From Bacteroidota bacterium (GTDB lineage: Bacteria; Bacteroidota; Bacteroidia; B-17B0; Aurantibacillaceae), in contig JAFLBH010000001.1 in the NCBI GenBank assembly GCA_017303905.1, forward strand, positions 1,713,809-1,777,808: 64,000 bases of DNA, read 5' to 3'. The position numbers and the translations under genes are program-made. The notes under the pieces were generated by a model that saw only the letters and a list, made by a program, of their open reading frames with translations, did no database searches and was not told where the DNA came from. Positions within the stretch are counted from its first letter, which is position 1, and each line of letters opens with the position of its first letter. Positions 1-64,000 of the stretch are shown here, piece after piece.

Positions 1-3000
1 ACCAAGTGAGGTCCAAGTTGTGTTATAGCCTGGTGTCACAGTTCCTGATAAAGGTAAAATTAATGCGCTTGCACAAATAGTGTCATTTGGCCCTGCATAA
101 ACAACGGCAGGATCCGTTACATTTACAGTAATGGTTGTTGCTGCGCCATCACATGATCCAATTGTCGCATAAACCGAATAAACGCCGGCAGTTAAAGTTG
201 AGGCGTTTGTTATGGTTGGGTTTTGTACTGATGATGTAAATGAGTTAGGTCCGGTCCAACTATACGTAGTGGCACCAACCGCAGACGCTCCTAAATTAAT
301 TGTTGCACCTACACATAACGGTGAGTTCGCAGTGGCAGTTGGAGCAGCAGGAGTTGAGTTAACTGTTACACTGATGATGGCAACAGTGCTGGTACATCCA
401 CCTAAAGTTACCGTTAAAGAGTAATCACCGGAAGCAGCTGTAGTCGCATTCATAATGGTTGAATCTTGAGTTGCGGCTGTAAAACTATTAGGGCCGGTCC
501 AGCTATAAGTACCACCAGGAACTGATGTTGCAGTTAAACTTAATGTTTGTCCGGCACAAATTGGAGAGTTAGCACCTAATGTTGGTGGAGCAGGTGTTGG
601 ATTAACAGTGACACTTACAGTTCCATAAGGACCGGTACAACCTGCAACAGTTGCCTGAACTGAATAAACACCGGCTGATAAAGTTGTTGTTGGAGTAACT
701 GTTGGATTTTGCACAGCGGCCGTAAAACTATTCGGTCCGGTCCAATTGTATGTTGCTCCTGTAATTGTAGAAGCGGTTAAATAAATGTCTTGACCTTCGC
801 AAATTGGTGAAGTAGCGGTTGCAGTAGGTGCAGCAACTGGCGGACTAACCAATACACTTACTGTGCCACTGGTTCCGGTACAACCTGCAACTGTTACGTT
901 TACAGAATAGGTTCCCGATTCAAGTAAAGTCACGTTTGTTATAGTTGGATTCTGAACAGAAGAAGTAAATGAATTTGGTCCAGTCCAGTTATAAACGGCA
1001 CCTGTAATATTTGAAGCCGTTAAGCTTAAAGTTGCACCAACGCATAACGGTGAGTTGCTTCCGGCAATAACAGGATCCGGTAAAGGATTTACTGTAACGG
1101 TAACTAAGGCATTTGAACTTGTACAACCACCTGAAGTTACATTTACTGAATAAACACCTGCAGCCAATGAAGTTGTAGCTACAATGGTTGGGTTTTGAAC
1201 GGTTGAAGTAAATGAGTTAGGGCCTGTCCAGCTATAAGTTGTTCCTGTAACTGTTGAAGCACTTAATAAAAGTGTTTGACCTTCACATAACGGTGAGTTA
1301 GCAGTGGCAGTTGGAGCTGCAGGTGTTGGATTCACTGCTACGGTAATTGTCGCAACCGGACTATTACATCCGGAAACGTTAGCTTGCACCGAATATACAC
1401 CGGCCGATAAAGTTGTTGTAGGCGTAACGGTAGGGTTTTGTACAGAAGCAGTAAAGCTATTTGGTCCTGTCCAGTTATACGTTGCGCCAGTAATGTTAGA
1501 AGCAGTTAATAAAATATCTTGACCTTCACAAACCGGAGAGTTGCTTCCTAAAGTTGGTGCAGGTACAGGAGGGTCTACAACCACGTTTACTGTTCCTGAA
1601 GATCCGGTACAACCTGCAACTGTTACGTTTACAGAGTAAGTTCCGCTTTCAGAAATGGATACTGGTGATAAAGTTGGATTTTGCGCACTTGATGTAAAGG
1701 TGTTTGGTCCGGTCCAGCTGTAAACACCACCAACAATTGTATTTGCTGTTAAGCTTAAAGTACCACCAGAACATAAAGGTGAATTACTTGAAGGAGTCAC
1801 CGGTGCAGGAGTAGGATTAATTACAACGGTTACCGTTCCTATTGGGCCAACGCAACCTGATACAGAGGCACTCACCGAATATACTCCGGCAGCAAGTGTT
1901 GTTGTTGCAGCAATCGTAGGATTCTGAGCTGTTGAAGTAAACGAGTTTGGTCCTGTCCAGTTATAACTTGCAAATAAAATCGGATTAGCAGTTAACAAAA
2001 GTGTTTGGCCTTCACATAATGGAGAATTACTTCCTGGTGTTGGAGCAGGAGGAGTTGGGTTAACTAATACGTTAACAGTACCGGACGGACTTGCACATCC
2101 ACCAACAATAGCGTTTACAGAATATACACCTGTAGCTAATGAAGATGTTGATACGATTGATGGATTCTGAACGTTAGCCGTAAATGAATTTGGCCCTGTC
2201 CAGTTATAACTGGCTCCGGCAATTGATGAAGCTGTTAGGAATAATGTTTGTCCTGAACATAACGGTGAGTTACTTCCGGCAGTTGGTGATGGAGGTAACG
2301 GAGTAATTACAACGTTAACAGTTCCCATTGGTCCAATACAACCCATCACATTGGCATTAACCGAATAAACTCCTGTTGCAGGCAATGTAACACCGGTAAT
2401 AGTTGGATTTTGAACAGATGAGGTAAATGAATTTGGTCCAACCCAATTATAAGTTGCACCTGCAATTGTCGAAGCACCTAAATTTAAATTCCCACCTATA
2501 CAAACAGGAATATTCGCTGTTGCTGTTGGTGCAATCGGAGGATTGTTAATGGTAACACTTAAGGTTGTAACAGGGCTCGTACAACCTGCTAATGTTGCAC
2601 TGATAGAATACGTACCTGCATTTAAAACAGAAACACCCGGTATTGTTGGGTTTTGTGTTGTTGAAGTGAATGAGTTTGGTCCTGACCAATTGTAAGTAGC
2701 GCCAGCAACTGAAGAAGCAGTTAAGCTTAACGTTTGACCTGTACAAATTGGTGAATTGCTTCCGGGTGTAGGTGACGCAGGAATTGGATTTACTAAAACG
2801 TTAATTGTTCCGGTGGCGCTCACGCAACCTAATGCTGTTGCTGTGACTGAATATATACCACTTGCCAGTGTTGTTGTACCTACAATAGTAGGATTTTGAG
2901 TTGTGGATGTAAATGAGTTTGGACCTGTCCATGAATAAGTAGCTCCACCTCCCGCATTCGCGGTTAAACTTAATGTTTGTCCTGCACAAATAGGCGAATT

Positions 3001-4851
3001 AGAGGTAAGAGTAGAAACGGTTGGAGTGTTATTTACAACGACGTTGACAGTTCCCGGAGGACTTGTACAACCCAATACAGTAACCGTTGCGGAATAAGTT
3101 CCGGCTCCTGCTAAAGTGATGCCGCCAATAGTTGGATTTTGTACAGAAGAAGTAAATGAGTTTGGCCCTGACCAATTGTAAGTTGCACCTGCTACAGTAT
3201 TAGAAGTTAAACTTAAAGTTTGTCCCACACAAATAGGAGATGTACCGCCTGCTGTTGGTGCAGCTGGATTAGGATTAATTGTTACAGTTACGGTTCCTGC
3301 AATACCAACACAGCCCGCAACAATGGCTTGAACAGTATATACACCGGCCGCTAATGCAGTAACGTTAGAGATTGTTGGATTTTGTAAAGTTGAAGTAAAT
3401 CCATTTGGACCAGCCCAAGTGTAAGTAGCGCCGGCAACAGGACTTGCTGTTAAACTTAAAGTTTGTCCGATACATAACGGTGTGTTCGCACCGGCAGTTG
3501 GTGGTGGCGGAACAAATGGCGGACAAGTAACCATGTTCATTTGATAATCACGAACCGTTTCACTTAATAATTTACCGGCACGGTATTCTTGAACCTTAAC
3601 ACCAAATACGAATTGTCCGTTAGTATTAGCCACACCTGTCATTAAACCGGTTGATGAGTTAAGTGTAACAGCAGGAGCAGGTGAGTTAAAAGGACTGTTT
3701 GCACTATAGTTAGGGATAAATGTTACAGGGGGAATGAATGCCGTATTATTTGGGAAAGTGGGAGCAGGCGCATCGTTATATGGCGTATACATTGAGTACA
3801 CTAAAACGTCACCATCTCCATCGGTTGCCGCTTGGTTTACAGAAAACGTGTTGGTTGAGCATAAGAATAATGGAGGTAAGTTGGCGAAACTTGGATTACT
3901 ATTCGGAACAAACGTATTGTCGTAAATAGTAACCATATCGTTAGCGTAAATTTTTGATGCCGGCGATGTACCATTAAACGTGTAATGAATGAACACTTGA
4001 ATAGTATTTCCAATTAAACCCGGTTGAGTAGAAAATACCGGAGAAACGAAGTTTCCAAGTAATTGTCCATTAACAGCGAATAAAGTTTTAGGACCACCAT
4101 TTAATGAATAAAATATTTTAAGAGAGTCTCCATTAGCCATAGTGCCTGCTCTTCTGGTATTAACGCTCATGTTAACACCATTAGCGAAGGAAGAAATATT
4201 AACTACTTGAGAAGCCCAGATTGCACGACCATTATTAGCGCCGGTAACTTCGAATTCGCCGGCAGCATTAACCTGAGCTGAAGCAGGGGCAATGGCACCA
4301 AAAGAACGAGTCCAAGCAGTTGCACCCGCGTCAACAGTTGTTCCTGCAGGTAATGTAAAATCCTCTTTCCAAGTATCGAAATAACAAGGAATGTAACAGT
4401 AGAAAGTTTCTCCAACAGCACCTGGAGTATTGATGTTTAGGATACTCGGATTACGGCAGCATAAACTGTAGTATAAGTGCATACCACCCGGTGAAGGCGC
4501 TAAGTTAACAGTAGCGGTATAGATACGTTCCTGAACGCATGGCGTTACACTTGGTGAAGTTGCACAAGGAGGTAACACGGCAGGGATGTTAGTGATAGTT
4601 CCGCCGGGTAATGTAAAGTTTCTACTGGGAGCAAAGACGCTACCGTTTGCCTGAAGAACATTTATTGTTGCAGAACCAGGGAAAGCAATACCGGTACAAT
4701 CACGATAAAGCTTTAGCATGATGGTATAATTATTCCCACCATTATAGGTGTAAGTTATTGTACCACCCACAATGTGAGTTGCAAAACCTTTGAAAGGAAC
4801 GAGTAGCGAAAACAAAACAGCTACAACAAGGTTACGGTAGAAACACTTCAT
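1..4851 (-). CDS. Giant secreted protein with 14 Ig-like repeats (partial, runs off left edge)
   Basis: The minus frame opens at ATG 4849-4851 and stays open for 1617 codons to base 1, so the C-terminus is missing. Residues 1-24 form a signal peptide ending in KGFA. Residues about 25-445 are an N-terminal domain starting THIVGG and containing YRDC, typical of large Bacteroidota surface proteins. From about residue 450 to 1577 come 14 tandem Ig-like repeats of about 81 residues, each with SP-[IL]-C near its start, a W-x-GPNSFT core and a terminal GC. That gives two cysteines per repeat, which may form a disulfide. The last 35 residues (starting near VYAGPNDTICA) begin a different repeat type shared with the adhesins at 6073 and 10644. 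From family knowledge I expect a type B T9SS sorting domain beyond the edge. The likely role is a surface adhesin; this is inferred from architecture. Confidence 0.9.
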   Translation of the reverse strand, partial: MKCFYRNLVVAVLFSLLVPFKGFATHIVGGTITYTYNGGNNYTIMLKLYRDCTGIAFPGSATINVLQANGSVFAPSRNFTLPGGTITNIPAVLPPCATSPSVTPCVQERIYTATVNLAPSPGGMHLYYSLCCRNPSILNINTPGAVGETFYCYIPCYFDTWKEDFTLPAGTTVDAGATAWTRSFGAIAPASAQVNAAGEFEVTGANNGRAIWASQVVNISSFANGVNMSVNTRRAGTMANGDSLKIFYSLNGGPKTLFAVNGQLLGNFVSPVFSTQPGLIGNTIQVFIHYTFNGTSPASKIYANDMVTIYDNTFVPNSNPSFANLPPLFLCSTNTFSVNQAATDGDGDVLVYSMYTPYNDAPAPTFPNNTAFIPPVTFIPNYSANSPFNSPAPAVTLNSSTGLMTGVANTNGQFVFGVKVQEYRAGKLLSETVRDYQMNMVTCPPFVPPPPTAGANTPLCIGQTLSLTASPVAGATYTWAGPNGFTSTLQNPTISNVTALAAGVYTVQAIVAGCVGIAGTVTVTINPNPAAPTAGGTSPICVGQTLSLTSNTVAGATYNWSGPNSFTSSVQNPTIGGITLAGAGTYSATVTVLGCTSPPGTVNVVVNNTPTVSTLTSNSPICAGQTLSLTANAGGGATYSWTGPNSFTSTTQNPTIVGTTTLASGIYSVTATALGCVSATGTINVLVNPIPASPTPGSNSPICTGQTLSLTASSVAGATYNWSGPNSFTSTTQNPTIPGVSVLNAGTYSISATLAGCTSPVTTLSVTINNPPIAPTATANIPVCIGGNLNLGASTIAGATYNWVGPNSFTSSVQNPTITGVTLPATGVYSVNANVMGCIGPMGTVNVVITPLPPSPTAGSNSPLCSGQTLFLTASSIAGASYNWTGPNSFTANVQNPSIVSTSSLATGVYSVNAIVGGCASPSGTVNVLVNPTPPAPTPGSNSPLCEGQTLLLTANPILFASYNWTGPNSFTSTAQNPTIAATTTLAAGVYSVSASVSGCVGPIGTVTVVINPTPAPVTPSSNSPLCSGGTLSLTANTIVGGVYSWTGPNTFTSSAQNPTLSPVSISESGTYSVNVTVAGCTGSSGTVNVVVDPPVPAPTLGSNSPVCEGQDILLTASNITGATYNWTGPNSFTASVQNPTVTPTTTLSAGVYSVQANVSGCNSPVATITVAVNPTPAAPTATANSPLCEGQTLLLSASTVTGTTYSWTGPNSFTSTVQNPTIVATTSLAAGVYSVNVTSGGCTSSNALVTVTVNPLPDPVIAGSNSPLCVGATLSLTASNITGAVYNWTGPNSFTSSVQNPTITNVTLLESGTYSVNVTVAGCTGTSGTVSVLVSPPVAAPTATATSPICEGQDIYLTASTITGATYNWTGPNSFTAAVQNPTVTPTTTLSAGVYSVQATVAGCTGPYGTVSVTVNPTPAPPTLGANSPICAGQTLSLTATSVPGGTYSWTGPNSFTAATQDSTIMNATTAASGDYSLTVTLGGCTSTVAIISVTVNSTPAAPTATANSPLCVGATINLGASAVGATTYSWTGPNSFTSSVQNPTITNASTLTAGVYSVYATIGSCDGAATTITVNVTDPAVVYAGPNDTICASALILPLSGTVTPGYNTTWTSLG
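120..3510 (-). repeat. 14 tandem Ig-like domain repeats, about 243 bp each
   Basis: The conserved W-x-GPN codons recur near 3405, 3165, 2920, 2680, 2433, 2190, 1950, 1710, 1460, 1220, 975, 735, 490 and 250. The mean step is about 243 bp. Between about 600 and 2050 the units follow a three-unit higher-order pattern with a period of about 729 bp. Confidence 0.88.
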
Positions 4852-4944
4852 ATTTTTTGATTGTTAAATGTTAATTAATGATAATAATTCGTTCTTAATA
4901 ACAGAACGTTTTAAAACGGATATAAGTTGGTTATATACTTGATT

Positions 4945-4952
4945 CAAAATAA
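4945..4952 (-). promoter_or_regulatory. Candidate -7 element and palindromic leader of the repeat protein gene
   Basis: On the minus strand the bases read TTATTTTG, one mismatch from the TAnnTTTG element. This would give a leader of roughly 85 bases. The leader contains two adjacent palindromes: a CGTTCT/AGAACG pair (4890-4908) and a perfect 12-bp CGTTTTAAAACG (4907-4918). Their role is unknown. Confidence 0.35.
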
Positions 4953-5063
4953 GTTTCTAAAAATATAAAAAAAATCGACAAGTTCGACCTAAAATAGTTT
5001 AGTAGTCTATTAAATAATTGTTTGAAAATCAAATATTTAAGTCAAATAACCTAAAGTAATTCC

Positions 5064-5975
5064 TTATTTTGACATTAGGTTCCGCTTAATTAAATAGGTT
5101 AAAAGAATATTATTAAACCCTTCATTTATGTCAGCTTCCACAAAATCAATGTGGTATTGGCCACATTTAAGCTTTAAAGCCGTTGTGAATTTTTGAACTG
5201 TAGCAATATAATTATCCTTTATTTGTTTCGGGTTTAGTTTGATTTGTTCGCCTGTTTCCAAATCAATAAAATGATATGGTCTGTTTTCGAAGTCGAAATC
5301 TAATTCTTTTGATTTATCGTTCACATGAAATAAAACAACCTCATGTTTCTTATACTTAAGATGTTGCAAAGCACTAAATAACTCTTCATTATCAGAATTA
5401 TTGTCAAACATATCACTAAAAATAACTACCAATGATCTCTTATGAATTATTTCTGCGATTTGATGAAGGGCATTCACAGTTAAACTTGATTTGTTTTGCT
5501 CTTTTCTATTAAGTAATTCTTCTAATGTCGAATAAATAAGTTTTTGTTGAGACGGGCTTCCCTTTGCCGGTAAATGAAGCTCAATTTTATCGCTGAAAAG
5601 TGTTAATCCAACTGCGTCTCTTTGTTGTTTTAAAAGTTCGTTTAAGGCCGCTGCCGCATGAATAGAAAAATGAAGTTTATTATTCTCAGTTTCAATAGGG
5701 AAGAGCATAGATGAGGAAACGTCAATTACAATTTGGCAGCGCAAATTGGTCTCTTCTTCATAACGTTTAACAAATAATTTATCCGTTCTTCCAAACAACT
5801 TCCAATCGATATGACGCGTGCTTTCACCGGTGTTGTAAAGACGGTGTTCTGCAAATTCAACCGAAAAACCATGGAAAGGACTTTTATGAAGGCCGGTAAT
5901 AAAGCCCTCAACCACCTTTTTTGCTAACAATTCAAGGTTCTTAAATGGTTCGATGGATTGACGATTAATTGGCAT
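5064..5975 (-). CDS. DUF58 domain protein (von Willebrand A-like)
   Basis: This 303-residue protein has the DUF58 signature: YNTGESTRHIDWKLFGRTDKL at residues 47-67, followed by VKRYEEE. An inter-strand segment VIDVSSSM (Asp85) matches the first part of a vWA metal-binding (MIDAS) site. DUF58 proteins normally sit next to a MoxR AAA ATPase and BatA/BatB-type vWA proteins and are thought to act with the chaperone in envelope or metal-related maturation. None of those partners is in this window, so this copy is an orphan here. No signal peptide is visible, which suggests a cytoplasmic protein. The start is ATG 5973-5975, divergent from the adhesin gene at 6073. The molecular activity of the family is not settled. 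Confidence 0.85.
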   Translation of the reverse strand: MPINRQSIEPFKNLELLAKKVVEGFITGLHKSPFHGFSVEFAEHRLYNTGESTRHIDWKLFGRTDKLFVKRYEEETNLRCQIVIDVSSSMLFPIETENNKLHFSIHAAAALNELLKQQRDAVGLTLFSDKIELHLPAKGSPSQQKLIYSTLEELLNRKEQNKSSLTVNALHQIAEIIHKRSLVVIFSDMFDNNSDNEELFSALQHLKYKKHEVVLFHVNDKSKELDFDFENRPYHFIDLETGEQIKLNPKQIKDNYIATVQKFTTALKLKCGQYHIDFVEADINEGFNNILLTYLIKRNLMSK

Positions 5976-5983
5976 GAAGTTTG

Positions 5984-5991
5984 TAAAATTA
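5984..5991 (-). promoter_or_regulatory. Candidate -7 element (TAATTTTA) for the DUF58 gene
   Basis: On the minus strand the sequence reads TTAATTTTAC eight bases before the ATG. The same TAnTTTTAC-like variant precedes gatB (55636-55643), the HPP gene and the GyrI-like gene. It resembles TAnnTTTG but lacks the final G. Confidence 0.3.
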
Positions 5992-6034
5992 ACGGTAATT
6001 TAATAACTTACAGTTAAAAAATTATAAAATTCAG

Positions 6035-6042
6035 TAACTTCG
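6035..6042 (+). promoter_or_regulatory. Candidate promoter -7 element (TAACTTCG) of the adhesin cluster
   Basis: TAACTTCG differs by one base from TAnnTTTG and lies 30 bases before the ATG at 6073. It is the most plausible promoter for the 6073-17598 run, whose genes are separated by only -1 to 21 bases. Confidence 0.4.
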
Positions 6043-6072
6043 GGAAAAATTAAAAAACCCACGGCATAAAGT

Positions 6073-9000
6073 ATGAAAAAACTATACTTACTCGTTTTAT
6101 TAGTTCTTGGATTAACATCTGTTAATGCTCAAATTGATACCTCCTTTTGGTTTGTTGCTCCGGATATTTCTGCAGGCCTTGGACAAAGTCCGATAAAAAT
6201 GTACTTCACAACGTATAGTTCTGCAAGTACAGTTTATCTACGTCAGCCCGCCAATGGTGCATTCACACCTATAACCATTAATATTCCTGCCAATTCAGTC
6301 GACTCGGTTGATTTAACTCCGTTTATTTCTTCTATTGAAAGTACTCCAACCAATTCGGTTCTTACAAGAGGGATTTATATCAGTACAAGTTCAAATGTTT
6401 CTGCAGTTTATTGCATTAAGTCTCCTACCAACAAAGAAATGATAAGCTTGAAAGGTCAAAAATCATTAGGTACCGATTTTTATACACCTTTTCAAAATCA
6501 ATGGCGCAGTTCTGCTGCAACAACACCAAAATCTTTTTCAGCGATTGATATTGTCGCTTCTCAAAATAACACCACGATATTAATTACCCCCCGCGCCAAT
6601 ATTATCGGACATGTTAAAGATGTTACTTTCCCTGTGATTTTAAATGCAGGAGAGTCTTTTAGTTGTCAAGATACATCCACTACTGCTCCTACAAAATTAG
6701 CGGGTTCTATTATATCGGCTGATAAACCAATTGCTGTTACGGTTAGTTCTTCAGGATTAGTAAATGGTGGTTGTACAAGTACAATTGCCGATCAAATTAC
6801 TAACTCTAATCATGCCGGTAATGACTTTGTCATTACAAAAAGTGAAACAGGCAACGATAAGGTATTTATTTTGGCTACTGTAAACTCAACAAGTATTACA
6901 CTTACAAACGGAACTTCAACCGTTTCCACTTTAATTAATACCGGAGAAACATATAGCGCAAATATTACGCAGGAATTAACGTACATTAAATCAACCAAGC
7001 CGGTTTATGTAATTCATGTAACAGGTCATGGTTGTAAATTAAGCGGAGCGCAAGTTCCTCATTTCTATTGCGCAGGTACATATTCAACTTCCTTTACCAG
7101 AACTTCGGCAGATTCATTTGCTGTTAATGTGTTTACAAGAAACGGATTTCAGGGTAATTTTCAATTAAATGGAAATGCCTCGTTAATTCCTGCTTCCGCG
7201 TTTACAATTGTTCCCGGCACATCAAGTACTGTAGTTGGTGCTCGTGTGAATTTTAATTTAACACAAGTGCCTGTGGGTTCTTATAACATTATTACAAATA
7301 CAGGTGATATTTATGGTTTCGGAACGCATCAAGGTTCAACGCCATCTGGAAGTTCTTATGCGTATCATTCCGAATGGATTTCTTATCCGATGGTTGCGGC
7401 AGGACCGGATGCAACCATTTGTTCGAACACATCTCTATCACTAAATGGTACTGTAGGAGGAGGAAATGTTACCGGTGTTTGGTCAACCAATAATGGTTTT
7501 GGTACTTTCTCATCGCCAACCACTTCCTTAAATAACGTCTATGTACCGAGCTTACTTGATATTGCTACAGCTTCAAAACCCTATATAAATTTAATTTTGA
7601 CATCAACAGGCCCCTGTACTTCACGTGTTGATACACTTAGGTTAGTTGTGTTACAGGAGCCTTTGGTAAATGCATCTGTTGATCAAATTAAGTGCGGCAA
7701 TAACGCGACCGTTAGTTTAAATGGAAGTATATCCGGTATAACATCTACAGGTCAGTGGGCTACCTTAGGTAGTGGAAGTTTTGCACCTACATCTACAGTT
7801 TTAAATGGTTTTTATGTACCATCTTCTGCTGATACAACCGCGGGCTCTGTAAATCTGGTATTAACTTCTACTAATAATGGAATTTGTTTGGCTGAAACGG
7901 ATACGGTTAAAATTACCTTTACAAAACCTCCATTGGTAAATGCAGGGCCAACTACCATGAGTTTATGTGTAAATAATCCCACCATTTCTTTATTAGGTTC
8001 AGTAAGCGGCAGTAGTTCTACAGGAAAATGGACAACTTCGGGTACAGGAATATTTAATCCTAGTAATATTGCTTTAAGCACAAATTATTTACCAAGCCCA
8101 TTAGATATTGCAAGCGGCAGTATTTATATCTATTTAATTTCTACTAATAATGGAGATTGTTTTCCTGTGAAGGATAGTATTCAAGTGTTCTTTACTCCTT
8201 CACCAAATGTGAATGCAGGTCCGGATTTATTTAGTTGTAAAAACAACAGTGCTGTTCAATTAACCGGAATTATCGGCGGTGCAACTACTACCGGAACATG
8301 GAGTGGAGGAGGAGGAAGTTTTAGTCCTTCCAACAGTGTTTTAACACCAACGTATATTCCCACTCCTGCGGAAATTTCAGCAGGCTTTGTTGTACTCAAC
8401 TTAACGTCTACAAACAATGGTAATTGTTTATCGGTAAGCGATCAGGTTAGAATTGATTTCAAAGACAAACCTTTTGCTAATTTTTCTTCTAATGTAGTGT
8501 GTTTAAACCAGGCAACAACATTCATCGATTTCTCTGCGCCAATTGCAGGTACTTTAGCTGGCTGGAACTGGAGTTTTGGTGACGGAGGGACGTCAACCGT
8601 TAGTGGTCCGGTTTATACCTATACAACTTCAGGAACTTATACAGCACAATTAATTGTTAGAAATTCATTTAACTGTTATGATACCACAACAAAAGTGGTT
8701 AAAGTAAATCATTTGCCAAATTCAGATTTTACTTATTCACGTTCTTGTTTTGGGTCATTCCTGCAAATTAATTTTAAAGACAGTTCTTCTATTGCATCTC
8801 CGGATACTGTAAAATCATTTTTCTGGAATTTTAATGATCCGGGACCGCCACCGTTGCCAACTTCATCTATAGCGAATCCATCCGTAGTATTTAGTGGTCC
8901 GGGTTCTTACTCGATTTTCCATATAGTAACCTCTAATAACGGATGTAAGGATACAATTATCAAATCCATCAATATTACACCACCACCGGTTGCAGGATTT

Positions 9001-9516
9001 ATTTTAAATTATAATGCAGGAATTAACTTAACTACCATTGTAACCTTTACGGATGTTTCTCAAAATTCCGTGGCCTGGACTTGGAATTTTGGTGATGGAA
9101 ATACGAGTACAAACCAAAATCCTGTAAATACATATATGGCAAACGGTACCTATACAATCGTTCAAACAGTGTTCGATCAGTTTGGTTGCCCGGCTACAAG
9201 CTCCAAAACAATTTCTATCAATAATATTAAAGAAGAAATTAATGAGTTGATACCAAATGCCATTTCACCAAATGGCGACCAGAAGAATGATATCTGGCGA
9301 TTGGATTTCATTAACGCGTTTTATCCGAATGCGGAAATTGAAATTTACAACCGATGGGGTGAACGATTATTTTATTCGAAGGGATATGAAATACCGTGGG
9401 ATGGAACTTACTTAGGTAATCCACTTCCCGTCTCAACTTATTACTACATCATTAATCTGAACGATCCAAATCGTGAAGAAAATATTTTTAAAGGAACCAT
9501 TTTAATAATGAAATAA
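6073..9516 (+). CDS. T9SS type B cargo: IgGFc-binding-like, repeat and PKD adhesin
   Basis: This 1147-residue protein has a signal peptide (residues 1-20, ending VNAQ). Residues about 21-430 resemble the IgGFc-binding N-terminal region common in Bacteroidota surface proteins. Four repeats of about 90 residues follow (about 437-800), each starting near A-G-P with a cysteine soon after and ending in an LTSTNNGxC-like strand. Three PKD domains come next (about 801-1050) with WNWSFGDGG, FFWNFNDPG and WTWNFGDGN. The last 90 residues (SPNGDQKNDIW, IYNRWGERLF, WDGTYLG) are a type B gliding-associated sorting domain (CHU_C), the T9SS export signal. The stop overlaps the PorP/SprF start by one base (TAATG). 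From work on SprB/SprF I infer that the downstream protein supports its secretion. The ligand is unknown. Confidence 0.9.
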   Translation: MKKLYLLVLLVLGLTSVNAQIDTSFWFVAPDISAGLGQSPIKMYFTTYSSASTVYLRQPANGAFTPITINIPANSVDSVDLTPFISSIESTPTNSVLTRGIYISTSSNVSAVYCIKSPTNKEMISLKGQKSLGTDFYTPFQNQWRSSAATTPKSFSAIDIVASQNNTTILITPRANIIGHVKDVTFPVILNAGESFSCQDTSTTAPTKLAGSIISADKPIAVTVSSSGLVNGGCTSTIADQITNSNHAGNDFVITKSETGNDKVFILATVNSTSITLTNGTSTVSTLINTGETYSANITQELTYIKSTKPVYVIHVTGHGCKLSGAQVPHFYCAGTYSTSFTRTSADSFAVNVFTRNGFQGNFQLNGNASLIPASAFTIVPGTSSTVVGARVNFNLTQVPVGSYNIITNTGDIYGFGTHQGSTPSGSSYAYHSEWISYPMVAAGPDATICSNTSLSLNGTVGGGNVTGVWSTNNGFGTFSSPTTSLNNVYVPSLLDIATASKPYINLILTSTGPCTSRVDTLRLVVLQEPLVNASVDQIKCGNNATVSLNGSISGITSTGQWATLGSGSFAPTSTVLNGFYVPSSADTTAGSVNLVLTSTNNGICLAETDTVKITFTKPPLVNAGPTTMSLCVNNPTISLLGSVSGSSSTGKWTTSGTGIFNPSNIALSTNYLPSPLDIASGSIYIYLISTNNGDCFPVKDSIQVFFTPSPNVNAGPDLFSCKNNSAVQLTGIIGGATTTGTWSGGGGSFSPSNSVLTPTYIPTPAEISAGFVVLNLTSTNNGNCLSVSDQVRIDFKDKPFANFSSNVVCLNQATTFIDFSAPIAGTLAGWNWSFGDGGTSTVSGPVYTYTTSGTYTAQLIVRNSFNCYDTTTKVVKVNHLPNSDFTYSRSCFGSFLQINFKDSSSIASPDTVKSFFWNFNDPGPPPLPTSSIANPSVVFSGPGSYSIFHIVTSNNGCKDTIIKSINITPPPVAGFILNYNAGINLTTIVTFTDVSQNSVAWTWNFGDGNTSTNQNPVNTYMANGTYTIVQTVFDQFGCPATSSKTISINNIKEEINELIPNAISPNGDQKNDIWRLDFINAFYPNAEIEIYNRWGERLFYSKGYEIPWDGTYLGNPLPVSTYYYIINLNDPNREENIFKGTILIMK

Positions 9517-10622
9517 TGAAGAAGATACACAAAATTATAGCAATCGTTTTGTTAGCGACCGGCGCTTCTTCATTAAGCGCGCAACAACAAAATTTATACT
9601 CCAATTATTTACTTAATGCTTACGCATACAATTCAGGAGTCATAGGTTCACAAGATTATATTCAAGCCAATTTGTTTTATCGCAACCAATGGGTTGGATT
9701 TGAAGGCTCTCCTAGAACATATATGCTTTCTATGTATGGTCCGCTAAAAAAATTAAAAAATGCATCGATTGGAGGAATGATAAACTCTGATCAAACCGGA
9801 TTAATGACTTCAAATACAGGATATCTTACGTTTGCCTATAGCGTTAAGTTAAACAAAAAGCTCAAACTGGCATTAGGTTTATCCGGAGGACTAAAACAAT
9901 ACCGTGTAAAATTATATGATGCCAGGACGTATGATCAGGGCGACGAATATTTAACAGGAACAATTTTAACAGCCAATACTTTTGATGCGAACGCCGGTTT
10001 GTATTTGCATGGAGAAAAATTCTTCCTGGGATTATCCAGCATGAATATGTTGAATAATCGTGTGAATTGGCAAGCTGATAAAGGTCGATTAACCCCGCAT
10101 TATTACGTAATGGTAGGTTATAAAATAAAAGTAAAATCAGATTATGAAATAACACCATCTGTCTTAGTAAAATATAATGCACCAGCTCCTGTTCAATTGG
10201 AATATTCATTACGTGTTACCTATAAAAACTGGATTTGGTTAGGCGCATCGTATCGTAATAATGATGCCGTAGCAGCAATGGTTGGTGCGAAGCTTATGAA
10301 AAAGTTAAACATAGCTTATGCCTATGATTTTACAACTTCTAAACTTAGAAATTATAATTCAGGCAGTCACGAAATTTCTATTAGCTACAACTTCATTAAA
10401 AAGAAATCAATTACTGCCGTTGATGAAGAAGAATTTAAAATTATTGATAATAGTGTAAAACAAAACTTGAAGAATAAAAAGCCTGTATTGGGGGAAGAGA
10501 AGAAAGATGATTCGCAGGGCGCACCGCCTAAGAAAGAAGAAAAGAAAGAACCGGAAGTTAAAAAAGAGGAAAAACAATCGGAAGAGACAACTCCTAAGAC
10601 AGAAGAAAACAAACCTGAATAA
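9516..10622 (+). CDS. PorP/SprF-family T9SS outer-membrane protein with charged C-terminal tail
   Basis: A signal peptide (ending SLSAQ) precedes a PorP/SprF-type beta-barrel. The N-terminal block QQNLYSNYLLNAYAYNSGVIG and YRNQWVGFEGSPRTY is the family hallmark. Residues 23 to about 290 carry the alternating strands, ending HEISISYNF. PorP/SprF proteins sit in the outer membrane and are required to secrete or attach type B CTD cargo, usually the product of the gene just upstream, as here (one-base overlap). About 78 residues follow the barrel, almost all Lys, Glu, Pro and Thr (about 291-368), including several KKEEKK-type runs. The second PorP/SprF copy at 14434 lacks this tail, so it is a feature of this protein rather than of the family. 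Confidence 0.9.
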   Translation: MKKIHKIIAIVLLATGASSLSAQQQNLYSNYLLNAYAYNSGVIGSQDYIQANLFYRNQWVGFEGSPRTYMLSMYGPLKKLKNASIGGMINSDQTGLMTSNTGYLTFAYSVKLNKKLKLALGLSGGLKQYRVKLYDARTYDQGDEYLTGTILTANTFDANAGLYLHGEKFFLGLSSMNMLNNRVNWQADKGRLTPHYYVMVGYKIKVKSDYEITPSVLVKYNAPAPVQLEYSLRVTYKNWIWLGASYRNNDAVAAMVGAKLMKKLNIAYAYDFTTSKLRNYNSGSHEISISYNFIKKKSITAVDEEEFKIIDNSVKQNLKNKKPVLGEEKKDDSQGAPPKKEEKKEPEVKKEEKQSEETTPKTEENKPE

Positions 10623-10643
10623 ACTTTTTATAAATAGATCAAA

Positions 10644-13600
10644 ATGAAAAAAATTAAGCTCATCGTATTATTTTTAATCTTTATAATGAAGTCGTTTACT
10701 TCATTAGCACAGATTGACACCGTATTTTGGTTTGCGGCACCGTGGGTTACTCCCGATCACACTTGGCGCGATGCGGTAAAAATGCATATTTCAGGTCCGT
10801 CAGGTACTACTGTCCGTATTCGACAGCCAGCCGCTATTTTACCAAATAAATATGATACAACATTTACTATTCCTGCTTCAGGTTTTTTTGATTATACCTT
10901 TTGGAGAGATGCCGCTGCAGGTGTTACTAACTTTGGATATGATTCCTTAGAATCACGACCGGCAAATGCAGTACGTCCTTACGGATTAAAAGTTACTTCT
11001 TCACGAGAAATTACAATTGTATATGACGTTGTAACTAGAGCAAATACATTTTACAATCCGGAAACTTTTTCCTTGAAAGGAAGGAATGGTTTAGGAACCG
11101 AATTCGTCTGTCCATTTCAAAATAACTGGTTCAATCAGGTTTTAGGAGGAGATTTAAATGGTGATGGCGTAATTACTCAACCGCGACAGCAAATTAATAT
11201 TGTAGCTACCTTACCAAATACGGTTGTTTGGATAACTCCAAAATGTAATGTGGTTGGACATGTGGCAAATCTTACCTATAGTGTACTCATGAATACCGGC
11301 GATGTGTATACAGTTGAAAATGTAACCGGAGCAACAAATGTTGCCGGACAAAATTTAGGTGGAACCATTGTTGTGTCTAATAATCCAATTTCTGTTACAG
11401 TTGCCGACGACTCAGTCCGAAATCCGGGTGGCGGTTGCCACGATCTAATCGGTGATCAAATTGTACCGGTTGATGTAGTGGGTAAAGAGTATATCGCCAA
11501 TAAAGGGTTTATGTTTCCTGCATCTCAGGAAAGTATTTTTGTGGTAGCTACTGATAATTTTACTCAAATCACAATCGATGACGGAACTGCTACAACATAT
11601 AGCATAAATAAAGGAGATGTTCAGCGATATACAATTACGCAACCGCTTACTCATATTACGGCTAACAAGAATGTGTATTTATGGCAAACTACTGGTTATG
11701 GTTGCGAATCAGGCGCAGCGATTCTACCTCCTATTAACTGTGCAGGTTCCGACTCTGTTACATTCACACGTAATAATAATCAACCGTTTTTGTTAAACAT
11801 TTTATGTAAAACTAATGGTGCAATCAATACTCCTGCTAATTTTTTACTAAATGGATCTTCAACACTTGTACCGGCATCTGCATTTACACTAGTACCAGGT
11901 ACAGGAGGAGCATGGCAAGGCGCACAAATCCAATTCAACACTACTCAAATTCCTGTTAACTCTGCAAACCTTCTTTCAAACAGTACAGATGTGTTTGCGA
12001 TGGGTGTAATTAACGGTAATACTTCTACCGGAGGTTTGTTTCATTATATGTCTTCATTTAAACGTAAGATTTATTCCTATGCAGGAAATGATATGAGTTA
12101 TTGTACCGGGACAAATAGCGTAATTACTTTAAATGGTGCAATTAATGGTGGCGCTTCAACCGGTATATGGTCGGTTATGAATGGAACAACAGCCATTAGT
12201 TTACCTTCAAGTGCATATACTTCAACTGTTACAAATATTAATGCTACTTATACTTTAACTCCAACTGATACCACTCAATCACAAATAAAATTCGTTTTAT
12301 TATCGACCGGTAATTGCGATAATGTGGCCGATACAGTGGTCTTATTTATTCGTAAATCGCCGGCCGTTGAAGCCGGTCCCGGTATGACTATTTGTAAGAA
12401 CAATATTCCTACAATAAACATCACAGGTTCTGTTTTATTCGCTACAGGAGGAAATTGGACAACATCCGGTAGCGGAGTTTTTGGAAATCCAACTTCGTAT
12501 ACAACAACCTATGTACCTTCTCCTTCTGATTTATCAGCGGGTTCGGTTAAATTGGTTTTAACTTCTGCCGGTAGTATTTTCGGTTGTCCAAACACGAATG
12601 ATTCTTTACTACTTACGTTCACCAACCCTCCTACAGTTAATGCGGGCGCCGATATTAATGTGTGTACGAATAGCCCAACTGTAAATTTAAATGGTTCGGT
12701 AGGCGGACCGACTAGTTCAGGTTTATGGACAACACTCGGCTCCGGCGCGTTTTCTCCGAACGATACTTTAATGTCAACTACCTATATTTTAAGTCCGAAT
12801 GATTTAACTCAATCTTCATTAGTAATTACATTAACCTCACAAAATAATGGTAATTGTAACGCGGTAAAAGATAGTATTACTGTGTTTGTTACACCAAAGC
12901 CTGTGGTGCTAGCGGGTAATAACGATACTATTTGCGCAAGTGCGGGTGTTATTGCGCTAACGGGAACTGTCACAGGTTCCGCTTTAACGGGTACTTGGAC
13001 AACAAGCGGAACAGGTGCGTTTAATAACGCGGGTATTTTAAATCCAAATTACACAATGAGCGGGGCGGATACATTAGCTGGTGTTGTACAATTTATTTTA
13101 ACTTCTACTGGCGGAATTTGTCCGCCGGAAAGCGATACTGTTACGTATGTTATTTTAAAAGCGCCTTTAGTGGCTGCAGGACCAGATACAAGTTTCTGTA
13201 ACAATGGAATTGTACAATTGAATGGGTTGGTAAGTGGATTTACGACAACAGGGCAATGGATTTCAACCGGAACAGGAACGTTTGTTCCAAATAATACATC
13301 TTTAAACGCAGCGTATTTCCCGAGTACGTCAGATGTTATAAACGGAAGTGTTAAGTTTATATTAGAATCAACTAATAATAAAGGCTGTTCTCCGAAGCGA
13401 GATTCTTTAACAGTAACTTTTATACCATCACCAACGGCTAATTTTAGTTTTTCAGTGGCATGTGCTACAAAGCCTGTACAGTTTACAGATTTGTCAGTAG
13501 GCTCTGTATCTAACTACAGTTGGAATTTCGGAGACGGCGGTACCGCGATTTCACAAAATCCGTTTCACAGTTACACCTTAGCAAATACATATTCTGTGAC

Positions 13601-14429
13601 GTTTATTGTTACGTCTAACAACGGATGTAAAGACACCGTTGTGAAAAACGTAACAGTCTATAATTTACCATATGCGAATTTTACGTACGGACCTGCTTGT
13701 CAGGGACAACTTATACAGTTTCAAGATTCTTCTTTATCGGGTGTTGACGTGATTACAAATTGGAATTGGAATTTTGCAGATGGAGGAATAAGCACTTCTG
13801 CAAATCCGGTTCATACGTATACAGCATCAGGAATATATAACGTTAACTTGAATGTTACTACTGACAAGGGGTGCACCGATTCAATTAATATAGCTGTGAA
13901 TGTAAGACCGCGACCAAATGCATTTTTTGCTTTAACCAATAATCCTACTCTGGCGCAAGAACTTGTTTACTTCACCGATTTCAGTACGCCCGCGCCTACC
14001 ATTGTAAATTGGAATTGGGATTTTGGTGATGGAGGAGGTGCGAGTTCGCAAAACCCAACCAACATCTATCAAAATCAAGGTAACTATACAATTACTTTAG
14101 TTGTTACTGATAATTTCGGATGCTCTGATACATCACGTAAGGAAATCTCTGTAACCTTATTACCATTGGTACCAACAGCCTTCTCTCCGAATGGCGATAA
14201 CAACAACGATTTATTATTTGTGAAAGGTGGTCCGTTTGAAAATATGAATTTTAGAATTTACAATAACTGGGGAGAATTAATATTTGAAACTACCGATCAA
14301 AAAGTGGGATGGGATGGGAAGTATAAAGGTCAGGACGCTCCAATCGGTGTTTATGTTTGGGTGTTGGATGTAGATATGTTTAATAATAAATCGGTACGCA
14401 AAACTGGTGATGTAACCTTATTGAGATAA
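10644..14429 (+). CDS. T9SS type B cargo: second IgGFc-binding-like, repeat and PKD adhesin
   Basis: This 1261-residue paralogue of the 6073 product has the same order of parts. A signal peptide ends at SLAQ, and the mature protein starts IDTVFWFAAPW, close to IDTSFWFVAPD in the paralogue. An IgGFc-binding-like region spans about residues 23-475. Five repeats of about 85-90 residues (about 479-930) follow, against four in the paralogue. Three PKD domains (about 931-1170) carry YSWNFGDGG, WNWNFADGG and WNWDFGDGG. A type B sorting domain begins at about residue 1174 (FSPNGDNNNDLLFV, IYNNWGELIF, WDGKYKG). The gene starts 21 bases after the first PorP/SprF gene and is followed after four bases by its own PorP/SprF gene. 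I infer a duplicated adhesin-partner pair that has since diverged. Confidence 0.9.
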   Translation: MKKIKLIVLFLIFIMKSFTSLAQIDTVFWFAAPWVTPDHTWRDAVKMHISGPSGTTVRIRQPAAILPNKYDTTFTIPASGFFDYTFWRDAAAGVTNFGYDSLESRPANAVRPYGLKVTSSREITIVYDVVTRANTFYNPETFSLKGRNGLGTEFVCPFQNNWFNQVLGGDLNGDGVITQPRQQINIVATLPNTVVWITPKCNVVGHVANLTYSVLMNTGDVYTVENVTGATNVAGQNLGGTIVVSNNPISVTVADDSVRNPGGGCHDLIGDQIVPVDVVGKEYIANKGFMFPASQESIFVVATDNFTQITIDDGTATTYSINKGDVQRYTITQPLTHITANKNVYLWQTTGYGCESGAAILPPINCAGSDSVTFTRNNNQPFLLNILCKTNGAINTPANFLLNGSSTLVPASAFTLVPGTGGAWQGAQIQFNTTQIPVNSANLLSNSTDVFAMGVINGNTSTGGLFHYMSSFKRKIYSYAGNDMSYCTGTNSVITLNGAINGGASTGIWSVMNGTTAISLPSSAYTSTVTNINATYTLTPTDTTQSQIKFVLLSTGNCDNVADTVVLFIRKSPAVEAGPGMTICKNNIPTINITGSVLFATGGNWTTSGSGVFGNPTSYTTTYVPSPSDLSAGSVKLVLTSAGSIFGCPNTNDSLLLTFTNPPTVNAGADINVCTNSPTVNLNGSVGGPTSSGLWTTLGSGAFSPNDTLMSTTYILSPNDLTQSSLVITLTSQNNGNCNAVKDSITVFVTPKPVVLAGNNDTICASAGVIALTGTVTGSALTGTWTTSGTGAFNNAGILNPNYTMSGADTLAGVVQFILTSTGGICPPESDTVTYVILKAPLVAAGPDTSFCNNGIVQLNGLVSGFTTTGQWISTGTGTFVPNNTSLNAAYFPSTSDVINGSVKFILESTNNKGCSPKRDSLTVTFIPSPTANFSFSVACATKPVQFTDLSVGSVSNYSWNFGDGGTAISQNPFHSYTLANTYSVTFIVTSNNGCKDTVVKNVTVYNLPYANFTYGPACQGQLIQFQDSSLSGVDVITNWNWNFADGGISTSANPVHTYTASGIYNVNLNVTTDKGCTDSINIAVNVRPRPNAFFALTNNPTLAQELVYFTDFSTPAPTIVNWNWDFGDGGGASSQNPTNIYQNQGNYTITLVVTDNFGCSDTSRKEISVTLLPLVPTAFSPNGDNNNDLLFVKGGPFENMNFRIYNNWGELIFETTDQKVGWDGKYKGQDAPIGVYVWVLDVDMFNNKSVRKTGDVTLLR

Positions 14430-14433
14430 TAGT

Positions 14434-15429
14434 ATGAAAAAAATTATAAAAGCATTCTTCGTATTTCTAATAGCGTTTGGCAATGTAGCCAAGGCACAGG
14501 ACTTTCATTTATCATTATACGATTGCGCGCCATTATTTTTAAATCCGGCTATGACGGGTGTTATTGATGCGAAATTCCGTGTGCACGCTCAATACAGAAA
14601 TCAATGGAACTCTGTTGCATATAAACCTTTTAATACGGCTTTAATTAGTGCAGATATGCCAAAAGGAAAATGGGGCTTCGGAATTCAGGTAATCAATATG
14701 CGTGCCGGTATAGGAAATTACAATGTGTTTCAGGCTATGCTGTCTGCTGGGTATACAGTGCCATTGGATAAAAAGAAATCACATCATATATCTTTCGGAT
14801 TGCAAGGTGGTTTTACACAAAAGTCGGTAGAATACAAATTATATACCTGGGACAATCAATATACCGGTGCTAATGGAGGATCATTCAATACAGAAGTTTC
14901 CAGTAATGAAAACTTCAAGCGTCAATCTCAAATGTTACCGCAATTAAATGCGGGCGTTTTATATTATTATGCAAAGCAGCAGTCGCGCATCAATCCGTTT
15001 TTAGGTGTTTCCGGCTTTAATTTAACCCGACCTAAAGAAACTTTTTTTGATCAAGCAAACTACTTACCAATTCGTGTTTACACTCATGCGGGTGTACGTA
15101 TTAATGTAAGTGAGTTGCTTTTTGCGATTCCTAAAATTTTAATTATGAATCAAGGCAAAGCATTTGAACAAACCTATGCGTTGGATGCAGGTTATTTCTT
15201 TAAAAATGATAAATTCTTTTTATTAGCAGGATTTACCTATCGAGCTAAAGATGCAAGCATAGTTTATGCGGGCTTAAGAAAAGATAATTATATTTTTAAA
15301 TTGGGTTATGATTTTAATACATCCACATTAAAAACAGCTTCAAAAACCAGAGGTGCGTTTGAATTATCATTTACCTATTTAGCCGGTAAGAAAAGTGTAA
15401 CCGAAATTAAAAACTGTCCTCGTTTATAG
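14434..15429 (+). CDS. PorP/SprF-family T9SS outer-membrane protein
   Basis: This 331-residue protein has a signal peptide (ending VAKAQ) and the family's N-terminal block: FHLSLYDCAPLFLNPAMTG followed by AQYRNQWNSVAYKPF. PorP/SprF proteins are outer-membrane barrels tied to export and surface attachment of type B CTD adhesins, and this copy directly follows such an adhesin. It ends KSVTEIKNCPRL without the charged extension of the copy at 9516. The next gene starts three bases after its stop, so the two are probably co-transcribed. Confidence 0.9.
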   Translation: MKKIIKAFFVFLIAFGNVAKAQDFHLSLYDCAPLFLNPAMTGVIDAKFRVHAQYRNQWNSVAYKPFNTALISADMPKGKWGFGIQVINMRAGIGNYNVFQAMLSAGYTVPLDKKKSHHISFGLQGGFTQKSVEYKLYTWDNQYTGANGGSFNTEVSSNENFKRQSQMLPQLNAGVLYYYAKQQSRINPFLGVSGFNLTRPKETFFDQANYLPIRVYTHAGVRINVSELLFAIPKILIMNQGKAFEQTYALDAGYFFKNDKFFLLAGFTYRAKDASIVYAGLRKDNYIFKLGYDFNTSTLKTASKTRGAFELSFTYLAGKKSVTEIKNCPRL

Positions 15430-15432
15430 TAT

Positions 15433-17598
15433 ATGAAATATTATCCCCGTTATATCATTGGTTGTTTAAAGGCATCTTTATTATTGCTTTTTTTCTTTAG
15501 TATGAACTCTTATGGTCAATCCAAAAAGCTTTGGATGATTGAAGGTGAAAATGCCTATGCTAAAAAAGATTACGCCTCGGCGGCTTACTTTTATTCTAAA
15601 GTACTTGACGACACAACCATTCTCGAAACTTTTGTTTTACCCTATGAGGCACAGATGGTGAACCTTCGAATTAAGAATTTGATCAAGGTTCCTGAACTAA
15701 AACTTAAAAATCCTTTCAAAAAGGATAGCACCTCTGTGACAAACACTACAGATAGCACTAAGAAGCCGAAGACGGAGTATAAACCAATGAATAGTATCGA
15801 TTATGTTTATTATAAGTTGGGTCATTCATACTTTTTAAATTCCGATTATAATCATGCAGCTAAAATTTTTAAGGTATGCGTTGAACGAAATTCTTATCCG
15901 GACGCTCGTTTTTATCATGCCCTCTCTTTAATGAGTGTGAAAAAACACAAGGAAGCATTAGATGAATTTGAAGCTTTCGTTACATCTAATCCCGATAACG
16001 ATTCGTTAAAGAAAGTAGCGCAGAAGAAGGAAGCTAGTTGTTATTTTGCTTTAGACTCTATGACAAATGTTCGACGTGCCGTTAAGGTAAAATTGATGGA
16101 TACCCTTATTTTTAATAAAGGAACGTCCAACTTTGCGCCGATGTATTATTTGAGTCCGAATAAAATCATTTTCACTAGCGCACGACGTAATGGAGTAGTA
16201 AATGATCCGGAGAAGCAAGATTCTAAATTTTTATGTGACCTTTATTATTCAGAGTGTTTAGATAGTATTTGGCAGCGTCCGGTGAATTTTGGTCGCCCAG
16301 TAAATTCTGCACTGCATGAAGGTGCTGGTTATGTAACACCTGATGATGTGATGCTATTTACGAGGTGGAGTGATGCCAACCGTGAGGAAACGTTTATTTA
16401 CATGGCTAAAATGACTGATGGTAAATTCTTCGAAGCATTTAAGCTCAATCAAAATGTGAATGTGGCCGGATACAAATCCATGCAGCCATTCGTTAACTTC
16501 GATGGCACTCATTTGTTTTTCTCGTCTAATCGTCCGGGTGGTTTAGGAGGATTTGATATTTGGTGCAGTGTAATTGATGAAAATGGATTTATCGGCCCTG
16601 CAAAGAATTTAGGTGCGCCAATTAATACACCGGGTGATGAGGTGTCGCCTTTCTTCCACGCGGTATCAAGCACCTTATACTTTAGTTCAAGCGGATTACC
16701 AGGCATGGGCGGATTAGATGTGTTTAAGTCATACTTTAATTCCGACGACTCTGTATATACATTTCCAAAAAACATGGGAGGTCCTGTGAACTCCAGTAAG
16801 GATGATGCTTACTTCATCATGGAGAGAACACAACAACGCGGTTTCTTTGCCAGTGATAGAAAAGATTGTGAAAATGGGCATTGTTATAATATTTATGAGT
16901 TTGTTAATGAGCCCATTCATTTTGATATCAGCGGTTATGTGTTTGATGCGCAAACAAACGATCCGATAGAAGGAGCCTTAGTTACCATTCGCGATGTACA
17001 TGGGGAAGATGAGCCTTTCTTTGTAGTGTCGGACGATAAGGGATATTATTTTTCTGAATTAAAGCCGGATAAAGAATATTTTATGAAGGCGCAGAAAAAC
17101 AAATACTTTGCAGATGCGGCGAGCGTGGCTACAAAAGGTAAATCGGAGACAACACATTTTGAACAAGACTTCTTCTTAAATAAAATTCCTGACAGTGAAA
17201 TTGAAATTGAAGGTATTGAATATGATTTCGACAAAGCAACACTTCGTCCGAAATCAAAAGAAAACATGGATAAAATTGTTGATCTCTTAAACTTGAACGA
17301 TAACCTTTCCATCATGATTAACTCACATACCGATTCTCGTGGAAGTGATGATTATAACTTGCGTTTATCACAGGCGCGTGCACAATCTTGCGTAGATTAT
17401 TTGATCTCTAAAGGGATAAAAAAGGAAAGGTTAATTGCTAAAGGTTGGGGTGAAACAGACCCGTTGATTAAGCAGGATGCTATTGATAAAATGGTGCCTA
17501 AGAGTGAAGAGTTTGAAGCGGCTCATCAGAAGAACCGACGAACCGCCTTTAAGGTTATAGGAGAGACAGATATTAACATTATTAACAAGACTAAGTAA
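15433..17598 (+). CDS. PorE-like TPR-PD40-CRD-OmpA envelope protein
   Basis: The 721 residues hold an N-terminal signal segment, TPR-like helices (about 30-210, including YVYYKLGHSYFLNSDYNHAA), PD40/WD40-like propeller strands (about 225-480, with FFSSNRPGGLGGFDIW and YFSSSGLPGMGGLDVFKS) and a carboxypeptidase-regulatory-like domain (about 497-570). A C-terminal OmpA peptidoglycan-binding domain follows (about 590-705, with EYDFDKATLRPKS and SHTDSRGSDDYN). This order matches PorE of the T9SS, a periplasmic component thought to anchor the machinery to peptidoglycan. Unlike PorE, no convincing lipobox is present: the Cys in IIGC is too close to the start, and a normal signal peptide ending YGQ is likelier. 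It closes the adhesin/PorP run and is followed by a terminator. Confidence 0.85.
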   Translation: MKYYPRYIIGCLKASLLLLFFFSMNSYGQSKKLWMIEGENAYAKKDYASAAYFYSKVLDDTTILETFVLPYEAQMVNLRIKNLIKVPELKLKNPFKKDSTSVTNTTDSTKKPKTEYKPMNSIDYVYYKLGHSYFLNSDYNHAAKIFKVCVERNSYPDARFYHALSLMSVKKHKEALDEFEAFVTSNPDNDSLKKVAQKKEASCYFALDSMTNVRRAVKVKLMDTLIFNKGTSNFAPMYYLSPNKIIFTSARRNGVVNDPEKQDSKFLCDLYYSECLDSIWQRPVNFGRPVNSALHEGAGYVTPDDVMLFTRWSDANREETFIYMAKMTDGKFFEAFKLNQNVNVAGYKSMQPFVNFDGTHLFFSSNRPGGLGGFDIWCSVIDENGFIGPAKNLGAPINTPGDEVSPFFHAVSSTLYFSSSGLPGMGGLDVFKSYFNSDDSVYTFPKNMGGPVNSSKDDAYFIMERTQQRGFFASDRKDCENGHCYNIYEFVNEPIHFDISGYVFDAQTNDPIEGALVTIRDVHGEDEPFFVVSDDKGYYFSELKPDKEYFMKAQKNKYFADAASVATKGKSETTHFEQDFFLNKIPDSEIEIEGIEYDFDKATLRPKSKENMDKIVDLLNLNDNLSIMINSHTDSRGSDDYNLRLSQARAQSCVDYLISKGIKKERLIAKGWGETDPLIKQDAIDKMVPKSEEFEAAHQKNRRTAFKVIGETDINIINKTK

Positions 17599-17600
17599 TT

Positions 17601-17638
17601 AAAAAAGGCGGTTTTCATTTGGAAGACCGCCTTTTTTT
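17601..17638 (+). terminator. Rho-independent terminator after the adhesin cluster
   Basis: AAGGCGGT (about 17605-17612) pairs with ACCGCCTT (about 17626-17633) around a 13-base loop and is followed by a T-run. A-T pairs extend the stem outward. It begins two bases after the PorE-like stop codon. Confidence 0.9.
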
Positions 17639-17640
17639 AT

Positions 17641-17648
17641 TAGTTTTG
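17641..17648 (+). promoter_or_regulatory. Candidate -7 element (TAGTTTTG)
   Basis: This is a perfect TAnnTTTG match 22 bases before the ATG at 17671, immediately after the upstream terminator. Confidence 0.4.
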
Positions 17649-17670
17649 GTTAAACTTTAATAATCCTCCC

Positions 17671-18684
17671 ATGAAAAAAATCTTTACTCTTTTATCATTT
17701 TCACTTACTACTTTGGCTTTTGGTCAAACAACAATTTTAAATGGCGGCTTTGAAACTTGGGGAGGGAATCCATCTCCCGGTGTAAGTACAGAACCAAATA
17801 ATTGGTATTCCAATAAATCAGGTTCAGGCTTGGCCTCATCAGGTCCGCAAACCTGTTATCAGGATATGACCATTAAAAATACAGGAACTTCTTCTGCACG
17901 TATTGAAACAAAATATTTTTTTTTAGCCGTAGTAAATGGAAATATGACAACCGGAATTGTTTGCGCACCCAGTTCAAACAAAGCTGAAGGTTACATCGGA
18001 ACTTTAAATCCAAACAGCGCTACAGATATTCGCCGAATGGCATTTGTTGGTCGTCCGGATAGTTTAGTAGGATGGTATCAATATACGCAAGCAACAAGCG
18101 GTACAAACCCAACCAACGAGCAAGGTAAAGTAAGAGCTATTTTGCATACCGGACATTATTACGATCCTGAAGTTCCTGTAAATAGCAATCATCCTAATTT
18201 ATCTGCAAATAAAATTGGTGACGCTTTGTTTTTAACTGCAAAAGCTAATAATACAACATGGAAGCGTTTCAGTGTTCCGTTTACATACGCAAGTGCGGCC
18301 ATGCCGGCCTACATCATGATAAATGTAACTTCTTCTGCTGATCAAATGACATCTGCACCTGGTTCTTCAGGAAGCGGTTCAAAATTATGGTTAGATGATT
18401 TAGCAGTAGTTTATAATCCTACCAGTGTAAACGAATCAGTGGTGCCTGAAGGAAACATCCGTGTTTACTCATTCGATAAAATTATTTACGTTGATTTCAC
18501 TGCAAGAAAATCAAATGAATCAACTTTAAATATTTTTGACATTACAGGTAAGCAAGTTGCTAGTCACAAAATTGAAGGCGATAAATTAAACGCTATCGAT
18601 TTTAGCGCTATGACAGCAGGTGTATATTTATATGAACTTTCAGGTGCAGGTGTTTCTAAAACCGGAAAATTAGTTATTGAATAA
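17671..18684 (+). CDS. T9SS type A cargo, possible PCMD-like carbohydrate-binding protein
   Basis: This 337-residue protein starts with a signal peptide ending AFGQ. Residues about 19-245 form a beta-rich domain beginning ILNGGFETWGG, with SARIETKYF, and ending SKLWLDDLAVVYNP. Such domains at the N-terminus of Bacteroidota surface proteins resemble the putative carbohydrate metabolism (PCMD) and carbohydrate-binding families. I could not confirm which without a profile search. The last 75 residues (YSFDKIIYVDF, LNIFDITGKQV, AGVYLYELSG, KTGKLVIE) are a type A T9SS sorting domain, so the protein should be exported and bound to the surface or released. It has its own terminators on both sides and is probably monocistronic. 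Confidence 0.8.
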   Translation: MKKIFTLLSFSLTTLAFGQTTILNGGFETWGGNPSPGVSTEPNNWYSNKSGSGLASSGPQTCYQDMTIKNTGTSSARIETKYFFLAVVNGNMTTGIVCAPSSNKAEGYIGTLNPNSATDIRRMAFVGRPDSLVGWYQYTQATSGTNPTNEQGKVRAILHTGHYYDPEVPVNSNHPNLSANKIGDALFLTAKANNTTWKRFSVPFTYASAAMPAYIMINVTSSADQMTSAPGSSGSGSKLWLDDLAVVYNPTSVNESVVPEGNIRVYSFDKIIYVDFTARKSNESTLNIFDITGKQVASHKIEGDKLNAIDFSAMTAGVYLYELSGAGVSKTGKLVIE

Positions 18685-18701
18685 TAATTTGTAATTATTT
18701 T

Positions 18702-18735
18702 AAATCCGCTCTTGCAAAGGGGCGGATTTTCTTAT
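18702..18735 (+). terminator. Rho-independent terminator
   Basis: AAATCCGC (18702-18709) pairs with GCGGATTT (18722-18729), followed by a T-rich stretch. It lies 18 bases after the preceding stop codon. Confidence 0.8.
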
Positions 18736-18740
18736 TTTTG
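18733..18740 (+). promoter_or_regulatory. Promoter -7 element (TATTTTTG) abutting the start codon
   Basis: This perfect TAnnTTTG match ends three bases before the ATG at 18744 and overlaps the T-tract of the preceding terminator. Initiation about 4-8 bases downstream would leave little or no leader. Confidence 0.5.
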
Positions 18741-18743
18741 TCC

Positions 18744-21173
18744 ATGCTTCAACGCGGATTATTTTCTTTTCTTTTACTTATCTCAGTGTATTCTTTTGCT
18801 CAAAACAAAGGAACTTTAAAGGGTGTAATAAAAGATAAATCAACCGGGGAAACCTTACCCGGAGCCACCATACAACTATTACACAATCTTTCGATAGGAA
18901 CAGTATCTGATATTGATGGGAATTATATCCTCGAATTAGATTCAGGTAGTCACGCTGTTATTTTTGGCTTTGTAGGTTTAAAAAGTGATACCGTTGAGGT
19001 AACTATATTTCCTAATCAAACTACGAATCAAGATGTAATGTTAAAGCCTATTGCAAAAATGCTAGAGACTATCGTTGTGTCGAGCGGAAAGTTTGAACAA
19101 AAGTTAGAAGAGCTTACTGTTTCCATGGAGGTCATTAAACCGGATTTAATCCATAATAAAAACAGTACAAGTATTGAATCAGCTCTGGAGCAAGCACCCG
19201 GACTATCCATCATCGATAATGATCCTCAGATTCGCGGGGGAAGTGGATTTACTTTTGGTGTTGGGAGTCGTGTGGCTATTGTTGTGGATGGAATTCCATT
19301 GTTAAGTGGTGATGCAGGCCGTCCTGAATGGAGTTATATTCCAATAGAAAATATTGAGCAAGTTGAAATCATTAAAGGAGCATCTTCTGTTTTGTATGGT
19401 TCATCGGCCTTAAATGGTGTGATCAATGTACGCACCGCTTATCCGCGAAGTAAACCTAAAACAATCATAAATTATTCATTAGGACAATATAGCATTCCGG
19501 ATAAACCTGCACAAAGTTGGTATAATGGTTCTATTCCCGGATTTACGAATTTGAATTTTTTGCACTCACGTATTGTGAAGAATAATTTGGATTTGGTTAT
19601 TGGTGGAAATTTAAATGCTGATCAAGGCTATATTGGTCCGCCGCCCCCTGCAAAATACATTCCATCTGATGTAAAGAATGCTTTAAAAGTAACAGATACA
19701 ATTCCAACTTTTACCAATGAGGATATGATGAAACTAAGAGGACGTGTTAATTTTAATTTGCGTTATCGTTTCAAAAAAATAGTTGGACTCAATGCCGGCA
19801 TTAACGGAAATTTCATGGCCAGTAAAGGTAATATGGTATTAGCATGGATGGATGATTCAACGGGAATTTACAGAGGTTACCCCGGTGCTGTGTTTATGCA
19901 AAACCAAACCTTGTTTAATGTGGACCCATTTATAAAGTATAATCCAGGAAAAGGAGTAAGTCATAGTTTAGTGACTCGTATTTTTCATTCGGATAATTAT
20001 ATTTCCAATAATCAATCCAATCGCGGCACCATGTATTATGGCGAATATCAATTGCAGCGCGATTTTAAAAACATTGATTTAGTATTTACCGGCGGATTAG
20101 TAGGAAATATATCTTCTTCCTTCGCGAAATTATATGCTTCAAGTGGTACGCCCAATAACAAAATCGTTAATGCTTCGGGTTTTATTCAATTAGATAAAAA
20201 ATTGTGGGATGTATTGAACGTTTCCGGTGGTGTGCGCTATGAGTATTTTAAAATGAATAACCTCCAAAGTGTAGTAGCTCCAATTTTTAGAGCAGGCGCC
20301 AGCTTACAGGTATTAAAAGGAACATGGGTGCGCGCGTCATACGGACAAGGTTTTCGTTACCCTACTATTACAGAGCGTTATATTACAACAAAGGCCGGGA
20401 TTTTTGGTGTGTTTCCAAATCCGGATTTGCAACCTGAGCAAAGTAAAAGTTTTGAAATGGGATTGAAACAAGGATTTAGATTATTTGGTGTAAAAGGATT
20501 TTTGGATGTGGCCGGATTTTATCAGAAATATAAAAATACCATTGAATATTTGTTTGGTGCCTGGGATCCTGAAATCGCCATCATTGGATTTAAATTTGTA
20601 AACACGGGGGATTCACGTGTAAGAGGTATCGATTGCTCTTTAGGTTTGACAAGTGATGAAGCTAAAAAAATCGGCATTCAGGCTATGATAGGATACACAT
20701 ACATTGAACCGGTAAGTTTAACTCCGGATAGTGTTTACGCAAGAGATAAATCACTTGGAGGTATTGGTCAGGATTTGAGTTACAAAAGTGCCAGTATGGA
20801 TACGACCGATAATATTTTAAAGTATCGTTTCAAGCATATGTTTAAAGCAGATGCTGAACTGAAAATTTATGGATTTACAGTAGGGTTTAGTTACCGTTAT
20901 TATAGTCGTATGCAAAATATTGACAGAGCTTTTGAAAGTTTGGAAGTGCTTACATCCGAGAGTCCTTATTTTTACCCAATCAAAGCAACCCGCTATTGGA
21001 AAATGCATCACGGATTTGAAATTTTGGATTTACGTATTGGTTGTAAATTAAGCAAGAGTCATAAAGTATCATTTATCGTTAACAATCTGTTAAACGCTGC
21101 TTATTCGTTACGCCCAATGAAAATTGAGGCCCCGCGTACGGTTTCTCTTCAGTACGTTTATACCATTAATTAA
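18744..21173 (+). CDS. TonB-dependent outer-membrane receptor
   Basis: ATG 18744 is preferred; a TTG two codons upstream lies inside the -7 promoter element. The mature part begins with a carboxypeptidase-regulatory-like domain (about 20-105: GTLKGVIKDKSTGETLPGATIQLL). A plug domain follows (about 115-235: ESALEQAPGLSIID, IRGGSGFTFGVGSRVAIVVDG, IEQVEIIKGASSVLYGSSALNGVINV), then a 22-strand-type barrel ending TVSLQYVYTIN. Such receptors import large or scarce substrates using TonB/ExbBD energy. The substrate cannot be read from the sequence. There is no SusD-like lipoprotein next to it, so it more likely belongs to the metal, cofactor or siderophore type than to glycan SusCD pairs. Confidence 0.9.
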   Translation: MLQRGLFSFLLLISVYSFAQNKGTLKGVIKDKSTGETLPGATIQLLHNLSIGTVSDIDGNYILELDSGSHAVIFGFVGLKSDTVEVTIFPNQTTNQDVMLKPIAKMLETIVVSSGKFEQKLEELTVSMEVIKPDLIHNKNSTSIESALEQAPGLSIIDNDPQIRGGSGFTFGVGSRVAIVVDGIPLLSGDAGRPEWSYIPIENIEQVEIIKGASSVLYGSSALNGVINVRTAYPRSKPKTIINYSLGQYSIPDKPAQSWYNGSIPGFTNLNFLHSRIVKNNLDLVIGGNLNADQGYIGPPPPAKYIPSDVKNALKVTDTIPTFTNEDMMKLRGRVNFNLRYRFKKIVGLNAGINGNFMASKGNMVLAWMDDSTGIYRGYPGAVFMQNQTLFNVDPFIKYNPGKGVSHSLVTRIFHSDNYISNNQSNRGTMYYGEYQLQRDFKNIDLVFTGGLVGNISSSFAKLYASSGTPNNKIVNASGFIQLDKKLWDVLNVSGGVRYEYFKMNNLQSVVAPIFRAGASLQVLKGTWVRASYGQGFRYPTITERYITTKAGIFGVFPNPDLQPEQSKSFEMGLKQGFRLFGVKGFLDVAGFYQKYKNTIEYLFGAWDPEIAIIGFKFVNTGDSRVRGIDCSLGLTSDEAKKIGIQAMIGYTYIEPVSLTPDSVYARDKSLGGIGQDLSYKSASMDTTDNILKYRFKHMFKADAELKIYGFTVGFSYRYYSRMQNIDRAFESLEVLTSESPYFYPIKATRYWKMHHGFEILDLRIGCKLSKSHKVSFIVNNLLNAAYSLRPMKIEAPRTVSLQYVYTIN

Positions 21174-21228
21174 TACAGTTTTGTTAATAACAAAGCTAGT
21201 GAGTTGTTACAGCTGACTAAGCGTATTT

Positions 21229-21236
21229 TTACTTTG
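21229..21236 (+). promoter_or_regulatory. Candidate -7 element (TTACTTTG)
   Basis: The sequence is a one-mismatch TAnnTTTG and ends five bases before the GTG start at 21242, a very short spacing. Confidence 0.35.
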
Positions 21237-21241
21237 TAGAA

Positions 21242-23251
21242 GTGAATTTATGGAATCTCATACGTGACAAACATGCGCTTGTTTTTAAGCTGAGCTTGTA
21301 TTTGTTTTCGACCCTTTTGTTAACGTGGTTGCTTCCTTCCGATAAACGTATTTCAGAAAAGACCCTGTACACTCTTAACTTTTGGCCTTATGAAGATTTG
21401 CATGCGGAGTTTGTTTTTGATTTTAAAAAGTCAGCGATTGAAATTGAAAACGAAAAACAAAAATTACTGAAGGAATCTCCATTGTATTTCAGACTTTCAT
21501 TAGAAGAAAGAAATAACAATCTTAGAATGTTGGATGAATTGATGAAGTCATCCGGTTCTTCTAAAAAATATGTTCTTATACAGCAAGTATTGGATTCGGT
21601 TTATGCCAGGGGAGTAATTGAAAGAGTGGAAGGAGCCGATACTTCATCGGTCATATTTGTTATTATTAACGGAATTGCTGAACAAAATTCCCGTTTCGAC
21701 TTCTTTACCATTCAGGAGGCCATCAGGTACTTCAATCAAAAATTATCAAGTGAAGCAGATAAAGATGAATTAATTCAGGAGTGTATAAAGCATCTTGCCT
21801 TAACAGTTCGTTACGATAAAGCTTTAACAGAAAAAAGTAAAGCGGATGCGGTAACAGGAATTTCTCATATAAAGTCCACATTTCTTCCGGGTGATTTATT
21901 GGTGAAACAAATGGAAAGCCTTTCTTCTGAAAAGAAGGCATTGTTACTTTCATATTTGCAGGCGTCAAAACAAATTACGCAGAGCAATTTTTATAATTTT
22001 TCAGGAAGGTTTATTATATCCGCAATGTTATTTGGAATACTGATGTTGTACCTCGCGTTTTTCAGAAGAAATATATTCGGACAAAACAAGCAAATCAGTT
22101 TCATTTATTTAGTGGTGATTTTATCCGCTGTTATTTCATCCATCGTTTCTACCTATGGTACTTTGTTTTTTTGGTCGTTGCCTTTCGCGTTAATACCTGT
22201 TTTAATCCGAATATTTTTTGACAGCCGAACAGCCTTGTTTACTTTTTTAATTACCATTTTGTTTTCGTCTTTTTTCGCCAACGATAAATTTCAATTTGTA
22301 TTTATACAGTTAATTGTTGGTATGGGCACCGTATTTAGCGTTGTTCAAATGCGAAGGAGAAAAGAACTCTTAACTTCGGCATTGGTTGTGTTTGTGTTTT
22401 ATCTTTTCGCATTCATCGCCTTCCATTTAGTTAACGGTAATGAAAAAGTTCTCCTTCAAAAAACGTTGTACCTTCCAATAATAATAAGTTCGCTATTGAT
22501 TTTATTAGCTTATCCGTTTGTGTTTTTAGCGGAGAAAGTATTTGGCTTTGTGTCAGATTTTACATTGATGGAATTGTGTGATTTAAATACGCCTCTGCTT
22601 CGTGAATTATCTTTAAAAGTTCCCGGCACTTTCCAGCACTCTTTGCAGGTGGCTAATTTAGCGGAGGAAGCTATTTTTCATATCGGAGGAAATGCTTTGT
22701 TGGTGCGCGCAGGAGCTATGTACCATGATATAGGTAAAATGGAAAACTCCAGATATTTCACCGAAAATCAAGTTGGAGAAATCAATCCTCATACCGAAAT
22801 TTTACCGGAAGAGAGTGCGAAAATCATCATCTCACACGTCATCAAAGGCATTGAGATTGCGAAAAAAAATAATTTGCCTGAATCGGTTATTGATTTTATA
22901 CGCACCCATCATGGTACTACTACAGCGGGTTTTTTCTTAAATAACTTTAAAAAAGAGCATAAGGGCGAGCTGGTAAATGAGGATGATTTTAGGTATCCCG
23001 GCCCCATTCCGTTTAGCAAAGAAACAGCTGTTTTAATGATGGCGGATGGGGTAGAAGCAGCTTCCAGGTCGCTGAAAAAATACGATGCTTTGGCCATAAA
23101 CGAGCTGGTTGACAGGATTATAGAGTATAAGATCAGCGAGAATCAGTTAATTAATGCGGAGATTACCTTTAAGGACATCAATCTGGTGAAAAAGATCTTT
23201 AAAAAGCGTCTGATGAACATGTATCACGTTCGGATTGAATATCCAAGGTAA
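21242..23251 (+). CDS. 7TM-HD domain phosphodiesterase (PgpH-like, probable c-di-AMP hydrolase)
   Basis: This 669-residue protein has an N-terminal membrane segment (about 13-33), an extracytoplasmic 7TMR-HDED region (about 40-250), a cluster of about seven hydrophobic helices (about 255-440) and a cytoplasmic HD domain. The HD residues are visible: HSLQVANLAEEA, MYHDIGKMENSRYF (HD near residue 495), ISHVIKGIEIAKKN and RTHHGT. In PgpH this architecture hydrolyses cyclic di-AMP, a second messenger linked to osmotic and cell-wall homeostasis. A GTG start at 21242 fits the promoter position; the nearby ATG is out of frame. The polysaccharide export genes begin 55 bases downstream behind their own promoter. 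Confidence 0.9.
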   Translation: MNLWNLIRDKHALVFKLSLYLFSTLLLTWLLPSDKRISEKTLYTLNFWPYEDLHAEFVFDFKKSAIEIENEKQKLLKESPLYFRLSLEERNNNLRMLDELMKSSGSSKKYVLIQQVLDSVYARGVIERVEGADTSSVIFVIINGIAEQNSRFDFFTIQEAIRYFNQKLSSEADKDELIQECIKHLALTVRYDKALTEKSKADAVTGISHIKSTFLPGDLLVKQMESLSSEKKALLLSYLQASKQITQSNFYNFSGRFIISAMLFGILMLYLAFFRRNIFGQNKQISFIYLVVILSAVISSIVSTYGTLFFWSLPFALIPVLIRIFFDSRTALFTFLITILFSSFFANDKFQFVFIQLIVGMGTVFSVVQMRRRKELLTSALVVFVFYLFAFIAFHLVNGNEKVLLQKTLYLPIIISSLLILLAYPFVFLAEKVFGFVSDFTLMELCDLNTPLLRELSLKVPGTFQHSLQVANLAEEAIFHIGGNALLVRAGAMYHDIGKMENSRYFTENQVGEINPHTEILPEESAKIIISHVIKGIEIAKKNNLPESVIDFIRTHHGTTTAGFFLNNFKKEHKGELVNEDDFRYPGPIPFSKETAVLMMADGVEAASRSLKKYDALAINELVDRIIEYKISENQLINAEITFKDINLVKKIFKKRLMNMYHVRIEYPR

Positions 23252-23285
23252 AGTGCTGTTTTTTAGTATTTTTCGTAAATAATTT

Positions 23286-23293
23286 TAACTTTG
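23286..23293 (+). promoter_or_regulatory. Promoter -7 element (TAACTTTG) of the polysaccharide export run
   Basis: This perfect TAnnTTTG match lies 13 bases before the ATG at 23307 and begins a run of closely spaced or overlapping genes reaching 32228. Confidence 0.55.
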
Positions 23294-23306
23294 TATCATT
23301 ATAATT

Positions 23307-24056
23307 ATGCGTAAACTCTTACTACTGATTCCTGTGCTTTTACTGGGCTTATCTTCCTGCAAAATTATGCGGTCGAATTTAATGTTACAGACTAAAAAGG
23401 ATTATCCTTACGATAAACTGTCAGATTCTCTGACCTTGTTAGATTATAAAATTGCCCCGAACGACATGTTGCAATATCGTGTTTTTACGAACGATGGTTT
23501 CAAGCTATTAGACTTAGCCAATCAAATGAATGTGGTTTTTCGAAATGATTTAGACGTTTTGGTGGAGAGTGATGGTAATGTGAAAATGCCAATGTTAGGA
23601 TATACAAAACTGGCAGGCTTAACCATTCGTGAGGCAGAGGCTTTGCTACAAGAAAAATATTCGGATGTTTATGTAAAACCGTTTGTTACGATTCGAGTAA
23701 CAAATAAGCGCGTTATTGTTTTTCCCGGTAACAACGGAGTTGCTAAAGTGTTGCCTTTAGCGAATAACAATACAACAGTTATGGAAGCGATTGCACTAGC
23801 CGGTGGTATTACTGAAGATGGTAAAGCTTACAAGGTTAAATTGATTCGAAATTATAAAAATGTGAAGCCACAGGTTTTTTTAATGGATTTGTCTAAAATA
23901 GAAGGTTTGGCTTCTGCTAATACAATTGTGTTGGCTAATGATATAATCTATGTTGAACCTCGCTATCGTTTGGCAAGAACATTGGTGAGCGAATTAACAC
24001 CAATTGTAACGCTTGTTTCAACCACCGTTTTATTATATAGTTTATTTGCCAAATAA
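23307..24056 (+). CDS. Wza-like polysaccharide export lipoprotein
   Basis: This 249-residue protein begins with a lipoprotein signal (LLGLSSCKIM, lipidated Cys18). The Poly_export region (about 50-130) includes IAPNDMLQYRVF and EAEALLQEKYSDVYVKPFVTIRV, and is followed by a SLBB-type domain (VFPGNNGVAKVLPLANNNTTVMEAIALAGG). The C-terminus ends with a hydrophobic helix (LTPIVTLVSTTVLLYSLF), as in Wza-type proteins where it crosses the outer membrane. Wza-type proteins form the outer-membrane channel for capsule or exopolysaccharide. The Wzc-like partner starts six bases later. Confidence 0.9.
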   Translation: MRKLLLLIPVLLLGLSSCKIMRSNLMLQTKKDYPYDKLSDSLTLLDYKIAPNDMLQYRVFTNDGFKLLDLANQMNVVFRNDLDVLVESDGNVKMPMLGYTKLAGLTIREAEALLQEKYSDVYVKPFVTIRVTNKRVIVFPGNNGVAKVLPLANNNTTVMEAIALAGGITEDGKAYKVKLIRNYKNVKPQVFLMDLSKIEGLASANTIVLANDIIYVEPRYRLARTLVSELTPIVTLVSTTVLLYSLFAK

Positions 24057-24062
24057 TTCGAT

Positions 24063-26513
24063 ATGCTAAATGCAAAGGTAGATAGCGAAGTTGACCGTTA
24101 CAAAGAGCGGGTTGAAAGATTCAGTAGCAGTATTGACTTTAGTCTCTTTTTGTACTTACTGCTTAAAAGTAAATATGTCATTGTCGCTTTTTTTGTTATC
24201 ATTTTCTCATTAGCCTTTCTTTATTTGAGATATAGTCAGCCAATCTATGAGTCAAAATCAAAGATTCAAATTATAAGTGATAATACAGCTTCAAAGGTTT
24301 TACAATTCGGACAGGTAGAGGCTAACGGAAATAAAATTGCGGAAGCCATTGAACAAATTCGTTCGAAGGTGTTTTTGAAACGCGTTGTGGAAAAACTAGC
24401 AATCGAAGTAAGTTATTTTACGGAAGGAACATTTAAGAGCAATGAGCTTTATACAGCGTCACCTTACTTTGCAAAAGTCAACCTTAAAAAACCGTATTTG
24501 CAAGGCGTAAAGCAACAAGTAGATTTTAAAGATGATTTATCCGGAGGTAAAATTACTTACATGAATGGCGCAACACCGGTGAGCATTGAGTTTAAAACCG
24601 GAGCATGGCTTAAGACAAAAGACTTTGATGTTAATATTTATCTTAATCCTGAATTTGAGACTTCTCAAATCAGATCAATTCTTAATGGCAATAAATCATA
24701 TTTTATTGTCAAAAGTTCCGATGAAGTAACAGCCGAATTACAAACCAAACTTGAAACCCGCGTATTAAGTGAGTTAGCAATGACAGTTTTATTGATGGTG
24801 AAGGACGTTAATCCCGAAAAATCAAAAGATATTGTTAATGCTATTTGCAGCGAATTTTTAGATTTCGACCGCGAACATAAAAGTGAAAGCTCACTGAATA
24901 TTTTAAAATTCATTGATGATCAGTTGGCAGAAGTATACAATGAACTTAAATTGGCTGAAACTAAATTGGAAACCTTTAAAAAGGATAAAAACATTAATAA
25001 TAATGAAGTTATATTAAGTTCAAACCTGCTTAGATACGGAAATCTTGAAGAGCAATTAATGCGTGTTGAAATGGAAGAGAAGATTCTGGATCAGATTCAG
25101 AAAAATATCACTTCAAACAAAAATATCGATGTGTATCAACTCGTATCGATGTTGGCAGGAACTGAAGAGGAAAGTATGGTGAAGGATATTGTTGAGAATA
25201 TTCAAAAGCTATTAGTGGAAAAGGAAAACATGCTTTATGCGGTTACACCAAATTCCGAAAACATAAAACAGGTAAATTATCAAATCGAAATTCAAAAAGA
25301 CTTACTTTTAAAGAGTTTGGATGCTGTTCGATTGAAATATAAAACACGTTACAAAAATCTATTAGAGAAGTCAGTCGATTACAAGGCCAAATTTGATCAG
25401 AATCCTGAAGATGAAGTAGAGTTGTCTCGATTAATGCGTGTTTATTCAATTAGCGAGAAGTATTACACCATGCTATTGGAAAAGAAAACAGAGTTCTCTA
25501 TTTCTAAAGCAGGATTTGTTTCTAAAAATATTATTTTGGAAACGGCTGTAAATAAAGGCTCCATTGTGTCTCCAAATAAAAAGAACACAGTTTATATTTC
25601 AATCGTTTCTTTTCTTGCTCTTAGTTTACTTCTTGTAATTATACAATATTTCTTGCATGATAAAATTTCTTCTTTAAATGAAGTAATTCGTCATACCAGC
25701 GCAAATATCAATACACTCGGTATAGTGCCTAAATTTGATAAAAACATTCCCGTATCGCAGCTAATCATCGATAAAAGTCCGAAATCATTGATTGCCGAAT
25801 CATTCCGAGCTATTCGCTCTAATTTGCAGTTTATTAATAATGAACCCGGACCAAAAATTATTTCCATTACCTCCACTATTTCCGGAGAAGGAAAAACGTT
25901 TGTGGCTATTAATATCGCAGGTATTTTAGCCTTCTCCGGTAAAAAAACAATTATTATCGACTTGGATATGCGTAAACCAAAAATCCATCGTGGATTTGAG
26001 GTGGATAATAATAAAGGTATGAGTACTATCTTAACTCACATGACTGAAATCGATGAGTGTATCCGTGATAGCAATTTACCTTTATTAAAATATATTACTG
26101 CCGGACCCATCCCTCCAAATCCATCCGAATTAATAATGAGTGATACCCTTAAGGAAGTGATTAATTACTTGAAAACGAAATTCGACTATGTGATTGTAGA
26201 TAACCCTCCGGTAGGTTTGGTTACCGATGGTTTAACAACTTTGCAAATGGCAGACTATCCTATTTATGTTTTCAGAGCTGATTATTCAAAGCGTTCTTTT
26301 GCGCAAATCATTGACAGATTAAAAAACGAAAACAAGATTCAACATTTATCCATTGTTCTTAATGGTGTGGATTTAAAGAAAAATATTTACGGATATAATT
26401 ACGGCTATGGCTATGGTTATGGCTATGGATACACATACGGATCGGGTTATTACGGTGATGATATTGTAAAAAAGAAAAGAAAATTTTTAAGTAAAAAAGA
26501 TGGAGCTAATTAA
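24063..26513 (+). CDS. Wzc-like bacterial tyrosine kinase / polysaccharide co-polymerase
   Basis: This 816-residue inner-membrane protein has a Wzz-type N-terminal domain, with a first membrane helix at about 38-58 and a second at about 512-532. A long periplasmic coiled coil lies between them. The C-terminal BY-kinase domain shows Walker A (SGEGKTF, about residue 606), Walker A' (IIIDLDMRKPK) and Walker B (YVIVDNPP). The tail (about 776-797) is a tyrosine cluster of alternating Y and G, the trans-autophosphorylation site that controls oligomerisation and chain export in this family. The last 14 bases overlap rmlC. Co-location with the Wza-like gene supports a Wzx/Wzy-dependent export machine whose polymerase lies elsewhere. 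Confidence 0.92.
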   Translation: MLNAKVDSEVDRYKERVERFSSSIDFSLFLYLLLKSKYVIVAFFVIIFSLAFLYLRYSQPIYESKSKIQIISDNTASKVLQFGQVEANGNKIAEAIEQIRSKVFLKRVVEKLAIEVSYFTEGTFKSNELYTASPYFAKVNLKKPYLQGVKQQVDFKDDLSGGKITYMNGATPVSIEFKTGAWLKTKDFDVNIYLNPEFETSQIRSILNGNKSYFIVKSSDEVTAELQTKLETRVLSELAMTVLLMVKDVNPEKSKDIVNAICSEFLDFDREHKSESSLNILKFIDDQLAEVYNELKLAETKLETFKKDKNINNNEVILSSNLLRYGNLEEQLMRVEMEEKILDQIQKNITSNKNIDVYQLVSMLAGTEEESMVKDIVENIQKLLVEKENMLYAVTPNSENIKQVNYQIEIQKDLLLKSLDAVRLKYKTRYKNLLEKSVDYKAKFDQNPEDEVELSRLMRVYSISEKYYTMLLEKKTEFSISKAGFVSKNIILETAVNKGSIVSPNKKNTVYISIVSFLALSLLLVIIQYFLHDKISSLNEVIRHTSANINTLGIVPKFDKNIPVSQLIIDKSPKSLIAESFRAIRSNLQFINNEPGPKIISITSTISGEGKTFVAINIAGILAFSGKKTIIIDLDMRKPKIHRGFEVDNNKGMSTILTHMTEIDECIRDSNLPLLKYITAGPIPPNPSELIMSDTLKEVINYLKTKFDYVIVDNPPVGLVTDGLTTLQMADYPIYVFRADYSKRSFAQIIDRLKNENKIQHLSIVLNGVDLKKNIYGYNYGYGYGYGYGYTYGSGYYGDDIVKKKRKFLSKKDGAN

Positions 26514-27042
26514 TACAGGCATAAGCGACTTATGGGTAATAAAACCTAAAGTGTTTGCAGATGCCCGCGGTTACTTTTTTGAGAGCTATAATAAAGAGTT
26601 ATTTGCCTCTAACGGACTCAATTTAAATTTTGTTCAGGATAATCAATCATTGTCGCACAAAGGCGTTTTGCGTGGACTCCATTTTCAAAATCCACCGTAT
26701 GCACAAGGCAAATTAGTGCGCGTTATTACAGGAGCAGTGTATGATGTGGCAGTTGATATTCGTAAAAACTCACCAACCTACGGTAAATATTTTGGTGCTG
26801 AACTAAGTGAAGAAAACAAACTTATGATGTACATTCCCGAAGGTTTTGCTCACGGTTTTTTAACCTTACGCGATAACACCGTTTTTTCTTATAAGTGTAC
26901 GAATCTTTATAACAAGGCTTCAGAAGATTGTATTAAATGGGACGATAAAACAATTGGAATTAAATGGAATGTAGAAAACCCGCTACTTTCTGAAAAGGAC
27001 CTTAATGGAAAAGAATTCGCCTCGTATATAAGTCAATTTTGA
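26500..27042 (+). CDS. rfbC: dTDP-4-dehydrorhamnose 3,5-epimerase
   Basis: This 180-residue RmlC-family cupin epimerises C3 and C5 of dTDP-4-keto-6-deoxyglucose on the way to dTDP-L-rhamnose. Visible family motifs are FADARGYFFESY, QDNQSLSHKGVLRGLHFQ (catalytic His61 in RGLHFQ), GKLVRVITGAVYDVAVDIR and YIPEGFAHGF. Length is normal for the family. It overlaps the kinase gene by 14 bases. The partner genes rmlA, rmlB and rmlD are not in the window, so the rhamnose pathway must be completed elsewhere or the enzyme acts on another sugar. Confidence 0.93.
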   Translation: MELINTGISDLWVIKPKVFADARGYFFESYNKELFASNGLNLNFVQDNQSLSHKGVLRGLHFQNPPYAQGKLVRVITGAVYDVAVDIRKNSPTYGKYFGAELSEENKLMMYIPEGFAHGFLTLRDNTVFSYKCTNLYNKASEDCIKWDDKTIGIKWNVENPLLSEKDLNGKEFASYISQF

Positions 27043-28109
27043 TGATTGAATTCTTAGATAATACACCTTTAGTACTAACAGTATTCTTTTTTATCTGTTT
27101 CATTTTTTCTGTTCTTATTAATAGCCTGCTTCTAAAATTTTCTCAAACGTTAGGAGTACGCGGTAAGCAGATTAATCAGGTACGATGGAATCCAAATATC
27201 AAACCATCACTTGGAGGTATTTCCTTTTTTGTGGTTTTCCTTTTCTCTTACATATTTCTAAATCTTCTCGAAACACTGGATACGGGTTACCGAGTTCGTT
27301 TAACAGGATTGCTTGCGGCTTGTACCATGGCCTTCTTGATGGGATTGGCCGACGACGCATTTAATACACAACCATTATTAAAGTTCATCACTCAAATCAC
27401 ATGCGCGCTGGTGCTGCTATTTACAGGTACCTATATTAAGATTTTCGACAACGAAGTTTTTAATTACGTCATTACCATTATTTGGATGGTGGGTATTATG
27501 AATTCAATAAATATGCTGGATAATATGGATGGAATAACAACCATCATTTCAATCAGTATATGCACTTTTGTAATCTTTCTTAATATTGCCCTTAATCAAA
27601 CCTTACATCCCTTTTCTATTTTAGCTATTGGTGTTGTTTCTTCCTTATTAGGCTTTCTGATCTACAATTTTCACCCCTCTAAAATGTTTATGGGCGATAC
27701 CGGTTCACAATTTCTTGGCGCATTCTTAGGTGCCATATCCATTCACTTCTGCTGGAATGTTTATCCGAATAATCTTATTCAGGCCGATGATTATTTTTAT
27801 CACTTTGTAATTGTGGGCTTGGTGTTTTTACTTCCATTAGTAGATACAACTACCGTAGTGATTAACCGTACTTTACGCGGAGCATCTCCCTTTGTTGGCG
27901 GCAAAGATCATACCACTCACCATCTTTTTTTTAGGGGTATAACCGAAAAAAAAATAGCAATTTTGTATCTTTTTCTGTCAATTGTCGGTATAATAATAGC
28001 ATATAACCTGGTATTAACTTATACAGCCACGCTGTTCTATACCGGTATTGCTTTTGTTGCGTTAGTATTTGCGGGGCTGTATCTGAATACCATAATTAAA
28101 CGTAAGTGA
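27042..28109 (+). CDS. WecA/MraY-family undecaprenyl-phosphate sugar-1-phosphate transferase
   Basis: This is a 355-residue polytopic protein with about ten or eleven membrane segments. Motifs are those of the GlcNAc-1-phosphate transferase family: LMGLADDAFN, SINMLDNMDGI (the NxxDxxDG site), MFMGDTGSQFLGAFLG and GGKDHTTHHL (the His-rich cytoplasmic loop typical of WecA rather than MraY). It should load the first sugar phosphate onto undecaprenyl phosphate to start polysaccharide repeat synthesis. ATG 27042 overlaps the rmlC stop by one base (TGATG). An in-frame TTG one codon earlier is less likely. The next gene starts inside its stop codon. Confidence 0.9.
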   Translation: MIEFLDNTPLVLTVFFFICFIFSVLINSLLLKFSQTLGVRGKQINQVRWNPNIKPSLGGISFFVVFLFSYIFLNLLETLDTGYRVRLTGLLAACTMAFLMGLADDAFNTQPLLKFITQITCALVLLFTGTYIKIFDNEVFNYVITIIWMVGIMNSINMLDNMDGITTIISISICTFVIFLNIALNQTLHPFSILAIGVVSSLLGFLIYNFHPSKMFMGDTGSQFLGAFLGAISIHFCWNVYPNNLIQADDYFYHFVIVGLVFLLPLVDTTTVVINRTLRGASPFVGGKDHTTHHLFFRGITEKKIAILYLFLSIVGIIIAYNLVLTYTATLFYTGIAFVALVFAGLYLNTIIKRK

Positions 28110-29362
28110 TTACACGGTATTCACAATCATTCATTAATTACTTAAAAAGTAATTACTGGCGAATTATCATCGCTCTGGTGCTTGTTTTTGCCTTACATAT
28201 TACTGTTAAATATTTAAAGTCTCCCGAGGATTCCATTACTTTTAACTATCCTTCCTACACCAATTATAATTTCAGTGCATTTGGATTAAATATCCCGCGC
28301 AATCTTTCTTTTTGTGGCGAAAAAATTCCAACCAACGATTATGCTCTGCGCGATAATCTGGAAAAGGAATTTTTCAAAAACAAACAATGGAAAAGAAGTG
28401 CCGGTTACCTTTACAGTAAAGCACAGAAGTGGTTTCCTTACATTGAGCCTATTTTAAAACAAGAAGGTGTACCCGATGATTTTAAATATGTAGCCGTTAT
28501 TGAAAGTCATCTCTCAAATGCCCGCTCTTCACAAGGGGCTGCCGGATTTTGGCAATTAGTGCCTGCCACTGCCCGTAATTATGGATTAATCGTGAATGAT
28601 AATGTGGATGAAAGATTAGATGTGGAGAAATCGACGCGGGTGGCCTGTAAGCTGATTAAAGATGCGTATAAAATTTTTAATAACTGGACTCTCTGCGCAG
28701 CAGCATATAATTTGGGCATCGGCGGTATACAACGCGCTCTGGCGAAACAAAAAAGTAATAATTATTACGACCTGTTACTGAACAAAGAAACAGGAAGCTT
28801 TGTTTACCGAATACTGGCTTATAAAACGCTTTTCTCCGACCCCAAACATTTTGGTGTAAAAAGAAAAACAATGAAGTATTTGCCAAAAATACCGGTTAAA
28901 GTAATAAAAATAGATACAGCCATCAGTGATATCAGCGACTTTGCTAAAGTAATTAAATGTAATACGGCAATTGTTAAATTATTTAATCCTTGGTTGTTAA
29001 ATGATTATCTCGATAACCCAAACGGACATACATTTGAGTTTAAAATTCCTAAAAAGTTGAATGCAGATTATTCAAATTATTATGCAGATTTGTTAGAACA
29101 AAATAAACCCGAGGAAGAGGACTCTGATACTTTATCTTCTTCCGAAAGTGAAACAAATAAAGAAATTAAAGCTGAAGAGGGTGTTGAAATTCTACACAAC
29201 TTCAGCGAAGGTGAAAAATTAAAAGAGTTAGCGGAGATATACGGTGTTACCGTGGTGAATATTTTAAACTGGAATAATTTAAAAAGCGAGAAAGACATTC
29301 AACCCGGACAACTCCTAACCATTCGCACTAAGAAGGAGATTAAGAGTGAAAAACAAGAATGA
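28106..29362 (+). CDS. Membrane-bound lytic murein transglycosylase with LysM domain (MltD-like)
   Basis: GTG 28106 overlaps the previous stop (GTGA). Residues 18-38 form one membrane anchor. The SLT catalytic domain (about 105-235) shows YVAVIESHLSNARSSQGAAGFWQLVPATA, where the Glu of VIES is the catalytic acid, and CAAAYNLGIGGIQRA. A Glu/Ser-rich linker (about 330-355) leads to a C-terminal LysM peptidoglycan-binding domain (about 357-410: KLKELAEIYGVTVVNILNWNNL). It cleaves glycan strands to anhydromuropeptides. Its place at the end of a polysaccharide run suggests opening the wall for export machinery or turnover; that is inference. Confidence 0.88.
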   Translation: MITRYSQSFINYLKSNYWRIIIALVLVFALHITVKYLKSPEDSITFNYPSYTNYNFSAFGLNIPRNLSFCGEKIPTNDYALRDNLEKEFFKNKQWKRSAGYLYSKAQKWFPYIEPILKQEGVPDDFKYVAVIESHLSNARSSQGAAGFWQLVPATARNYGLIVNDNVDERLDVEKSTRVACKLIKDAYKIFNNWTLCAAAYNLGIGGIQRALAKQKSNNYYDLLLNKETGSFVYRILAYKTLFSDPKHFGVKRKTMKYLPKIPVKVIKIDTAISDISDFAKVIKCNTAIVKLFNPWLLNDYLDNPNGHTFEFKIPKKLNADYSNYYADLLEQNKPEEEDSDTLSSSESETNKEIKAEEGVEILHNFSEGEKLKELAEIYGVTVVNILNWNNLKSEKDIQPGQLLTIRTKKEIKSEKQE

Positions 29363-32228
29363 AGACGTTTATTTGGCGGAGGCCGAAGAAAACATTGAAG
29401 TCATAGGCGCACGTGCGCACAACTTAAAAAATATTTCAATTAACATTCCCCGAAACCAATTGGTAGTGATTACCGGTTTGAGTGGAAGTGGAAAATCTTC
29501 TTTGGCATTTGATACTATTTATGCTGAAGGTCAACGCCGTTATATTGAAAGTTTTTCTTCTTATGCCCGTCAGTTTTTAGGAAATCTCGAACGCCCCGAC
29601 GTCGATAAAATCTCAGGTTTAAGTCCGGTTATTTCCATCGAACAAAAAACAGTGAATAAAAATCCACGTTCTACAGTTGGCACCATTACCGAAATTTATG
29701 ATTTCCTTCGTTTGTTGTTTGCCCGCGCTTCAGATGCCTACTCTTATGTAAGTGGTGAGAAAATGGTGCGTTACAGCGATGAACAAATCGTTGATTTAAT
29801 TTCCGATCAATACAAAAACAAAAAAATAAATTTATTAGCGCCTGTTGTAAAGGGACGTAAAGGTCACTACCGCGAATTGTTTGAGGAAATCCGTAAAAAG
29901 GGTTTTACCAAAGTGAGAGTAGATGGTGAGATAAAAGACATTGTAGCAAAAATGCAAGTCGACCGATACAAAATTCATGATATTGAAATTGTCATTGATC
30001 GCATTGAAGTGAATGCAAATTCAAAAACACGATTAAATCAGTCATTGCAAACAGCCATGAAACATGGTAAGGGAACTATGATGGTGATGGAGCATTCTGA
30101 AGAAACAACAAAAACAAAAAAGAAAACACAGGAGTTTGGATTTGGCAAAGTGAGATTCTTCAGTCGCTTTTTAATGTGCCCTACCAGCGGAATCAGTTAC
30201 GATGAACCGGCCCCAAATCTGTTTTCTTTCAACTCGCCATATGGCGCTTGCAGTAAATGTAACGGACTCGGTGAAATTGCGGAGATTGATATTAATAAAA
30301 TTGTTCCTAATCAAAAACTGTCCATTAAGAAGGGAGCTATTGTTCCGTTAGGTGAAGCCAAGGGAAGTTGGATTTTTAAGCAATTAGAGGCCTTGGGAGA
30401 AACTCATGATTTTGATTTGGATACTCCGTTTGGTGAATTAACGGATGATGCTGTTAATGTCATTTTATTCGGCACCGATGAATTAATAAAAGTAAAAACC
30501 GATAACAACAGCGCTTATAATGTAGCGTTTGAAGGCATCGCTAATTTTATTGTAAAGCATGCCGAAGAAAATCCGTCTCCTGCCGCGCAACGTTGGGCGC
30601 AAGGATTCACTAATAAAATTCATTGTCCGCAATGCCACGGCACACGTCTCAAAAAGGAAGCACTATACTTTAAAATCGATGGGAAGAACATTGCTGAATT
30701 ATCGGAGATGGATATCAATGTATTGAACGATTGGTTTAAGAACATTGAAAAGCGATTAAGCAAACATCAAAACGTTATTGCAAAAGAAGTTTTAAAAGAA
30801 ATACGTGCCCGCATCGGTTTTTTATTGGAAGTAGGATTGGATTATGTAACGTTGAATCGTTCTTCCCGTTCCTTAAGCGGGGGTGAAGCGCAGCGTATTC
30901 GTTTAGCTACGCAAATCGGTTCGCAATTGGTTGGAGTGTTGTATATTCTCGATGAACCAAGTATCGGATTACATCAGCGCGACAATGCCCGTTTAATTGA
31001 AGCCTTAAAAAATTTACGTGATGTGGGAAATAGTGTGTTGGTAGTGGAGCACGATAAAGACATGATTGTGGAAAGTGATTACGTGATTGATATTGGTCCA
31101 GGCGCAGGAGTACACGGAGGTAAAGTGGTAGCCGCTTCTACGCCAAAGCAAATGTTGAAGTTTGATACCATTACATCGCAATACATCACCGGTAAAAAAC
31201 AAATTGCAGTGCCGAAGCAACGCCGTGCGGGGAATGGAAAAAAGATAAGCATTAAGGGCTGTAGCGGTCATAACCTTAAAAATGTTTCTGTTGATTTACC
31301 TCTCGGAAAATTTATTTGTGTAACCGGTGTGAGTGGCAGCGGAAAATCAAGTTTAATCAACGAAACATTGTATCCTGTTTTATCAGCACATTTTTATAAC
31401 AGTGAAAAGAAACCTTTAGCGTATAAATCCATTACAGGTATCGATAACATTGATAAAGTAATTGACATCGATCAATCGCCTATTGGTAGAACACCGCGCT
31501 CCAATCCAGCAACGTATACCAACGTGTTCTCCGATATTAGGAATTTATTCTCAGAACTTCCCGAAGCGAAAATTAGAGGATACAAACCCGGACGCTTTTC
31601 ATTTAACGTGAAGGGTGGAAGATGCGAAACCTGTGGTGGAGCAGGCGTAAAAACCATCGAAATGAATTTTCTGCCGGATGTATATGTGAATTGTGATGAA
31701 TGCAATGGCAAGCGCTACAATCGCGAGACATTAGAAGTAAGATTTAAAGGTAAATCCATCAGTGATGTATTAAACATGACCATCGATCAGGCTTGTGAAT
31801 TTTTTGAAAACATTCCAAGCATATACCGACAAATTAAAACATTGCAGGATGTGGGGTTGGGTTATATTACACTCGGACAACAAGCAACAACCTTAAGTGG
31901 AGGCGAAGCACAACGCGTAAAACTCGCTACCGAATTAAGCAAACGCGATACCGGAAATACATTCTATATTTTGGATGAACCAACCACCGGATTACATTTT
32001 GAAGATATACGTATTTTATTGGATGTATTAAATCGTTTGGTGGATAATGGAAATACAGTTTTAGTTATTGAGCATAATATGGATATAATTAAAATGGCAG
32101 ATCATATAATTGATATGGGACCGGAAGGCGGTAAAGGTGGTGGACAAGTGCTATTTGAAGGAACACCGGAGCAGCTCATTAAAACTAAAATCGGACATAC
32201 GGCGGCTTTTCTTAAAAAGGAAATGTAG
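29346..32228 (+). CDS. uvrA: Excinuclease ABC subunit A
   Basis: The 960-residue UvrA recognises DNA lesions and loads UvrB in nucleotide excision repair. It has two ABC ATPase modules. Walker A motifs are GLSGSGKSS (about residue 44) and GVSGSGKSS (about 661). Signature motifs are SLSGGEAQRIRLA and TLSGGEAQRVKLA, followed by ILDEPSIGLHQRD and ILDEPTTGLHFED. Zinc-binding CxxC pairs occur at CSKCNGLG/CPQCHGTRL and CETCGGAG/CDECNGKRY. The GTG start gives a normal length and overlaps the lytic transglycosylase by 17 bases, so it may be translationally coupled to an envelope gene, an unusual neighbourhood for uvrA. Confidence 0.96.
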   Translation: MKNKNEDVYLAEAEENIEVIGARAHNLKNISINIPRNQLVVITGLSGSGKSSLAFDTIYAEGQRRYIESFSSYARQFLGNLERPDVDKISGLSPVISIEQKTVNKNPRSTVGTITEIYDFLRLLFARASDAYSYVSGEKMVRYSDEQIVDLISDQYKNKKINLLAPVVKGRKGHYRELFEEIRKKGFTKVRVDGEIKDIVAKMQVDRYKIHDIEIVIDRIEVNANSKTRLNQSLQTAMKHGKGTMMVMEHSEETTKTKKKTQEFGFGKVRFFSRFLMCPTSGISYDEPAPNLFSFNSPYGACSKCNGLGEIAEIDINKIVPNQKLSIKKGAIVPLGEAKGSWIFKQLEALGETHDFDLDTPFGELTDDAVNVILFGTDELIKVKTDNNSAYNVAFEGIANFIVKHAEENPSPAAQRWAQGFTNKIHCPQCHGTRLKKEALYFKIDGKNIAELSEMDINVLNDWFKNIEKRLSKHQNVIAKEVLKEIRARIGFLLEVGLDYVTLNRSSRSLSGGEAQRIRLATQIGSQLVGVLYILDEPSIGLHQRDNARLIEALKNLRDVGNSVLVVEHDKDMIVESDYVIDIGPGAGVHGGKVVAASTPKQMLKFDTITSQYITGKKQIAVPKQRRAGNGKKISIKGCSGHNLKNVSVDLPLGKFICVTGVSGSGKSSLINETLYPVLSAHFYNSEKKPLAYKSITGIDNIDKVIDIDQSPIGRTPRSNPATYTNVFSDIRNLFSELPEAKIRGYKPGRFSFNVKGGRCETCGGAGVKTIEMNFLPDVYVNCDECNGKRYNRETLEVRFKGKSISDVLNMTIDQACEFFENIPSIYRQIKTLQDVGLGYITLGQQATTLSGGEAQRVKLATELSKRDTGNTFYILDEPTTGLHFEDIRILLDVLNRLVDNGNTVLVIEHNMDIIKMADHIIDMGPEGGKGGGQVLFEGTPEQLIKTKIGHTAAFLKKEM

Positions 32229-32248
32229 ATTGGTTAATTGATACAGCA

Positions 32249-33331
32249 ATGAGAAAAACAAAATTGAATATTTTTATTTTTTTCATCGTAGCGTCCTGTG
32301 GAGTGGTTATTTCTCAAACTTCATTTGATATTGGCGCATCTCATATTCAAGGAATAAACATCAATAAAGCGGGCGACAGAGAGTTTGGTGAAACAAATCC
32401 AATCGGTGTTGAATTCCGATTTAATAAACAAAGAATAGGCGAGAAGTATTGGGAAAAGCATTTAAATTATCCGCAGACAGGTTGGTCCGTTTCGTGGATT
32501 AATCATCGGAACGAATTTCTTAAACACACAATAGCCCTCAACCGTTACATTCATTGCGTTTTTTTACGTAGGAAGTATTTTAACATGTATTTGAAACTGG
32601 CGCAAGGCGTTATGTTTGCAACGAGTGTTTATGAAAAAGGAAGTGATAAGAATGAGCGTTATAATAATGCCATCGGACAGTATGTGAATTTCTCTGAGGA
32701 GATTGGTTTAGGAATTACCGTTTATCCAACTAAAAAATTAGCCATAAATCTTGGAGCAACGGGCATTCATTTTTCTAATGGATCCCTGGCGCAGCCAAAT
32801 GACGGTTTAAATTTACTTATGTTTAATGCAGGGGTTTCTTATTGTTATGGAAATGCTGTTGAATTTCTGGATCCTGAAAAACCCGAGTTTGATAAAAGAA
32901 TAAAATTCAACATTAATCCCGGCGTAGGATTTAAACAACAAAACAGAAATGATAATGTAAAATACCAGCTTTTTACTTTTAGTTTGTACGCAGATAAAAT
33001 GCTTACGCGCGTCAATGCATTAAATATTGGCTTGGATGTTTATGTGAATGGAGCCGAGAAGCAAGTGGCATCGAGTTACGCGGTTTATGAAGGAAAAGAT
33101 TATAGGCGAATAGGCGTTTCGGTCGGAAATGAATTATTTCTAGGAAATGTAGGCTTGTTAACTCAATTAGGATGTTATGTTTATAGTCTGATTCCCTCTA
33201 ATTCTAATTTTTACCAAAAGTTTGGATTCAAGTATTACTTAAACGATGTGTTTTTCACCACCTTCACCGCTAAATTTTATAATTTAGAAATTTCCGATGA
33301 AATAGCATGGGGAATAGGAATGAGATTGTGA
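32249..33331 (+). CDS. PagL-like acyloxyacyl hydrolase (lipid A deacylase family)
   Basis: This 360-residue protein has a signal peptide (ending VVISQ) and an outer-membrane barrel. The PagL active-site segment is visible at about residues 171-186: IHFSNGSLAQPNDGLN, with the catalytic His-x-Ser pair and the downstream NPxG-like turn. PagL removes the 3-O acyl chain of lipid A. This protein is about twice the length of classical PagL; the extra part (about 210-360) looks like a second set of barrel strands. The family in Bacteroidota is common, but its substrate has not been established, so deacylation is inferred. It starts 20 bases after uvrA. Confidence 0.75.
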   Translation: MRKTKLNIFIFFIVASCGVVISQTSFDIGASHIQGININKAGDREFGETNPIGVEFRFNKQRIGEKYWEKHLNYPQTGWSVSWINHRNEFLKHTIALNRYIHCVFLRRKYFNMYLKLAQGVMFATSVYEKGSDKNERYNNAIGQYVNFSEEIGLGITVYPTKKLAINLGATGIHFSNGSLAQPNDGLNLLMFNAGVSYCYGNAVEFLDPEKPEFDKRIKFNINPGVGFKQQNRNDNVKYQLFTFSLYADKMLTRVNALNIGLDVYVNGAEKQVASSYAVYEGKDYRRIGVSVGNELFLGNVGLLTQLGCYVYSLIPSNSNFYQKFGFKYYLNDVFFTTFTAKFYNLEISDEIAWGIGMRL

Positions 33332-33447
33332 TGCGTTTCTCATTCCTAGCTATTGTGTTAGTCTAAATTAAATTAGATAGTTGTTAAGATTTCATAATCT
33401 GTTCTTTGTGGTATCATTTAAAATATTAAATTTAAGATAGGAAATTA

Positions 33448-35472
33448 GTGTTGAGAGTTACAGGTTTAATAATTTTGTTTTTGACTGGTTCGTTGGTTAT
33501 GAGCGGGCAGTTTAACTCTTATGTGCTTACTGAAATCGAGATTAACGTAGCCGAAAAGCACATACCGTTTTATAACAAAGCAAAATTATCCATTGAAACC
33601 AGACAATACAATGAAGCTGTTGCGCCTCTCGATTCTTTACTTAAAATCTACCCCAACTTAAGTAGTCTTAATTTTTTAAGTGGAATTTCAAAAACGTTTA
33701 TTGAGTCTCAAAAGAAGCAGGGATTAATTGAGATTAAAAGGGCAGCTGTACGAAGTGTTGAATTACCTGATTATAATTATTGGCTGGCGCGTGCTTACGA
33801 AAAAAATGACAGTATAAGCAAGGCTACATTATTTTATAATAAATTTATCAATGAAAAGAAGGCTGTAACTCAAGAGGAGAAGGAGTTGATTCAAAATGCT
33901 CAAAAGAGTCTAGATAATCTCAAAGCAGCCGGGCAATTAAAAAACTATTCCAATTTTGCGAGTATAAAAAATTTGGGTTATCCATTAAATACAGATGCTT
34001 CCGAATACGTGCCCTTAGTTCCATCCGATGAATCATTTATGATATTTACCTATCGCGGCAAATTTTCTAAAGGAGGTAAGCAGGATGTAACGGCAGTAAT
34101 GGGAATAAGTAATGCCAAAGCAGAAGAGAAAATTTATTTTGAAGATGTGTTTATTTCACAAAAAGTAAACGATAGTGTTTGGGGTGAACCAAAGCCCATT
34201 AAAAACATCAATACCGCTTTACACGATGCCGCGGTAACGCTATCTGCTGATGGTACTTTGTTGTTTATTTATAAAAATACCGGTAAGGGAAATGGAGATT
34301 TGTACTTAAGTAAATTAGTTGGTACTACTTGGAGTGTTCCGGTAATTCAAATCGGATTAAATTCAGAAAAGTGGGATGGAAGCGCGGCTTTTTTTCCTGA
34401 CAATAATAAAATTGTTTTCTCGAGTGAGCGTAAAGGCGGATTCGGAGGAAAGGATTTGTATATGGCGGAAAAAATCGCGGAAAATACCTGGGGGAATATT
34501 GTAAACTTGGGAAGTACAATTAATTCTTCCGCAGATGAAGACGCACCGTTTATTACAGCTGACGGTAAAATTTTATTCTTTGCCAGCAACGGAAAGTTAA
34601 GTACGGGTGGTTATGATATTTTACGAAGTGATTTAAGTGAGAAAGGTTGGGGAATTCCATTTAATATCGGAAAGCCGGTGAACACCCCCAATGATGATAA
34701 ATTTTACATGGTAACTGCCGACTCTAAAAAAGGATATTATTCATCCATGATGCCGGGAGGTTATGGTGAGCAGGATATTTACTGTATTACACCCGGTATT
34801 CCCGAAAAACCGGTGAGAGTAGTACAAGTATCAGGGAACATCACCTATAATAATAAACCGGTGGGAGGAAAGCTTGAAGTTAAAAACATAAGTAAGACTG
34901 AGGTTAAACCTTTAATCTATTATTCGAACTCGGGTAACGGAAAATTTTTAGCCAATTTAGCCGCGAATGAAGAATATGAGTTGAAGTTTACATACAAGAA
35001 TTTAGAGCCGCAAACAAAAGTATTAATTACTAAGGGAGTTGATTCAACCAAATATTTAACTGTTATTGCAGATTTTTATTCAGATGCTGTGCTAAAGCAA
35101 ATGGAAAAGAGTCGCGATAGTATAAACGCCGTAGCATTGGCAGCCAACAAAAAGGTAAACTTCGATGACTTTAGAAGTAAGTATGGTAATTTGGTTTTAG
35201 ACAGCACCACATATTTTGTGCAGATTGCAGCCTATAAATTCATTGAGAATTACGATTATTCAACTTGTCTGCGTATAGGAATGAAAATCCGTCGTTCTTC
35301 CAATGATTTAGTAACCCGTTTTACTGTGGGAAATTATTCAACCTTTAATGAAGCTGAAGAAAAATTGAAAGTTCTGAAGGGGCAGGGAATTAAAGACGCA
35401 TTCATCATTGTGTTCCATCGCAATAAATACCGTTATCTGGTGGATTTAATTAAAGAGGGTGTATATAAGTAA
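33448..35472 (+). CDS. PorE-like periplasmic protein with TPR, PD40 propeller and SPOR-like C-terminus
   Basis: This 674-residue protein has a GTG start and a signal peptide (ending VMSGQ). TPR-like helices (about 30-145) are followed by PD40 beta-propeller strands (about 160-445: YVPLVPSDESFMIFTYRGK, VFSSERKGGFGGKDLYMAE, ILFFASNGKLSTGGYDI). A short beta-sandwich comes next (about 450-540). The end (about 595-674: STTYFVQIAAYKFIENYDYS, FTVGNYSTFNEAEEKL, AFIIVFHRNKYRYL) resembles a SPOR peptidoglycan-binding domain. The layout parallels the OmpA-ended protein at 15433, but with SPOR-like in place of OmpA. A T9SS or cell-wall anchoring role is plausible but not shown. Its stop codon directly abuts the stop of the convergent gene. 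Confidence 0.75.
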   Translation: MLRVTGLIILFLTGSLVMSGQFNSYVLTEIEINVAEKHIPFYNKAKLSIETRQYNEAVAPLDSLLKIYPNLSSLNFLSGISKTFIESQKKQGLIEIKRAAVRSVELPDYNYWLARAYEKNDSISKATLFYNKFINEKKAVTQEEKELIQNAQKSLDNLKAAGQLKNYSNFASIKNLGYPLNTDASEYVPLVPSDESFMIFTYRGKFSKGGKQDVTAVMGISNAKAEEKIYFEDVFISQKVNDSVWGEPKPIKNINTALHDAAVTLSADGTLLFIYKNTGKGNGDLYLSKLVGTTWSVPVIQIGLNSEKWDGSAAFFPDNNKIVFSSERKGGFGGKDLYMAEKIAENTWGNIVNLGSTINSSADEDAPFITADGKILFFASNGKLSTGGYDILRSDLSEKGWGIPFNIGKPVNTPNDDKFYMVTADSKKGYYSSMMPGGYGEQDIYCITPGIPEKPVRVVQVSGNITYNNKPVGGKLEVKNISKTEVKPLIYYSNSGNGKFLANLAANEEYELKFTYKNLEPQTKVLITKGVDSTKYLTVIADFYSDAVLKQMEKSRDSINAVALAANKKVNFDDFRSKYGNLVLDSTTYFVQIAAYKFIENYDYSTCLRIGMKIRRSSNDLVTRFTVGNYSTFNEAEEKLKVLKGQGIKDAFIIVFHRNKYRYLVDLIKEGVYK

Positions 35473-35952
35473 TCAGACTTTTCCTACCGGTATCCAAATC
35501 TCTTCTTCCGATTCCGGATTATTGTTTTTGTATTTGGCACCCATAACTGCAAAGTGCGGACGGTTATCTACTGTAAGTCCCGCTTGTGGCAAGCACTCCG
35601 TAAAAATTTTATTAAAGAAAGCAGGAGCTGAGGCACTTGTTCCTTTGTAATTAAAAACTGCATACTGTCCTTCCGGAGAAACTAAAGTGTGCATGCCTTC
35701 TGGAATAGAATCAAAATCAGCAACTTCAACCGCTGCCCATTTTATGAATGGAGTAGTGGGATTAAATGCTTTAAAAAAATCGCTTGGATAAATTTCGGCG
35801 GAATATAACTCGATGCCAATAGTATTGGTAATTTCTTTTTTTCTTGGCATGAAACTACGCCACAATTCAGGGATTTGATTGTTAGCAAAACTCATTTCTT
35901 TGCTCAGGCCAATAAATAATTTTTTTGGGAGTGTTATCGTTTTAAATTCCAT
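35473..35952 (-). CDS. GyrI-like / AraC effector-binding domain protein
   Basis: This 159-residue protein is a stand-alone GyrI-like small-molecule-binding domain. Typical elements are IPELWRSFMPRKKEI, YSAEIYPSDFF, FIKWAAVEVADFDSIPEGMHTLVSPEGQYAVFNYKG and the ending SEEEIWIPVGKV. Such domains bind hydrophobic ligands and serve as effector-binding modules of AraC/MerR regulators, or alone as sequestering proteins or hydrolases. No DNA-binding part is present. A TATTTTTA element ends four bases before the ATG. It converges with the TPR/PD40 gene with no bases between the stops. Confidence 0.8.
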   Translation of the reverse strand: MEFKTITLPKKLFIGLSKEMSFANNQIPELWRSFMPRKKEITNTIGIELYSAEIYPSDFFKAFNPTTPFIKWAAVEVADFDSIPEGMHTLVSPEGQYAVFNYKGTSASAPAFFNKIFTECLPQAGLTVDNRPHFAVMGAKYKNNNPESEEEIWIPVGKV

Positions 35953-35956
35953 GTTG

Positions 35957-35964
35957 TAAAAATA
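35957..35964 (-). promoter_or_regulatory. Candidate -7 element (TATTTTTA) for the GyrI-like gene
   Basis: On the minus strand TATTTTTA is followed by CAAC and the ATG. It lies in the T-tract of the terminator of the gene upstream. Confidence 0.3.
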
Positions 35965-35966
35965 AA

Positions 35967-35997
35967 AAAGGGATGCACAACTGCATCCCTTTTTTAT
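35967..35997 (-). terminator. Rho-independent terminator after the propeller cargo gene
   Basis: AAGGGATGCA pairs with TGCATCCCTT around a four-base CAAC loop, flanked by A- and T-runs. It lies about 15 bases past the stop at 36012 and could work in both directions. Confidence 0.88.
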
Positions 35998-36011
35998 AAA
36001 TTGTTTTGAAA

Positions 36012-37697
36012 TTAATGTTTTACAAAACGTGTGGTGCCAATTCCTTTTACGGTTTTAATTTGTAAGGTGTAAATTCCCGCAGGTAATTGTTCAACTGAGA
36101 ATGTATTTGTGCCTTCTTGCTGAACCAATTCTCCCAACAAATTATACACTAAAACACTTTCAAGGTTTTCTGCTGTTCTGATAGTAATTTCACTTGTAGC
36201 CGGATTCGGATAAACTAAAGCTTCAAATCCCGCAGCCGCTTCCTGAATGTTTAATGTAATGGCAGGATGTAGTTTTACTAAAAACAAATCTGTTGAACCG
36301 GCAGATGTAAGATTATAAATAGCAGGATATGGATCGAAATCAGCGGTGCCTGAGAAATTACCTGTTGTAATGATGTTCCCGCTTGCATCAACAGTAACGC
36401 AGTTGCCGATATCACCACCTGTGCCACCTAAATTAGCAGCCCAAACAAAATTTCCGTTCATGTCTAATTTAGAAACATACGCGTTGTTATTTCCTGAGGG
36501 ACCTGACGCAATTAAATTATTGGTTCCTGCACTTGGGTCAAAATCTACAGTACCTGCAAAGAAACCGCTTGAGTAAACATTACCTGAAGCATCTACTTTT
36601 ATTGATTTACCATTCGCGTCAAAACTGCTTCCTCCAATTTGTTTAGCCCATAAATAAATCCCGTTAATATCATATTTCGCGACGAAAATATCTAAACCGG
36701 CAGAATTAGTTAAGTTGGCAATACCTGCGCTTGGATCAAAATCGCAAGCTCCTTCAAAGAAACCGGTTATATGAATGTTTCCACTTGCATCCATATCTAT
36801 ACCTAAAATTTCATCGCTTGTTGAGCCGCCGATACGATTAGCCCAAACATAATTTCCACCGGCATCTAACTTGCTGATAAAACCATCTTGAAAACCTATT
36901 GAACCAAGTGGAGCGCTTGCGGCACTCGGATCAAAATCTACATTTCCTTGAAACGATCCTACTGTATAAACATTACCACTACCATCAACATCTATACCAT
37001 TTCCGTAACAGTTAGAACTTGAACCACCCAATTGTTTTGCCCAAATATAGTTTCCATTGTTATCGTACTTCGCAACAAAAATATCTGCGCCTGTAGAGTT
37101 ACTTAAATTAGCTACACCTGCATTCGGATCAAAATCAACAGTTGAATTAAAATAACCGGTTAGATAAATGTTTCCTGTCGCATCTAATGTAAGCGCTTGT
37201 CCTGCTTCTGATGATATGCCACTCATTGCCTTTGCCCAAACAAAATTTCCGGAGGCATCTAACTTGCAAACAAAAATATCCTGATTGGTGGCAGTCATAT
37301 TAAAACTGGCCGCACTAGGGTCGAAATCAACAGTCCCAATAAAGAAACCTGTAATATAAACGTTACCTGTTGCATCAACCGCGATAGCGCGAGGTTTGCT
37401 GTCTAAATTACTTCCGCCAATTTGTTTTGCCCAAAGATAATTCCCATTCGCGTCGTACTTACTTACAAAAATATCGATGCCCGTAGTGTTGCTTAAGTTA
37501 GCAACATTGCTGCTTGGATCAAAATCAACGGTGCCCATAAAGCCTCCTGTGTTATAAACGTTGCCGGTAGCGTCGGTTGTTACAGCAATTCCCTCTTCAA
37601 TTCCGGTTGAACCAATGCCGTGTGCCCATTGTAAAGTTTGCGCCTGAGTGGCTAATGCACCCAGTAATAATGCGCTTAAAAGTAGTTTGTGTTTCAT
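36012..37697 (-). CDS. T9SS type A cargo with seven SBBP-type beta-propeller repeats
   Basis: This 561-residue secreted protein has a signal peptide (ending ATQAQ). Residues about 22-480 contain seven repeats of about 67 residues of the SBBP type. Each repeat has an ATGNVYxTGxFxGTVDFDPS core and a W-A-K/N-xxGG motif. Seven copies match a seven-bladed propeller closed on itself. The C-terminal 80 residues (LVYPNPATSEITIRTAENL, VLVYNLLGELVQ, LPAGIYTLQI, TTRFVKH) are a type A T9SS sorting domain. I infer a cell-surface binding protein of unknown ligand. A strong terminator follows. Confidence 0.85.
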   Translation of the reverse strand: MKHKLLLSALLLGALATQAQTLQWAHGIGSTGIEEGIAVTTDATGNVYNTGGFMGTVDFDPSSNVANLSNTTGIDIFVSKYDANGNYLWAKQIGGSNLDSKPRAIAVDATGNVYITGFFIGTVDFDPSAASFNMTATNQDIFVCKLDASGNFVWAKAMSGISSEAGQALTLDATGNIYLTGYFNSTVDFDPNAGVANLSNSTGADIFVAKYDNNGNYIWAKQLGGSSSNCYGNGIDVDGSGNVYTVGSFQGNVDFDPSAASAPLGSIGFQDGFISKLDAGGNYVWANRIGGSTSDEILGIDMDASGNIHITGFFEGACDFDPSAGIANLTNSAGLDIFVAKYDINGIYLWAKQIGGSSFDANGKSIKVDASGNVYSSGFFAGTVDFDPSAGTNNLIASGPSGNNNAYVSKLDMNGNFVWAANLGGTGGDIGNCVTVDASGNIITTGNFSGTADFDPYPAIYNLTSAGSTDLFLVKLHPAITLNIQEAAAGFEALVYPNPATSEITIRTAENLESVLVYNLLGELVQQEGTNTFSVEQLPAGIYTLQIKTVKGIGTTRFVKH

Positions 37698-37755
37698 GAT
37701 TTGTGTTTTTTATTCTAGACTAAAAATTTCTAATATTTTTTTCTGCAACAGATAA

Positions 37756-38691
37756 TTAATTACCTCCCACCGCTGAAACGGTTCCTCCACAATTGTTGTT
37801 AGCGCCAGAAATAAGCTGACCCTTCAGCGTGTAATTACCATGCTTATCTTTTACGGCGTAGTATAGATTGTCTTTACATGAAAACTGACTGGAACTTCCA
37901 CCATTAATGTGATTGGTCGCACCGTTATCGCGAATCACAGTTAGAATTCCGGTACCTGTATTTTTAATCGTTATTTTTGAAGGCACGTCTTTATCTTTAT
38001 TCATTTCAGCTAGTTTTCTTTGACCTTCCTCCGATAACCAATACGCATCATTTTTTGCTTTAATCGCTGCTTTATCGGCTGAGGCTTTATTTTCTACCGC
38101 GTCAATTTCTGCTTTAATTTCATCCGTAAAATTGGCAGTTGCTTTTTCCTGCACAGCCTTCATTTCATTAAAATAATTTTTAATAGCCTCTTCATGATTA
38201 CGAGTTTTTAATTCCTTTAAGGCTGCTTTACCGCTGGTATGTTCGCCTTTGGCCGGCTTCATTAGTACGTACACATTTTCTAATACGATGCTCTCTACAG
38301 CTAAAGGATTAGATACTTTCTGAATGCAGTACAATAAACCATTGATGTATACATAAGCCAAACTATGTGTCTTCGAATGGAATAAAGAAGGCTCTGTATA
38401 ATGATTAGGTTTTAAAAATCCGAAACCACAATTAATAAGCGGGTCACTTTTTCCTTCTTTATTTAATTGAAAGGCGGAAAGTTTATTGTTAACGTTATTC
38501 ACGAATTTCAGTTCGCACTGCTGTGATGCTTGAGCCGAATAAGTATTACCTTCTTTTGTGATGCCCCAATATTGTTTAAATACAGAACCTTCACCTAATT
38601 CTTCAAGCGAAGTTAACTGCCCTTTAACTTGAGCAAAGGTGATTTGAATAGAGCATGCAATAAGCGCAATTGTTGCAAATAGTTTTTTCAT
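37756..38691 (-). CDS. Secreted protein of unknown function
   Basis: I do not recognise a family for this 311-residue protein. It has a clear signal peptide (MKKLFATIALIACSIQITFA, cut before Q). Residues 22-145 look beta-rich, residues 150-225 are charged and helical (KNYFNEMKAVQEKATANF, AEIDAVENKASADKAAIKAK), and residues 235-311 form a Gly/Asn/Ser-rich end with three cysteines. No lipobox and no T9SS sorting domain are visible, so it is probably periplasmic. It lies downstream of the LytTR regulator with 98 bases between, which contain a 16-bp palindrome. Membership of the regulator's operon or regulon is possible but unproven. Confidence 0.7.
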   Translation of the reverse strand: MKKLFATIALIACSIQITFAQVKGQLTSLEELGEGSVFKQYWGITKEGNTYSAQASQQCELKFVNNVNNKLSAFQLNKEGKSDPLINCGFGFLKPNHYTEPSLFHSKTHSLAYVYINGLLYCIQKVSNPLAVESIVLENVYVLMKPAKGEHTSGKAALKELKTRNHEEAIKNYFNEMKAVQEKATANFTDEIKAEIDAVENKASADKAAIKAKNDAYWLSEEGQRKLAEMNKDKDVPSKITIKNTGTGILTVIRDNGATNHINGGSSSQFSCKDNLYYAVKDKHGNYTLKGQLISGANNNCGGTVSAVGGN

Positions 38692-38707
38692 AAAGTTGTT
38701 TTAAATA

Positions 38708-38723
38708 AATATTGCACAATATT
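38708..38723. promoter_or_regulatory. 16-bp palindrome upstream of the secreted unknown
   Basis: AATATTG-CA-CAATATT is symmetric except for its two central bases. It lies 17 bases before the ATG at 38691. It may be an operator, but no regulator can be assigned. Confidence 0.35.
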
Positions 38724-38789
38724 ACTGAGACTGCATTCATAAATCAGTAAAAACTCAGCAACAGCCAATAAAGTTCAGGAATGGATGAT

Positions 38790-39587
38790 TCAAGCCAGGA
38801 TAGCGGCTTCAAATTCGGCTTTTTTGTATTTGGAAAGCTTGGTGATTAAACCGTTGGAAAGCTGAATGGATAAATCGGATTTGGAGTAATTTTTAATAAA
38901 ATTCTTGTTTACCAACCAGGATTTATGTACCCTAAAAAACTGTGGTAAACTTTCTAAAACGGTCTCAAAATGCTTTAAGTTTTTACTCGCCACGTATTTT
39001 TTATCGGTGGTATGAATCACGCAATAGGATTCCTGCGCTTCAATGGCGATGATGCTATGAATGGCGACAATGTTTTGCTGACCTTTATCGGTAATGACAA
39101 TGTTTTTAAGTTGCTTTGTTTCCAAAGTGTTGCTTAACAGTGATAGTCTTTCATTTTGTTGTGAAACATTGCGTTTTTCCTGCACACGTTTCACCGACGA
39201 TTTTAAACGCTCGATATCAATAGGCTTGAGTAAATAATCGATAGCGGCTACTTCAAAAGCACGAATAGCATACTGATCATAAGCCGTCACAAAAATGAGC
39301 TCAAAGTTTATTTCCTTGAAAAAGTTAACAATTTCATAACCCGCGTAATTGGGCATTTCAATATCTGAAAAAACAACATCAGGTTTGTATTGGTTAATCA
39401 CTTCTACCGCTTTCGTCAGATTTTCACATTTGGCGAGTAATTCAACTTCCGGACAAAAACGTAATAATAAATTTTCGAGCACATCGCGCGCACTTTCTTC
39501 ATCATCAATTAATATGGTTCTTAATTTACTCACGGGTGTAAAATTACTTTTTGCCTCAGGTTCCTGCAAGTCGATTTCAGCAATCAC
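38790..39587 (-). CDS. LytTR-family response regulator
   Basis: The 265 residues hold a receiver domain (about 22-145: TILIDDEESARD, phospho-acceptor Asp75 in DVVFSDIEMP, ELIFVTAYDQYAIRAFEVAAIDYLLKPI). A LytTR DNA-binding domain follows (about 165-262: IAIEAQESYCVIHT, LPQFFRVHKSWLVNKNFI). The start is GTG 39587, 21 bases after the histidine kinase stop, so kinase and regulator form an operon. LytTR regulators bind short direct repeats. Targets cannot be read here. Confidence 0.92.
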   Translation of the reverse strand: MIAEIDLQEPEAKSNFTPVSKLRTILIDDEESARDVLENLLLRFCPEVELLAKCENLTKAVEVINQYKPDVVFSDIEMPNYAGYEIVNFFKEINFELIFVTAYDQYAIRAFEVAAIDYLLKPIDIERLKSSVKRVQEKRNVSQQNERLSLLSNTLETKQLKNIVITDKGQQNIVAIHSIIAIEAQESYCVIHTTDKKYVASKNLKHFETVLESLPQFFRVHKSWLVNKNFIKNYSKSDLSIQLSNGLITKLSKYKKAEFEAAILA

Positions 39588-39608
39588 CTGTTTTTATTCA
39601 TTAACAGA

Positions 39609-42470
39609 TTAATACTTATGTTTTATCGGTATGTTTAAGGTTACGCGTGTGCCGAGCGTTTCCTCTCCGTTTTTTAAATCCGTATACGTAAAACCAAAGG
39701 CACCTTCAAATACTTCACTTAAAATGTCAAAACGTTTACGAATAGCCTTCACCGAAAAAGATTCATGCTCCGAACGCTGACGTAACTTAATGGCTTTGGC
39801 TTTTTCTCTGCCTATTCCGTTGTCTTCTATTGTACAAATCAACACCTCTTTCAATTCAAATTTTATGCTAAGTTTCTTTTCACCCTCTTTATGGAGTAAT
39901 CCGTGCACCAGGGCATTTTCAATAAAAGGTTGAATCAGCATGGGCGGAATTTGTATATCCACAATATCCTTTGTATCGATACTGAAACTAAAATCTTTTT
40001 TAAAGCGAAGTTGTTCCAGTGATAAATACAATTCTATGAGTTTAATCTCCTGCTCAAAGTCGATAAAATCTTTATCCGAGTAACTTAATGTTCTTCGTAC
40101 TAAATTAGAGAAGGTGGTAATGTATGAATACGAATGCTCCACATCACCTTTTAAAATTAAATCCTGAATGGAGTTCAGCGAATTAAAAATAAAATGCGGA
40201 TTCATCTGCGACTGAATGGCGGTAAGTTTGGATGCATTTAATTCGTTGATGCGTTGCGACTTTTTTCGTTGTATGCTTAATTGCCATTTGTAAATGCTGT
40301 AAACACTTCCTAAAAAAATCAGTACGGCAATTGAAATAAACCACCAGCGCGCGTAAAAGGGCGAAGCAATGCTGAACGAATACGAAACAGTATCGCTAAA
40401 CACACCTTGTTTTTCGGCTTTGGCTAAAAAAGTATAATTGCCGGGCGCTAACGCATTATAAATTATTTGATTGGAAGAATAATCATTGACCGACCAATTA
40501 TCATCGTTGCCTTCCAATTTATAATGATAACGAATGCTCTCGCGATTACGCAGGGTGGGTGAACTTAGCGTAAATTGAATTTTTCGTTGTGCATTGGAAA
40601 AATCTTTTGTTGAAGCAGGTTGTTGAATATCGTTCACAGCTATTTGTGAAAGATAAACGGAAGGCTTACCGGTTTTTTGCTGCAACTTATTTAAATTGAT
40701 TTGTTGCACACCTTGGGTATGACTTACCCATAAAGTATGTTCATGTAGGGTGAAATCTATAACGCGATTACTTGAAAAACCTTGTGAAGTACTCAACGCA
40801 TTTATCAGATTCCCTTTTAAATCGAATTGAAAGAGACCTTTTAATGATTTTGAAATTATACTATTATCGTAGACAATCATTTTACTGAAAGCTTCCGGAA
40901 CCCCATTCAGAAGAAGTGGTAAAGACTGTTTTATCGTAGTGTTTTTAATTAGTAGAGCACCACCTTTTTTATGAGCCGCATAAATTATACCATTATTATA
41001 TGCTAATGTATTCGGGAATACAGCTTCATTGTTGTAAAGGACTTTTTGCGAAGCGCCGTTATTATAAATGGCAAACAAACCATTGGAAGTGGATGCATAC
41101 ATCACTCCGCTATTTGTATTGTACGCCATGCCGTAAATCCTGAACATAAAATCTTTTAAGTACTCACAGCTAAATTCAGTACCGCCTTTCCACATACATT
41201 TGATGATGCCGCGATTGGTGCCAAGATAAAATAGATTTTCGGATACGATCACAGCATCTTTTAAGGAAGCATCTGCCAAATCAATGATAACTTTCGATTT
41301 TTTATTGTAGGCTCTGATTTTGCCATTATCAAATATCACGAATGGAAATCCGTTTTTCTGATAGAGTTTTTCAATCGAACGTTTTCCCTGATCATTAATG
41401 ATGCTTAATGTTTTATTTGTGTAATTAAACAGTTTTCCTTTCGATGAACCCATCCATAAACCATTTTCTGCATCATAAACAAGGGATGAAATGGGATCAT
41501 CCTTAAAAGAGTGAATCACATCCGGGATGCGCATATCCGGAATTACCAAAATACCTTTATCAAAGGTGCTGAGTAATATATTTCCTTCCGCATCTTTATA
41601 AACATCAGAAATGTAGTAGTCTTCGTAATATAAATTGTCTTGCTGCACCACTAAATCTTTATTTAACATGGCCACGCCCGGCAAGGTTCCGGCAATCCAC
41701 ATTTCATTGTCTGTGAAATATAATCGAATGGATTGGCTATGTTCAAAGGCAGGATTATGTGGAATTGGATTTAGTTCAAAGGTTTCACTGTTAAATTCGT
41801 AAAGGGCTTTTGTTTTTAAACTTAAAGCATAATTTTTTTTATTGAAGGCAAAGAATTTTAAAACAAAATCTTTTTCCAAGGAGTTGTTTTTAAGAATTAA
41901 AGGATGCTTTTCTGCTTTATGACTATCGATGACCAAGAGCGAATCGTCGCCATTTAAATGGTAAAAGGTGTATTGTTTTCCGTCATAGTAAGGCGGACCT
42001 AAATAATGTTTATTAATTGGGAAACGTTGAAGTACCTGAGCTTTTTCGTTTAACTGAATTATTTTTTTTGCGCCAATTAAAAGTAAGTTGTCATTTGTAA
42101 CACTTAAACTGATATCGGAATTTATTTCATCTTCTTTTAATTCATAAAATAAACTGCAGGTTTTGTTATTTATTTGAAAAACCTGATGATTGAGGTTATG
42201 GCAATAAATAGTTCCGTTTTTTGTTATGACAAAATTAAAAACGGCATTACTCTTGGCTTTATCGCATTCTATTTTTTGATAGGTATAATGGTTAAAATAA
42301 AACAGACCTTCATTAGTCGCAATCCAGTAATTCAAATCCTTGTCTTGCACTACATCGTATACCTGAATGCCTTTAAATTGATTTTCGCCTAAAATAAAAT
42401 AAGCGGCCTGTTGTGCCCGAAGCGAGAGACAACAACAAATAAGCGTAAATAAGACTAATTTTAAGCGCAC
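39609..42470 (-). CDS. Propeller-sensor LytS-type histidine kinase
   Basis: GTG 42470 is preferred; a TTG two codons upstream lies within the -7 promoter element. A signal peptide (ending LRAQQ) leads to a large periplasmic sensor with two-component-regulator propeller repeats (about 25-610). A Y_Y_Y-type beta domain (about 625-705: RYHYKLEGNDDNW, YNALAPGNYTFLAKA) and one membrane helix (about 712-733) follow. The cytoplasmic His_kinase domain has QMNPHFIFNSLNSIQDLI, where the His before F-I-F is the expected phosphorylation site. The ATPase domain shows IQPFIENALVHGL and IEDNGIGREKA. Such kinases sense extracytoplasmic signals, often polysaccharides or envelope state, and phosphorylate the adjacent LytTR regulator. 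Confidence 0.9.
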   Translation of the reverse strand: MRLKLVLFTLICCCLSLRAQQAAYFILGENQFKGIQVYDVVQDKDLNYWIATNEGLFYFNHYTYQKIECDKAKSNAVFNFVITKNGTIYCHNLNHQVFQINNKTCSLFYELKEDEINSDISLSVTNDNLLLIGAKKIIQLNEKAQVLQRFPINKHYLGPPYYDGKQYTFYHLNGDDSLLVIDSHKAEKHPLILKNNSLEKDFVLKFFAFNKKNYALSLKTKALYEFNSETFELNPIPHNPAFEHSQSIRLYFTDNEMWIAGTLPGVAMLNKDLVVQQDNLYYEDYYISDVYKDAEGNILLSTFDKGILVIPDMRIPDVIHSFKDDPISSLVYDAENGLWMGSSKGKLFNYTNKTLSIINDQGKRSIEKLYQKNGFPFVIFDNGKIRAYNKKSKVIIDLADASLKDAVIVSENLFYLGTNRGIIKCMWKGGTEFSCEYLKDFMFRIYGMAYNTNSGVMYASTSNGLFAIYNNGASQKVLYNNEAVFPNTLAYNNGIIYAAHKKGGALLIKNTTIKQSLPLLLNGVPEAFSKMIVYDNSIISKSLKGLFQFDLKGNLINALSTSQGFSSNRVIDFTLHEHTLWVSHTQGVQQINLNKLQQKTGKPSVYLSQIAVNDIQQPASTKDFSNAQRKIQFTLSSPTLRNRESIRYHYKLEGNDDNWSVNDYSSNQIIYNALAPGNYTFLAKAEKQGVFSDTVSYSFSIASPFYARWWFISIAVLIFLGSVYSIYKWQLSIQRKKSQRINELNASKLTAIQSQMNPHFIFNSLNSIQDLILKGDVEHSYSYITTFSNLVRRTLSYSDKDFIDFEQEIKLIELYLSLEQLRFKKDFSFSIDTKDIVDIQIPPMLIQPFIENALVHGLLHKEGEKKLSIKFELKEVLICTIEDNGIGREKAKAIKLRQRSEHESFSVKAIRKRFDILSEVFEGAFGFTYTDLKNGEETLGTRVTLNIPIKHKY

Positions 42471-42473
42471 AAG

Positions 42474-42481
42474 CAAAGATA
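42474..42481 (-). promoter_or_regulatory. Promoter -7 element (TATCTTTG) abutting the kinase start
   Basis: On the minus strand this perfect TAnnTTTG match ends three bases before GTG 42470. It is the same spacing as at the TonB receptor gene (18733-18740) and suggests a leaderless or nearly leaderless transcript. Confidence 0.5.
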
Positions 42482-42613
42482 AAATTAATCGGGATAATGG
42501 ATGAATCCGTTGCTGAATTGAAATAGCTGTTGCTTAAGTAGTCTATGCTAATGAATTTAGAGAATCTGAAACAGTTTTATGTGGAAAATAGAGTAAATAA
42601 AAACATGAAAGCA

Positions 42614-43204
42614 TCAGAATTTAGTAATTCTCATGTTTTGAAATTTTGGTCTCTTAAGTAATAACGGATATCTTTTTATGTTTGGAACATAATTACAAAG
42701 AAAAGCAACTGAGGTAAGAATTAAACATCCGCTTAGAATGGGAGAGAGGACAAATAAGTAGCCAAGGGATTTTATTTTTTCGGTACCAATTACTGCAATG
42801 AGAGCAGTGGCGCCGCCCGGCGGATGTAATGTTTTGGTGAATTGCATTAAAACAATTGAGCAAGCCACGGCCAAAGGAGCATTTAACCATAAAGGATCTG
42901 GTATGAGTTTATAAATAGTAACACCAACCAGAGCGGAAATTAAATGCCCGCCAACTAAACTTCTTGTTTGAGCAAGCGGACTTTTAGCAGCGCCAAAAAC
43001 TAAAACACAGGACGCGCCGAAAGAACCGATTAAAAAGAAATTTTCTTGATGATCTAATATGGTGGATTGTAAAAAAGCAACAATTCCTATGGAAAGGAAA
43101 GCGCCTATGAAGGCAAAGAGCTTTTCCTGAAAGTTCCAGGTGGTTTCCTTGTACACAATATATTTAGTACGTCGGTACGTTTTTTGAAGCGTCTCTTTGG
43201 GCAT
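42614..43204 (-). CDS. HPP-family integral membrane protein
   Basis: This 196-residue protein has four to five membrane helices and the family signature TLHPPGGATALIAVIG (HPPGG near residue 125), together with GGHLISALVGV. HPP proteins are small transporters. A plant homologue moves nitrite, and bacterial genes often sit with nitrogen-oxide or copper genes, but the bacterial substrate is unsettled. The N-terminus (about 1-25) is basic and cytoplasmic. The promoter region contains a perfect palindrome with an FNR-type core (43239-43254), which hints at control by oxygen or nitrogen oxides. No denitrification genes are nearby. Confidence 0.9.
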   Translation of the reverse strand: MPKETLQKTYRRTKYIVYKETTWNFQEKLFAFIGAFLSIGIVAFLQSTILDHQENFFLIGSFGASCVLVFGAAKSPLAQTRSLVGGHLISALVGVTIYKLIPDPLWLNAPLAVACSIVLMQFTKTLHPPGGATALIAVIGTEKIKSLGYLFVLSPILSGCLILTSVAFLCNYVPNIKRYPLLLKRPKFQNMRITKF

Positions 43205-43232
43205 AAAAACGAAATATTTCGCGTAAAAATAG

Positions 43233-43240
43233 CAAAAATA
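43233..43240 (-). promoter_or_regulatory. Promoter -7 element (TATTTTTG) of the HPP gene
   Basis: This perfect TAnnTTTG match on the minus strand overlaps the FNR-like palindrome by two bases. A second, weaker TATTTTTA lies at about 43223-43230. Confidence 0.45.
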
Positions 43241-43254
43241 TGATTTAAATCATA
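43239..43254. promoter_or_regulatory. FNR/CRP-like operator (perfect 16-bp palindrome)
   Basis: TATGATTTAAATCATA is a perfect palindrome with the TGAT-N4-ATCA core of FNR-type sites (consensus TTGAT-N4-ATCAA, outer T changed to A). It lies 35 bases before the HPP start codon and touches its -7 element. Confidence 0.5.
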
Positions 43255-43362
43255 GAATTAACAACTAACTTAATTTATGAGTGCTAACTCAACGAGTAGG
43301 TTTTTTTAGGTCTGGGGCTGAGCGATTTACCAGTTCTTCGTCAGTTTTTGGAGAGTAAAACA

Positions 43363-45561
43363 TTAAACCTTAATACCAACCAAAGTAATGTCATCTACCT
43401 GCTCAATATTACCTATCCATTCACTGAAAGTTTTATTCAGTAAAGCTTGTTGTTCGCTTAGACTAAGGTGAGCGTTGTTTACTAAAAGTTCTTTCAGATT
43501 TTTGCTCATAAACTTTTTGCCTTTTGGTCCGCCAAATTGGTCAGGGAAACCATCTGTTAAGGCGTAAATCATGTCTCCGCTTTGTAAATCGATGGTATGT
43601 AAGGTAAAGGCTTCCGTATCGCGATCATGTTTTCCTACCGGCATTTTATCGGCTTTAATTTCAATAATGGAGGCGGAGCTCTTGTCGGGTCGAGCGAAGT
43701 CGAGACCTTTTCCGTTTTCGCTGTCTTTCTCGACTTCGCTCGAAATGACAGTGACCGGTCTTACTATCCACACCGGATTATGCGCGGCTGCAACCAATAG
43801 TTGTTTGTTCTTGTTATCAAATACAATTAAACTGCAATCCATTCCGTCTTTTCCACCTTCGGCGCTACCGTCTTTTTTTAAACGGTTAATGATGTTTCTG
43901 CGGGTTAAATCCAAAATCTCGGCAGGGTTGGAGGTTTGCTCCACGGCTTTTTCTAAACTGGTAATGTTAAGTAAACTCATAATAGCACCGGGTACACCAT
44001 GCCCTGTGCTGTCGGCCGTTACAAAAGCGAAATTTCCATTCAGCAAAGTGTGCGACCAATAAAAGTCACCGCTTACCACATCTTTGGGTTTAAACAGTAT
44101 AAAGTAATTGTTAGGTTTTAAATAAGTATCTAATGATTCTTTAGTGGCCAGGAAGCTCCGTTGAATTCTCTCGGCATAGTTAATACTATCGGTAATTTCC
44201 TTATGCTTTTCTTCAATGATTTCTTTTTGCGCGTGCGTTTCTTTTTCTTTTAACTCAATAATGGCTTTCTGTTTATTAGCAAGAATAAAGCGTTTATAAA
44301 GTAATGCGGAGAATATTACAACAATAAGTAGAAGACTTACAATTGAGTAAATTATTAATTGCTGTCTTTTCTTTTCTTCCGAATTTATTAAGGCCTGTTC
44401 CTGTGCTTGAGCTTTCAACTCCGTTTCTTTTTTTTCAACTTCAAATTTTGTTATTAAATCTCCTAATTGTTTGCTGTTCTCTGCGTTAAATATGCTGTCG
44501 TTTATTTGCTTAAATGTTTTGTAATTTAAATATGCAGATTTGAAATTACCTAGATTAAATTCTGCTTCAGATAAAAGATTGTAACCATCCTTTAAAAGAT
44601 CAAGACTGTTGATTTCTTTAGAAATCGAAATTATTTTTCTAGCTTCTTCTATAGCTAATTTATAGTTTGACAGTTCAATATTGATGGTAGTAATGTTTAA
44701 TAATGTTGTTGCTATACCTTTTTTATCCCCTAATTCCTCTTTTATTTTTATTGATTTGTTGAAGTATTCTAATGCATTTGGATAGTTGTTTTGTAAATAA
44801 TAAATACCACCAATATTATTATAGCAAAACGAGAGTCCTTTTTTGTCTCCGATTTCTTGTTTTATGGCTAGAGCTTTGTTGTAATAATCTATTGCCTTGC
44901 TGTAATTACCCTGATCTTCATAGATATTACCAATGTTATTATAGCAGGCAGACGCTCCTTTTTTATTTCCAATCTCCTCATTAATTTTTAATGATTTAAA
45001 ATAGTATTCTAAAGCCTTGGGGAGGATACTTTGATTTTCATAAACAATACCAATGTCAGAATAACTTGCCGCGATCTCTTTTTTATCCTTTAGCTCTTCA
45101 TTTATTTTTAAGGCTTTTGTATAATATTCAACTGCTTTAGGAAAATTGCTTTGGTTCTCATATATAATACCAATATTGGAGTAGCAAGTAGCGATTCCCT
45201 TTTTATGCCTCAGTTTTTCATTTATTTTTAAAGCATTGAAATAATATTCTAATGCTTTCGAATAATCACCTTGCGCCTCATAAATACCGCCGATGCTATT
45301 AAAGCATTTTGAAATTACTCTTTTAGAATTTATCTTTTCACTTAGTTTTAAACTTTGGTTATAGAATTGCAGAGCAGTATCGAAAGAGTAGTTTGAACGA
45401 TAATATTCACCTATTAAAAATAAATTACGGGCTTTAATAGTATCCTCTTTAGTGGTATTATTAAGTTTTAAAAGAGAGTCCAGCTTTTTGTTTTGACCAA
45501 CAAGTATGTTTATTAATAAGCAAAAACAAACAAAATAATACAGAATAAGTTCCTTTTTCAT
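43363..45561 (-). CDS. TPR-membrane-PP2C (SpoIIE) serine phosphatase with repeat-derived insertion
   Basis: This 732-residue protein has an N-terminal signal/anchor and about seven TPR repeats of 40 residues (about 55-340), several with KGxxxCYxNIGxIYexQ. A coiled coil follows, with a membrane helix (about 403-425: LIIYSIVSLLLIVVIFSALLY), a second coiled coil and a cytoplasmic SpoIIE/PP2C domain (about 480-732). The phosphatase shows FILFKPKDVVSGDFYW, FVTADSTGHGVPGAIMSLL, GGKDGMDCSLIVFD and DMIYALTDGFPDQFGG, so the metal-binding Asp residues are present. Such proteins dephosphorylate anti-sigma-factor antagonists or similar partners. Residues about 600-628 (with ISSEVEKDSENGKGLDFARP) are an in-frame insertion encoded by a palindromic DNA repeat; they interrupt the usual sequence between the AAAHNPVWIVR strand and IIEIKADKMPVG. 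Confidence 0.9.
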   Translation of the reverse strand: MKKELILYYFVCFCLLINILVGQNKKLDSLLKLNNTTKEDTIKARNLFLIGEYYRSNYSFDTALQFYNQSLKLSEKINSKRVISKCFNSIGGIYEAQGDYSKALEYYFNALKINEKLRHKKGIATCYSNIGIIYENQSNFPKAVEYYTKALKINEELKDKKEIAASYSDIGIVYENQSILPKALEYYFKSLKINEEIGNKKGASACYNNIGNIYEDQGNYSKAIDYYNKALAIKQEIGDKKGLSFCYNNIGGIYYLQNNYPNALEYFNKSIKIKEELGDKKGIATTLLNITTINIELSNYKLAIEEARKIISISKEINSLDLLKDGYNLLSEAEFNLGNFKSAYLNYKTFKQINDSIFNAENSKQLGDLITKFEVEKKETELKAQAQEQALINSEEKKRQQLIIYSIVSLLLIVVIFSALLYKRFILANKQKAIIELKEKETHAQKEIIEEKHKEITDSINYAERIQRSFLATKESLDTYLKPNNYFILFKPKDVVSGDFYWSHTLLNGNFAFVTADSTGHGVPGAIMSLLNITSLEKAVEQTSNPAEILDLTRRNIINRLKKDGSAEGGKDGMDCSLIVFDNKNKQLLVAAAHNPVWIVRPVTVISSEVEKDSENGKGLDFARPDKSSASIIEIKADKMPVGKHDRDTEAFTLHTIDLQSGDMIYALTDGFPDQFGGPKGKKFMSKNLKELLVNNAHLSLSEQQALLNKTFSEWIGNIEQVDDITLVGIKV
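43687..43750. repeat. Palindromic repeat element inserted in a coding sequence
   Basis: TCGAGCGAAGTCGAGA (43690-43705) and its exact reverse complement TCTCGACTTCGCTCGA (43728-43743) flank a 22-base loop. The ATTTCGAGCGAAGTCGAGA-type sequence is, to my knowledge, a dispersed intergenic palindrome in many Bacteroidota genomes; here it lies inside the phosphatase gene, in frame. Confidence 0.8.
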
Positions 45562-45889
45562 TGAATTACTATAAGTATTGTTGTGAGATTAAAACGCTTA
45601 AATTTCTATAATTATTTTTACTATATCTACTTAAAGACTCGTTTATTCTAACATAAACTATTTCTAAGGAACCTTTCCCAATTCCGAATAAAAATAAAAG
45701 AAGGAAGTAGAGCGAGCTGAGAGAAAGGGAGGACATAAAGTACAGTACAAATAGTTACGTTAATTAGTAGAATTGATTTTCTTAAATATACGAATTAAAT
45801 GTAAACGAAGCCTATAGTGCTAAGTTTTATTGATTAAACTCCTCGCGGGTGATGTTTTATTTTTTAAAAGGTCTCTCTATTCTGAAAAT
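45562..45889. other. Intergenic region without recognised content
   Basis: These 328 bases separate the phosphatase start from the next upstream stop. I see no convincing promoter match, hairpin, RNA or conserved reading frame. A purine-rich stretch lies near 45690-45740. Confidence 0.5.
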
Positions 45890-46429
45890 TTATTGGTATT
45901 CAAGTGTATCTAAATCGACTGATTTTTGGGAACCATCGCTAAACATGAGTTTTGCTGTATTGTTGTTTTCAAATTGAATGCTTTGAAAACTTAAATTATT
46001 GCTAGGTTTCTTAATCTTCTTGGTAGTTTTATTAATTAAGTCTTTTTGAATTACTTCATCGTAGCTTAATACTATTAAGGAATTATCAATAAAGTAATTG
46101 CCAATAAAAGTAGCTGCTGAAAACGATAAATAGGGAAGGATGCTTTTGTCTAATGTTTGACTGTTTATTAAAAAATGGTCTCCTTCTTTTGGTATATAAA
46201 TCCAATTGCCATCGGCCGACATAGGATTGTAATTGTTAAGATTAAAATTAATGTGTGGCCAGTTTTCAAAATATGTTGCAGTTACGTCTTTATCATCGAG
46301 CATTAAAGATACTTCATAAAGCATCCGTCCATTATTAGGTTCAACGCTTGAAAGAAGGATTAAGCTTAAAATACCTTTTATAGTTCGAAAACTATATTTT
46401 TTGTTAATATCCAAGACTTCAAAATTCAT
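45890..46429 (-). CDS. Hypothetical protein
   Basis: This 179-residue protein belongs to no family I recognise. It is predicted to be mostly beta, with no signal peptide and no membrane helix apart from a short hydrophobic stretch (about 19-28). A repeated theme of Asn, Tyr and aromatic residues (NFNLNNYNPMSADGNWIYIP) suggests a compact globular domain. The ATG start lies 34 bases after the end of the broken phospholipase D-like gene. It belongs to the run of minus-strand accessory genes from 50.6 to 45.9 kb. Confidence 0.6.
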   Translation of the reverse strand: MNFEVLDINKKYSFRTIKGILSLILLSSVEPNNGRMLYEVSLMLDDKDVTATYFENWPHINFNLNNYNPMSADGNWIYIPKEGDHFLINSQTLDKSILPYLSFSAATFIGNYFIDNSLIVLSYDEVIQKDLINKTTKKIKKPSNNLSFQSIQFENNNTAKLMFSDGSQKSVDLDTLEYQ

Positions 46430-46463
46430 TGCTTACGATTACTAACTAATGTAAAATAGTTAA

Positions 46464-47282
46464 TTAATCATTTAATATTGGATTAGCCATTGATGTTTTT
46501 CCATTTGATTCTTTACCTGTTTTGTGACAATACTTTTCCTTATAATTTGAATTTTTATATTGTGACCAGCTTTTGTAAGCTTTATCTGAATATGGTTTTG
46601 AAGGATTAAATGGAATTCTTTCACCTGTTCTAATACAATAGCCAAAGTTAGATGTGGGATTTTCAACTGATTTGTTAATAGGTGTTTTTGAATTCGTGGA
46701 TTTAGAAAAATGTTCAGATAAATTATCTTTGATGTTTTGATTACCTTTAAATTTCTTGCCAATTCCCAAAAATCAACCCTCATACTCTGGTACGTTCTTG
46801 AAAAGCAGTTCGCTATTCTCAATGACTTTACCAAAATAATCCCAGGCATCTTGGTCTAAATTTTTCTCACCAATTATTACGGTGCTTGTGAAGTTACTTA
46901 ATAGGCTATACTCCGTTTTTACTCCTACTTCTATATTTTCATCTTGTGAGAAATCATAGAGATTCATGGATGTGATTATCTGTGAAGATTCATTGGCATA
47001 GAATTTAGCATGCAATCTTTTTTCATAGCGGATTTCAATCTTAGGAAACTGTTTGAAGAAATCCAGATCAGCAGCAGTTAAACTTTTTGTTATGTCTTGT
47101 TCGTTTTTACCAAAAACGATAATGATTTCTAAATCATCATTTTTAACCTTTGATTTTAGTTCATCTGCATATCGATGATGAAGCTTAATGTAAGGAGAAA
47201 TAAGAATTAGTTTTTGTTCCGCATTCTCAAATATTTTGCCTACTTCCGTATTAAGTTCATTGCCTTTTAAAAACTTTGCCAT
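46464..47282 (-). pseudogene. Phospholipase D-like nuclease-family gene interrupted by an in-frame TGA
   Basis: Residues 1-169 (47282-46776) form a PLD-like domain: ILISPYIKLHHRYADELK, IIIVFGKN, and the HxK-type motif LHAKFYANESSQIITSMNLYDFSQ. A TGA at 46773-46775 stops it after VPEYEG. The same frame continues without a shift (FLGIGKKFKGN) into a C-terminal block of about 100 residues with YCIRTGERIPFN and YCHKTGKESNGKTS. From memory of the family, both parts occur in one protein of about 270 residues, and the stop falls where homologues have a small residue before LGL, so a single GGA-to-TGA change would explain it. Alternatives are a sequencing error or a functional short form. HxK proteins of this type are putative nucleases or phosphodiesterases of unknown role. 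Confidence 0.75.
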
Positions 47283-47400
47283 TTTTCTTAATTATATACT
47301 TAAAGATAAATGTTTTTAGCGAGGTGTAAAATAAATTCACGAAATGGCCGCTATTCTGCACCGAGCCATGACCGATTCCGACCGCTTAGGTTTATTGCTG

Positions 47401-48093
47401 TTAGCTGTTGTTTTTCTTTCGCCTGACATTAATTAATTGTCTGATTGTTACCAAGTGTGAGAATAAAACTAAGGGAACTACGCAAGATGGCAGCCAGTTG
47501 AAAGGAAAGTATAATACAGCAATATTGGGCTGGTCAAACGCAAATTTTTGAAATGGGAATGGTGCTGATAGAACGGCATTTGCAATAATATTTATTAAAA
47601 GTCCCAAACAGATGAAATTCCAAATCAAGATAATTCGGCTATCTAATTGCTTTTTTATAAAACCGAAGTAAAAAATAAATGGAGCAGTTAGTCCGGATAA
47701 AATATCAAAGTTTCTTCCTTCAAAAGTCATAAGTTCAGGAATGGTTTTATTGACGAACAGCCAAAATAGAACAATTTCAACGGGAATTCTAATTATATGC
47801 AAAAACGTCAATCTCTTTACATCTAAACTATCAATGAATTGTCTGCCTTTGGAAGTAGTAAATAGTCCGATGATAAAAAGGATAGGGGGTAGAACCAACA
47901 GCAAAAATCGTGGGGGAATTGTATCAGTTACTGTATAAAAACCGGAGAGTGCAATGAGTGTCTGTAACGCCAACCAACTCAATAAAATTACGATTGTCGC
48001 TTTAGAATTATTCGTTGCCCTATAAATAAGTCCAACGGTTAAGAATGTTGTTAGTCCGAAAACAACACTAATGTATGCAGGTAAATTTTCCAT
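47401..48093 (-). CDS. Polytopic membrane protein of unknown function
   Basis: This 230-residue protein has about seven membrane helices (e.g. 8-24, 32-50, 63-80, 98-115, 127-148, 156-175, 195-215) and a basic C-terminal tail (INVRRKKNNS). I do not recognise a family with certainty. It follows the Crp/Fnr-type regulator gene by 76 bases in the same direction. In Bacteroidota such small Crp-type regulators are often paired with the membrane protein or enzyme they control, so joint regulation is plausible. The spacer after its stop contains a CTAACAGCA motif also seen in other spacers of this block. Confidence 0.65.
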   Translation of the reverse strand: MENLPAYISVVFGLTTFLTVGLIYRATNNSKATIVILLSWLALQTLIALSGFYTVTDTIPPRFLLLVLPPILFIIGLFTTSKGRQFIDSLDVKRLTFLHIIRIPVEIVLFWLFVNKTIPELMTFEGRNFDILSGLTAPFIFYFGFIKKQLDSRIILIWNFICLGLLINIIANAVLSAPFPFQKFAFDQPNIAVLYFPFNWLPSCVVPLVLFSHLVTIRQLINVRRKKNNS

Positions 48094-48169
48094 GGTTAAA
48101 TTTGTTTTTTATGCAAATTTGGAAAACATTTATTCGGATACACTTGACAAAAGGCAAGAAATAGTTAGG

Positions 48170-48742
48170 TTATAATTTGGCTCGTATGCGACTTAAAGTG
48201 CTATCGGTAATTCCTAAATACGAAGCAATCTGTTTTAAAGGAGCGTGTTTTAGGATTTGAGGTTTATTTAAAAGTAGATTTTTATAGCGATCTTCGGCTG
48301 TTTGGTTAATCATGGAGTAGTTCCTTTTTTTCGTAGCAATAAATTCTCGGACCAGAATTGATCTTCCGAATTCACGAAAGGCAGGTTTGTTGTGAAACAA
48401 TTCGTTTAAATGAGAATAGTTTATTTTATAACCTACACAATCTGTTACCGCTTCCATGTTTGTTTCAGAAGGAGTACGGTTAAAAAAGGAAGTTATTTCA
48501 AAGGCAACATTATTTTCAATAAAGAAATCAGTGGTTACCTCATTGCCTTCCAAATCATGCAAGTAAGAACGGATTAAGCCTTCTTGTAGAAAAATATAGT
48601 CATCACTTACATTTCCTTTTTGCAATATAAAATCACCTTTCTTTATTTTGAAATGATGAAAATAGTTTGAAATGTATTCTGCATCTTCCAACGGAATCGG
48701 TACTATACTTAAAATAAAATTAATGAGCTTAATCTTTTCCAT
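48170..48742 (-). CDS. Crp/Fnr-family transcriptional regulator
   Basis: The start is set at ATG 48742 (MEKIKLIN), because the 28 residues upstream in the same frame lack family similarity. The 190-residue product has a cyclic-nucleotide-binding-type beta roll (about 20-115: IKKGDFILQKGNVSDDYIFLQEGLIRSYLHDLEGNEVTTDFF). A C-terminal helix-turn-helix follows (about 155-190: KHAPLKQIASYLGITDSTLSRIRAKL). It lacks the cysteine cluster of iron-sulfur FNR proteins and the full cAMP-binding motif, like many small Bacteroidota members whose ligands are unknown. It is probably the local regulator of the membrane protein gene downstream. Confidence 0.85.
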   Translation of the reverse strand: MEKIKLINFILSIVPIPLEDAEYISNYFHHFKIKKGDFILQKGNVSDDYIFLQEGLIRSYLHDLEGNEVTTDFFIENNVAFEITSFFNRTPSETNMEAVTDCVGYKINYSHLNELFHNKPAFREFGRSILVREFIATKKRNYSMINQTAEDRYKNLLLNKPQILKHAPLKQIASYLGITDSTLSRIRAKL

Positions 48743-48911
48743 TTTTGTTTTTTGAGAGGGTGTAGTTCTTTTTGCAAGCAGGGCTAGTTTTTTGCTTGTC
48801 CAAGTTATGCATTTGAGCGTTAGCATGCAAAAAATGGAGCAAGACCTGTGTTAGTGTTTCGTATGGCGCACACAGATACATCTTGAGTTGTCAAGTAGGG
48901 CAGTTTAAACT

Positions 48912-49307
48912 TTAATTTAAAGAAATAAGATTTTCTGATATCATATTTGAATAGATTATGTCTGCTGATTCTAATGTCAATAATAAAGTTTTATTTGAGT
49001 CCTCAAATACGAAGTTAATAAATTTGCCATTTGTATTTGTTATTGCTATTTTAATAAGAAATTCAGTTTCTTCAGCAGTAAATTTTCCTTTCAACTTGTC
49101 TTTTAATGTGTGGGTTGATTTAAATCTAACGTTAGCTTTAACTTCTTTGTGTTCGTTTAACAATGAAATTGATATGGAAATCGTAATTGGGTTTCCGTCG
49201 GTTATTAAAATACCATAGATAGGATTAAATGTCCCAGTAACTTTCTCAAAATAATTAGATTCTAATAATTCAATATTTCCGGTTACATTTTCTGGTTTTA
49301 AAGTCAT
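48912..49307 (-). CDS. Hypothetical protein
   Basis: This 131-residue protein belongs to no family I recognise. It is beta-rich and hydrophilic, with no signal peptide or membrane helix (MTLKPENVTGNIELLES, ILITDGNPITISISISLL, GKFINFVFEDSNKTLLLTL). The ATG start is clear. It lies in the accessory block between a short unknown gene and the Crp-type regulator. Confidence 0.55.
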   Translation of the reverse strand: MTLKPENVTGNIELLESNYFEKVTGTFNPIYGILITDGNPITISISISLLNEHKEVKANVRFKSTHTLKDKLKGKFTAEETEFLIKIAITNTNGKFINFVFEDSNKTLLLTLESADIIYSNMISENLISLN

Positions 49308-49348
49308 TTTGTCTGTTATTAATTTTATTCGGCTTTGATGTCTGAAAA

Positions 49349-49549
49349 TTATATAATGTCAAAGTATTTGTCTACCCAACATGGAGTTGCCCTTAAGTCC
49401 TTATTATTTGCAGTGTCTGCTATGCAACAAAGAGTGTATTGATCATCCTCATTTAAAGCATTTGTAAAAACGCCGACAAGAAGAACTTCAAATGCCTCGT
49501 CGTTATATTTGTTCTTGATTGTTTTGCCCTGATATTTTGCAACATACAT
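49349..49549 (-). CDS. Small hypothetical protein
   Basis: The frame is open up to GTG 49636 (95 codons), but ATG 49549 (MYVAKYQGKTIKNKYNDEAF, 66 residues) is a likelier start because the extra N-terminus is very basic and reaches into the structured spacer. The core KYQGKTIKNKYNDEAFEVLLVGVF resembles a small beta domain. There are two cysteines in TLCCIADTA and one in TPCWVDKYFD. No family is recognised. Expression is not assured. Confidence 0.45.
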   Translation of the reverse strand: MYVAKYQGKTIKNKYNDEAFEVLLVGVFTNALNEDDQYTLCCIADTANNKDLRATPCWVDKYFDII

Positions 49550-49636
49550 TGCTAATTCTTTATTTTTTCGTCTATAGTCATAATTTCTATTTTGAAGTAA
49601 TTTTCTTGTCTTGCGGCAATGTCGCCATATGGACAC

Positions 49637-49775
49637 TAATGGTTGGCAGCCTTGCGTTGTGGCGGATTTGAAACACTAAACTGTCTGTTCGCACAATATT
49701 TATTAAACGCACAACTGTTTATATCCGCACTTCCCTCGTCATAACGGAAAGGTGCTGTTACCAGCTGGCGTTTTG
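49637..49775. repeat. Structured spacer with nested inverted repeats
   Basis: The plus strand carries GGTTGGCAGCC (49641-49651) and GCTGTTACCAGC (49754-49765) as an imperfect outer inverted pair. An exact inner pair, GCGGAT (49662-49667) and ATCCGC (49723-49728), lies within it. The arrangement could fold into a long imperfect hairpin, as recombination sites of gene cassettes do. The identity is not established. Confidence 0.4.
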
Positions 49776-50618
49776 TCACCCATAGTTTGCAACGTCAATG
49801 TCAAAATGATTTTTATTCAGTTGCCCCTTTACTTTGTTATTTGTCTGTTCTGTTATGTGAAGGTCACCGAAGTCAAATTCTTTATGATGATTTGGACAAA
49901 GAACTAAAAGATTACCTAAAATACTTTGTCCGCCTTTGCTTACTGGTTTAATATGCGCTACTTCAATATAAAATCCACCGTTCTTTTTTTTGATTTGTTG
50001 CCTGCAGTTGGGAAACTGGCACTTGAAATTAGTTGCTAATTTCAGAGCGTTTATCATTTTAGTGTCTTTGCGAATTGTAACCGAAACAAGTTTGTTTATT
50101 CTCTCAGGTGAAACATTTTGCATTTGCTTGTTTATTTCAGCCAGTTGTTCTATAATAGATTTATTGTTTGAAGAAATATAGTTGTCAAGTGTCTGGTTGT
50201 CGTCAAAAGGATTTCTGTTAAACCAAAGGTTTGAAACACTATTGTCTACTCTTAGCCAACCGAGTTGCGGGAATTTAAAACCCTTTGGTTTGTCGATGTC
50301 GATTTTTTTGACAACTTTAATTTTATAACCCACAAAATATCCTTTTGTTGGTCTGCTCTCATAGTATTCATGTCCGAGAGATTTTTTAAAGCGGTGGAAA
50401 ATTTTCTTCTTATCTGCATAAGGATAGCGGTCAACGGAAACAACTTCGGTTTTCCAAACAAGTTTTTGATTTATTGTGTCGAACCAATAGAGAGTGTCGC
50501 CACTTAAAAGTTCGGTGTAAGGAAAATTTCTATTACGCCACATATTAAACCAGTCAGCATTTTCCATTTCGTCTTTGTCGGATGGTAATTCGTAGCCCCT
50601 ACTTGTTATATATTCCAT
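49776..50618 (-). CDS. HNH endonuclease domain protein
   Basis: This 280-residue protein ends in an HNH nuclease domain (about 195-255): CQFPNC, VAHIKPVSKGGQSILGNLLVLCPNHHKEFDFG. The His of AHIKP, the Asn of GNLLVLC and the HH of CPNHH form the expected betabeta-alpha metal site, and two CxxxxC/CxxH-type positions could bind zinc. The N-terminal 150 residues (SGDTLYWFDTINQKLVWKTEV) form an unrecognised beta-rich domain that may bind DNA or nucleotides. Proteins of this shape occur as solitary restriction-like nucleases or in defence islands. No methyltransferase is nearby, so function is unassigned. Confidence 0.75.
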   Translation of the reverse strand: MEYITSRGYELPSDKDEMENADWFNMWRNRNFPYTELLSGDTLYWFDTINQKLVWKTEVVSVDRYPYADKKKIFHRFKKSLGHEYYESRPTKGYFVGYKIKVVKKIDIDKPKGFKFPQLGWLRVDNSVSNLWFNRNPFDDNQTLDNYISSNNKSIIEQLAEINKQMQNVSPERINKLVSVTIRKDTKMINALKLATNFKCQFPNCRQQIKKKNGGFYIEVAHIKPVSKGGQSILGNLLVLCPNHHKEFDFGDLHITEQTNNKVKGQLNKNHFDIDVANYG

Positions 50619-50709
50619 AATGTCATTGTGTGTTGTCTGTCCAACGCTTGCAGGTAATTAGTGTGTTTGGGCCAAAAGCAAATATTTTAAAACGCTTGTA
50701 AGCACTATT

Positions 50710-50717
50710 CAAAAATA
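50710..50717 (-). promoter_or_regulatory. Candidate -7 element (TATTTTTG) for the HNH gene
   Basis: This perfect TAnnTTTG match on the minus strand lies about 90 bases before ATG 50618. Confidence 0.35.
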
Positions 50718-50760
50718 TAAAAATTTAGCTAATATCCAAATAAGAAAAGGGTGTTATATC

Positions 50761-53184
50761 TTACACCTTCATGAGCTTGGCAAATTTGAGGAGAAGTTTC
50801 TTTTCTCCGGCTTGAGAGAAGTGGATGGTGGCTTTGCTTTCCGGCCAATTGCCTTCAATATCGCTAATGGTGCCTTGTCCAAATTTTTCGTGCAGCACTA
50901 CATCGCCTTTTTGTAAACTTTTGTTTAACTCGGTATCAATGGGCTTAGGCGGTGTATTCACAATGCGTGAGTTTAAGCTCACTAATTTTTTTGCCGGCTG
51001 GAAGTTGATGCCTTGCTGCGGTGTTTGCTTAGGGCTCGGTGTGCCGCTGCCTTTATTGAATTTTATTTCGCGCTTAGAGGTCTCGTTAAAGTTTTTTCTT
51101 AAGGCGCTAAAAGTATCTTCTTCAAATGACAGGCCTTCGTTGCTTTCGGGTAATTCTACATATTGCTGGTCTATCTCTTCAATAAAGCGGCTGGGCTCAC
51201 AATACAATATGTTTCCAAAACGGTAACGAGTGAGGGCATAACTCAAGGTGGCTTTTTTCTCGGCGCGTGTTACGGCTACATAAAACAAACGGCGCTCTTC
51301 TTCCAAATCACTTCTGCTATTTAAACTCAACTGCGATGGAAATAAATTTTCTTCCAATCCCACCACATACACATAAGGAAATTCCAATCCTTTGGCGGCA
51401 TGTATGGTCATTAAGCTTACTTTGTCCTGGTCTTCATCTTCATCGGCTTCGTCGGTGCCGGTCATTAAGGTAATTTCCTGCATAAACTCGTCCAGCGTTT
51501 TTATGCTGTTGTCGCTTGTTTCCGCAAATAAATTACTCTCGTCTTTAGGTAAACTCAGTTTGGTAACTTCGTTGAGTTCTTCTTCCTGCGGCGTGCGCGG
51601 TTGCTCGGTAAAATCTTTAATACCGTTTAATAATTCCTGTATGTTCTCATAACGGCTCACACCTTCCGGCGTTTTGTCGGCGTATAATTCACGCACCAGC
51701 CCAGAGTTCACTAAAATATGATTGGCTAAATCAAAGGCGTCTTTAATCGGCAGCAGTAAGCAATAGCTTTTAATCGCGGTTACAAAATCACCTATCTTAC
51801 TCGCAATGCCTCCGCTAATCCCCAAATTAAAATCTTTGAGGTTCGATATAACGGTCCACATACTGGTGTCGTGTTCCGCGGCGGCTACGGTAATTTTATC
51901 TAAGGTGGTTTGTCCTATGCCTCTGGCCGGATAGTTAATGATGCGGCGCAATGATTCATCGTCGTTATTGTTAATCGTTAACCTGAAGTAGGCTAGAGCA
52001 TCTTTAATTTCTTTACGCTGGTAAAAGGAAACGCCACCGTAAATTTTATATGGTAAATTCAAACGTCTTAAGGCTTCCTCAAACGAACGTGATTGCGCGT
52101 TGGTTCTGTACAAAATAGCGAAGTCGTGGTTGTGGGCCTGTAATTGCATTTTGGTTTCAAAAATGCTGTTCACCACTTTTTGTCCTTCTTCGTTATCGGT
52201 ATTGGCGCGTATCACTTTTATTTTTTCGCCGTGTTCATTCTCGGTAAAAACGTTTTTCTTAAACTGTTCTTTGTTATTGGCGATAATGTGATTGGCAGCG
52301 CCTACAATGGTTTTGGTACTTCTGTAGTTCTGCTCGAGCTTAAAGGTTCTTAAATCCGGATAATCTTTTTCAAAATTTAAAATATTCTGAATGTTCGCCC
52401 CACGGAAGGCGTAAATACTCTGCGCATCGTCGCCCACCACGCAAATGTTCTGAAAGCGCGCGGCTAATTGTTTGATGATAACGTATTGCGAGAAGTTGGT
52501 ATCCTGATACTCATCCACCAAAATGTAACGGAACTTATTCTGGTATTTCAATAACACATCCGGAAAGTCACGCAACAACACATTGGTGTTGTACAACAAA
52601 TCATCAAAGTCCATGGCCCCGGCTTTGAAATTTCTTTTTTGATACGCCACAAAAATTTGTCCGAGTAATGGTTTGTTACTCGATTGGTCTTCGGCCTGGG
52701 TAATGGGATTGTTGGCGTATTGCTGTGCGGAGATGAGTTTGTTTTTCGCGTCGGAGATGCGGTTTAAAACCAGGGATGGTTTATATACTTTCTCGTCGAG
52801 ATTAAATTGTTTTAATATTTCTTTGATAACGCTTTTGCTGTCGTCGGTATCGTAAATGGTAAAGTTATTGGGGTAACCGATTTTTTCTGCTTCGTAGCGT
52901 AAAATTTTCGCGAAGATAGAGTGGAAGGTCCCCATCCAGATATTTTTGGCATTTTGGGAGCCTACAATTTTCGCGATACGTTCTTTCATTTCGCGGGCGG
53001 CTTTATTGGTAAAAGTTAAAGCCAGAATATTGAAGGGATCCACACCTTTATCAATTAAATGAGCGATGCGGTAGGTGAGTACCCGCGTTTTTCCTGAACC
53101 GGCACCGGCAATAATCATCACCGGACCATCAGAGGCGAGGGCGGCTTCACGTTGCGCGGGATTTAGTTCATTAATATAGCTCAT
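50761..53184 (-). CDS. pcrA: ATP-dependent DNA helicase PcrA/UvrD
   Basis: This 807-residue superfamily 1A 3'-5' helicase has Q motif LNPAQREAA, Walker A IIAGAGSGKTRVL (about 24-36), motif Ia LTFTNKAAREMKER, Walker B ILVDEYQDTN, motif III VVGDDAQSIYAFRGA, motif IV LEQNYRST, motif V VSLMTIHAAKGLEFPYVYVVGLEE and motif VI EERRLFYVAVTRAEK. The C-terminal domain (about 740-807: GDVVLHEKFGQGTISDIEG) is the Tudor-like RNA polymerase-binding domain of PcrA/UvrD. It acts in excision repair (with UvrA, encoded at 29346), mismatch repair and removal of stalled complexes. It is monocistronic, behind a MITE-like repeat cluster. Confidence 0.95.
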   Translation of the reverse strand: MSYINELNPAQREAALASDGPVMIIAGAGSGKTRVLTYRIAHLIDKGVDPFNILALTFTNKAAREMKERIAKIVGSQNAKNIWMGTFHSIFAKILRYEAEKIGYPNNFTIYDTDDSKSVIKEILKQFNLDEKVYKPSLVLNRISDAKNKLISAQQYANNPITQAEDQSSNKPLLGQIFVAYQKRNFKAGAMDFDDLLYNTNVLLRDFPDVLLKYQNKFRYILVDEYQDTNFSQYVIIKQLAARFQNICVVGDDAQSIYAFRGANIQNILNFEKDYPDLRTFKLEQNYRSTKTIVGAANHIIANNKEQFKKNVFTENEHGEKIKVIRANTDNEEGQKVVNSIFETKMQLQAHNHDFAILYRTNAQSRSFEEALRRLNLPYKIYGGVSFYQRKEIKDALAYFRLTINNNDDESLRRIINYPARGIGQTTLDKITVAAAEHDTSMWTVISNLKDFNLGISGGIASKIGDFVTAIKSYCLLLPIKDAFDLANHILVNSGLVRELYADKTPEGVSRYENIQELLNGIKDFTEQPRTPQEEELNEVTKLSLPKDESNLFAETSDNSIKTLDEFMQEITLMTGTDEADEDEDQDKVSLMTIHAAKGLEFPYVYVVGLEENLFPSQLSLNSRSDLEEERRLFYVAVTRAEKKATLSYALTRYRFGNILYCEPSRFIEEIDQQYVELPESNEGLSFEEDTFSALRKNFNETSKREIKFNKGSGTPSPKQTPQQGINFQPAKKLVSLNSRIVNTPPKPIDTELNKSLQKGDVVLHEKFGQGTISDIEGNWPESKATIHFSQAGEKKLLLKFAKLMKV

Positions 53185-53196
53185 AATTGGGGATTA

Positions 53197-53204
53197 CAAA
53201 TATA
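53197..53204 (-). promoter_or_regulatory. Promoter -7 element (TATATTTG) of pcrA
   Basis: This perfect TAnnTTTG match on the minus strand ends 12 bases before the pcrA ATG. Confidence 0.5.
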
Positions 53205-53259
53205 CGGGAATTGTGAGGGGGATGATTTGGTGTTGATAAAATTTAATGACGGTTTATAA

Positions 53260-53703
53260 CCCCTCTGTCACAAACCCCTCTGTCAGAAAACCCCTCTGTC
53301 ACTACGTGACATCTCCCCTTAGCAGGGGAGAAATCAGTCGTGGTAGAATTGAGCTACACATACAACGTGTAAATTCTGTTTTTAAAAGGAGAAATTTTTC
53401 GTGATGTATTTAAGTTTCTAGCAACGGACAGCCTCTCCCCCTGCTAAGGGGGAGTCCGCGCAGCGGGAGGGGGTTTTTTATAATCAACCTTCTGTTACAA
53501 TCCCCTCTATCACAAAACCCCTCTGTCCTTCGGACATCTCCCCTTGGCAGGGGAGAGATTTTTCGTAAACAAATTCAACTGTATTAATTACGTTTAGCTT
53601 TTGTTTTTAAAGGGAGAAATTTTTCGTGATGTAATTAAGTTTCTATAGCAACGGACAGTCTCTCCCCCTGCTAAGGGGGAGTGCCCGCAGGGCGAGGGGG
53701 TTC
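53260..53703. repeat. Tandemly duplicated MITE-like element with inverted GC-rich ends
   Basis: Two successive copies of about 190 bp are present (about 53290-53475 and 53512-53703). Each starts with CCCCTCTGTC and a CTCCCCTTxGCAGGGGAG hairpin. Each ends with the inverted counterpart CTCCCCCTGCTAAGGGGGAG and a G-run. The inner part is shared (GGAGAAATTTTTCGTGATGT, then AAGTTTCTA and GCAACGGACAG). Short extra CCCCTCTGTC copies precede the first unit. No transposase is encoded, so it would be non-autonomous. It fills the 528-base gap between pcrA and the membrane protein gene. Confidence 0.8.
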
Positions 53704-53712
53704 GGGAGTTAA

Positions 53713-55629
53713 CTACTCACGACCCGCATTAAACCACTTATATAAAAAAGTGGTGGTAGAAGTAGTATCTGCTGAATGAATCTTTAAAGATTTAAACTGA
53801 ATTTTCAGCTTACCCGAATGAATGGATTTGTTGGTATTGATGAAACGTATTTCCTGAATGTCTTTATACGCAGTAGAATCAAAGGGATTAGAAATATATG
53901 GATTTAACCAGATAAATTCTTTGGCATCACTTGGCCATATGCGTTTACGAATGCGCTTTTTGCTTTTATCACGGTATTCAATAAAAAATTCATCATCGCG
54001 GTAAATTTGTTTTTTTATCCCTCTCCAGGCATTGAAATCATACACCACATTACAGGCTAAAATGTCTTTGTCTTCCGGTAAAGGAATCCATTCGGCACTG
54101 TTGATTTCCTGCGGGGCCGCTAAATCGCTGATGGTGATTTTTACGGCTTCTTTATTTTTTTCCAAGATCAATGAATTATCCTGTTTTTTTATCACATGGT
54201 AGTTTTTTAAGATGGCTTGTATGGAGTTGATTTCATTGCTGAGTAAATAAGAATTGTCGATGCCGCTTAAAAACTGTCCCGCAAAATAACCATCGTGCCA
54301 TATTAGAAAATCCGGTGCCTCCGCTGAATTAAAATACTCGGCGGTTTTTTTGTCAAAGTAAACCGACATGTTTAAGTTTTGTAAAAAGGGACGCGGCTTC
54401 CAATTGCTGAGATGATTGGCTTCCACATAACCAAAATCCCAAGGGAAGAAATCCACGCTGCCATCTTCTATCTTGTGTAATATCACATTCGAAAGTTTGT
54501 AAGGGTATTTTAAATTCTTGTACGTTTTTTTGCTGTTCAACTTAACATGTTGTTCGTGATTGAATACCGCATTCACAAAATACGCCGGTCCGTTTGGAAT
54601 GCTTAGAATAAATTCACCGTAATCTTTTTTGTTAATGAGGTTGCCATAATAACTGAAAAACGAAACCGCTAATAAGGGGAAGGTGTATTTAGAAATGAGT
54701 TTGTAAAACAAACCGCAGCAAATGATGAGCATAGCTAAACACACTAAGAATCCCATGTAATGCGAGTTATCCATTCTTACAATGCTGTGTGTATAGCCGG
54801 TATACAAAAAGAAAATGCCAAAGAGCCAGAATAAACGGAAGTCGGCGTTTTTATTGAACCAAAACACCGAAATAGCCGACACTAAAGATAAAATCAATAA
54901 GAAAGCACTTTCATTGCGGTTGTAAACCGAACTGATTTCGTTAAACATGATGATGTTTTGGAAATAAATCACCAATGAATCGGCAATGGGTGTAAAGCTT
55001 CTGAAGAGTGCCAGTCCGATGAGTACAAAAAACAAAACATTGTAGCCAAGAATGGTGATGAAAAGTTTTAACTCCGGTTTTTTGTTGGTGAATACAGCGT
55101 ATAAATAATACAATCCCTGATAGAGTGCGCAGGATAATCCAATGGCGCATTTGTAATAATAACCTAAAATGGTAAATAACGCGATGAACACCAGATAACT
55201 TTGTTTCTTCTCTTTATGGTAAAGCAGTAAAAACAAAATGCAAATCAAACTGAAATAAGCTTCTGTGCTAAACACAACCAAACTGCTTAATCCGAATAAA
55301 ATTAAAGCGGTTTTTGTACTTGTCTCAAATTGTTTGCCGGCTTTAAGAATGGCAAATCCATACGTGAATTTTACCAAAATCTGAAACACGGTTCCTATGA
55401 TGATGAGATAGCCGTAATGTACGGGGTTGTGCAAAAAGGCAAGGGGACCGTAAATATTGGTGATTTTATCGAGGTCTTGTGGTTGGTGACTCACAATATA
55501 ATTAAAGGCCCAGAAGTAAGAGCCGTCTAAGCCGCCATAGATGCTATGATCCTGATAATTGAGTGTAACAATGGAAATGATGAATAAAATGAGGTAATTT
55601 ATCCTGTTATTATTAAAAATATCCACCAC
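53713..55629 (-). CDS. Large polytopic membrane protein of unknown function
   Basis: The start is placed at GTG 55629 (or GTG 55626); the open frame runs to 55716, but that would overlap gatB by 54 bases. About eleven hydrophobic helices fill residues 10-330 (e.g. INYLILFIISIVTL, TALILFGLSSLVVF). A soluble C-terminal part of about 300 residues (about 340-638) has beta-rich sequence (ILACNVVYDFNAWRGIKKQIYR). The layout of multi-helix membrane part plus soluble end resembles GT-C-type glycosyltransferases and O-antigen-type membrane proteins. I see no catalytic motif, so no function is claimed. Possible -7 elements lie in the 33-base gap shared with gatB. Confidence 0.75.
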   Translation of the reverse strand: MVDIFNNNRINYLILFIISIVTLNYQDHSIYGGLDGSYFWAFNYIVSHQPQDLDKITNIYGPLAFLHNPVHYGYLIIIGTVFQILVKFTYGFAILKAGKQFETSTKTALILFGLSSLVVFSTEAYFSLICILFLLLYHKEKKQSYLVFIALFTILGYYYKCAIGLSCALYQGLYYLYAVFTNKKPELKLFITILGYNVLFFVLIGLALFRSFTPIADSLVIYFQNIIMFNEISSVYNRNESAFLLILSLVSAISVFWFNKNADFRLFWLFGIFFLYTGYTHSIVRMDNSHYMGFLVCLAMLIICCGLFYKLISKYTFPLLAVSFFSYYGNLINKKDYGEFILSIPNGPAYFVNAVFNHEQHVKLNSKKTYKNLKYPYKLSNVILHKIEDGSVDFFPWDFGYVEANHLSNWKPRPFLQNLNMSVYFDKKTAEYFNSAEAPDFLIWHDGYFAGQFLSGIDNSYLLSNEINSIQAILKNYHVIKKQDNSLILEKNKEAVKITISDLAAPQEINSAEWIPLPEDKDILACNVVYDFNAWRGIKKQIYRDDEFFIEYRDKSKKRIRKRIWPSDAKEFIWLNPYISNPFDSTAYKDIQEIRFINTNKSIHSGKLKIQFKSLKIHSADTTSTTTFLYKWFNAGRE

Positions 55630-55635
55630 TATTTG

Positions 55636-55643
55636 TAATTTTA
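55636..55643 (+). promoter_or_regulatory. Candidate -7 element (TAATTTTA) of gatB
   Basis: The element lies 19 bases before ATG 55663 in a short divergent gap. The opposite strand has TTATTTTG at 55645-55652 for the membrane protein gene. Confidence 0.3.
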
Positions 55644-55662
55644 CGCAAAATAAAGCAAAAAA

Positions 55663-57114
55663 ATGAGTGTTTACGATAAATACGAAGCAGTAATAGGTTT
55701 GGAGTGTCACGTACAATTACTTACAAAAACAAAAATGTACAGTAACGATGCGGCTGAATACGGTGCTTTGCCAAATACGAACGTAAGTGTGGTAACTTTG
55801 GGTCACCCCGGAACGTTACCGCGGGTAAACAAACGTGCCATTGAATTTGCGGTGAAATTAGGTATTGCTACCAAGAGTACTATCACCACCGAAAATCAAT
55901 TTGCCCGTAAGAATTATTTTTATGCCGATTTACCAAAAGGATATCAAATTACGCAAGACAAAACGCCGATTTGCACAGGCGGATATATTGGATTTAAATT
56001 AAAAGACGGACAAGAGAAGAAGATTAATTTGATTCGTATTCACATGGAAGAGGATGCGGGGAAGAGTATGCATGATATTGATCCGTTCGAAACATTAATT
56101 GATTTAAACCGCGCGGGAACACCTTTATTGGAGATTGTAACACAACCGGATTTCAGAAGCGGCGAAGAGGCCTATGCTTACTTAAATGAGGTGCGTAAGC
56201 TGGTTCGCTATTTAGATATTTGCGATGGTAACATGGAAGAAGGTTCTTTACGTTGTGATGCGAATATTTCTGTACGATTAAAAGGCGCGAAGGAATATGG
56301 CCGACGTACGGAAGTGAAAAACATGAACTCTTTCAGAAACGTACAACGCGCGATTGATTTTGAAATTAAACGTCAGATTGATTTAATTGAAGCGGGAGAA
56401 ACTATATCGGTTGAAACACGCAGCTTCGACGCGGTAAACGGTACCACTTTTACTTTGCGTAGTAAAGAAAGCGCGAATGATTACCGTTATTTTCCGGAGC
56501 CGGATTTACAACCGGTGTTTGTAACGGCAGATTATATTGAGGGTGTAAAAAAGAATTTACCTCCTTTGCCAAATGATTTGTATAACAAATATGTGAACGA
56601 ATTAAAATTAAGTGAGTACGATGCTTCGGTGTTAACGGAGTCGAAGGAAATTGCTCTTTACTTTAATGAGCTTATTTCAAGTACAAAAAATTACAAGTCG
56701 GCAGCCAATTGGGTAATGGTAAATGTGAAGTCATTTTTAAATGAGAATGCTTTGCACATTAATGATTTTCCTATTCAGCCAAAGGTATTAGCGCAGATTA
56801 TCGATTTAATTGATAGTGGTAAAATCAGTCATGCTGCGGCTTCTCAAAAATTATTCCCTGCTTTAGTAGCCAATCCGACGAAGAGTCCGGAGTCGCTGGC
56901 TACCGAATTAGATATTATCCAAAACAGTAACTCAGGCGAAATTCAGGCTTTGGTAGAGCAAGCCGTTAACAAATTCCCTGAAAAAATCACTGAATACAAG
57001 AATGGGAAAGTAGGTTTACTTGGCTTATTTGTTGGTGAAGTGATGAAGTTAAGCAAGGGTAAAGCCGATCCAAAAGTGGTGAATCAGCTGGTAAAAGAAC
57101 AGTTGGAGAAGTAA
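55663..57114 (+). CDS. gatB: Aspartyl/glutamyl-tRNA amidotransferase subunit B
   Basis: This 483-residue GatB is full length. Motifs: YEAVIGLECHVQLLTKTKMY (N-terminal signature), LGHPGTLPRVN, NYFYADLPKGYQITQ, HMEEDAGKSMHD, DLNRAGTPLLEIVTQPD and ANISVR. A C-terminal GatB/YqeY domain (about 340-483) ends VNQLVKEQLEK. With GatA and GatC it converts Glu-tRNA(Gln) or Asp-tRNA(Asn) to the amide form. gatA and gatC are not in the window, which is common when the genes are scattered. It ends upstream of the palindromic repeat cluster. Confidence 0.97.
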   Translation: MSVYDKYEAVIGLECHVQLLTKTKMYSNDAAEYGALPNTNVSVVTLGHPGTLPRVNKRAIEFAVKLGIATKSTITTENQFARKNYFYADLPKGYQITQDKTPICTGGYIGFKLKDGQEKKINLIRIHMEEDAGKSMHDIDPFETLIDLNRAGTPLLEIVTQPDFRSGEEAYAYLNEVRKLVRYLDICDGNMEEGSLRCDANISVRLKGAKEYGRRTEVKNMNSFRNVQRAIDFEIKRQIDLIEAGETISVETRSFDAVNGTTFTLRSKESANDYRYFPEPDLQPVFVTADYIEGVKKNLPPLPNDLYNKYVNELKLSEYDASVLTESKEIALYFNELISSTKNYKSAANWVMVNVKSFLNENALHINDFPIQPKVLAQIIDLIDSGKISHAAASQKLFPALVANPTKSPESLATELDIIQNSNSGEIQALVEQAVNKFPEKITEYKNGKVGLLGLFVGEVMKLSKGKADPKVVNQLVKEQLEK

Positions 57115-57139
57115 GAGTTCTTAAACAGTTTTTCTTAAT

Positions 57140-57580
57140 GGTTTTACAGGTCGCCCCTCCGGGGCTACAGAAGAAGGTTGCTCTAGGGTTATAGATAGGA
57201 CGCTCCTACGGAGCTTGTTGAAATGAGGTGAGGATACGTGCAATGAATTAGTTCTAAAAAGTCCCGCAGTGAGGATTTAAATTGAACAGAACAAAAATTT
57301 ATACAAATAGCCCTGCAATTACGGTCTAAAAAACACAAGAAAACACAATCCAAAAAGTCCCTTAGCGACGACCTAAATAGAACACAAGATAAATGTAATC
57401 CAAAAAGTCCCGTAGGGACGACCTAAATAAAACACAAGATAAATGTAATCCAAAAAGTCCCGTAGGGACGACCTGTTTATAGATAAAAAAACAATAACAA
57501 TCCAAAAAGTCCCGTAGGGACGACCTATTTAAAGAAGAAAATATAAATACAAAAAAGTCCCGTAGGGACGACCTATTTAT
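57140..57580. repeat. Palindromic repeat cluster upstream of a Y1 transposase gene
   Basis: Five copies of a 24-base unit, CAAAAAGTCCC then GTAGGGACGACCT with small changes, lie at 57351-57374, 57401-57424, 57451-57474, 57503-57526 and 57550-57574, spaced about 50 bases. A degenerate copy lies near 57255-57279. The core GTCCC-GTA-GGGAC is a short hairpin. Two other short palindromes, CGCCCCTCCGGGGC (about 57151) and GCTCCTACGGAGC (about 57206), precede them. Spacers are AT-rich and partly repeated. Confidence 0.85.
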
Positions 57581-57581
57581 C

Positions 57582-58043
57582 ATGCCGAATTCATACACAC
57601 AGTTATATATACAAATTGTTTTCGCGGTTAAGGGAAGAAAGAGTTTAATAGCGAAAGAGAATCGCGAAGAGCTACAAAAGTATATGACAGGGATAGTACA
57701 AAATCGCGGACATAAAATGTTGGCTATTTATTGTAATCCGGATCATGTTCATATTTTCATTGGGTTAAAGCCTACACAATCAGTTTCCGATTTAGTTCGA
57801 GATGTTAAAGCATCATCATCCGGTTTTATTAATGAAAAGGGATGGGTAAAAGGTAAATTCAGCTGGCAAGAGGGGTATGGCGCCTTTTCTTATTCAGGGT
57901 CGTCTTTAGATAATGTGATAAATTACATTCTTAATCAGGAAGAACATCATAAGAAGAAGAGTTTCAGGGAAGAATATATTCAGTTTCTCAAGGAGTTTTA
58001 TATCGAGTACGATGAAAAGTATTTGTTTGAGGAGATAGAATAG
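57582..58043 (+). CDS. IS200-like Y1 (HUH) transposase
   Basis: This 153-residue protein of the Y1 transposase family has the HUH metal motif in YCNPDHVHIFIGL (His-x-His near residue 65). The helix with the expected catalytic tyrosine lies in WQEGYGAFSYSGSSLDNVINYILNQEEHHKK. Length is normal for IS200-type TnpA. No tnpB accompanies it. Its ATG follows the last palindromic repeat by seven bases, so the promoter probably lies within the repeats. Like REP-associated (RAYT) transposases it may be a domesticated or repeat-mobilising enzyme rather than a full insertion sequence. That link is inferred from adjacency. Confidence 0.88.
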   Translation: MPNSYTQLYIQIVFAVKGRKSLIAKENREELQKYMTGIVQNRGHKMLAIYCNPDHVHIFIGLKPTQSVSDLVRDVKASSSGFINEKGWVKGKFSWQEGYGAFSYSGSSLDNVINYILNQEEHHKKKSFREEYIQFLKEFYIEYDEKYLFEEIE

Positions 58044-58064
58044 CGGGTACTTTATCCATTTTCC

Positions 58065-58083
58065 ATTGTGAATAATTCACAAT
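58065..58083. repeat. 19-bp palindrome after the transposase gene
   Basis: ATTGTGAAT-A-ATTCACAAT is a perfect inverted repeat with a one-base centre, 21 bases past the transposase stop. It may mark the right end of the repeat/transposase unit or act as a weak terminator. Confidence 0.4.
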
Positions 58084-58112
58084 TATTAGGGCTTTAGAGC
58101 CTCCATTTTTGT

Positions 58113-58120
58113 TATCTTTA
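58113..58120 (+). promoter_or_regulatory. Candidate -7 element (TATCTTTA)
   Basis: This is a one-mismatch TAnnTTTG site 20 bases before ATG 58141, with a TTTTTG stretch just upstream. Confidence 0.35.
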
Positions 58121-58140
58121 AGCTTTTATTATAAAGATTA

Positions 58141-59271
58141 ATGAAACAGATATTAAAATTGGCTTTTGCAGCGCTTATTCTGAGTGCTTGTAATGGTGAC
58201 AAAAAAGGAAATTCAAATTTCGAATTAAAAGGAACATTAAAAGATGCTAATGGCGAGACTTTAGTGCTCGAAAAATTAGCTTCGCAACGTCCGGTTGTTG
58301 TTGACAGTTGTGTGATTGATGAAAACGGAAATTTCGAATTCAGTAACTACACACCGTCTATTGGTTTTTACCGCATCAAATTATCGGAACAGAATTTCGG
58401 TATGTTGGTGATGGATTCTACCGATAAGATTTCAATTACCGGAAGTGCAAAGGATTTAGGAAATACCTATAAAGTAAAAGGATCACCTGAAACTACTTTG
58501 TTTTTAGAGTATAATGATTTAGCAAAGGCCAACCGTTTCAGAGTTGACTCTTTACAAGAGGCTTTCAAAATGGCGATGACCATGGTGCAAATGGATTCAT
58601 TACGTATGGATTCGTTAAGCAAAGTGTTTGAAGGTGTATTTAATAAAATCATTGATGCGTATGCGTCTCAGGTAGCTGAGAAAATCAAGAGAAATACAAA
58701 TATGTTTAGCTCTATTATGGCGATTCAGCCTTTAGATCCGGATAAATACAGTGATGTGTTCATCGCGTTGGATCAAGGTTTAGTGAAGAAATTTCCGGGG
58801 AATGAAAATGTAGGCATGTTCCATCAAATGGTAACACAAATGGTAACGACAAAGTCGGGTGAAGTTGCTCCTGAAATTAATTTGCCGGATCCTTACGGTA
58901 AGAACATTGCGCTTTCTTCGTTAAGAGGTAAAGTGGTGTTAGTTGATTTTTGGGCAAGCTGGTGCGGTCCGTGCCGTAAAGAAATGCCGAATGTGAAAGC
59001 AGCCTACGAAAAATATAAATCAAAAGGTTTTGAAATTTATGGCGTTTCTCTAGATAGAGAATTAAGCGACTGGATGGATGCCGTGAAGAAGGATGGAATT
59101 ACCTGGCCACAGGTAAGCGATTTAAAGTTTTGGGACTGTGTAGCGGCTAAGCAATACAATGTTCAAAGTATTCCGTTCACCGTTCTATTGGATAAAGAAG
59201 GTAAAATCATCGCGAAAAATTTACGTGGTGCTGAATTGGAAGCGAAATTAAAGGAAGTATTAGGGAATTAA
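58141..59271 (+). CDS. TlpA-like thioredoxin-domain lipoprotein with DUF4369
   Basis: This 376-residue protein has a lipoprotein signal (ILSACNGD, lipidated Cys17). A DUF4369 domain (about 25-115: FELKGTLKDANGETLVLEKL) and a helical linker follow. The C-terminal thioredoxin/AhpC-TSA domain (about 240-376) has the redox motif WASWCGPCRKEM (Cys near residues 274 and 277) and the cis-Pro region SIPFTVLLDKEG. TlpA-like proteins keep exported or cytochrome-maturation proteins reduced. In Bacteroidota the DUF4369-TlpA combination is frequent and its substrates are unknown. The next gene starts at the base after its stop. Confidence 0.88.
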   Translation: MKQILKLAFAALILSACNGDKKGNSNFELKGTLKDANGETLVLEKLASQRPVVVDSCVIDENGNFEFSNYTPSIGFYRIKLSEQNFGMLVMDSTDKISITGSAKDLGNTYKVKGSPETTLFLEYNDLAKANRFRVDSLQEAFKMAMTMVQMDSLRMDSLSKVFEGVFNKIIDAYASQVAEKIKRNTNMFSSIMAIQPLDPDKYSDVFIALDQGLVKKFPGNENVGMFHQMVTQMVTTKSGEVAPEINLPDPYGKNIALSSLRGKVVLVDFWASWCGPCRKEMPNVKAAYEKYKSKGFEIYGVSLDRELSDWMDAVKKDGITWPQVSDLKFWDCVAAKQYNVQSIPFTVLLDKEGKIIAKNLRGAELEAKLKEVLGN

Positions 59272-62200
59272 TTGAGTTTCGAAGTAAACATACTTAATAA
59301 GAATCGCCGCAACTTACTTGTGGCGATTTTTATGTTATTAGCCGTCGGTTTTTATAACGGACTTCAGGCACAATCGCCCTATTTTCAGCAAGAAGTCAAT
59401 TATAAAATATACGTTCGTTTAAATGATAAAACACATGAGTTGTCGGCTTTTGAAGAGATTCAATACATCAACAACTCCAGCACATCTTTGCCATATATCT
59501 ATTTTCACTTATGGCCAAACGCGTATAAAAATCATAAAACAGCTTTAGCTAAGCAGAAATTACAGCAAGGTGAAACGGATTTTTATTATTCCAAACCGGA
59601 GGAGAGAGGATTTATTGATAGTTTGGATTTTAAAGTCAACGGTGAAAGTGTAAAAGTAGAGTGGGATAAGGAGAACGAAGATATCTGTAAACTCATTTTA
59701 GCGAGTCCGCTCAAATCACACGATACAATTACAATTACAACGCCCTTCCATGTAAAATTACCGGATGCAAAATTTTCACGCTTAGGTCATAGCGGACAAG
59801 CGTATTACATTACGCAATGGTATCCGAAGCCGGCGGTATTTGATAATTTAGGTTGGCATCCCATGCCGTATTTAAATCAAGGTGAATTTTACAGTGAATT
59901 TGGAACATTTGACGTAAGCATTACTTTACCTAAAAATTATTTGCTAGCGGCCACCGGCGATAGGATAGACGCGCAGGAAGAAGAGCAGTGGTTAATGCGT
60001 AAAGTTCAGGAGACGGAGCAGTTAATGATGAATAATAAATTGGTTTCTAAAAAAGCGGAATTTCCGGAGTCATCCACAGAAACCAAAACAGTGCGCTTCC
60101 GTCAGTCGAACGTACACGATTTTGCCTGGTTTGCAGATAAACGTTTTCATGTATTAAAAGACAGAGTGCAATTACCACATACATCAAGAGCTGTTGATAC
60201 CTGGGTGTTTTTTACGGATAATGAAGCTTCGCTTTGGAAGAAATCATTGGAGTATATCAATGATGCCACTTTGTATTATTCGTATATGATTGGTGATTAT
60301 CCTTACAATCATGTTACAGCTATCGACGGAGTTATTGCCGCGGGTGGAGGAATGGAATATCCAAACATTACGGTGATTGGTGAGAGTGGAAATGATTTTA
60401 CATTGGAGACAACCATCATGCATGAAGTAGGGCATAACTGGTTTTATGGAATTTTGGGAACTAACGAAAGAGATTTCCCGGCTTTGGATGAAGGTTTAAA
60501 CTCTTTGTACGAAATGCGTTATATCAAAGCGAAGTATCCCGAAAAAACCTTAGCTTCTTACATTGGAAAAGATAGCACTTTCAAATTTCTGGGATTAAAT
60601 AAATTTAAACATGAAGAGAGTTATCGCTTAGCTTATTTACTTGCCGCCTCCAGAAACACCGATCAGGCCATTGCCAATGAATCGCCTGCTTTTACGAGTT
60701 ATAATTACGGCGCTATTGTATATAGCAAAACCGCTGTGGTGTTTAATTACTTGCTGAATTCGGTGGGTGCCGATCGTTTTGATGAAGCGATGCGTTTCTA
60801 TTTCGAGAATTGGAAATTTAAACATCCTAATAGCGCCGATTTACAAAACACACTCGAGTATCATTGTTCCATGGATATGGATTGGTTTATTCAGGATTTA
60901 ATTCTCACAAATAATAAAGCCGATTTTAAGATTGTAAAGCATAAAGAACTAGCGAGCGGCGCACATGAAGTATTGGTGAAGAATATTGGAGATGTAAGAG
61001 GTCCGGTTGTTTTAACAGCGTATTTCAAAGGTAAAACAGTTGGACATGTTTGGTACAGTGGTTTTGATGGCACTAAAAAAATGGAATTCCCAATTGCAGA
61101 CGTGGATAAATTTGAAATTGACGGACTTAATTGCATGCCGGAGATTAACAGGCAGAATAATACGCTTAGAACAAAAGGTTTATTTAAAAAACTGGAACCG
61201 CTACAATTAAATTTCATAGCTAAAATTGATGACCCGCGTCGTACACAAATAAATTACATGCCTATTGTTGGATATAACATGTATAATAAATTTATGTTGG
61301 GTATGGCATTTTACAATTACAGTTTAATGCAGCGTAAGTTTGAATATACCATAGCCCCTATGTATGCTTTTGGAAGTAACACGCCGGTTGGTTTTGCTGA
61401 TTTTCAATTTAATTTTCATCCAAAGAAAATATTTCAAACGATTTCACCCGGTGTTAAATTCAAAACCTTTGCCTACGATTTTTCCGACCGTGATAAATTT
61501 TTCCCCAACTCAAGTATTAGCGACCCAAGCTTTTTTGCTTTCAATTACATGAAGGTGGAACCGTTTTTAAATTTTGCGATTAAAAAACGTGACCCGCTCA
61601 GTAAAATTTCTCAGTCTGTGAAGTTACGCAGTGTTATTACGCAGATGGATGTTGATCATACATACACAACGGTTTTCACCACGATTCAGCAATCGCCTTA
61701 TAAAAAGCAAGTGACTAATTACGTGAATGAATTGTCTTATGATTTTAATTGTACACGCGCCATCAATCCGTTTAAGTTTAATGTAAAATTTCAGCAAAAC
61801 GATGATTTCTCAAAAGCAAGTTTAACAGCGCATTATTATCTCACTTTCAAAAATAATTATTCAGCAGAGTTTCGGTTATTTGCCGGAACATTTATTGGCG
61901 GTAACAACAAAGGCCCTTATCGTTTCAGAGCTTCCGGTTTAAATGGCTACCACGATTACATGTACGATTATAATTTCATGGGAAGAAGTGAGTTTGATGG
62001 TGTAAGCTTTGCGCAATTCGCAGATGAAGATGGCGCTATGAAAGTGTGGACACCTTTAGGACAAAGTAATACCTGGTTAACTTCGTTGAATATTAAATCA
62101 CCAAAGTTTTTCAAGTTGCCAATTAAAGTGTTTGCTGATGTTGTATTAACCGACGCGAACAGCTTAGTAACCGACAAAGTATTGTACTGCGCGGGTTTTG

Positions 62201-62373
62201 AAATTTGTTTATGGAAAGATATCTTTGAAATGTACGTGCCATTGGTTTACAGTAAAGACATAAAAAACACATTGAAGTTAAATGGTAAGGATACATTTTT
62301 TGAAACCTTACGATTTACGTTTAACATTAATAAAATTCGCCCTAAGGATTTATTATTTAGTAATTTCATGTAA
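59272..62373 (+). CDS. M1-family metallopeptidase with C-terminal barrel-like domain
   Basis: TTG 59272 directly follows the previous stop and gives a proper signal peptide (LLVAIFMLLAVGFYNGLQAQ). Residues about 35-560 form an M1 aminopeptidase-like unit: GGGMEYPNITVIG (the GxMEN-like motif, near residue 357), zinc-binding HEVGHNW (384-390) and the downstream Glu in DEGLNSLYE. The remaining 450 residues are beta-strand rich and end in FTFNINKIRPKDLLFSNFM, like a surface or outer-membrane domain rather than the usual M1 ERAP-like end. It should cleave N-terminal residues from peptides in the periplasm or at the outer membrane. Overlap with lpxH by one base suggests an operon. Confidence 0.88.
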   Translation: MSFEVNILNKNRRNLLVAIFMLLAVGFYNGLQAQSPYFQQEVNYKIYVRLNDKTHELSAFEEIQYINNSSTSLPYIYFHLWPNAYKNHKTALAKQKLQQGETDFYYSKPEERGFIDSLDFKVNGESVKVEWDKENEDICKLILASPLKSHDTITITTPFHVKLPDAKFSRLGHSGQAYYITQWYPKPAVFDNLGWHPMPYLNQGEFYSEFGTFDVSITLPKNYLLAATGDRIDAQEEEQWLMRKVQETEQLMMNNKLVSKKAEFPESSTETKTVRFRQSNVHDFAWFADKRFHVLKDRVQLPHTSRAVDTWVFFTDNEASLWKKSLEYINDATLYYSYMIGDYPYNHVTAIDGVIAAGGGMEYPNITVIGESGNDFTLETTIMHEVGHNWFYGILGTNERDFPALDEGLNSLYEMRYIKAKYPEKTLASYIGKDSTFKFLGLNKFKHEESYRLAYLLAASRNTDQAIANESPAFTSYNYGAIVYSKTAVVFNYLLNSVGADRFDEAMRFYFENWKFKHPNSADLQNTLEYHCSMDMDWFIQDLILTNNKADFKIVKHKELASGAHEVLVKNIGDVRGPVVLTAYFKGKTVGHVWYSGFDGTKKMEFPIADVDKFEIDGLNCMPEINRQNNTLRTKGLFKKLEPLQLNFIAKIDDPRRTQINYMPIVGYNMYNKFMLGMAFYNYSLMQRKFEYTIAPMYAFGSNTPVGFADFQFNFHPKKIFQTISPGVKFKTFAYDFSDRDKFFPNSSISDPSFFAFNYMKVEPFLNFAIKKRDPLSKISQSVKLRSVITQMDVDHTYTTVFTTIQQSPYKKQVTNYVNELSYDFNCTRAINPFKFNVKFQQNDDFSKASLTAHYYLTFKNNYSAEFRLFAGTFIGGNNKGPYRFRASGLNGYHDYMYDYNFMGRSEFDGVSFAQFADEDGAMKVWTPLGQSNTWLTSLNIKSPKFFKLPIKVFADVVLTDANSLVTDKVLYCAGFEICLWKDIFEMYVPLVYSKDIKNTLKLNGKDTFFETLRFTFNINKIRPKDLLFSNFM

Positions 62374-63125
62374 TGAAAGCCGGTAAAAAAATATATTTTG
62401 CTTCTGATTTTCATTTAGGCGCTCCTAACGATGCGAAGAGTCCGGAGCGTGAGCGTTTAATTTGTAAATGGCTGGATGAAATTAAAGCAGATGCTGAAGA
62501 AATTTATCTGGTTGGTGATATTTTTGATTTTTGGTTCGAACACAAATACACAATTCCAAAAGGATTTGTGAGATTACTCGGAAAAATCGCCGAATTAGTT
62601 GATAACGGCATTCCTGTACATTTCTTCTCCGGTAATCATGATACGTGGATGAAAGATTATTTCCAGAAGGAGATTGGTGTGAGTGTTAATCATGTTCCGA
62701 TTACAAAAACCTATAATGGTAAAGTCTTTCATATCGGTCACGGTGATGGTTTAGGTCCTGGTGACAATTGGTACAAGATTTTAAAATGGATTTTCAGAAG
62801 TAAAACCTGTCAGTGGTTGTATTCCCGCTTACATCCTAATTTATCATTTTGGATTGCGCGAGGTTCCAGTTTAAAAAGCCGTGCTGTTACAGGCAATAAA
62901 GACGAAATATTTTTAGGTCAGGATAAGGAATGGCTTTATGCTTATTGCAAAGATTTTTTATCGAAAGAAAAAGTCGATTATTTTGTGTTTGGTCACCGTC
63001 ATTTGCCACTTGATTTAAATGTAGATGACAAAGCCCGCTATATTAATTTGGGCGATTGGTTACAATACAATTCATACGCTGTATTTGACGGCGAAAAACT
63101 CGAATTAAAGTACTATAAATCATAA
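62373..63125 (+). CDS. lpxH: UDP-2,3-diacylglucosamine diphosphatase
   Basis: This 250-residue calcineurin-like phosphoesterase of the LpxH family hydrolyses UDP-2,3-diacylglucosamine to lipid X and UMP in lipid A synthesis. Metal-binding motifs are in order: DFHLG (residues 10-14), VGDIFDFWFEH, SGNHDTWM, HIGHGDGLGPGDNWYK and FGHRHLP. The TAATG overlap with the peptidase gene sets the start. With the PagL-like gene at 32249 it is one of two lipid A-related genes in the window. Confidence 0.9.
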   Translation: MKAGKKIYFASDFHLGAPNDAKSPERERLICKWLDEIKADAEEIYLVGDIFDFWFEHKYTIPKGFVRLLGKIAELVDNGIPVHFFSGNHDTWMKDYFQKEIGVSVNHVPITKTYNGKVFHIGHGDGLGPGDNWYKILKWIFRSKTCQWLYSRLHPNLSFWIARGSSLKSRAVTGNKDEIFLGQDKEWLYAYCKDFLSKEKVDYFVFGHRHLPLDLNVDDKARYINLGDWLQYNSYAVFDGEKLELKYYKS

Positions 63126-63129
63126 GTGA

Positions 63130-64000
63130 ATGTTTACTTTACTGAAGAATCTCATCAAGTTTGTTTTTTACCTCCTTCTTTTTGTTTTTTTATTAGTTAC
63201 GCTTGTCCCTTACTTTTTTTCGTTAAAGAATAAAGAGCTTTCCACAAAGGAAAAACCTTATGATAACAGTGCGTACCTTATAAGGGATGAGTTTTTTATA
63301 CATTATCGGACATTCCATCCTGAAAAAGTAAAAAATAAAATCATTTTATTGCCCGGATTTTCAGGCAGTACTTTTTCGTATCATCATTTATTTGATTCGT
63401 TAATCAGCAATCATTGTATGGTGTTGGCCGTTGATATTCCTCCATTCGGATTTAGTGTCAAGAACAACGATTTACACTATACCGATACGCTCATTTTAAC
63501 CATGATCCGCCAAATAATTAATCAAACCGATTCCTCTCTTAAATCCGAACAGCCCTGGATAATAGCCGGACACAGCTTAGGTGTTAATTACGTCGCGAAA
63601 ATGGTGAGTCGCTATCCTGATTTGTTTACTAAGCAGGTGTATATCGACGGTTATTATTTTGGTAATCCGAAAAGTAATTGGAATAAATTCGCTTTGTATC
63701 CTCCTTTGATGAAGGGGTCTGATGTGTTACTCGAAAAGTATTATCTGAGTGATGCGAAGTTTGCTGAATTGTTAGAGTCGGCTTACGGGCGCAAGGCCAC
63801 TGCAGAAGAAGTTTCTGCGTACAAGAAACCATTTGAATATGCGCAGTCGGGATCTTCTGTTTTTAAATGGGCATCTTCCGATCCTTGTGTCGAAGTGAAT
63901 CCGGATATAGTTTATAAGAAGCCAACACTTGTTATTTGGGGACGAAACGATACATGGGTTCCTTTTAATGAGGAAGATTTTAATATCAAGGCTTTCGATG
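63130..64000 (+). CDS. Alpha/beta hydrolase, membrane-anchored (partial at right edge)
   Basis: ATG 63130 opens a frame that stays open to the window end (290 codons). The nearby GTG at 63126 is in a different frame with an early stop. Residues about 10-32 form one membrane helix. The alpha/beta hydrolase core has the oxyanion-region LLPGFSGSTFSYHHLF, VLAVDIPPFGFS, the nucleophile elbow AGHSLGVNY (Ser) and VIWGRNDTWVP, which holds the acidic residue. The catalytic His is expected beyond the edge. Such enzymes are esterases, lipases or peptidases; the substrate is unknown. It follows lpxH by four bases. Confidence 0.85.
   Translation, partial: MFTLLKNLIKFVFYLLLFVFLLVTLVPYFFSLKNKELSTKEKPYDNSAYLIRDEFFIHYRTFHPEKVKNKIILLPGFSGSTFSYHHLFDSLISNHCMVLAVDIPPFGFSVKNNDLHYTDTLILTMIRQIINQTDSSLKSEQPWIIAGHSLGVNYVAKMVSRYPDLFTKQVYIDGYYFGNPKSNWNKFALYPPLMKGSDVLLEKYYLSDAKFAELLESAYGRKATAEEVSAYKKPFEYAQSGSSVFKWASSDPCVEVNPDIVYKKPTLVIWGRNDTWVPFNEEDFNIKAFD

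Follow-up and report, generated by a model that had tools for sequence, protein, structure and literature searches.

The phosphatase gene examined here raises the question of how a long, perfect inverted repeat came to be translated inside a catalytic domain, and what kind of element the repeat represents. The gene lies in the window, i.e. the whole stretch of 64,000 nucleotides that was analysed, and has the following features.

43363 to 45561, minus strand: gene for a TPR-repeat SpoIIE (PP2C-type) serine phosphatase of 732 aa (PF13424, 4.6e-43; PF07228, 4e-20; fold match 6k4e).
43366 to 44037, minus strand: C-terminal SpoIIE/PP2C catalytic domain; the Pfam match in the profile search is split by the insert.
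43672 to 43758, minus strand: protein segment added by the insert, PVTVISSEVEKDSENGKGLDFARPDKSSA(S), located in a β-hairpin turn, net +27 residues relative to compact homologues.
43683 to 43750, no strand assigned: REP-like doublet of two inverted hairpin units with the tags facing outward (from inverted-repeat search, genome-wide copy layout and covariation).
43683 to 43708, plus strand: unit B (inverted), TGTCG-GG-TCGAGCGAAGTCGAGA-CC-T, antisense reading G-L-D-F-A-R-P-D.
43709 to 43724, no strand assigned: spacer separating units A and B, giving a plus-to-minus core spacing of 38 versus 37 in several other doublets of this genome.
43725 to 43750, minus strand: unit A, TGTCA-TT-TCGAGCGAAGTCGAGA-AA-G, read V-I-S-S-E-V-E-K.

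Assignment of the protein to the SpoIIE/PP2C phosphatases was based on the PF07228 match, the conserved metal-binding Asp motifs of the domain (GDF, DSTGHG, TDG and DD), all of which are intact, and the nearest fold. Among solved structures, the SiaA PP2C domain 6k4e comes closest in both sequence and fold (fold match, E 2.2e-18). The AF2 model shows a confident fold with a mean pLDDT of 84.6, and the insert, flanked by strands at residues 160–165 and 193–198, has a pLDDT of 43–51 across most of its length. The insert is modelled as sitting in the β-hairpin turn as predicted disordered sequence, and judging from the sequences it would be near-neutral for the phosphatase. The same 3.95-Mb genome carries about 50 SpoIIE-type phosphatase paralogues, an unusually large set.

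The arms of the inverted repeat, TCGAGCGAAGTCGAGA (43690–43705) and its complement (43728–43743), are perfect over 16 bp and lie 22 nt apart, in frame within the PP2C domain, as the first-pass annotation had described. The repeat search extended the arms to 23 nt with 87% complementarity (43683–43705 and 43728–43750). None of 100 first-order Markov windows contained perfect inverted arms of 16 bp separated by a loop of 60 or less; the real window has two such repeats, the second of which (35962) looks like a terminator. In the 3.95-Mb genome the core TCGAGCGAAGTCGAGA occurs in 11 exact copies and in 45 copies at up to two mismatches, as compared with 0 for the reversed control. A chance palindrome was ruled out by the Markov windows together with the copy number. 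The first-pass annotation was therefore right about dispersal, and the repeat is not a unique sequence. Its description as a single palindrome was not upheld, since each arm is part of its own 26-nt hairpin unit and the feature is hence a doublet of two units.

The consensus of the REP-like, TGTCA-tagged unit family found in this phosphatase, referred to below as family A, is TGTCA-xy-TCGAGCGnAGTCGAGA-y'x' (26 nt), in which the tag TGTCA stands unpaired on the 5' side of a small hairpin. Among 186 units from five genomes, complementarity was found at the outer stem pair y-y' in 91% of units and at x-x' in 88%, versus 44% and 32%, respectively, expected from composition, and the tag and the bases outside it are without covariation across the stem. 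The covariation of xy with y'x' indicates that what is conserved is the hairpin. A known structured RNA was dropped as a candidate, the Rfam search of the element having given no match. Single units might adopt a particular DNA structure (a GNA triloop with G.A mismatches), but standard nearest-neighbour DNA folding gave them no unusual stability. A literature search for the 16-mer TCGAGCGAAGTCGAGA found no report.

Genome-wide counts were obtained by pattern searches and from short extracted stretches, and most of the genomes compared are MAGs. The copies in the phosphatase-bearing genome make up 37 sites, 35 of which are outside genes, in agreement with the proposal that the element is normally intergenic; the in-gene exceptions are the SpoIIE phosphatase and a PurL linker. 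Inverted doublets account for 13 of the 37 sites, several with core starts 37 nt apart (38 in the phosphatase copy). In the bacterial family the core was found in 52 of 87 genomes, copy numbers across the 87 ranging from 0 to 148, and the tagged unit is present in 26 of 296 genomes drawn from the phylum. In-gene sites, called from open frames no shorter than 90 codons and additionally by Pfam for ten of them, make up 20 of 86 sites in genomes G028, G017, G011 and G002, one or two of these being doubtful, and 5 of 26 sites at loci sampled from G096, G103 and G105. In G061, units of family A also form tandem arrays with 23 to 25 bp spacing (C1:223446-223761 and C1:2077495-2077809). Two sister repeats, TGTCATTTCGAGCGTTAGCGAGAAATC and TGTCATTCCGACCGnAGGGAGGAATC, share the TGTCA tag (L010 and L094; G000:C2:427422 and C4:73873), which suggests a wider TGTC-tagged superfamily in the phylum.

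Compact-loop homologues of the phosphatase have 25 residues from the A-x-N-P-V-W strand to K-x-D-K-M-P-V-G, both motifs counted, versus 52 in the window protein. L105, the closest to the window protein on the core tree (support 84/96), also has 25 residues; by this comparison the window protein has gained 27 residues, in frame, at the β-hairpin turn. The gain falls within the 25–29 residues claimed at first, and the compact loop of L105 removes the objection that orthologues might have a loop of equal length.

A unit of family A occurs in the same turn in the paralogues L040, L085, L090 and L091 of genome G028, in L121 (the same sequence as L344 of G103), in L107, and in L339 of G105. The single-unit loops of L121 and L339 are 34 aa long, exactly +9 relative to 25. 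The core tree, built with the loop removed, gave four gains of the unit, and five once L339 was added. A single origin of the loop insert was rejected on this tree: forcing the unit bearers into one clade cost a delta lnL of 104.5 (p-AU 0.008, tree including L339). Thus, family A appears to have entered the same phosphatase turn about five separate times.

The most serious alternative is that one ancestral insertion occurred in a SpoIIE gene and that gene conversion or horizontal transfer then carried the loop bearing it into other paralogues and genomes. This would explain the common frame and site: orientation and frame are identical in five lineages, the junction R-x-V-T-S-S-E-V-E-K is near-identical, the spacer of the window copy resembles that of L090 in G028 (GACAG..GAAAAGGTCTCGAC), and the G028 paralogues clearly have a common insert. 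Such spread may have involved a short conversion tract confined to the phosphatase loop. However, the cores of the bearers do not group, and every bearer has compact-loop relatives. The stem bases also differ among bearers (TT/AA in the window copy, CT/AG and GT/AC elsewhere), which speaks for separate arrivals; the number of units varies among copies, and proteins unrelated to the phosphatase show the same frame. Spread from one origin is hence considered unlikely, and separate entries are preferred.

The loops of homologues contain many unrelated fillers or no filler, and some relatives have a long loop of other sequence, which indicates that the turn tolerates many inserts; the phosphatase turn is a tolerant landing place. 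Other palindrome families of Bacteroidota also appear to be translated within the loops of SpoIIE paralogues (L073, L085, L038 and L063), with the peptides HAERSRS (in the loop of L073), HAELVSAS (in that of L085), LEAERSRS and ALRQAQG.

Proteins that host family A in frame in relatives are the E2 acyltransferase, with copies in the lipoyl-binding linker in G017, G011, G002 and G103; PurL; valyl-tRNA synthetase (ValS); methionine synthase (MetH); methylmalonyl-CoA mutase (MutA), with a copy at the N-terminus; and two proteins which we take, by sequence recognition alone, to be chorismate synthase (AroC) and a T9SS-type protein. The PurL copies are read from the other strand in two genera (G000:C4:261091-261106, L095; G028:C29:56208-56223, L259) and lie in the linker preceding the glutamine amidotransferase domain, whose length is about that in unit-free orthologues. 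The E2 linker with the unit likewise differs little in length from that of orthologues, and MetH has only about 3 extra residues in the alignment with a solved homologue. A clean insertion in every in-gene case was therefore not upheld; in PurL, E2 and MetH the nearly unchanged length indicates that insertion came with loss or replacement. At the two outer stem positions, 47 of 54 pairs are still intact in the in-gene units, which with few exceptions also retain the tag; hence these units either arrived recently or are under constraint at the DNA level.

The unit can be read in six frames, five of them open and one closed by a stop (the TGA that appears when TGACA is read backwards). The frame V-x-S-S-x-V-E-x is shared by the five phosphatase lineages and by the majority of the other host proteins; a tally compiled by hand from the in-gene site listings put it at 8 of 12 gene families or sites, versus 1/5 expected (P about 6e-4). 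This reading is small, polar and acidic and, as judged from its composition, seems to disturb a host protein less than the other four open frames would; selection after random insertion is thus the simplest reading of the bias. Alternatively, the preference may stem from a bias of the insertion process.

Frame and site also bear on the proposal that the segment itself was selected for, the translated peptide being a new binding or regulatory loop of the phosphatase for which its bearers were kept. Its repeated presence at one turn and in one frame, with the catalytic motifs intact, would fit this. On the other hand, the same peptide occurs in unrelated linkers without a common function, the loop is predicted to be disordered, and homologues have unrelated fillers or none. 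The bases are still hairpin-like (see the stem pairs above), which suggests recent insertion more than tuning at the protein level. We regard this proposal as improbable, slightly more so than spread from one origin. That the inverted repeat was retained for a structure formed in RNA or DNA, for instance by slowing translation or ending transcripts, with the peptide as a by-product, is very improbable: the predicted sense-strand RNA hairpin is very stable (−36.7 kcal/mol, z −4.6) and in-gene copies retain stem pairs, but the long hairpin is missing from the single-unit copies at the same site (L121 and L339) and from compact homologues, and the element has neither an Rfam match nor a T-run.

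Mobilisation of family A as a REP by a RAYT was rejected, since the family is absent from nearly all flanks of the two Y1_Tnp genes in the phosphatase-bearing genome and of about 50 others. Of about 52 Y1_Tnp loci in the bacterial family, no more than 2 have a unit of family A nearby, whereas a different palindrome, GTCCCGTAGGGAC, lies near about 15, and G061, with 148 copies of family A, gave no PF01797 match. From presence versus absence alone, we infer that family A is mobile. The window itself contains a Y1 (RAYT-like) transposase gene (57594–57938), preceded by five spaced copies of GTCCCGTAGGGAC followed by GACCTA (57357–57938).

In-gene REP-like elements are already known, and what is notable here is the repeated entry at one protein site and the frame bias. 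A REPIN consists of two REP units in inverted orientation, marked by a short tag on the outer side of the stem foot. Family A also forms doublets of inverted units. It differs from the RAYT-associated GTAG REPs and REPINs, as far as these are covered in the part of Bertels and Rainey 2011 (PMC3116915) used here, in that its tag is TGTC(A), not GTAG (or GTGG), and that no RAYT gene is flanked by it, the RAYT-like gene of the same genome going with GTCCCGTAGGGAC.

The portion of Di Nocera et al. 2013 (PMC3733652) drawn on here describes GTAG- and CGTC-tagged REPs, some in ORFs. The CGTC class has the tag CGTC or TGTC, lacks a dedicated transposase and counts Bacteroidetes among its phyla; its members have an 8–9 bp stem with A-T at the first and second positions, a loop of 4–5 nt and a CCA-like 3' tail, and inverted dimers are frequent. 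Family A resembles this class, as described there, in having short stem-loops, in its unpaired 5' TGTC tag at the stem foot (consensus TGTCA in all five genomes sampled), its inverted dimers (13 of 37 sites, judged by inversion), the lack of an associated transposase gene (2 of about 52 Y1_Tnp loci) and the location of some units inside ORFs. In contrast, its stem is short and interrupted (TCGAGCGnAGTCGAGA), with only 4 paired positions before the mismatch region; the outer pairs x and y are not fixed as A-T but differ between units, a change on one side being compensated on the other; and there is no CCA-like 3' tail, only a frequent T in the consensus. Given these differences in stem length, fixed A-T pairs and tail, family A is set apart from the class and was not filed as a member. 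In the same portion of that paper, repeated entry at one protein site is given for recB of two Xanthomonas species only, and a frame bias is not described.

Rickettsia palindromic elements (Ogata et al. 2002; Claverie and Ogata 2003; both as cited in the portion of PMC3733652 used) are translated in frame in many unrelated proteins. Likened by that description, family A agrees with them in having in-frame units in known proteins (SpoIIE, E2, PurL, ValS, MetH, MutA and AroC), but belongs to a different phylum, has most copies outside genes in most genomes, and favours one frame in the in-gene ones.

Given the observed dispersal, doublet structure, stem covariation, in-frame gain relative to relatives, several gains on the tree and frame bias, all read from sequence, the feature is probably a mobile, REP-like hairpin element of Bacteroidota, inserted as a doublet in the β-hairpin turn of a SpoIIE phosphatase and translated there, tolerated insertions having been filtered by selection. 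Copying of the element would be blind to the reading frame, and movement would proceed via a single-stranded hairpin, presumably by the action of some enzyme. Insertions of a frame-keeping length, 27 bp for a single unit (two lineages) and 81 bp in the window gene, would survive selection, and the V-x-S-S-x-V-E-x reading would pass it in exposed turns and domain linkers. As many SpoIIE paralogues share the same tolerant turn, the site would be hit repeatedly.

More tentatively, and with somewhat less than even confidence, the family may be a recurrent source of in-frame loop cassettes of 9 residues (single) or about 27 residues (doublet), the unit reading as a benign linker peptide and one phosphatase turn serving as a repeated landing site. 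The addition of sequence to working proteins by small mobile DNA is usually argued from single cases. About five apparent entries at one turn, with compact relatives as controls, would amount to a natural repeated experiment on tolerated insertions; housekeeping enzymes show the same frame again, and tolerance is directly testable in one phosphatase.
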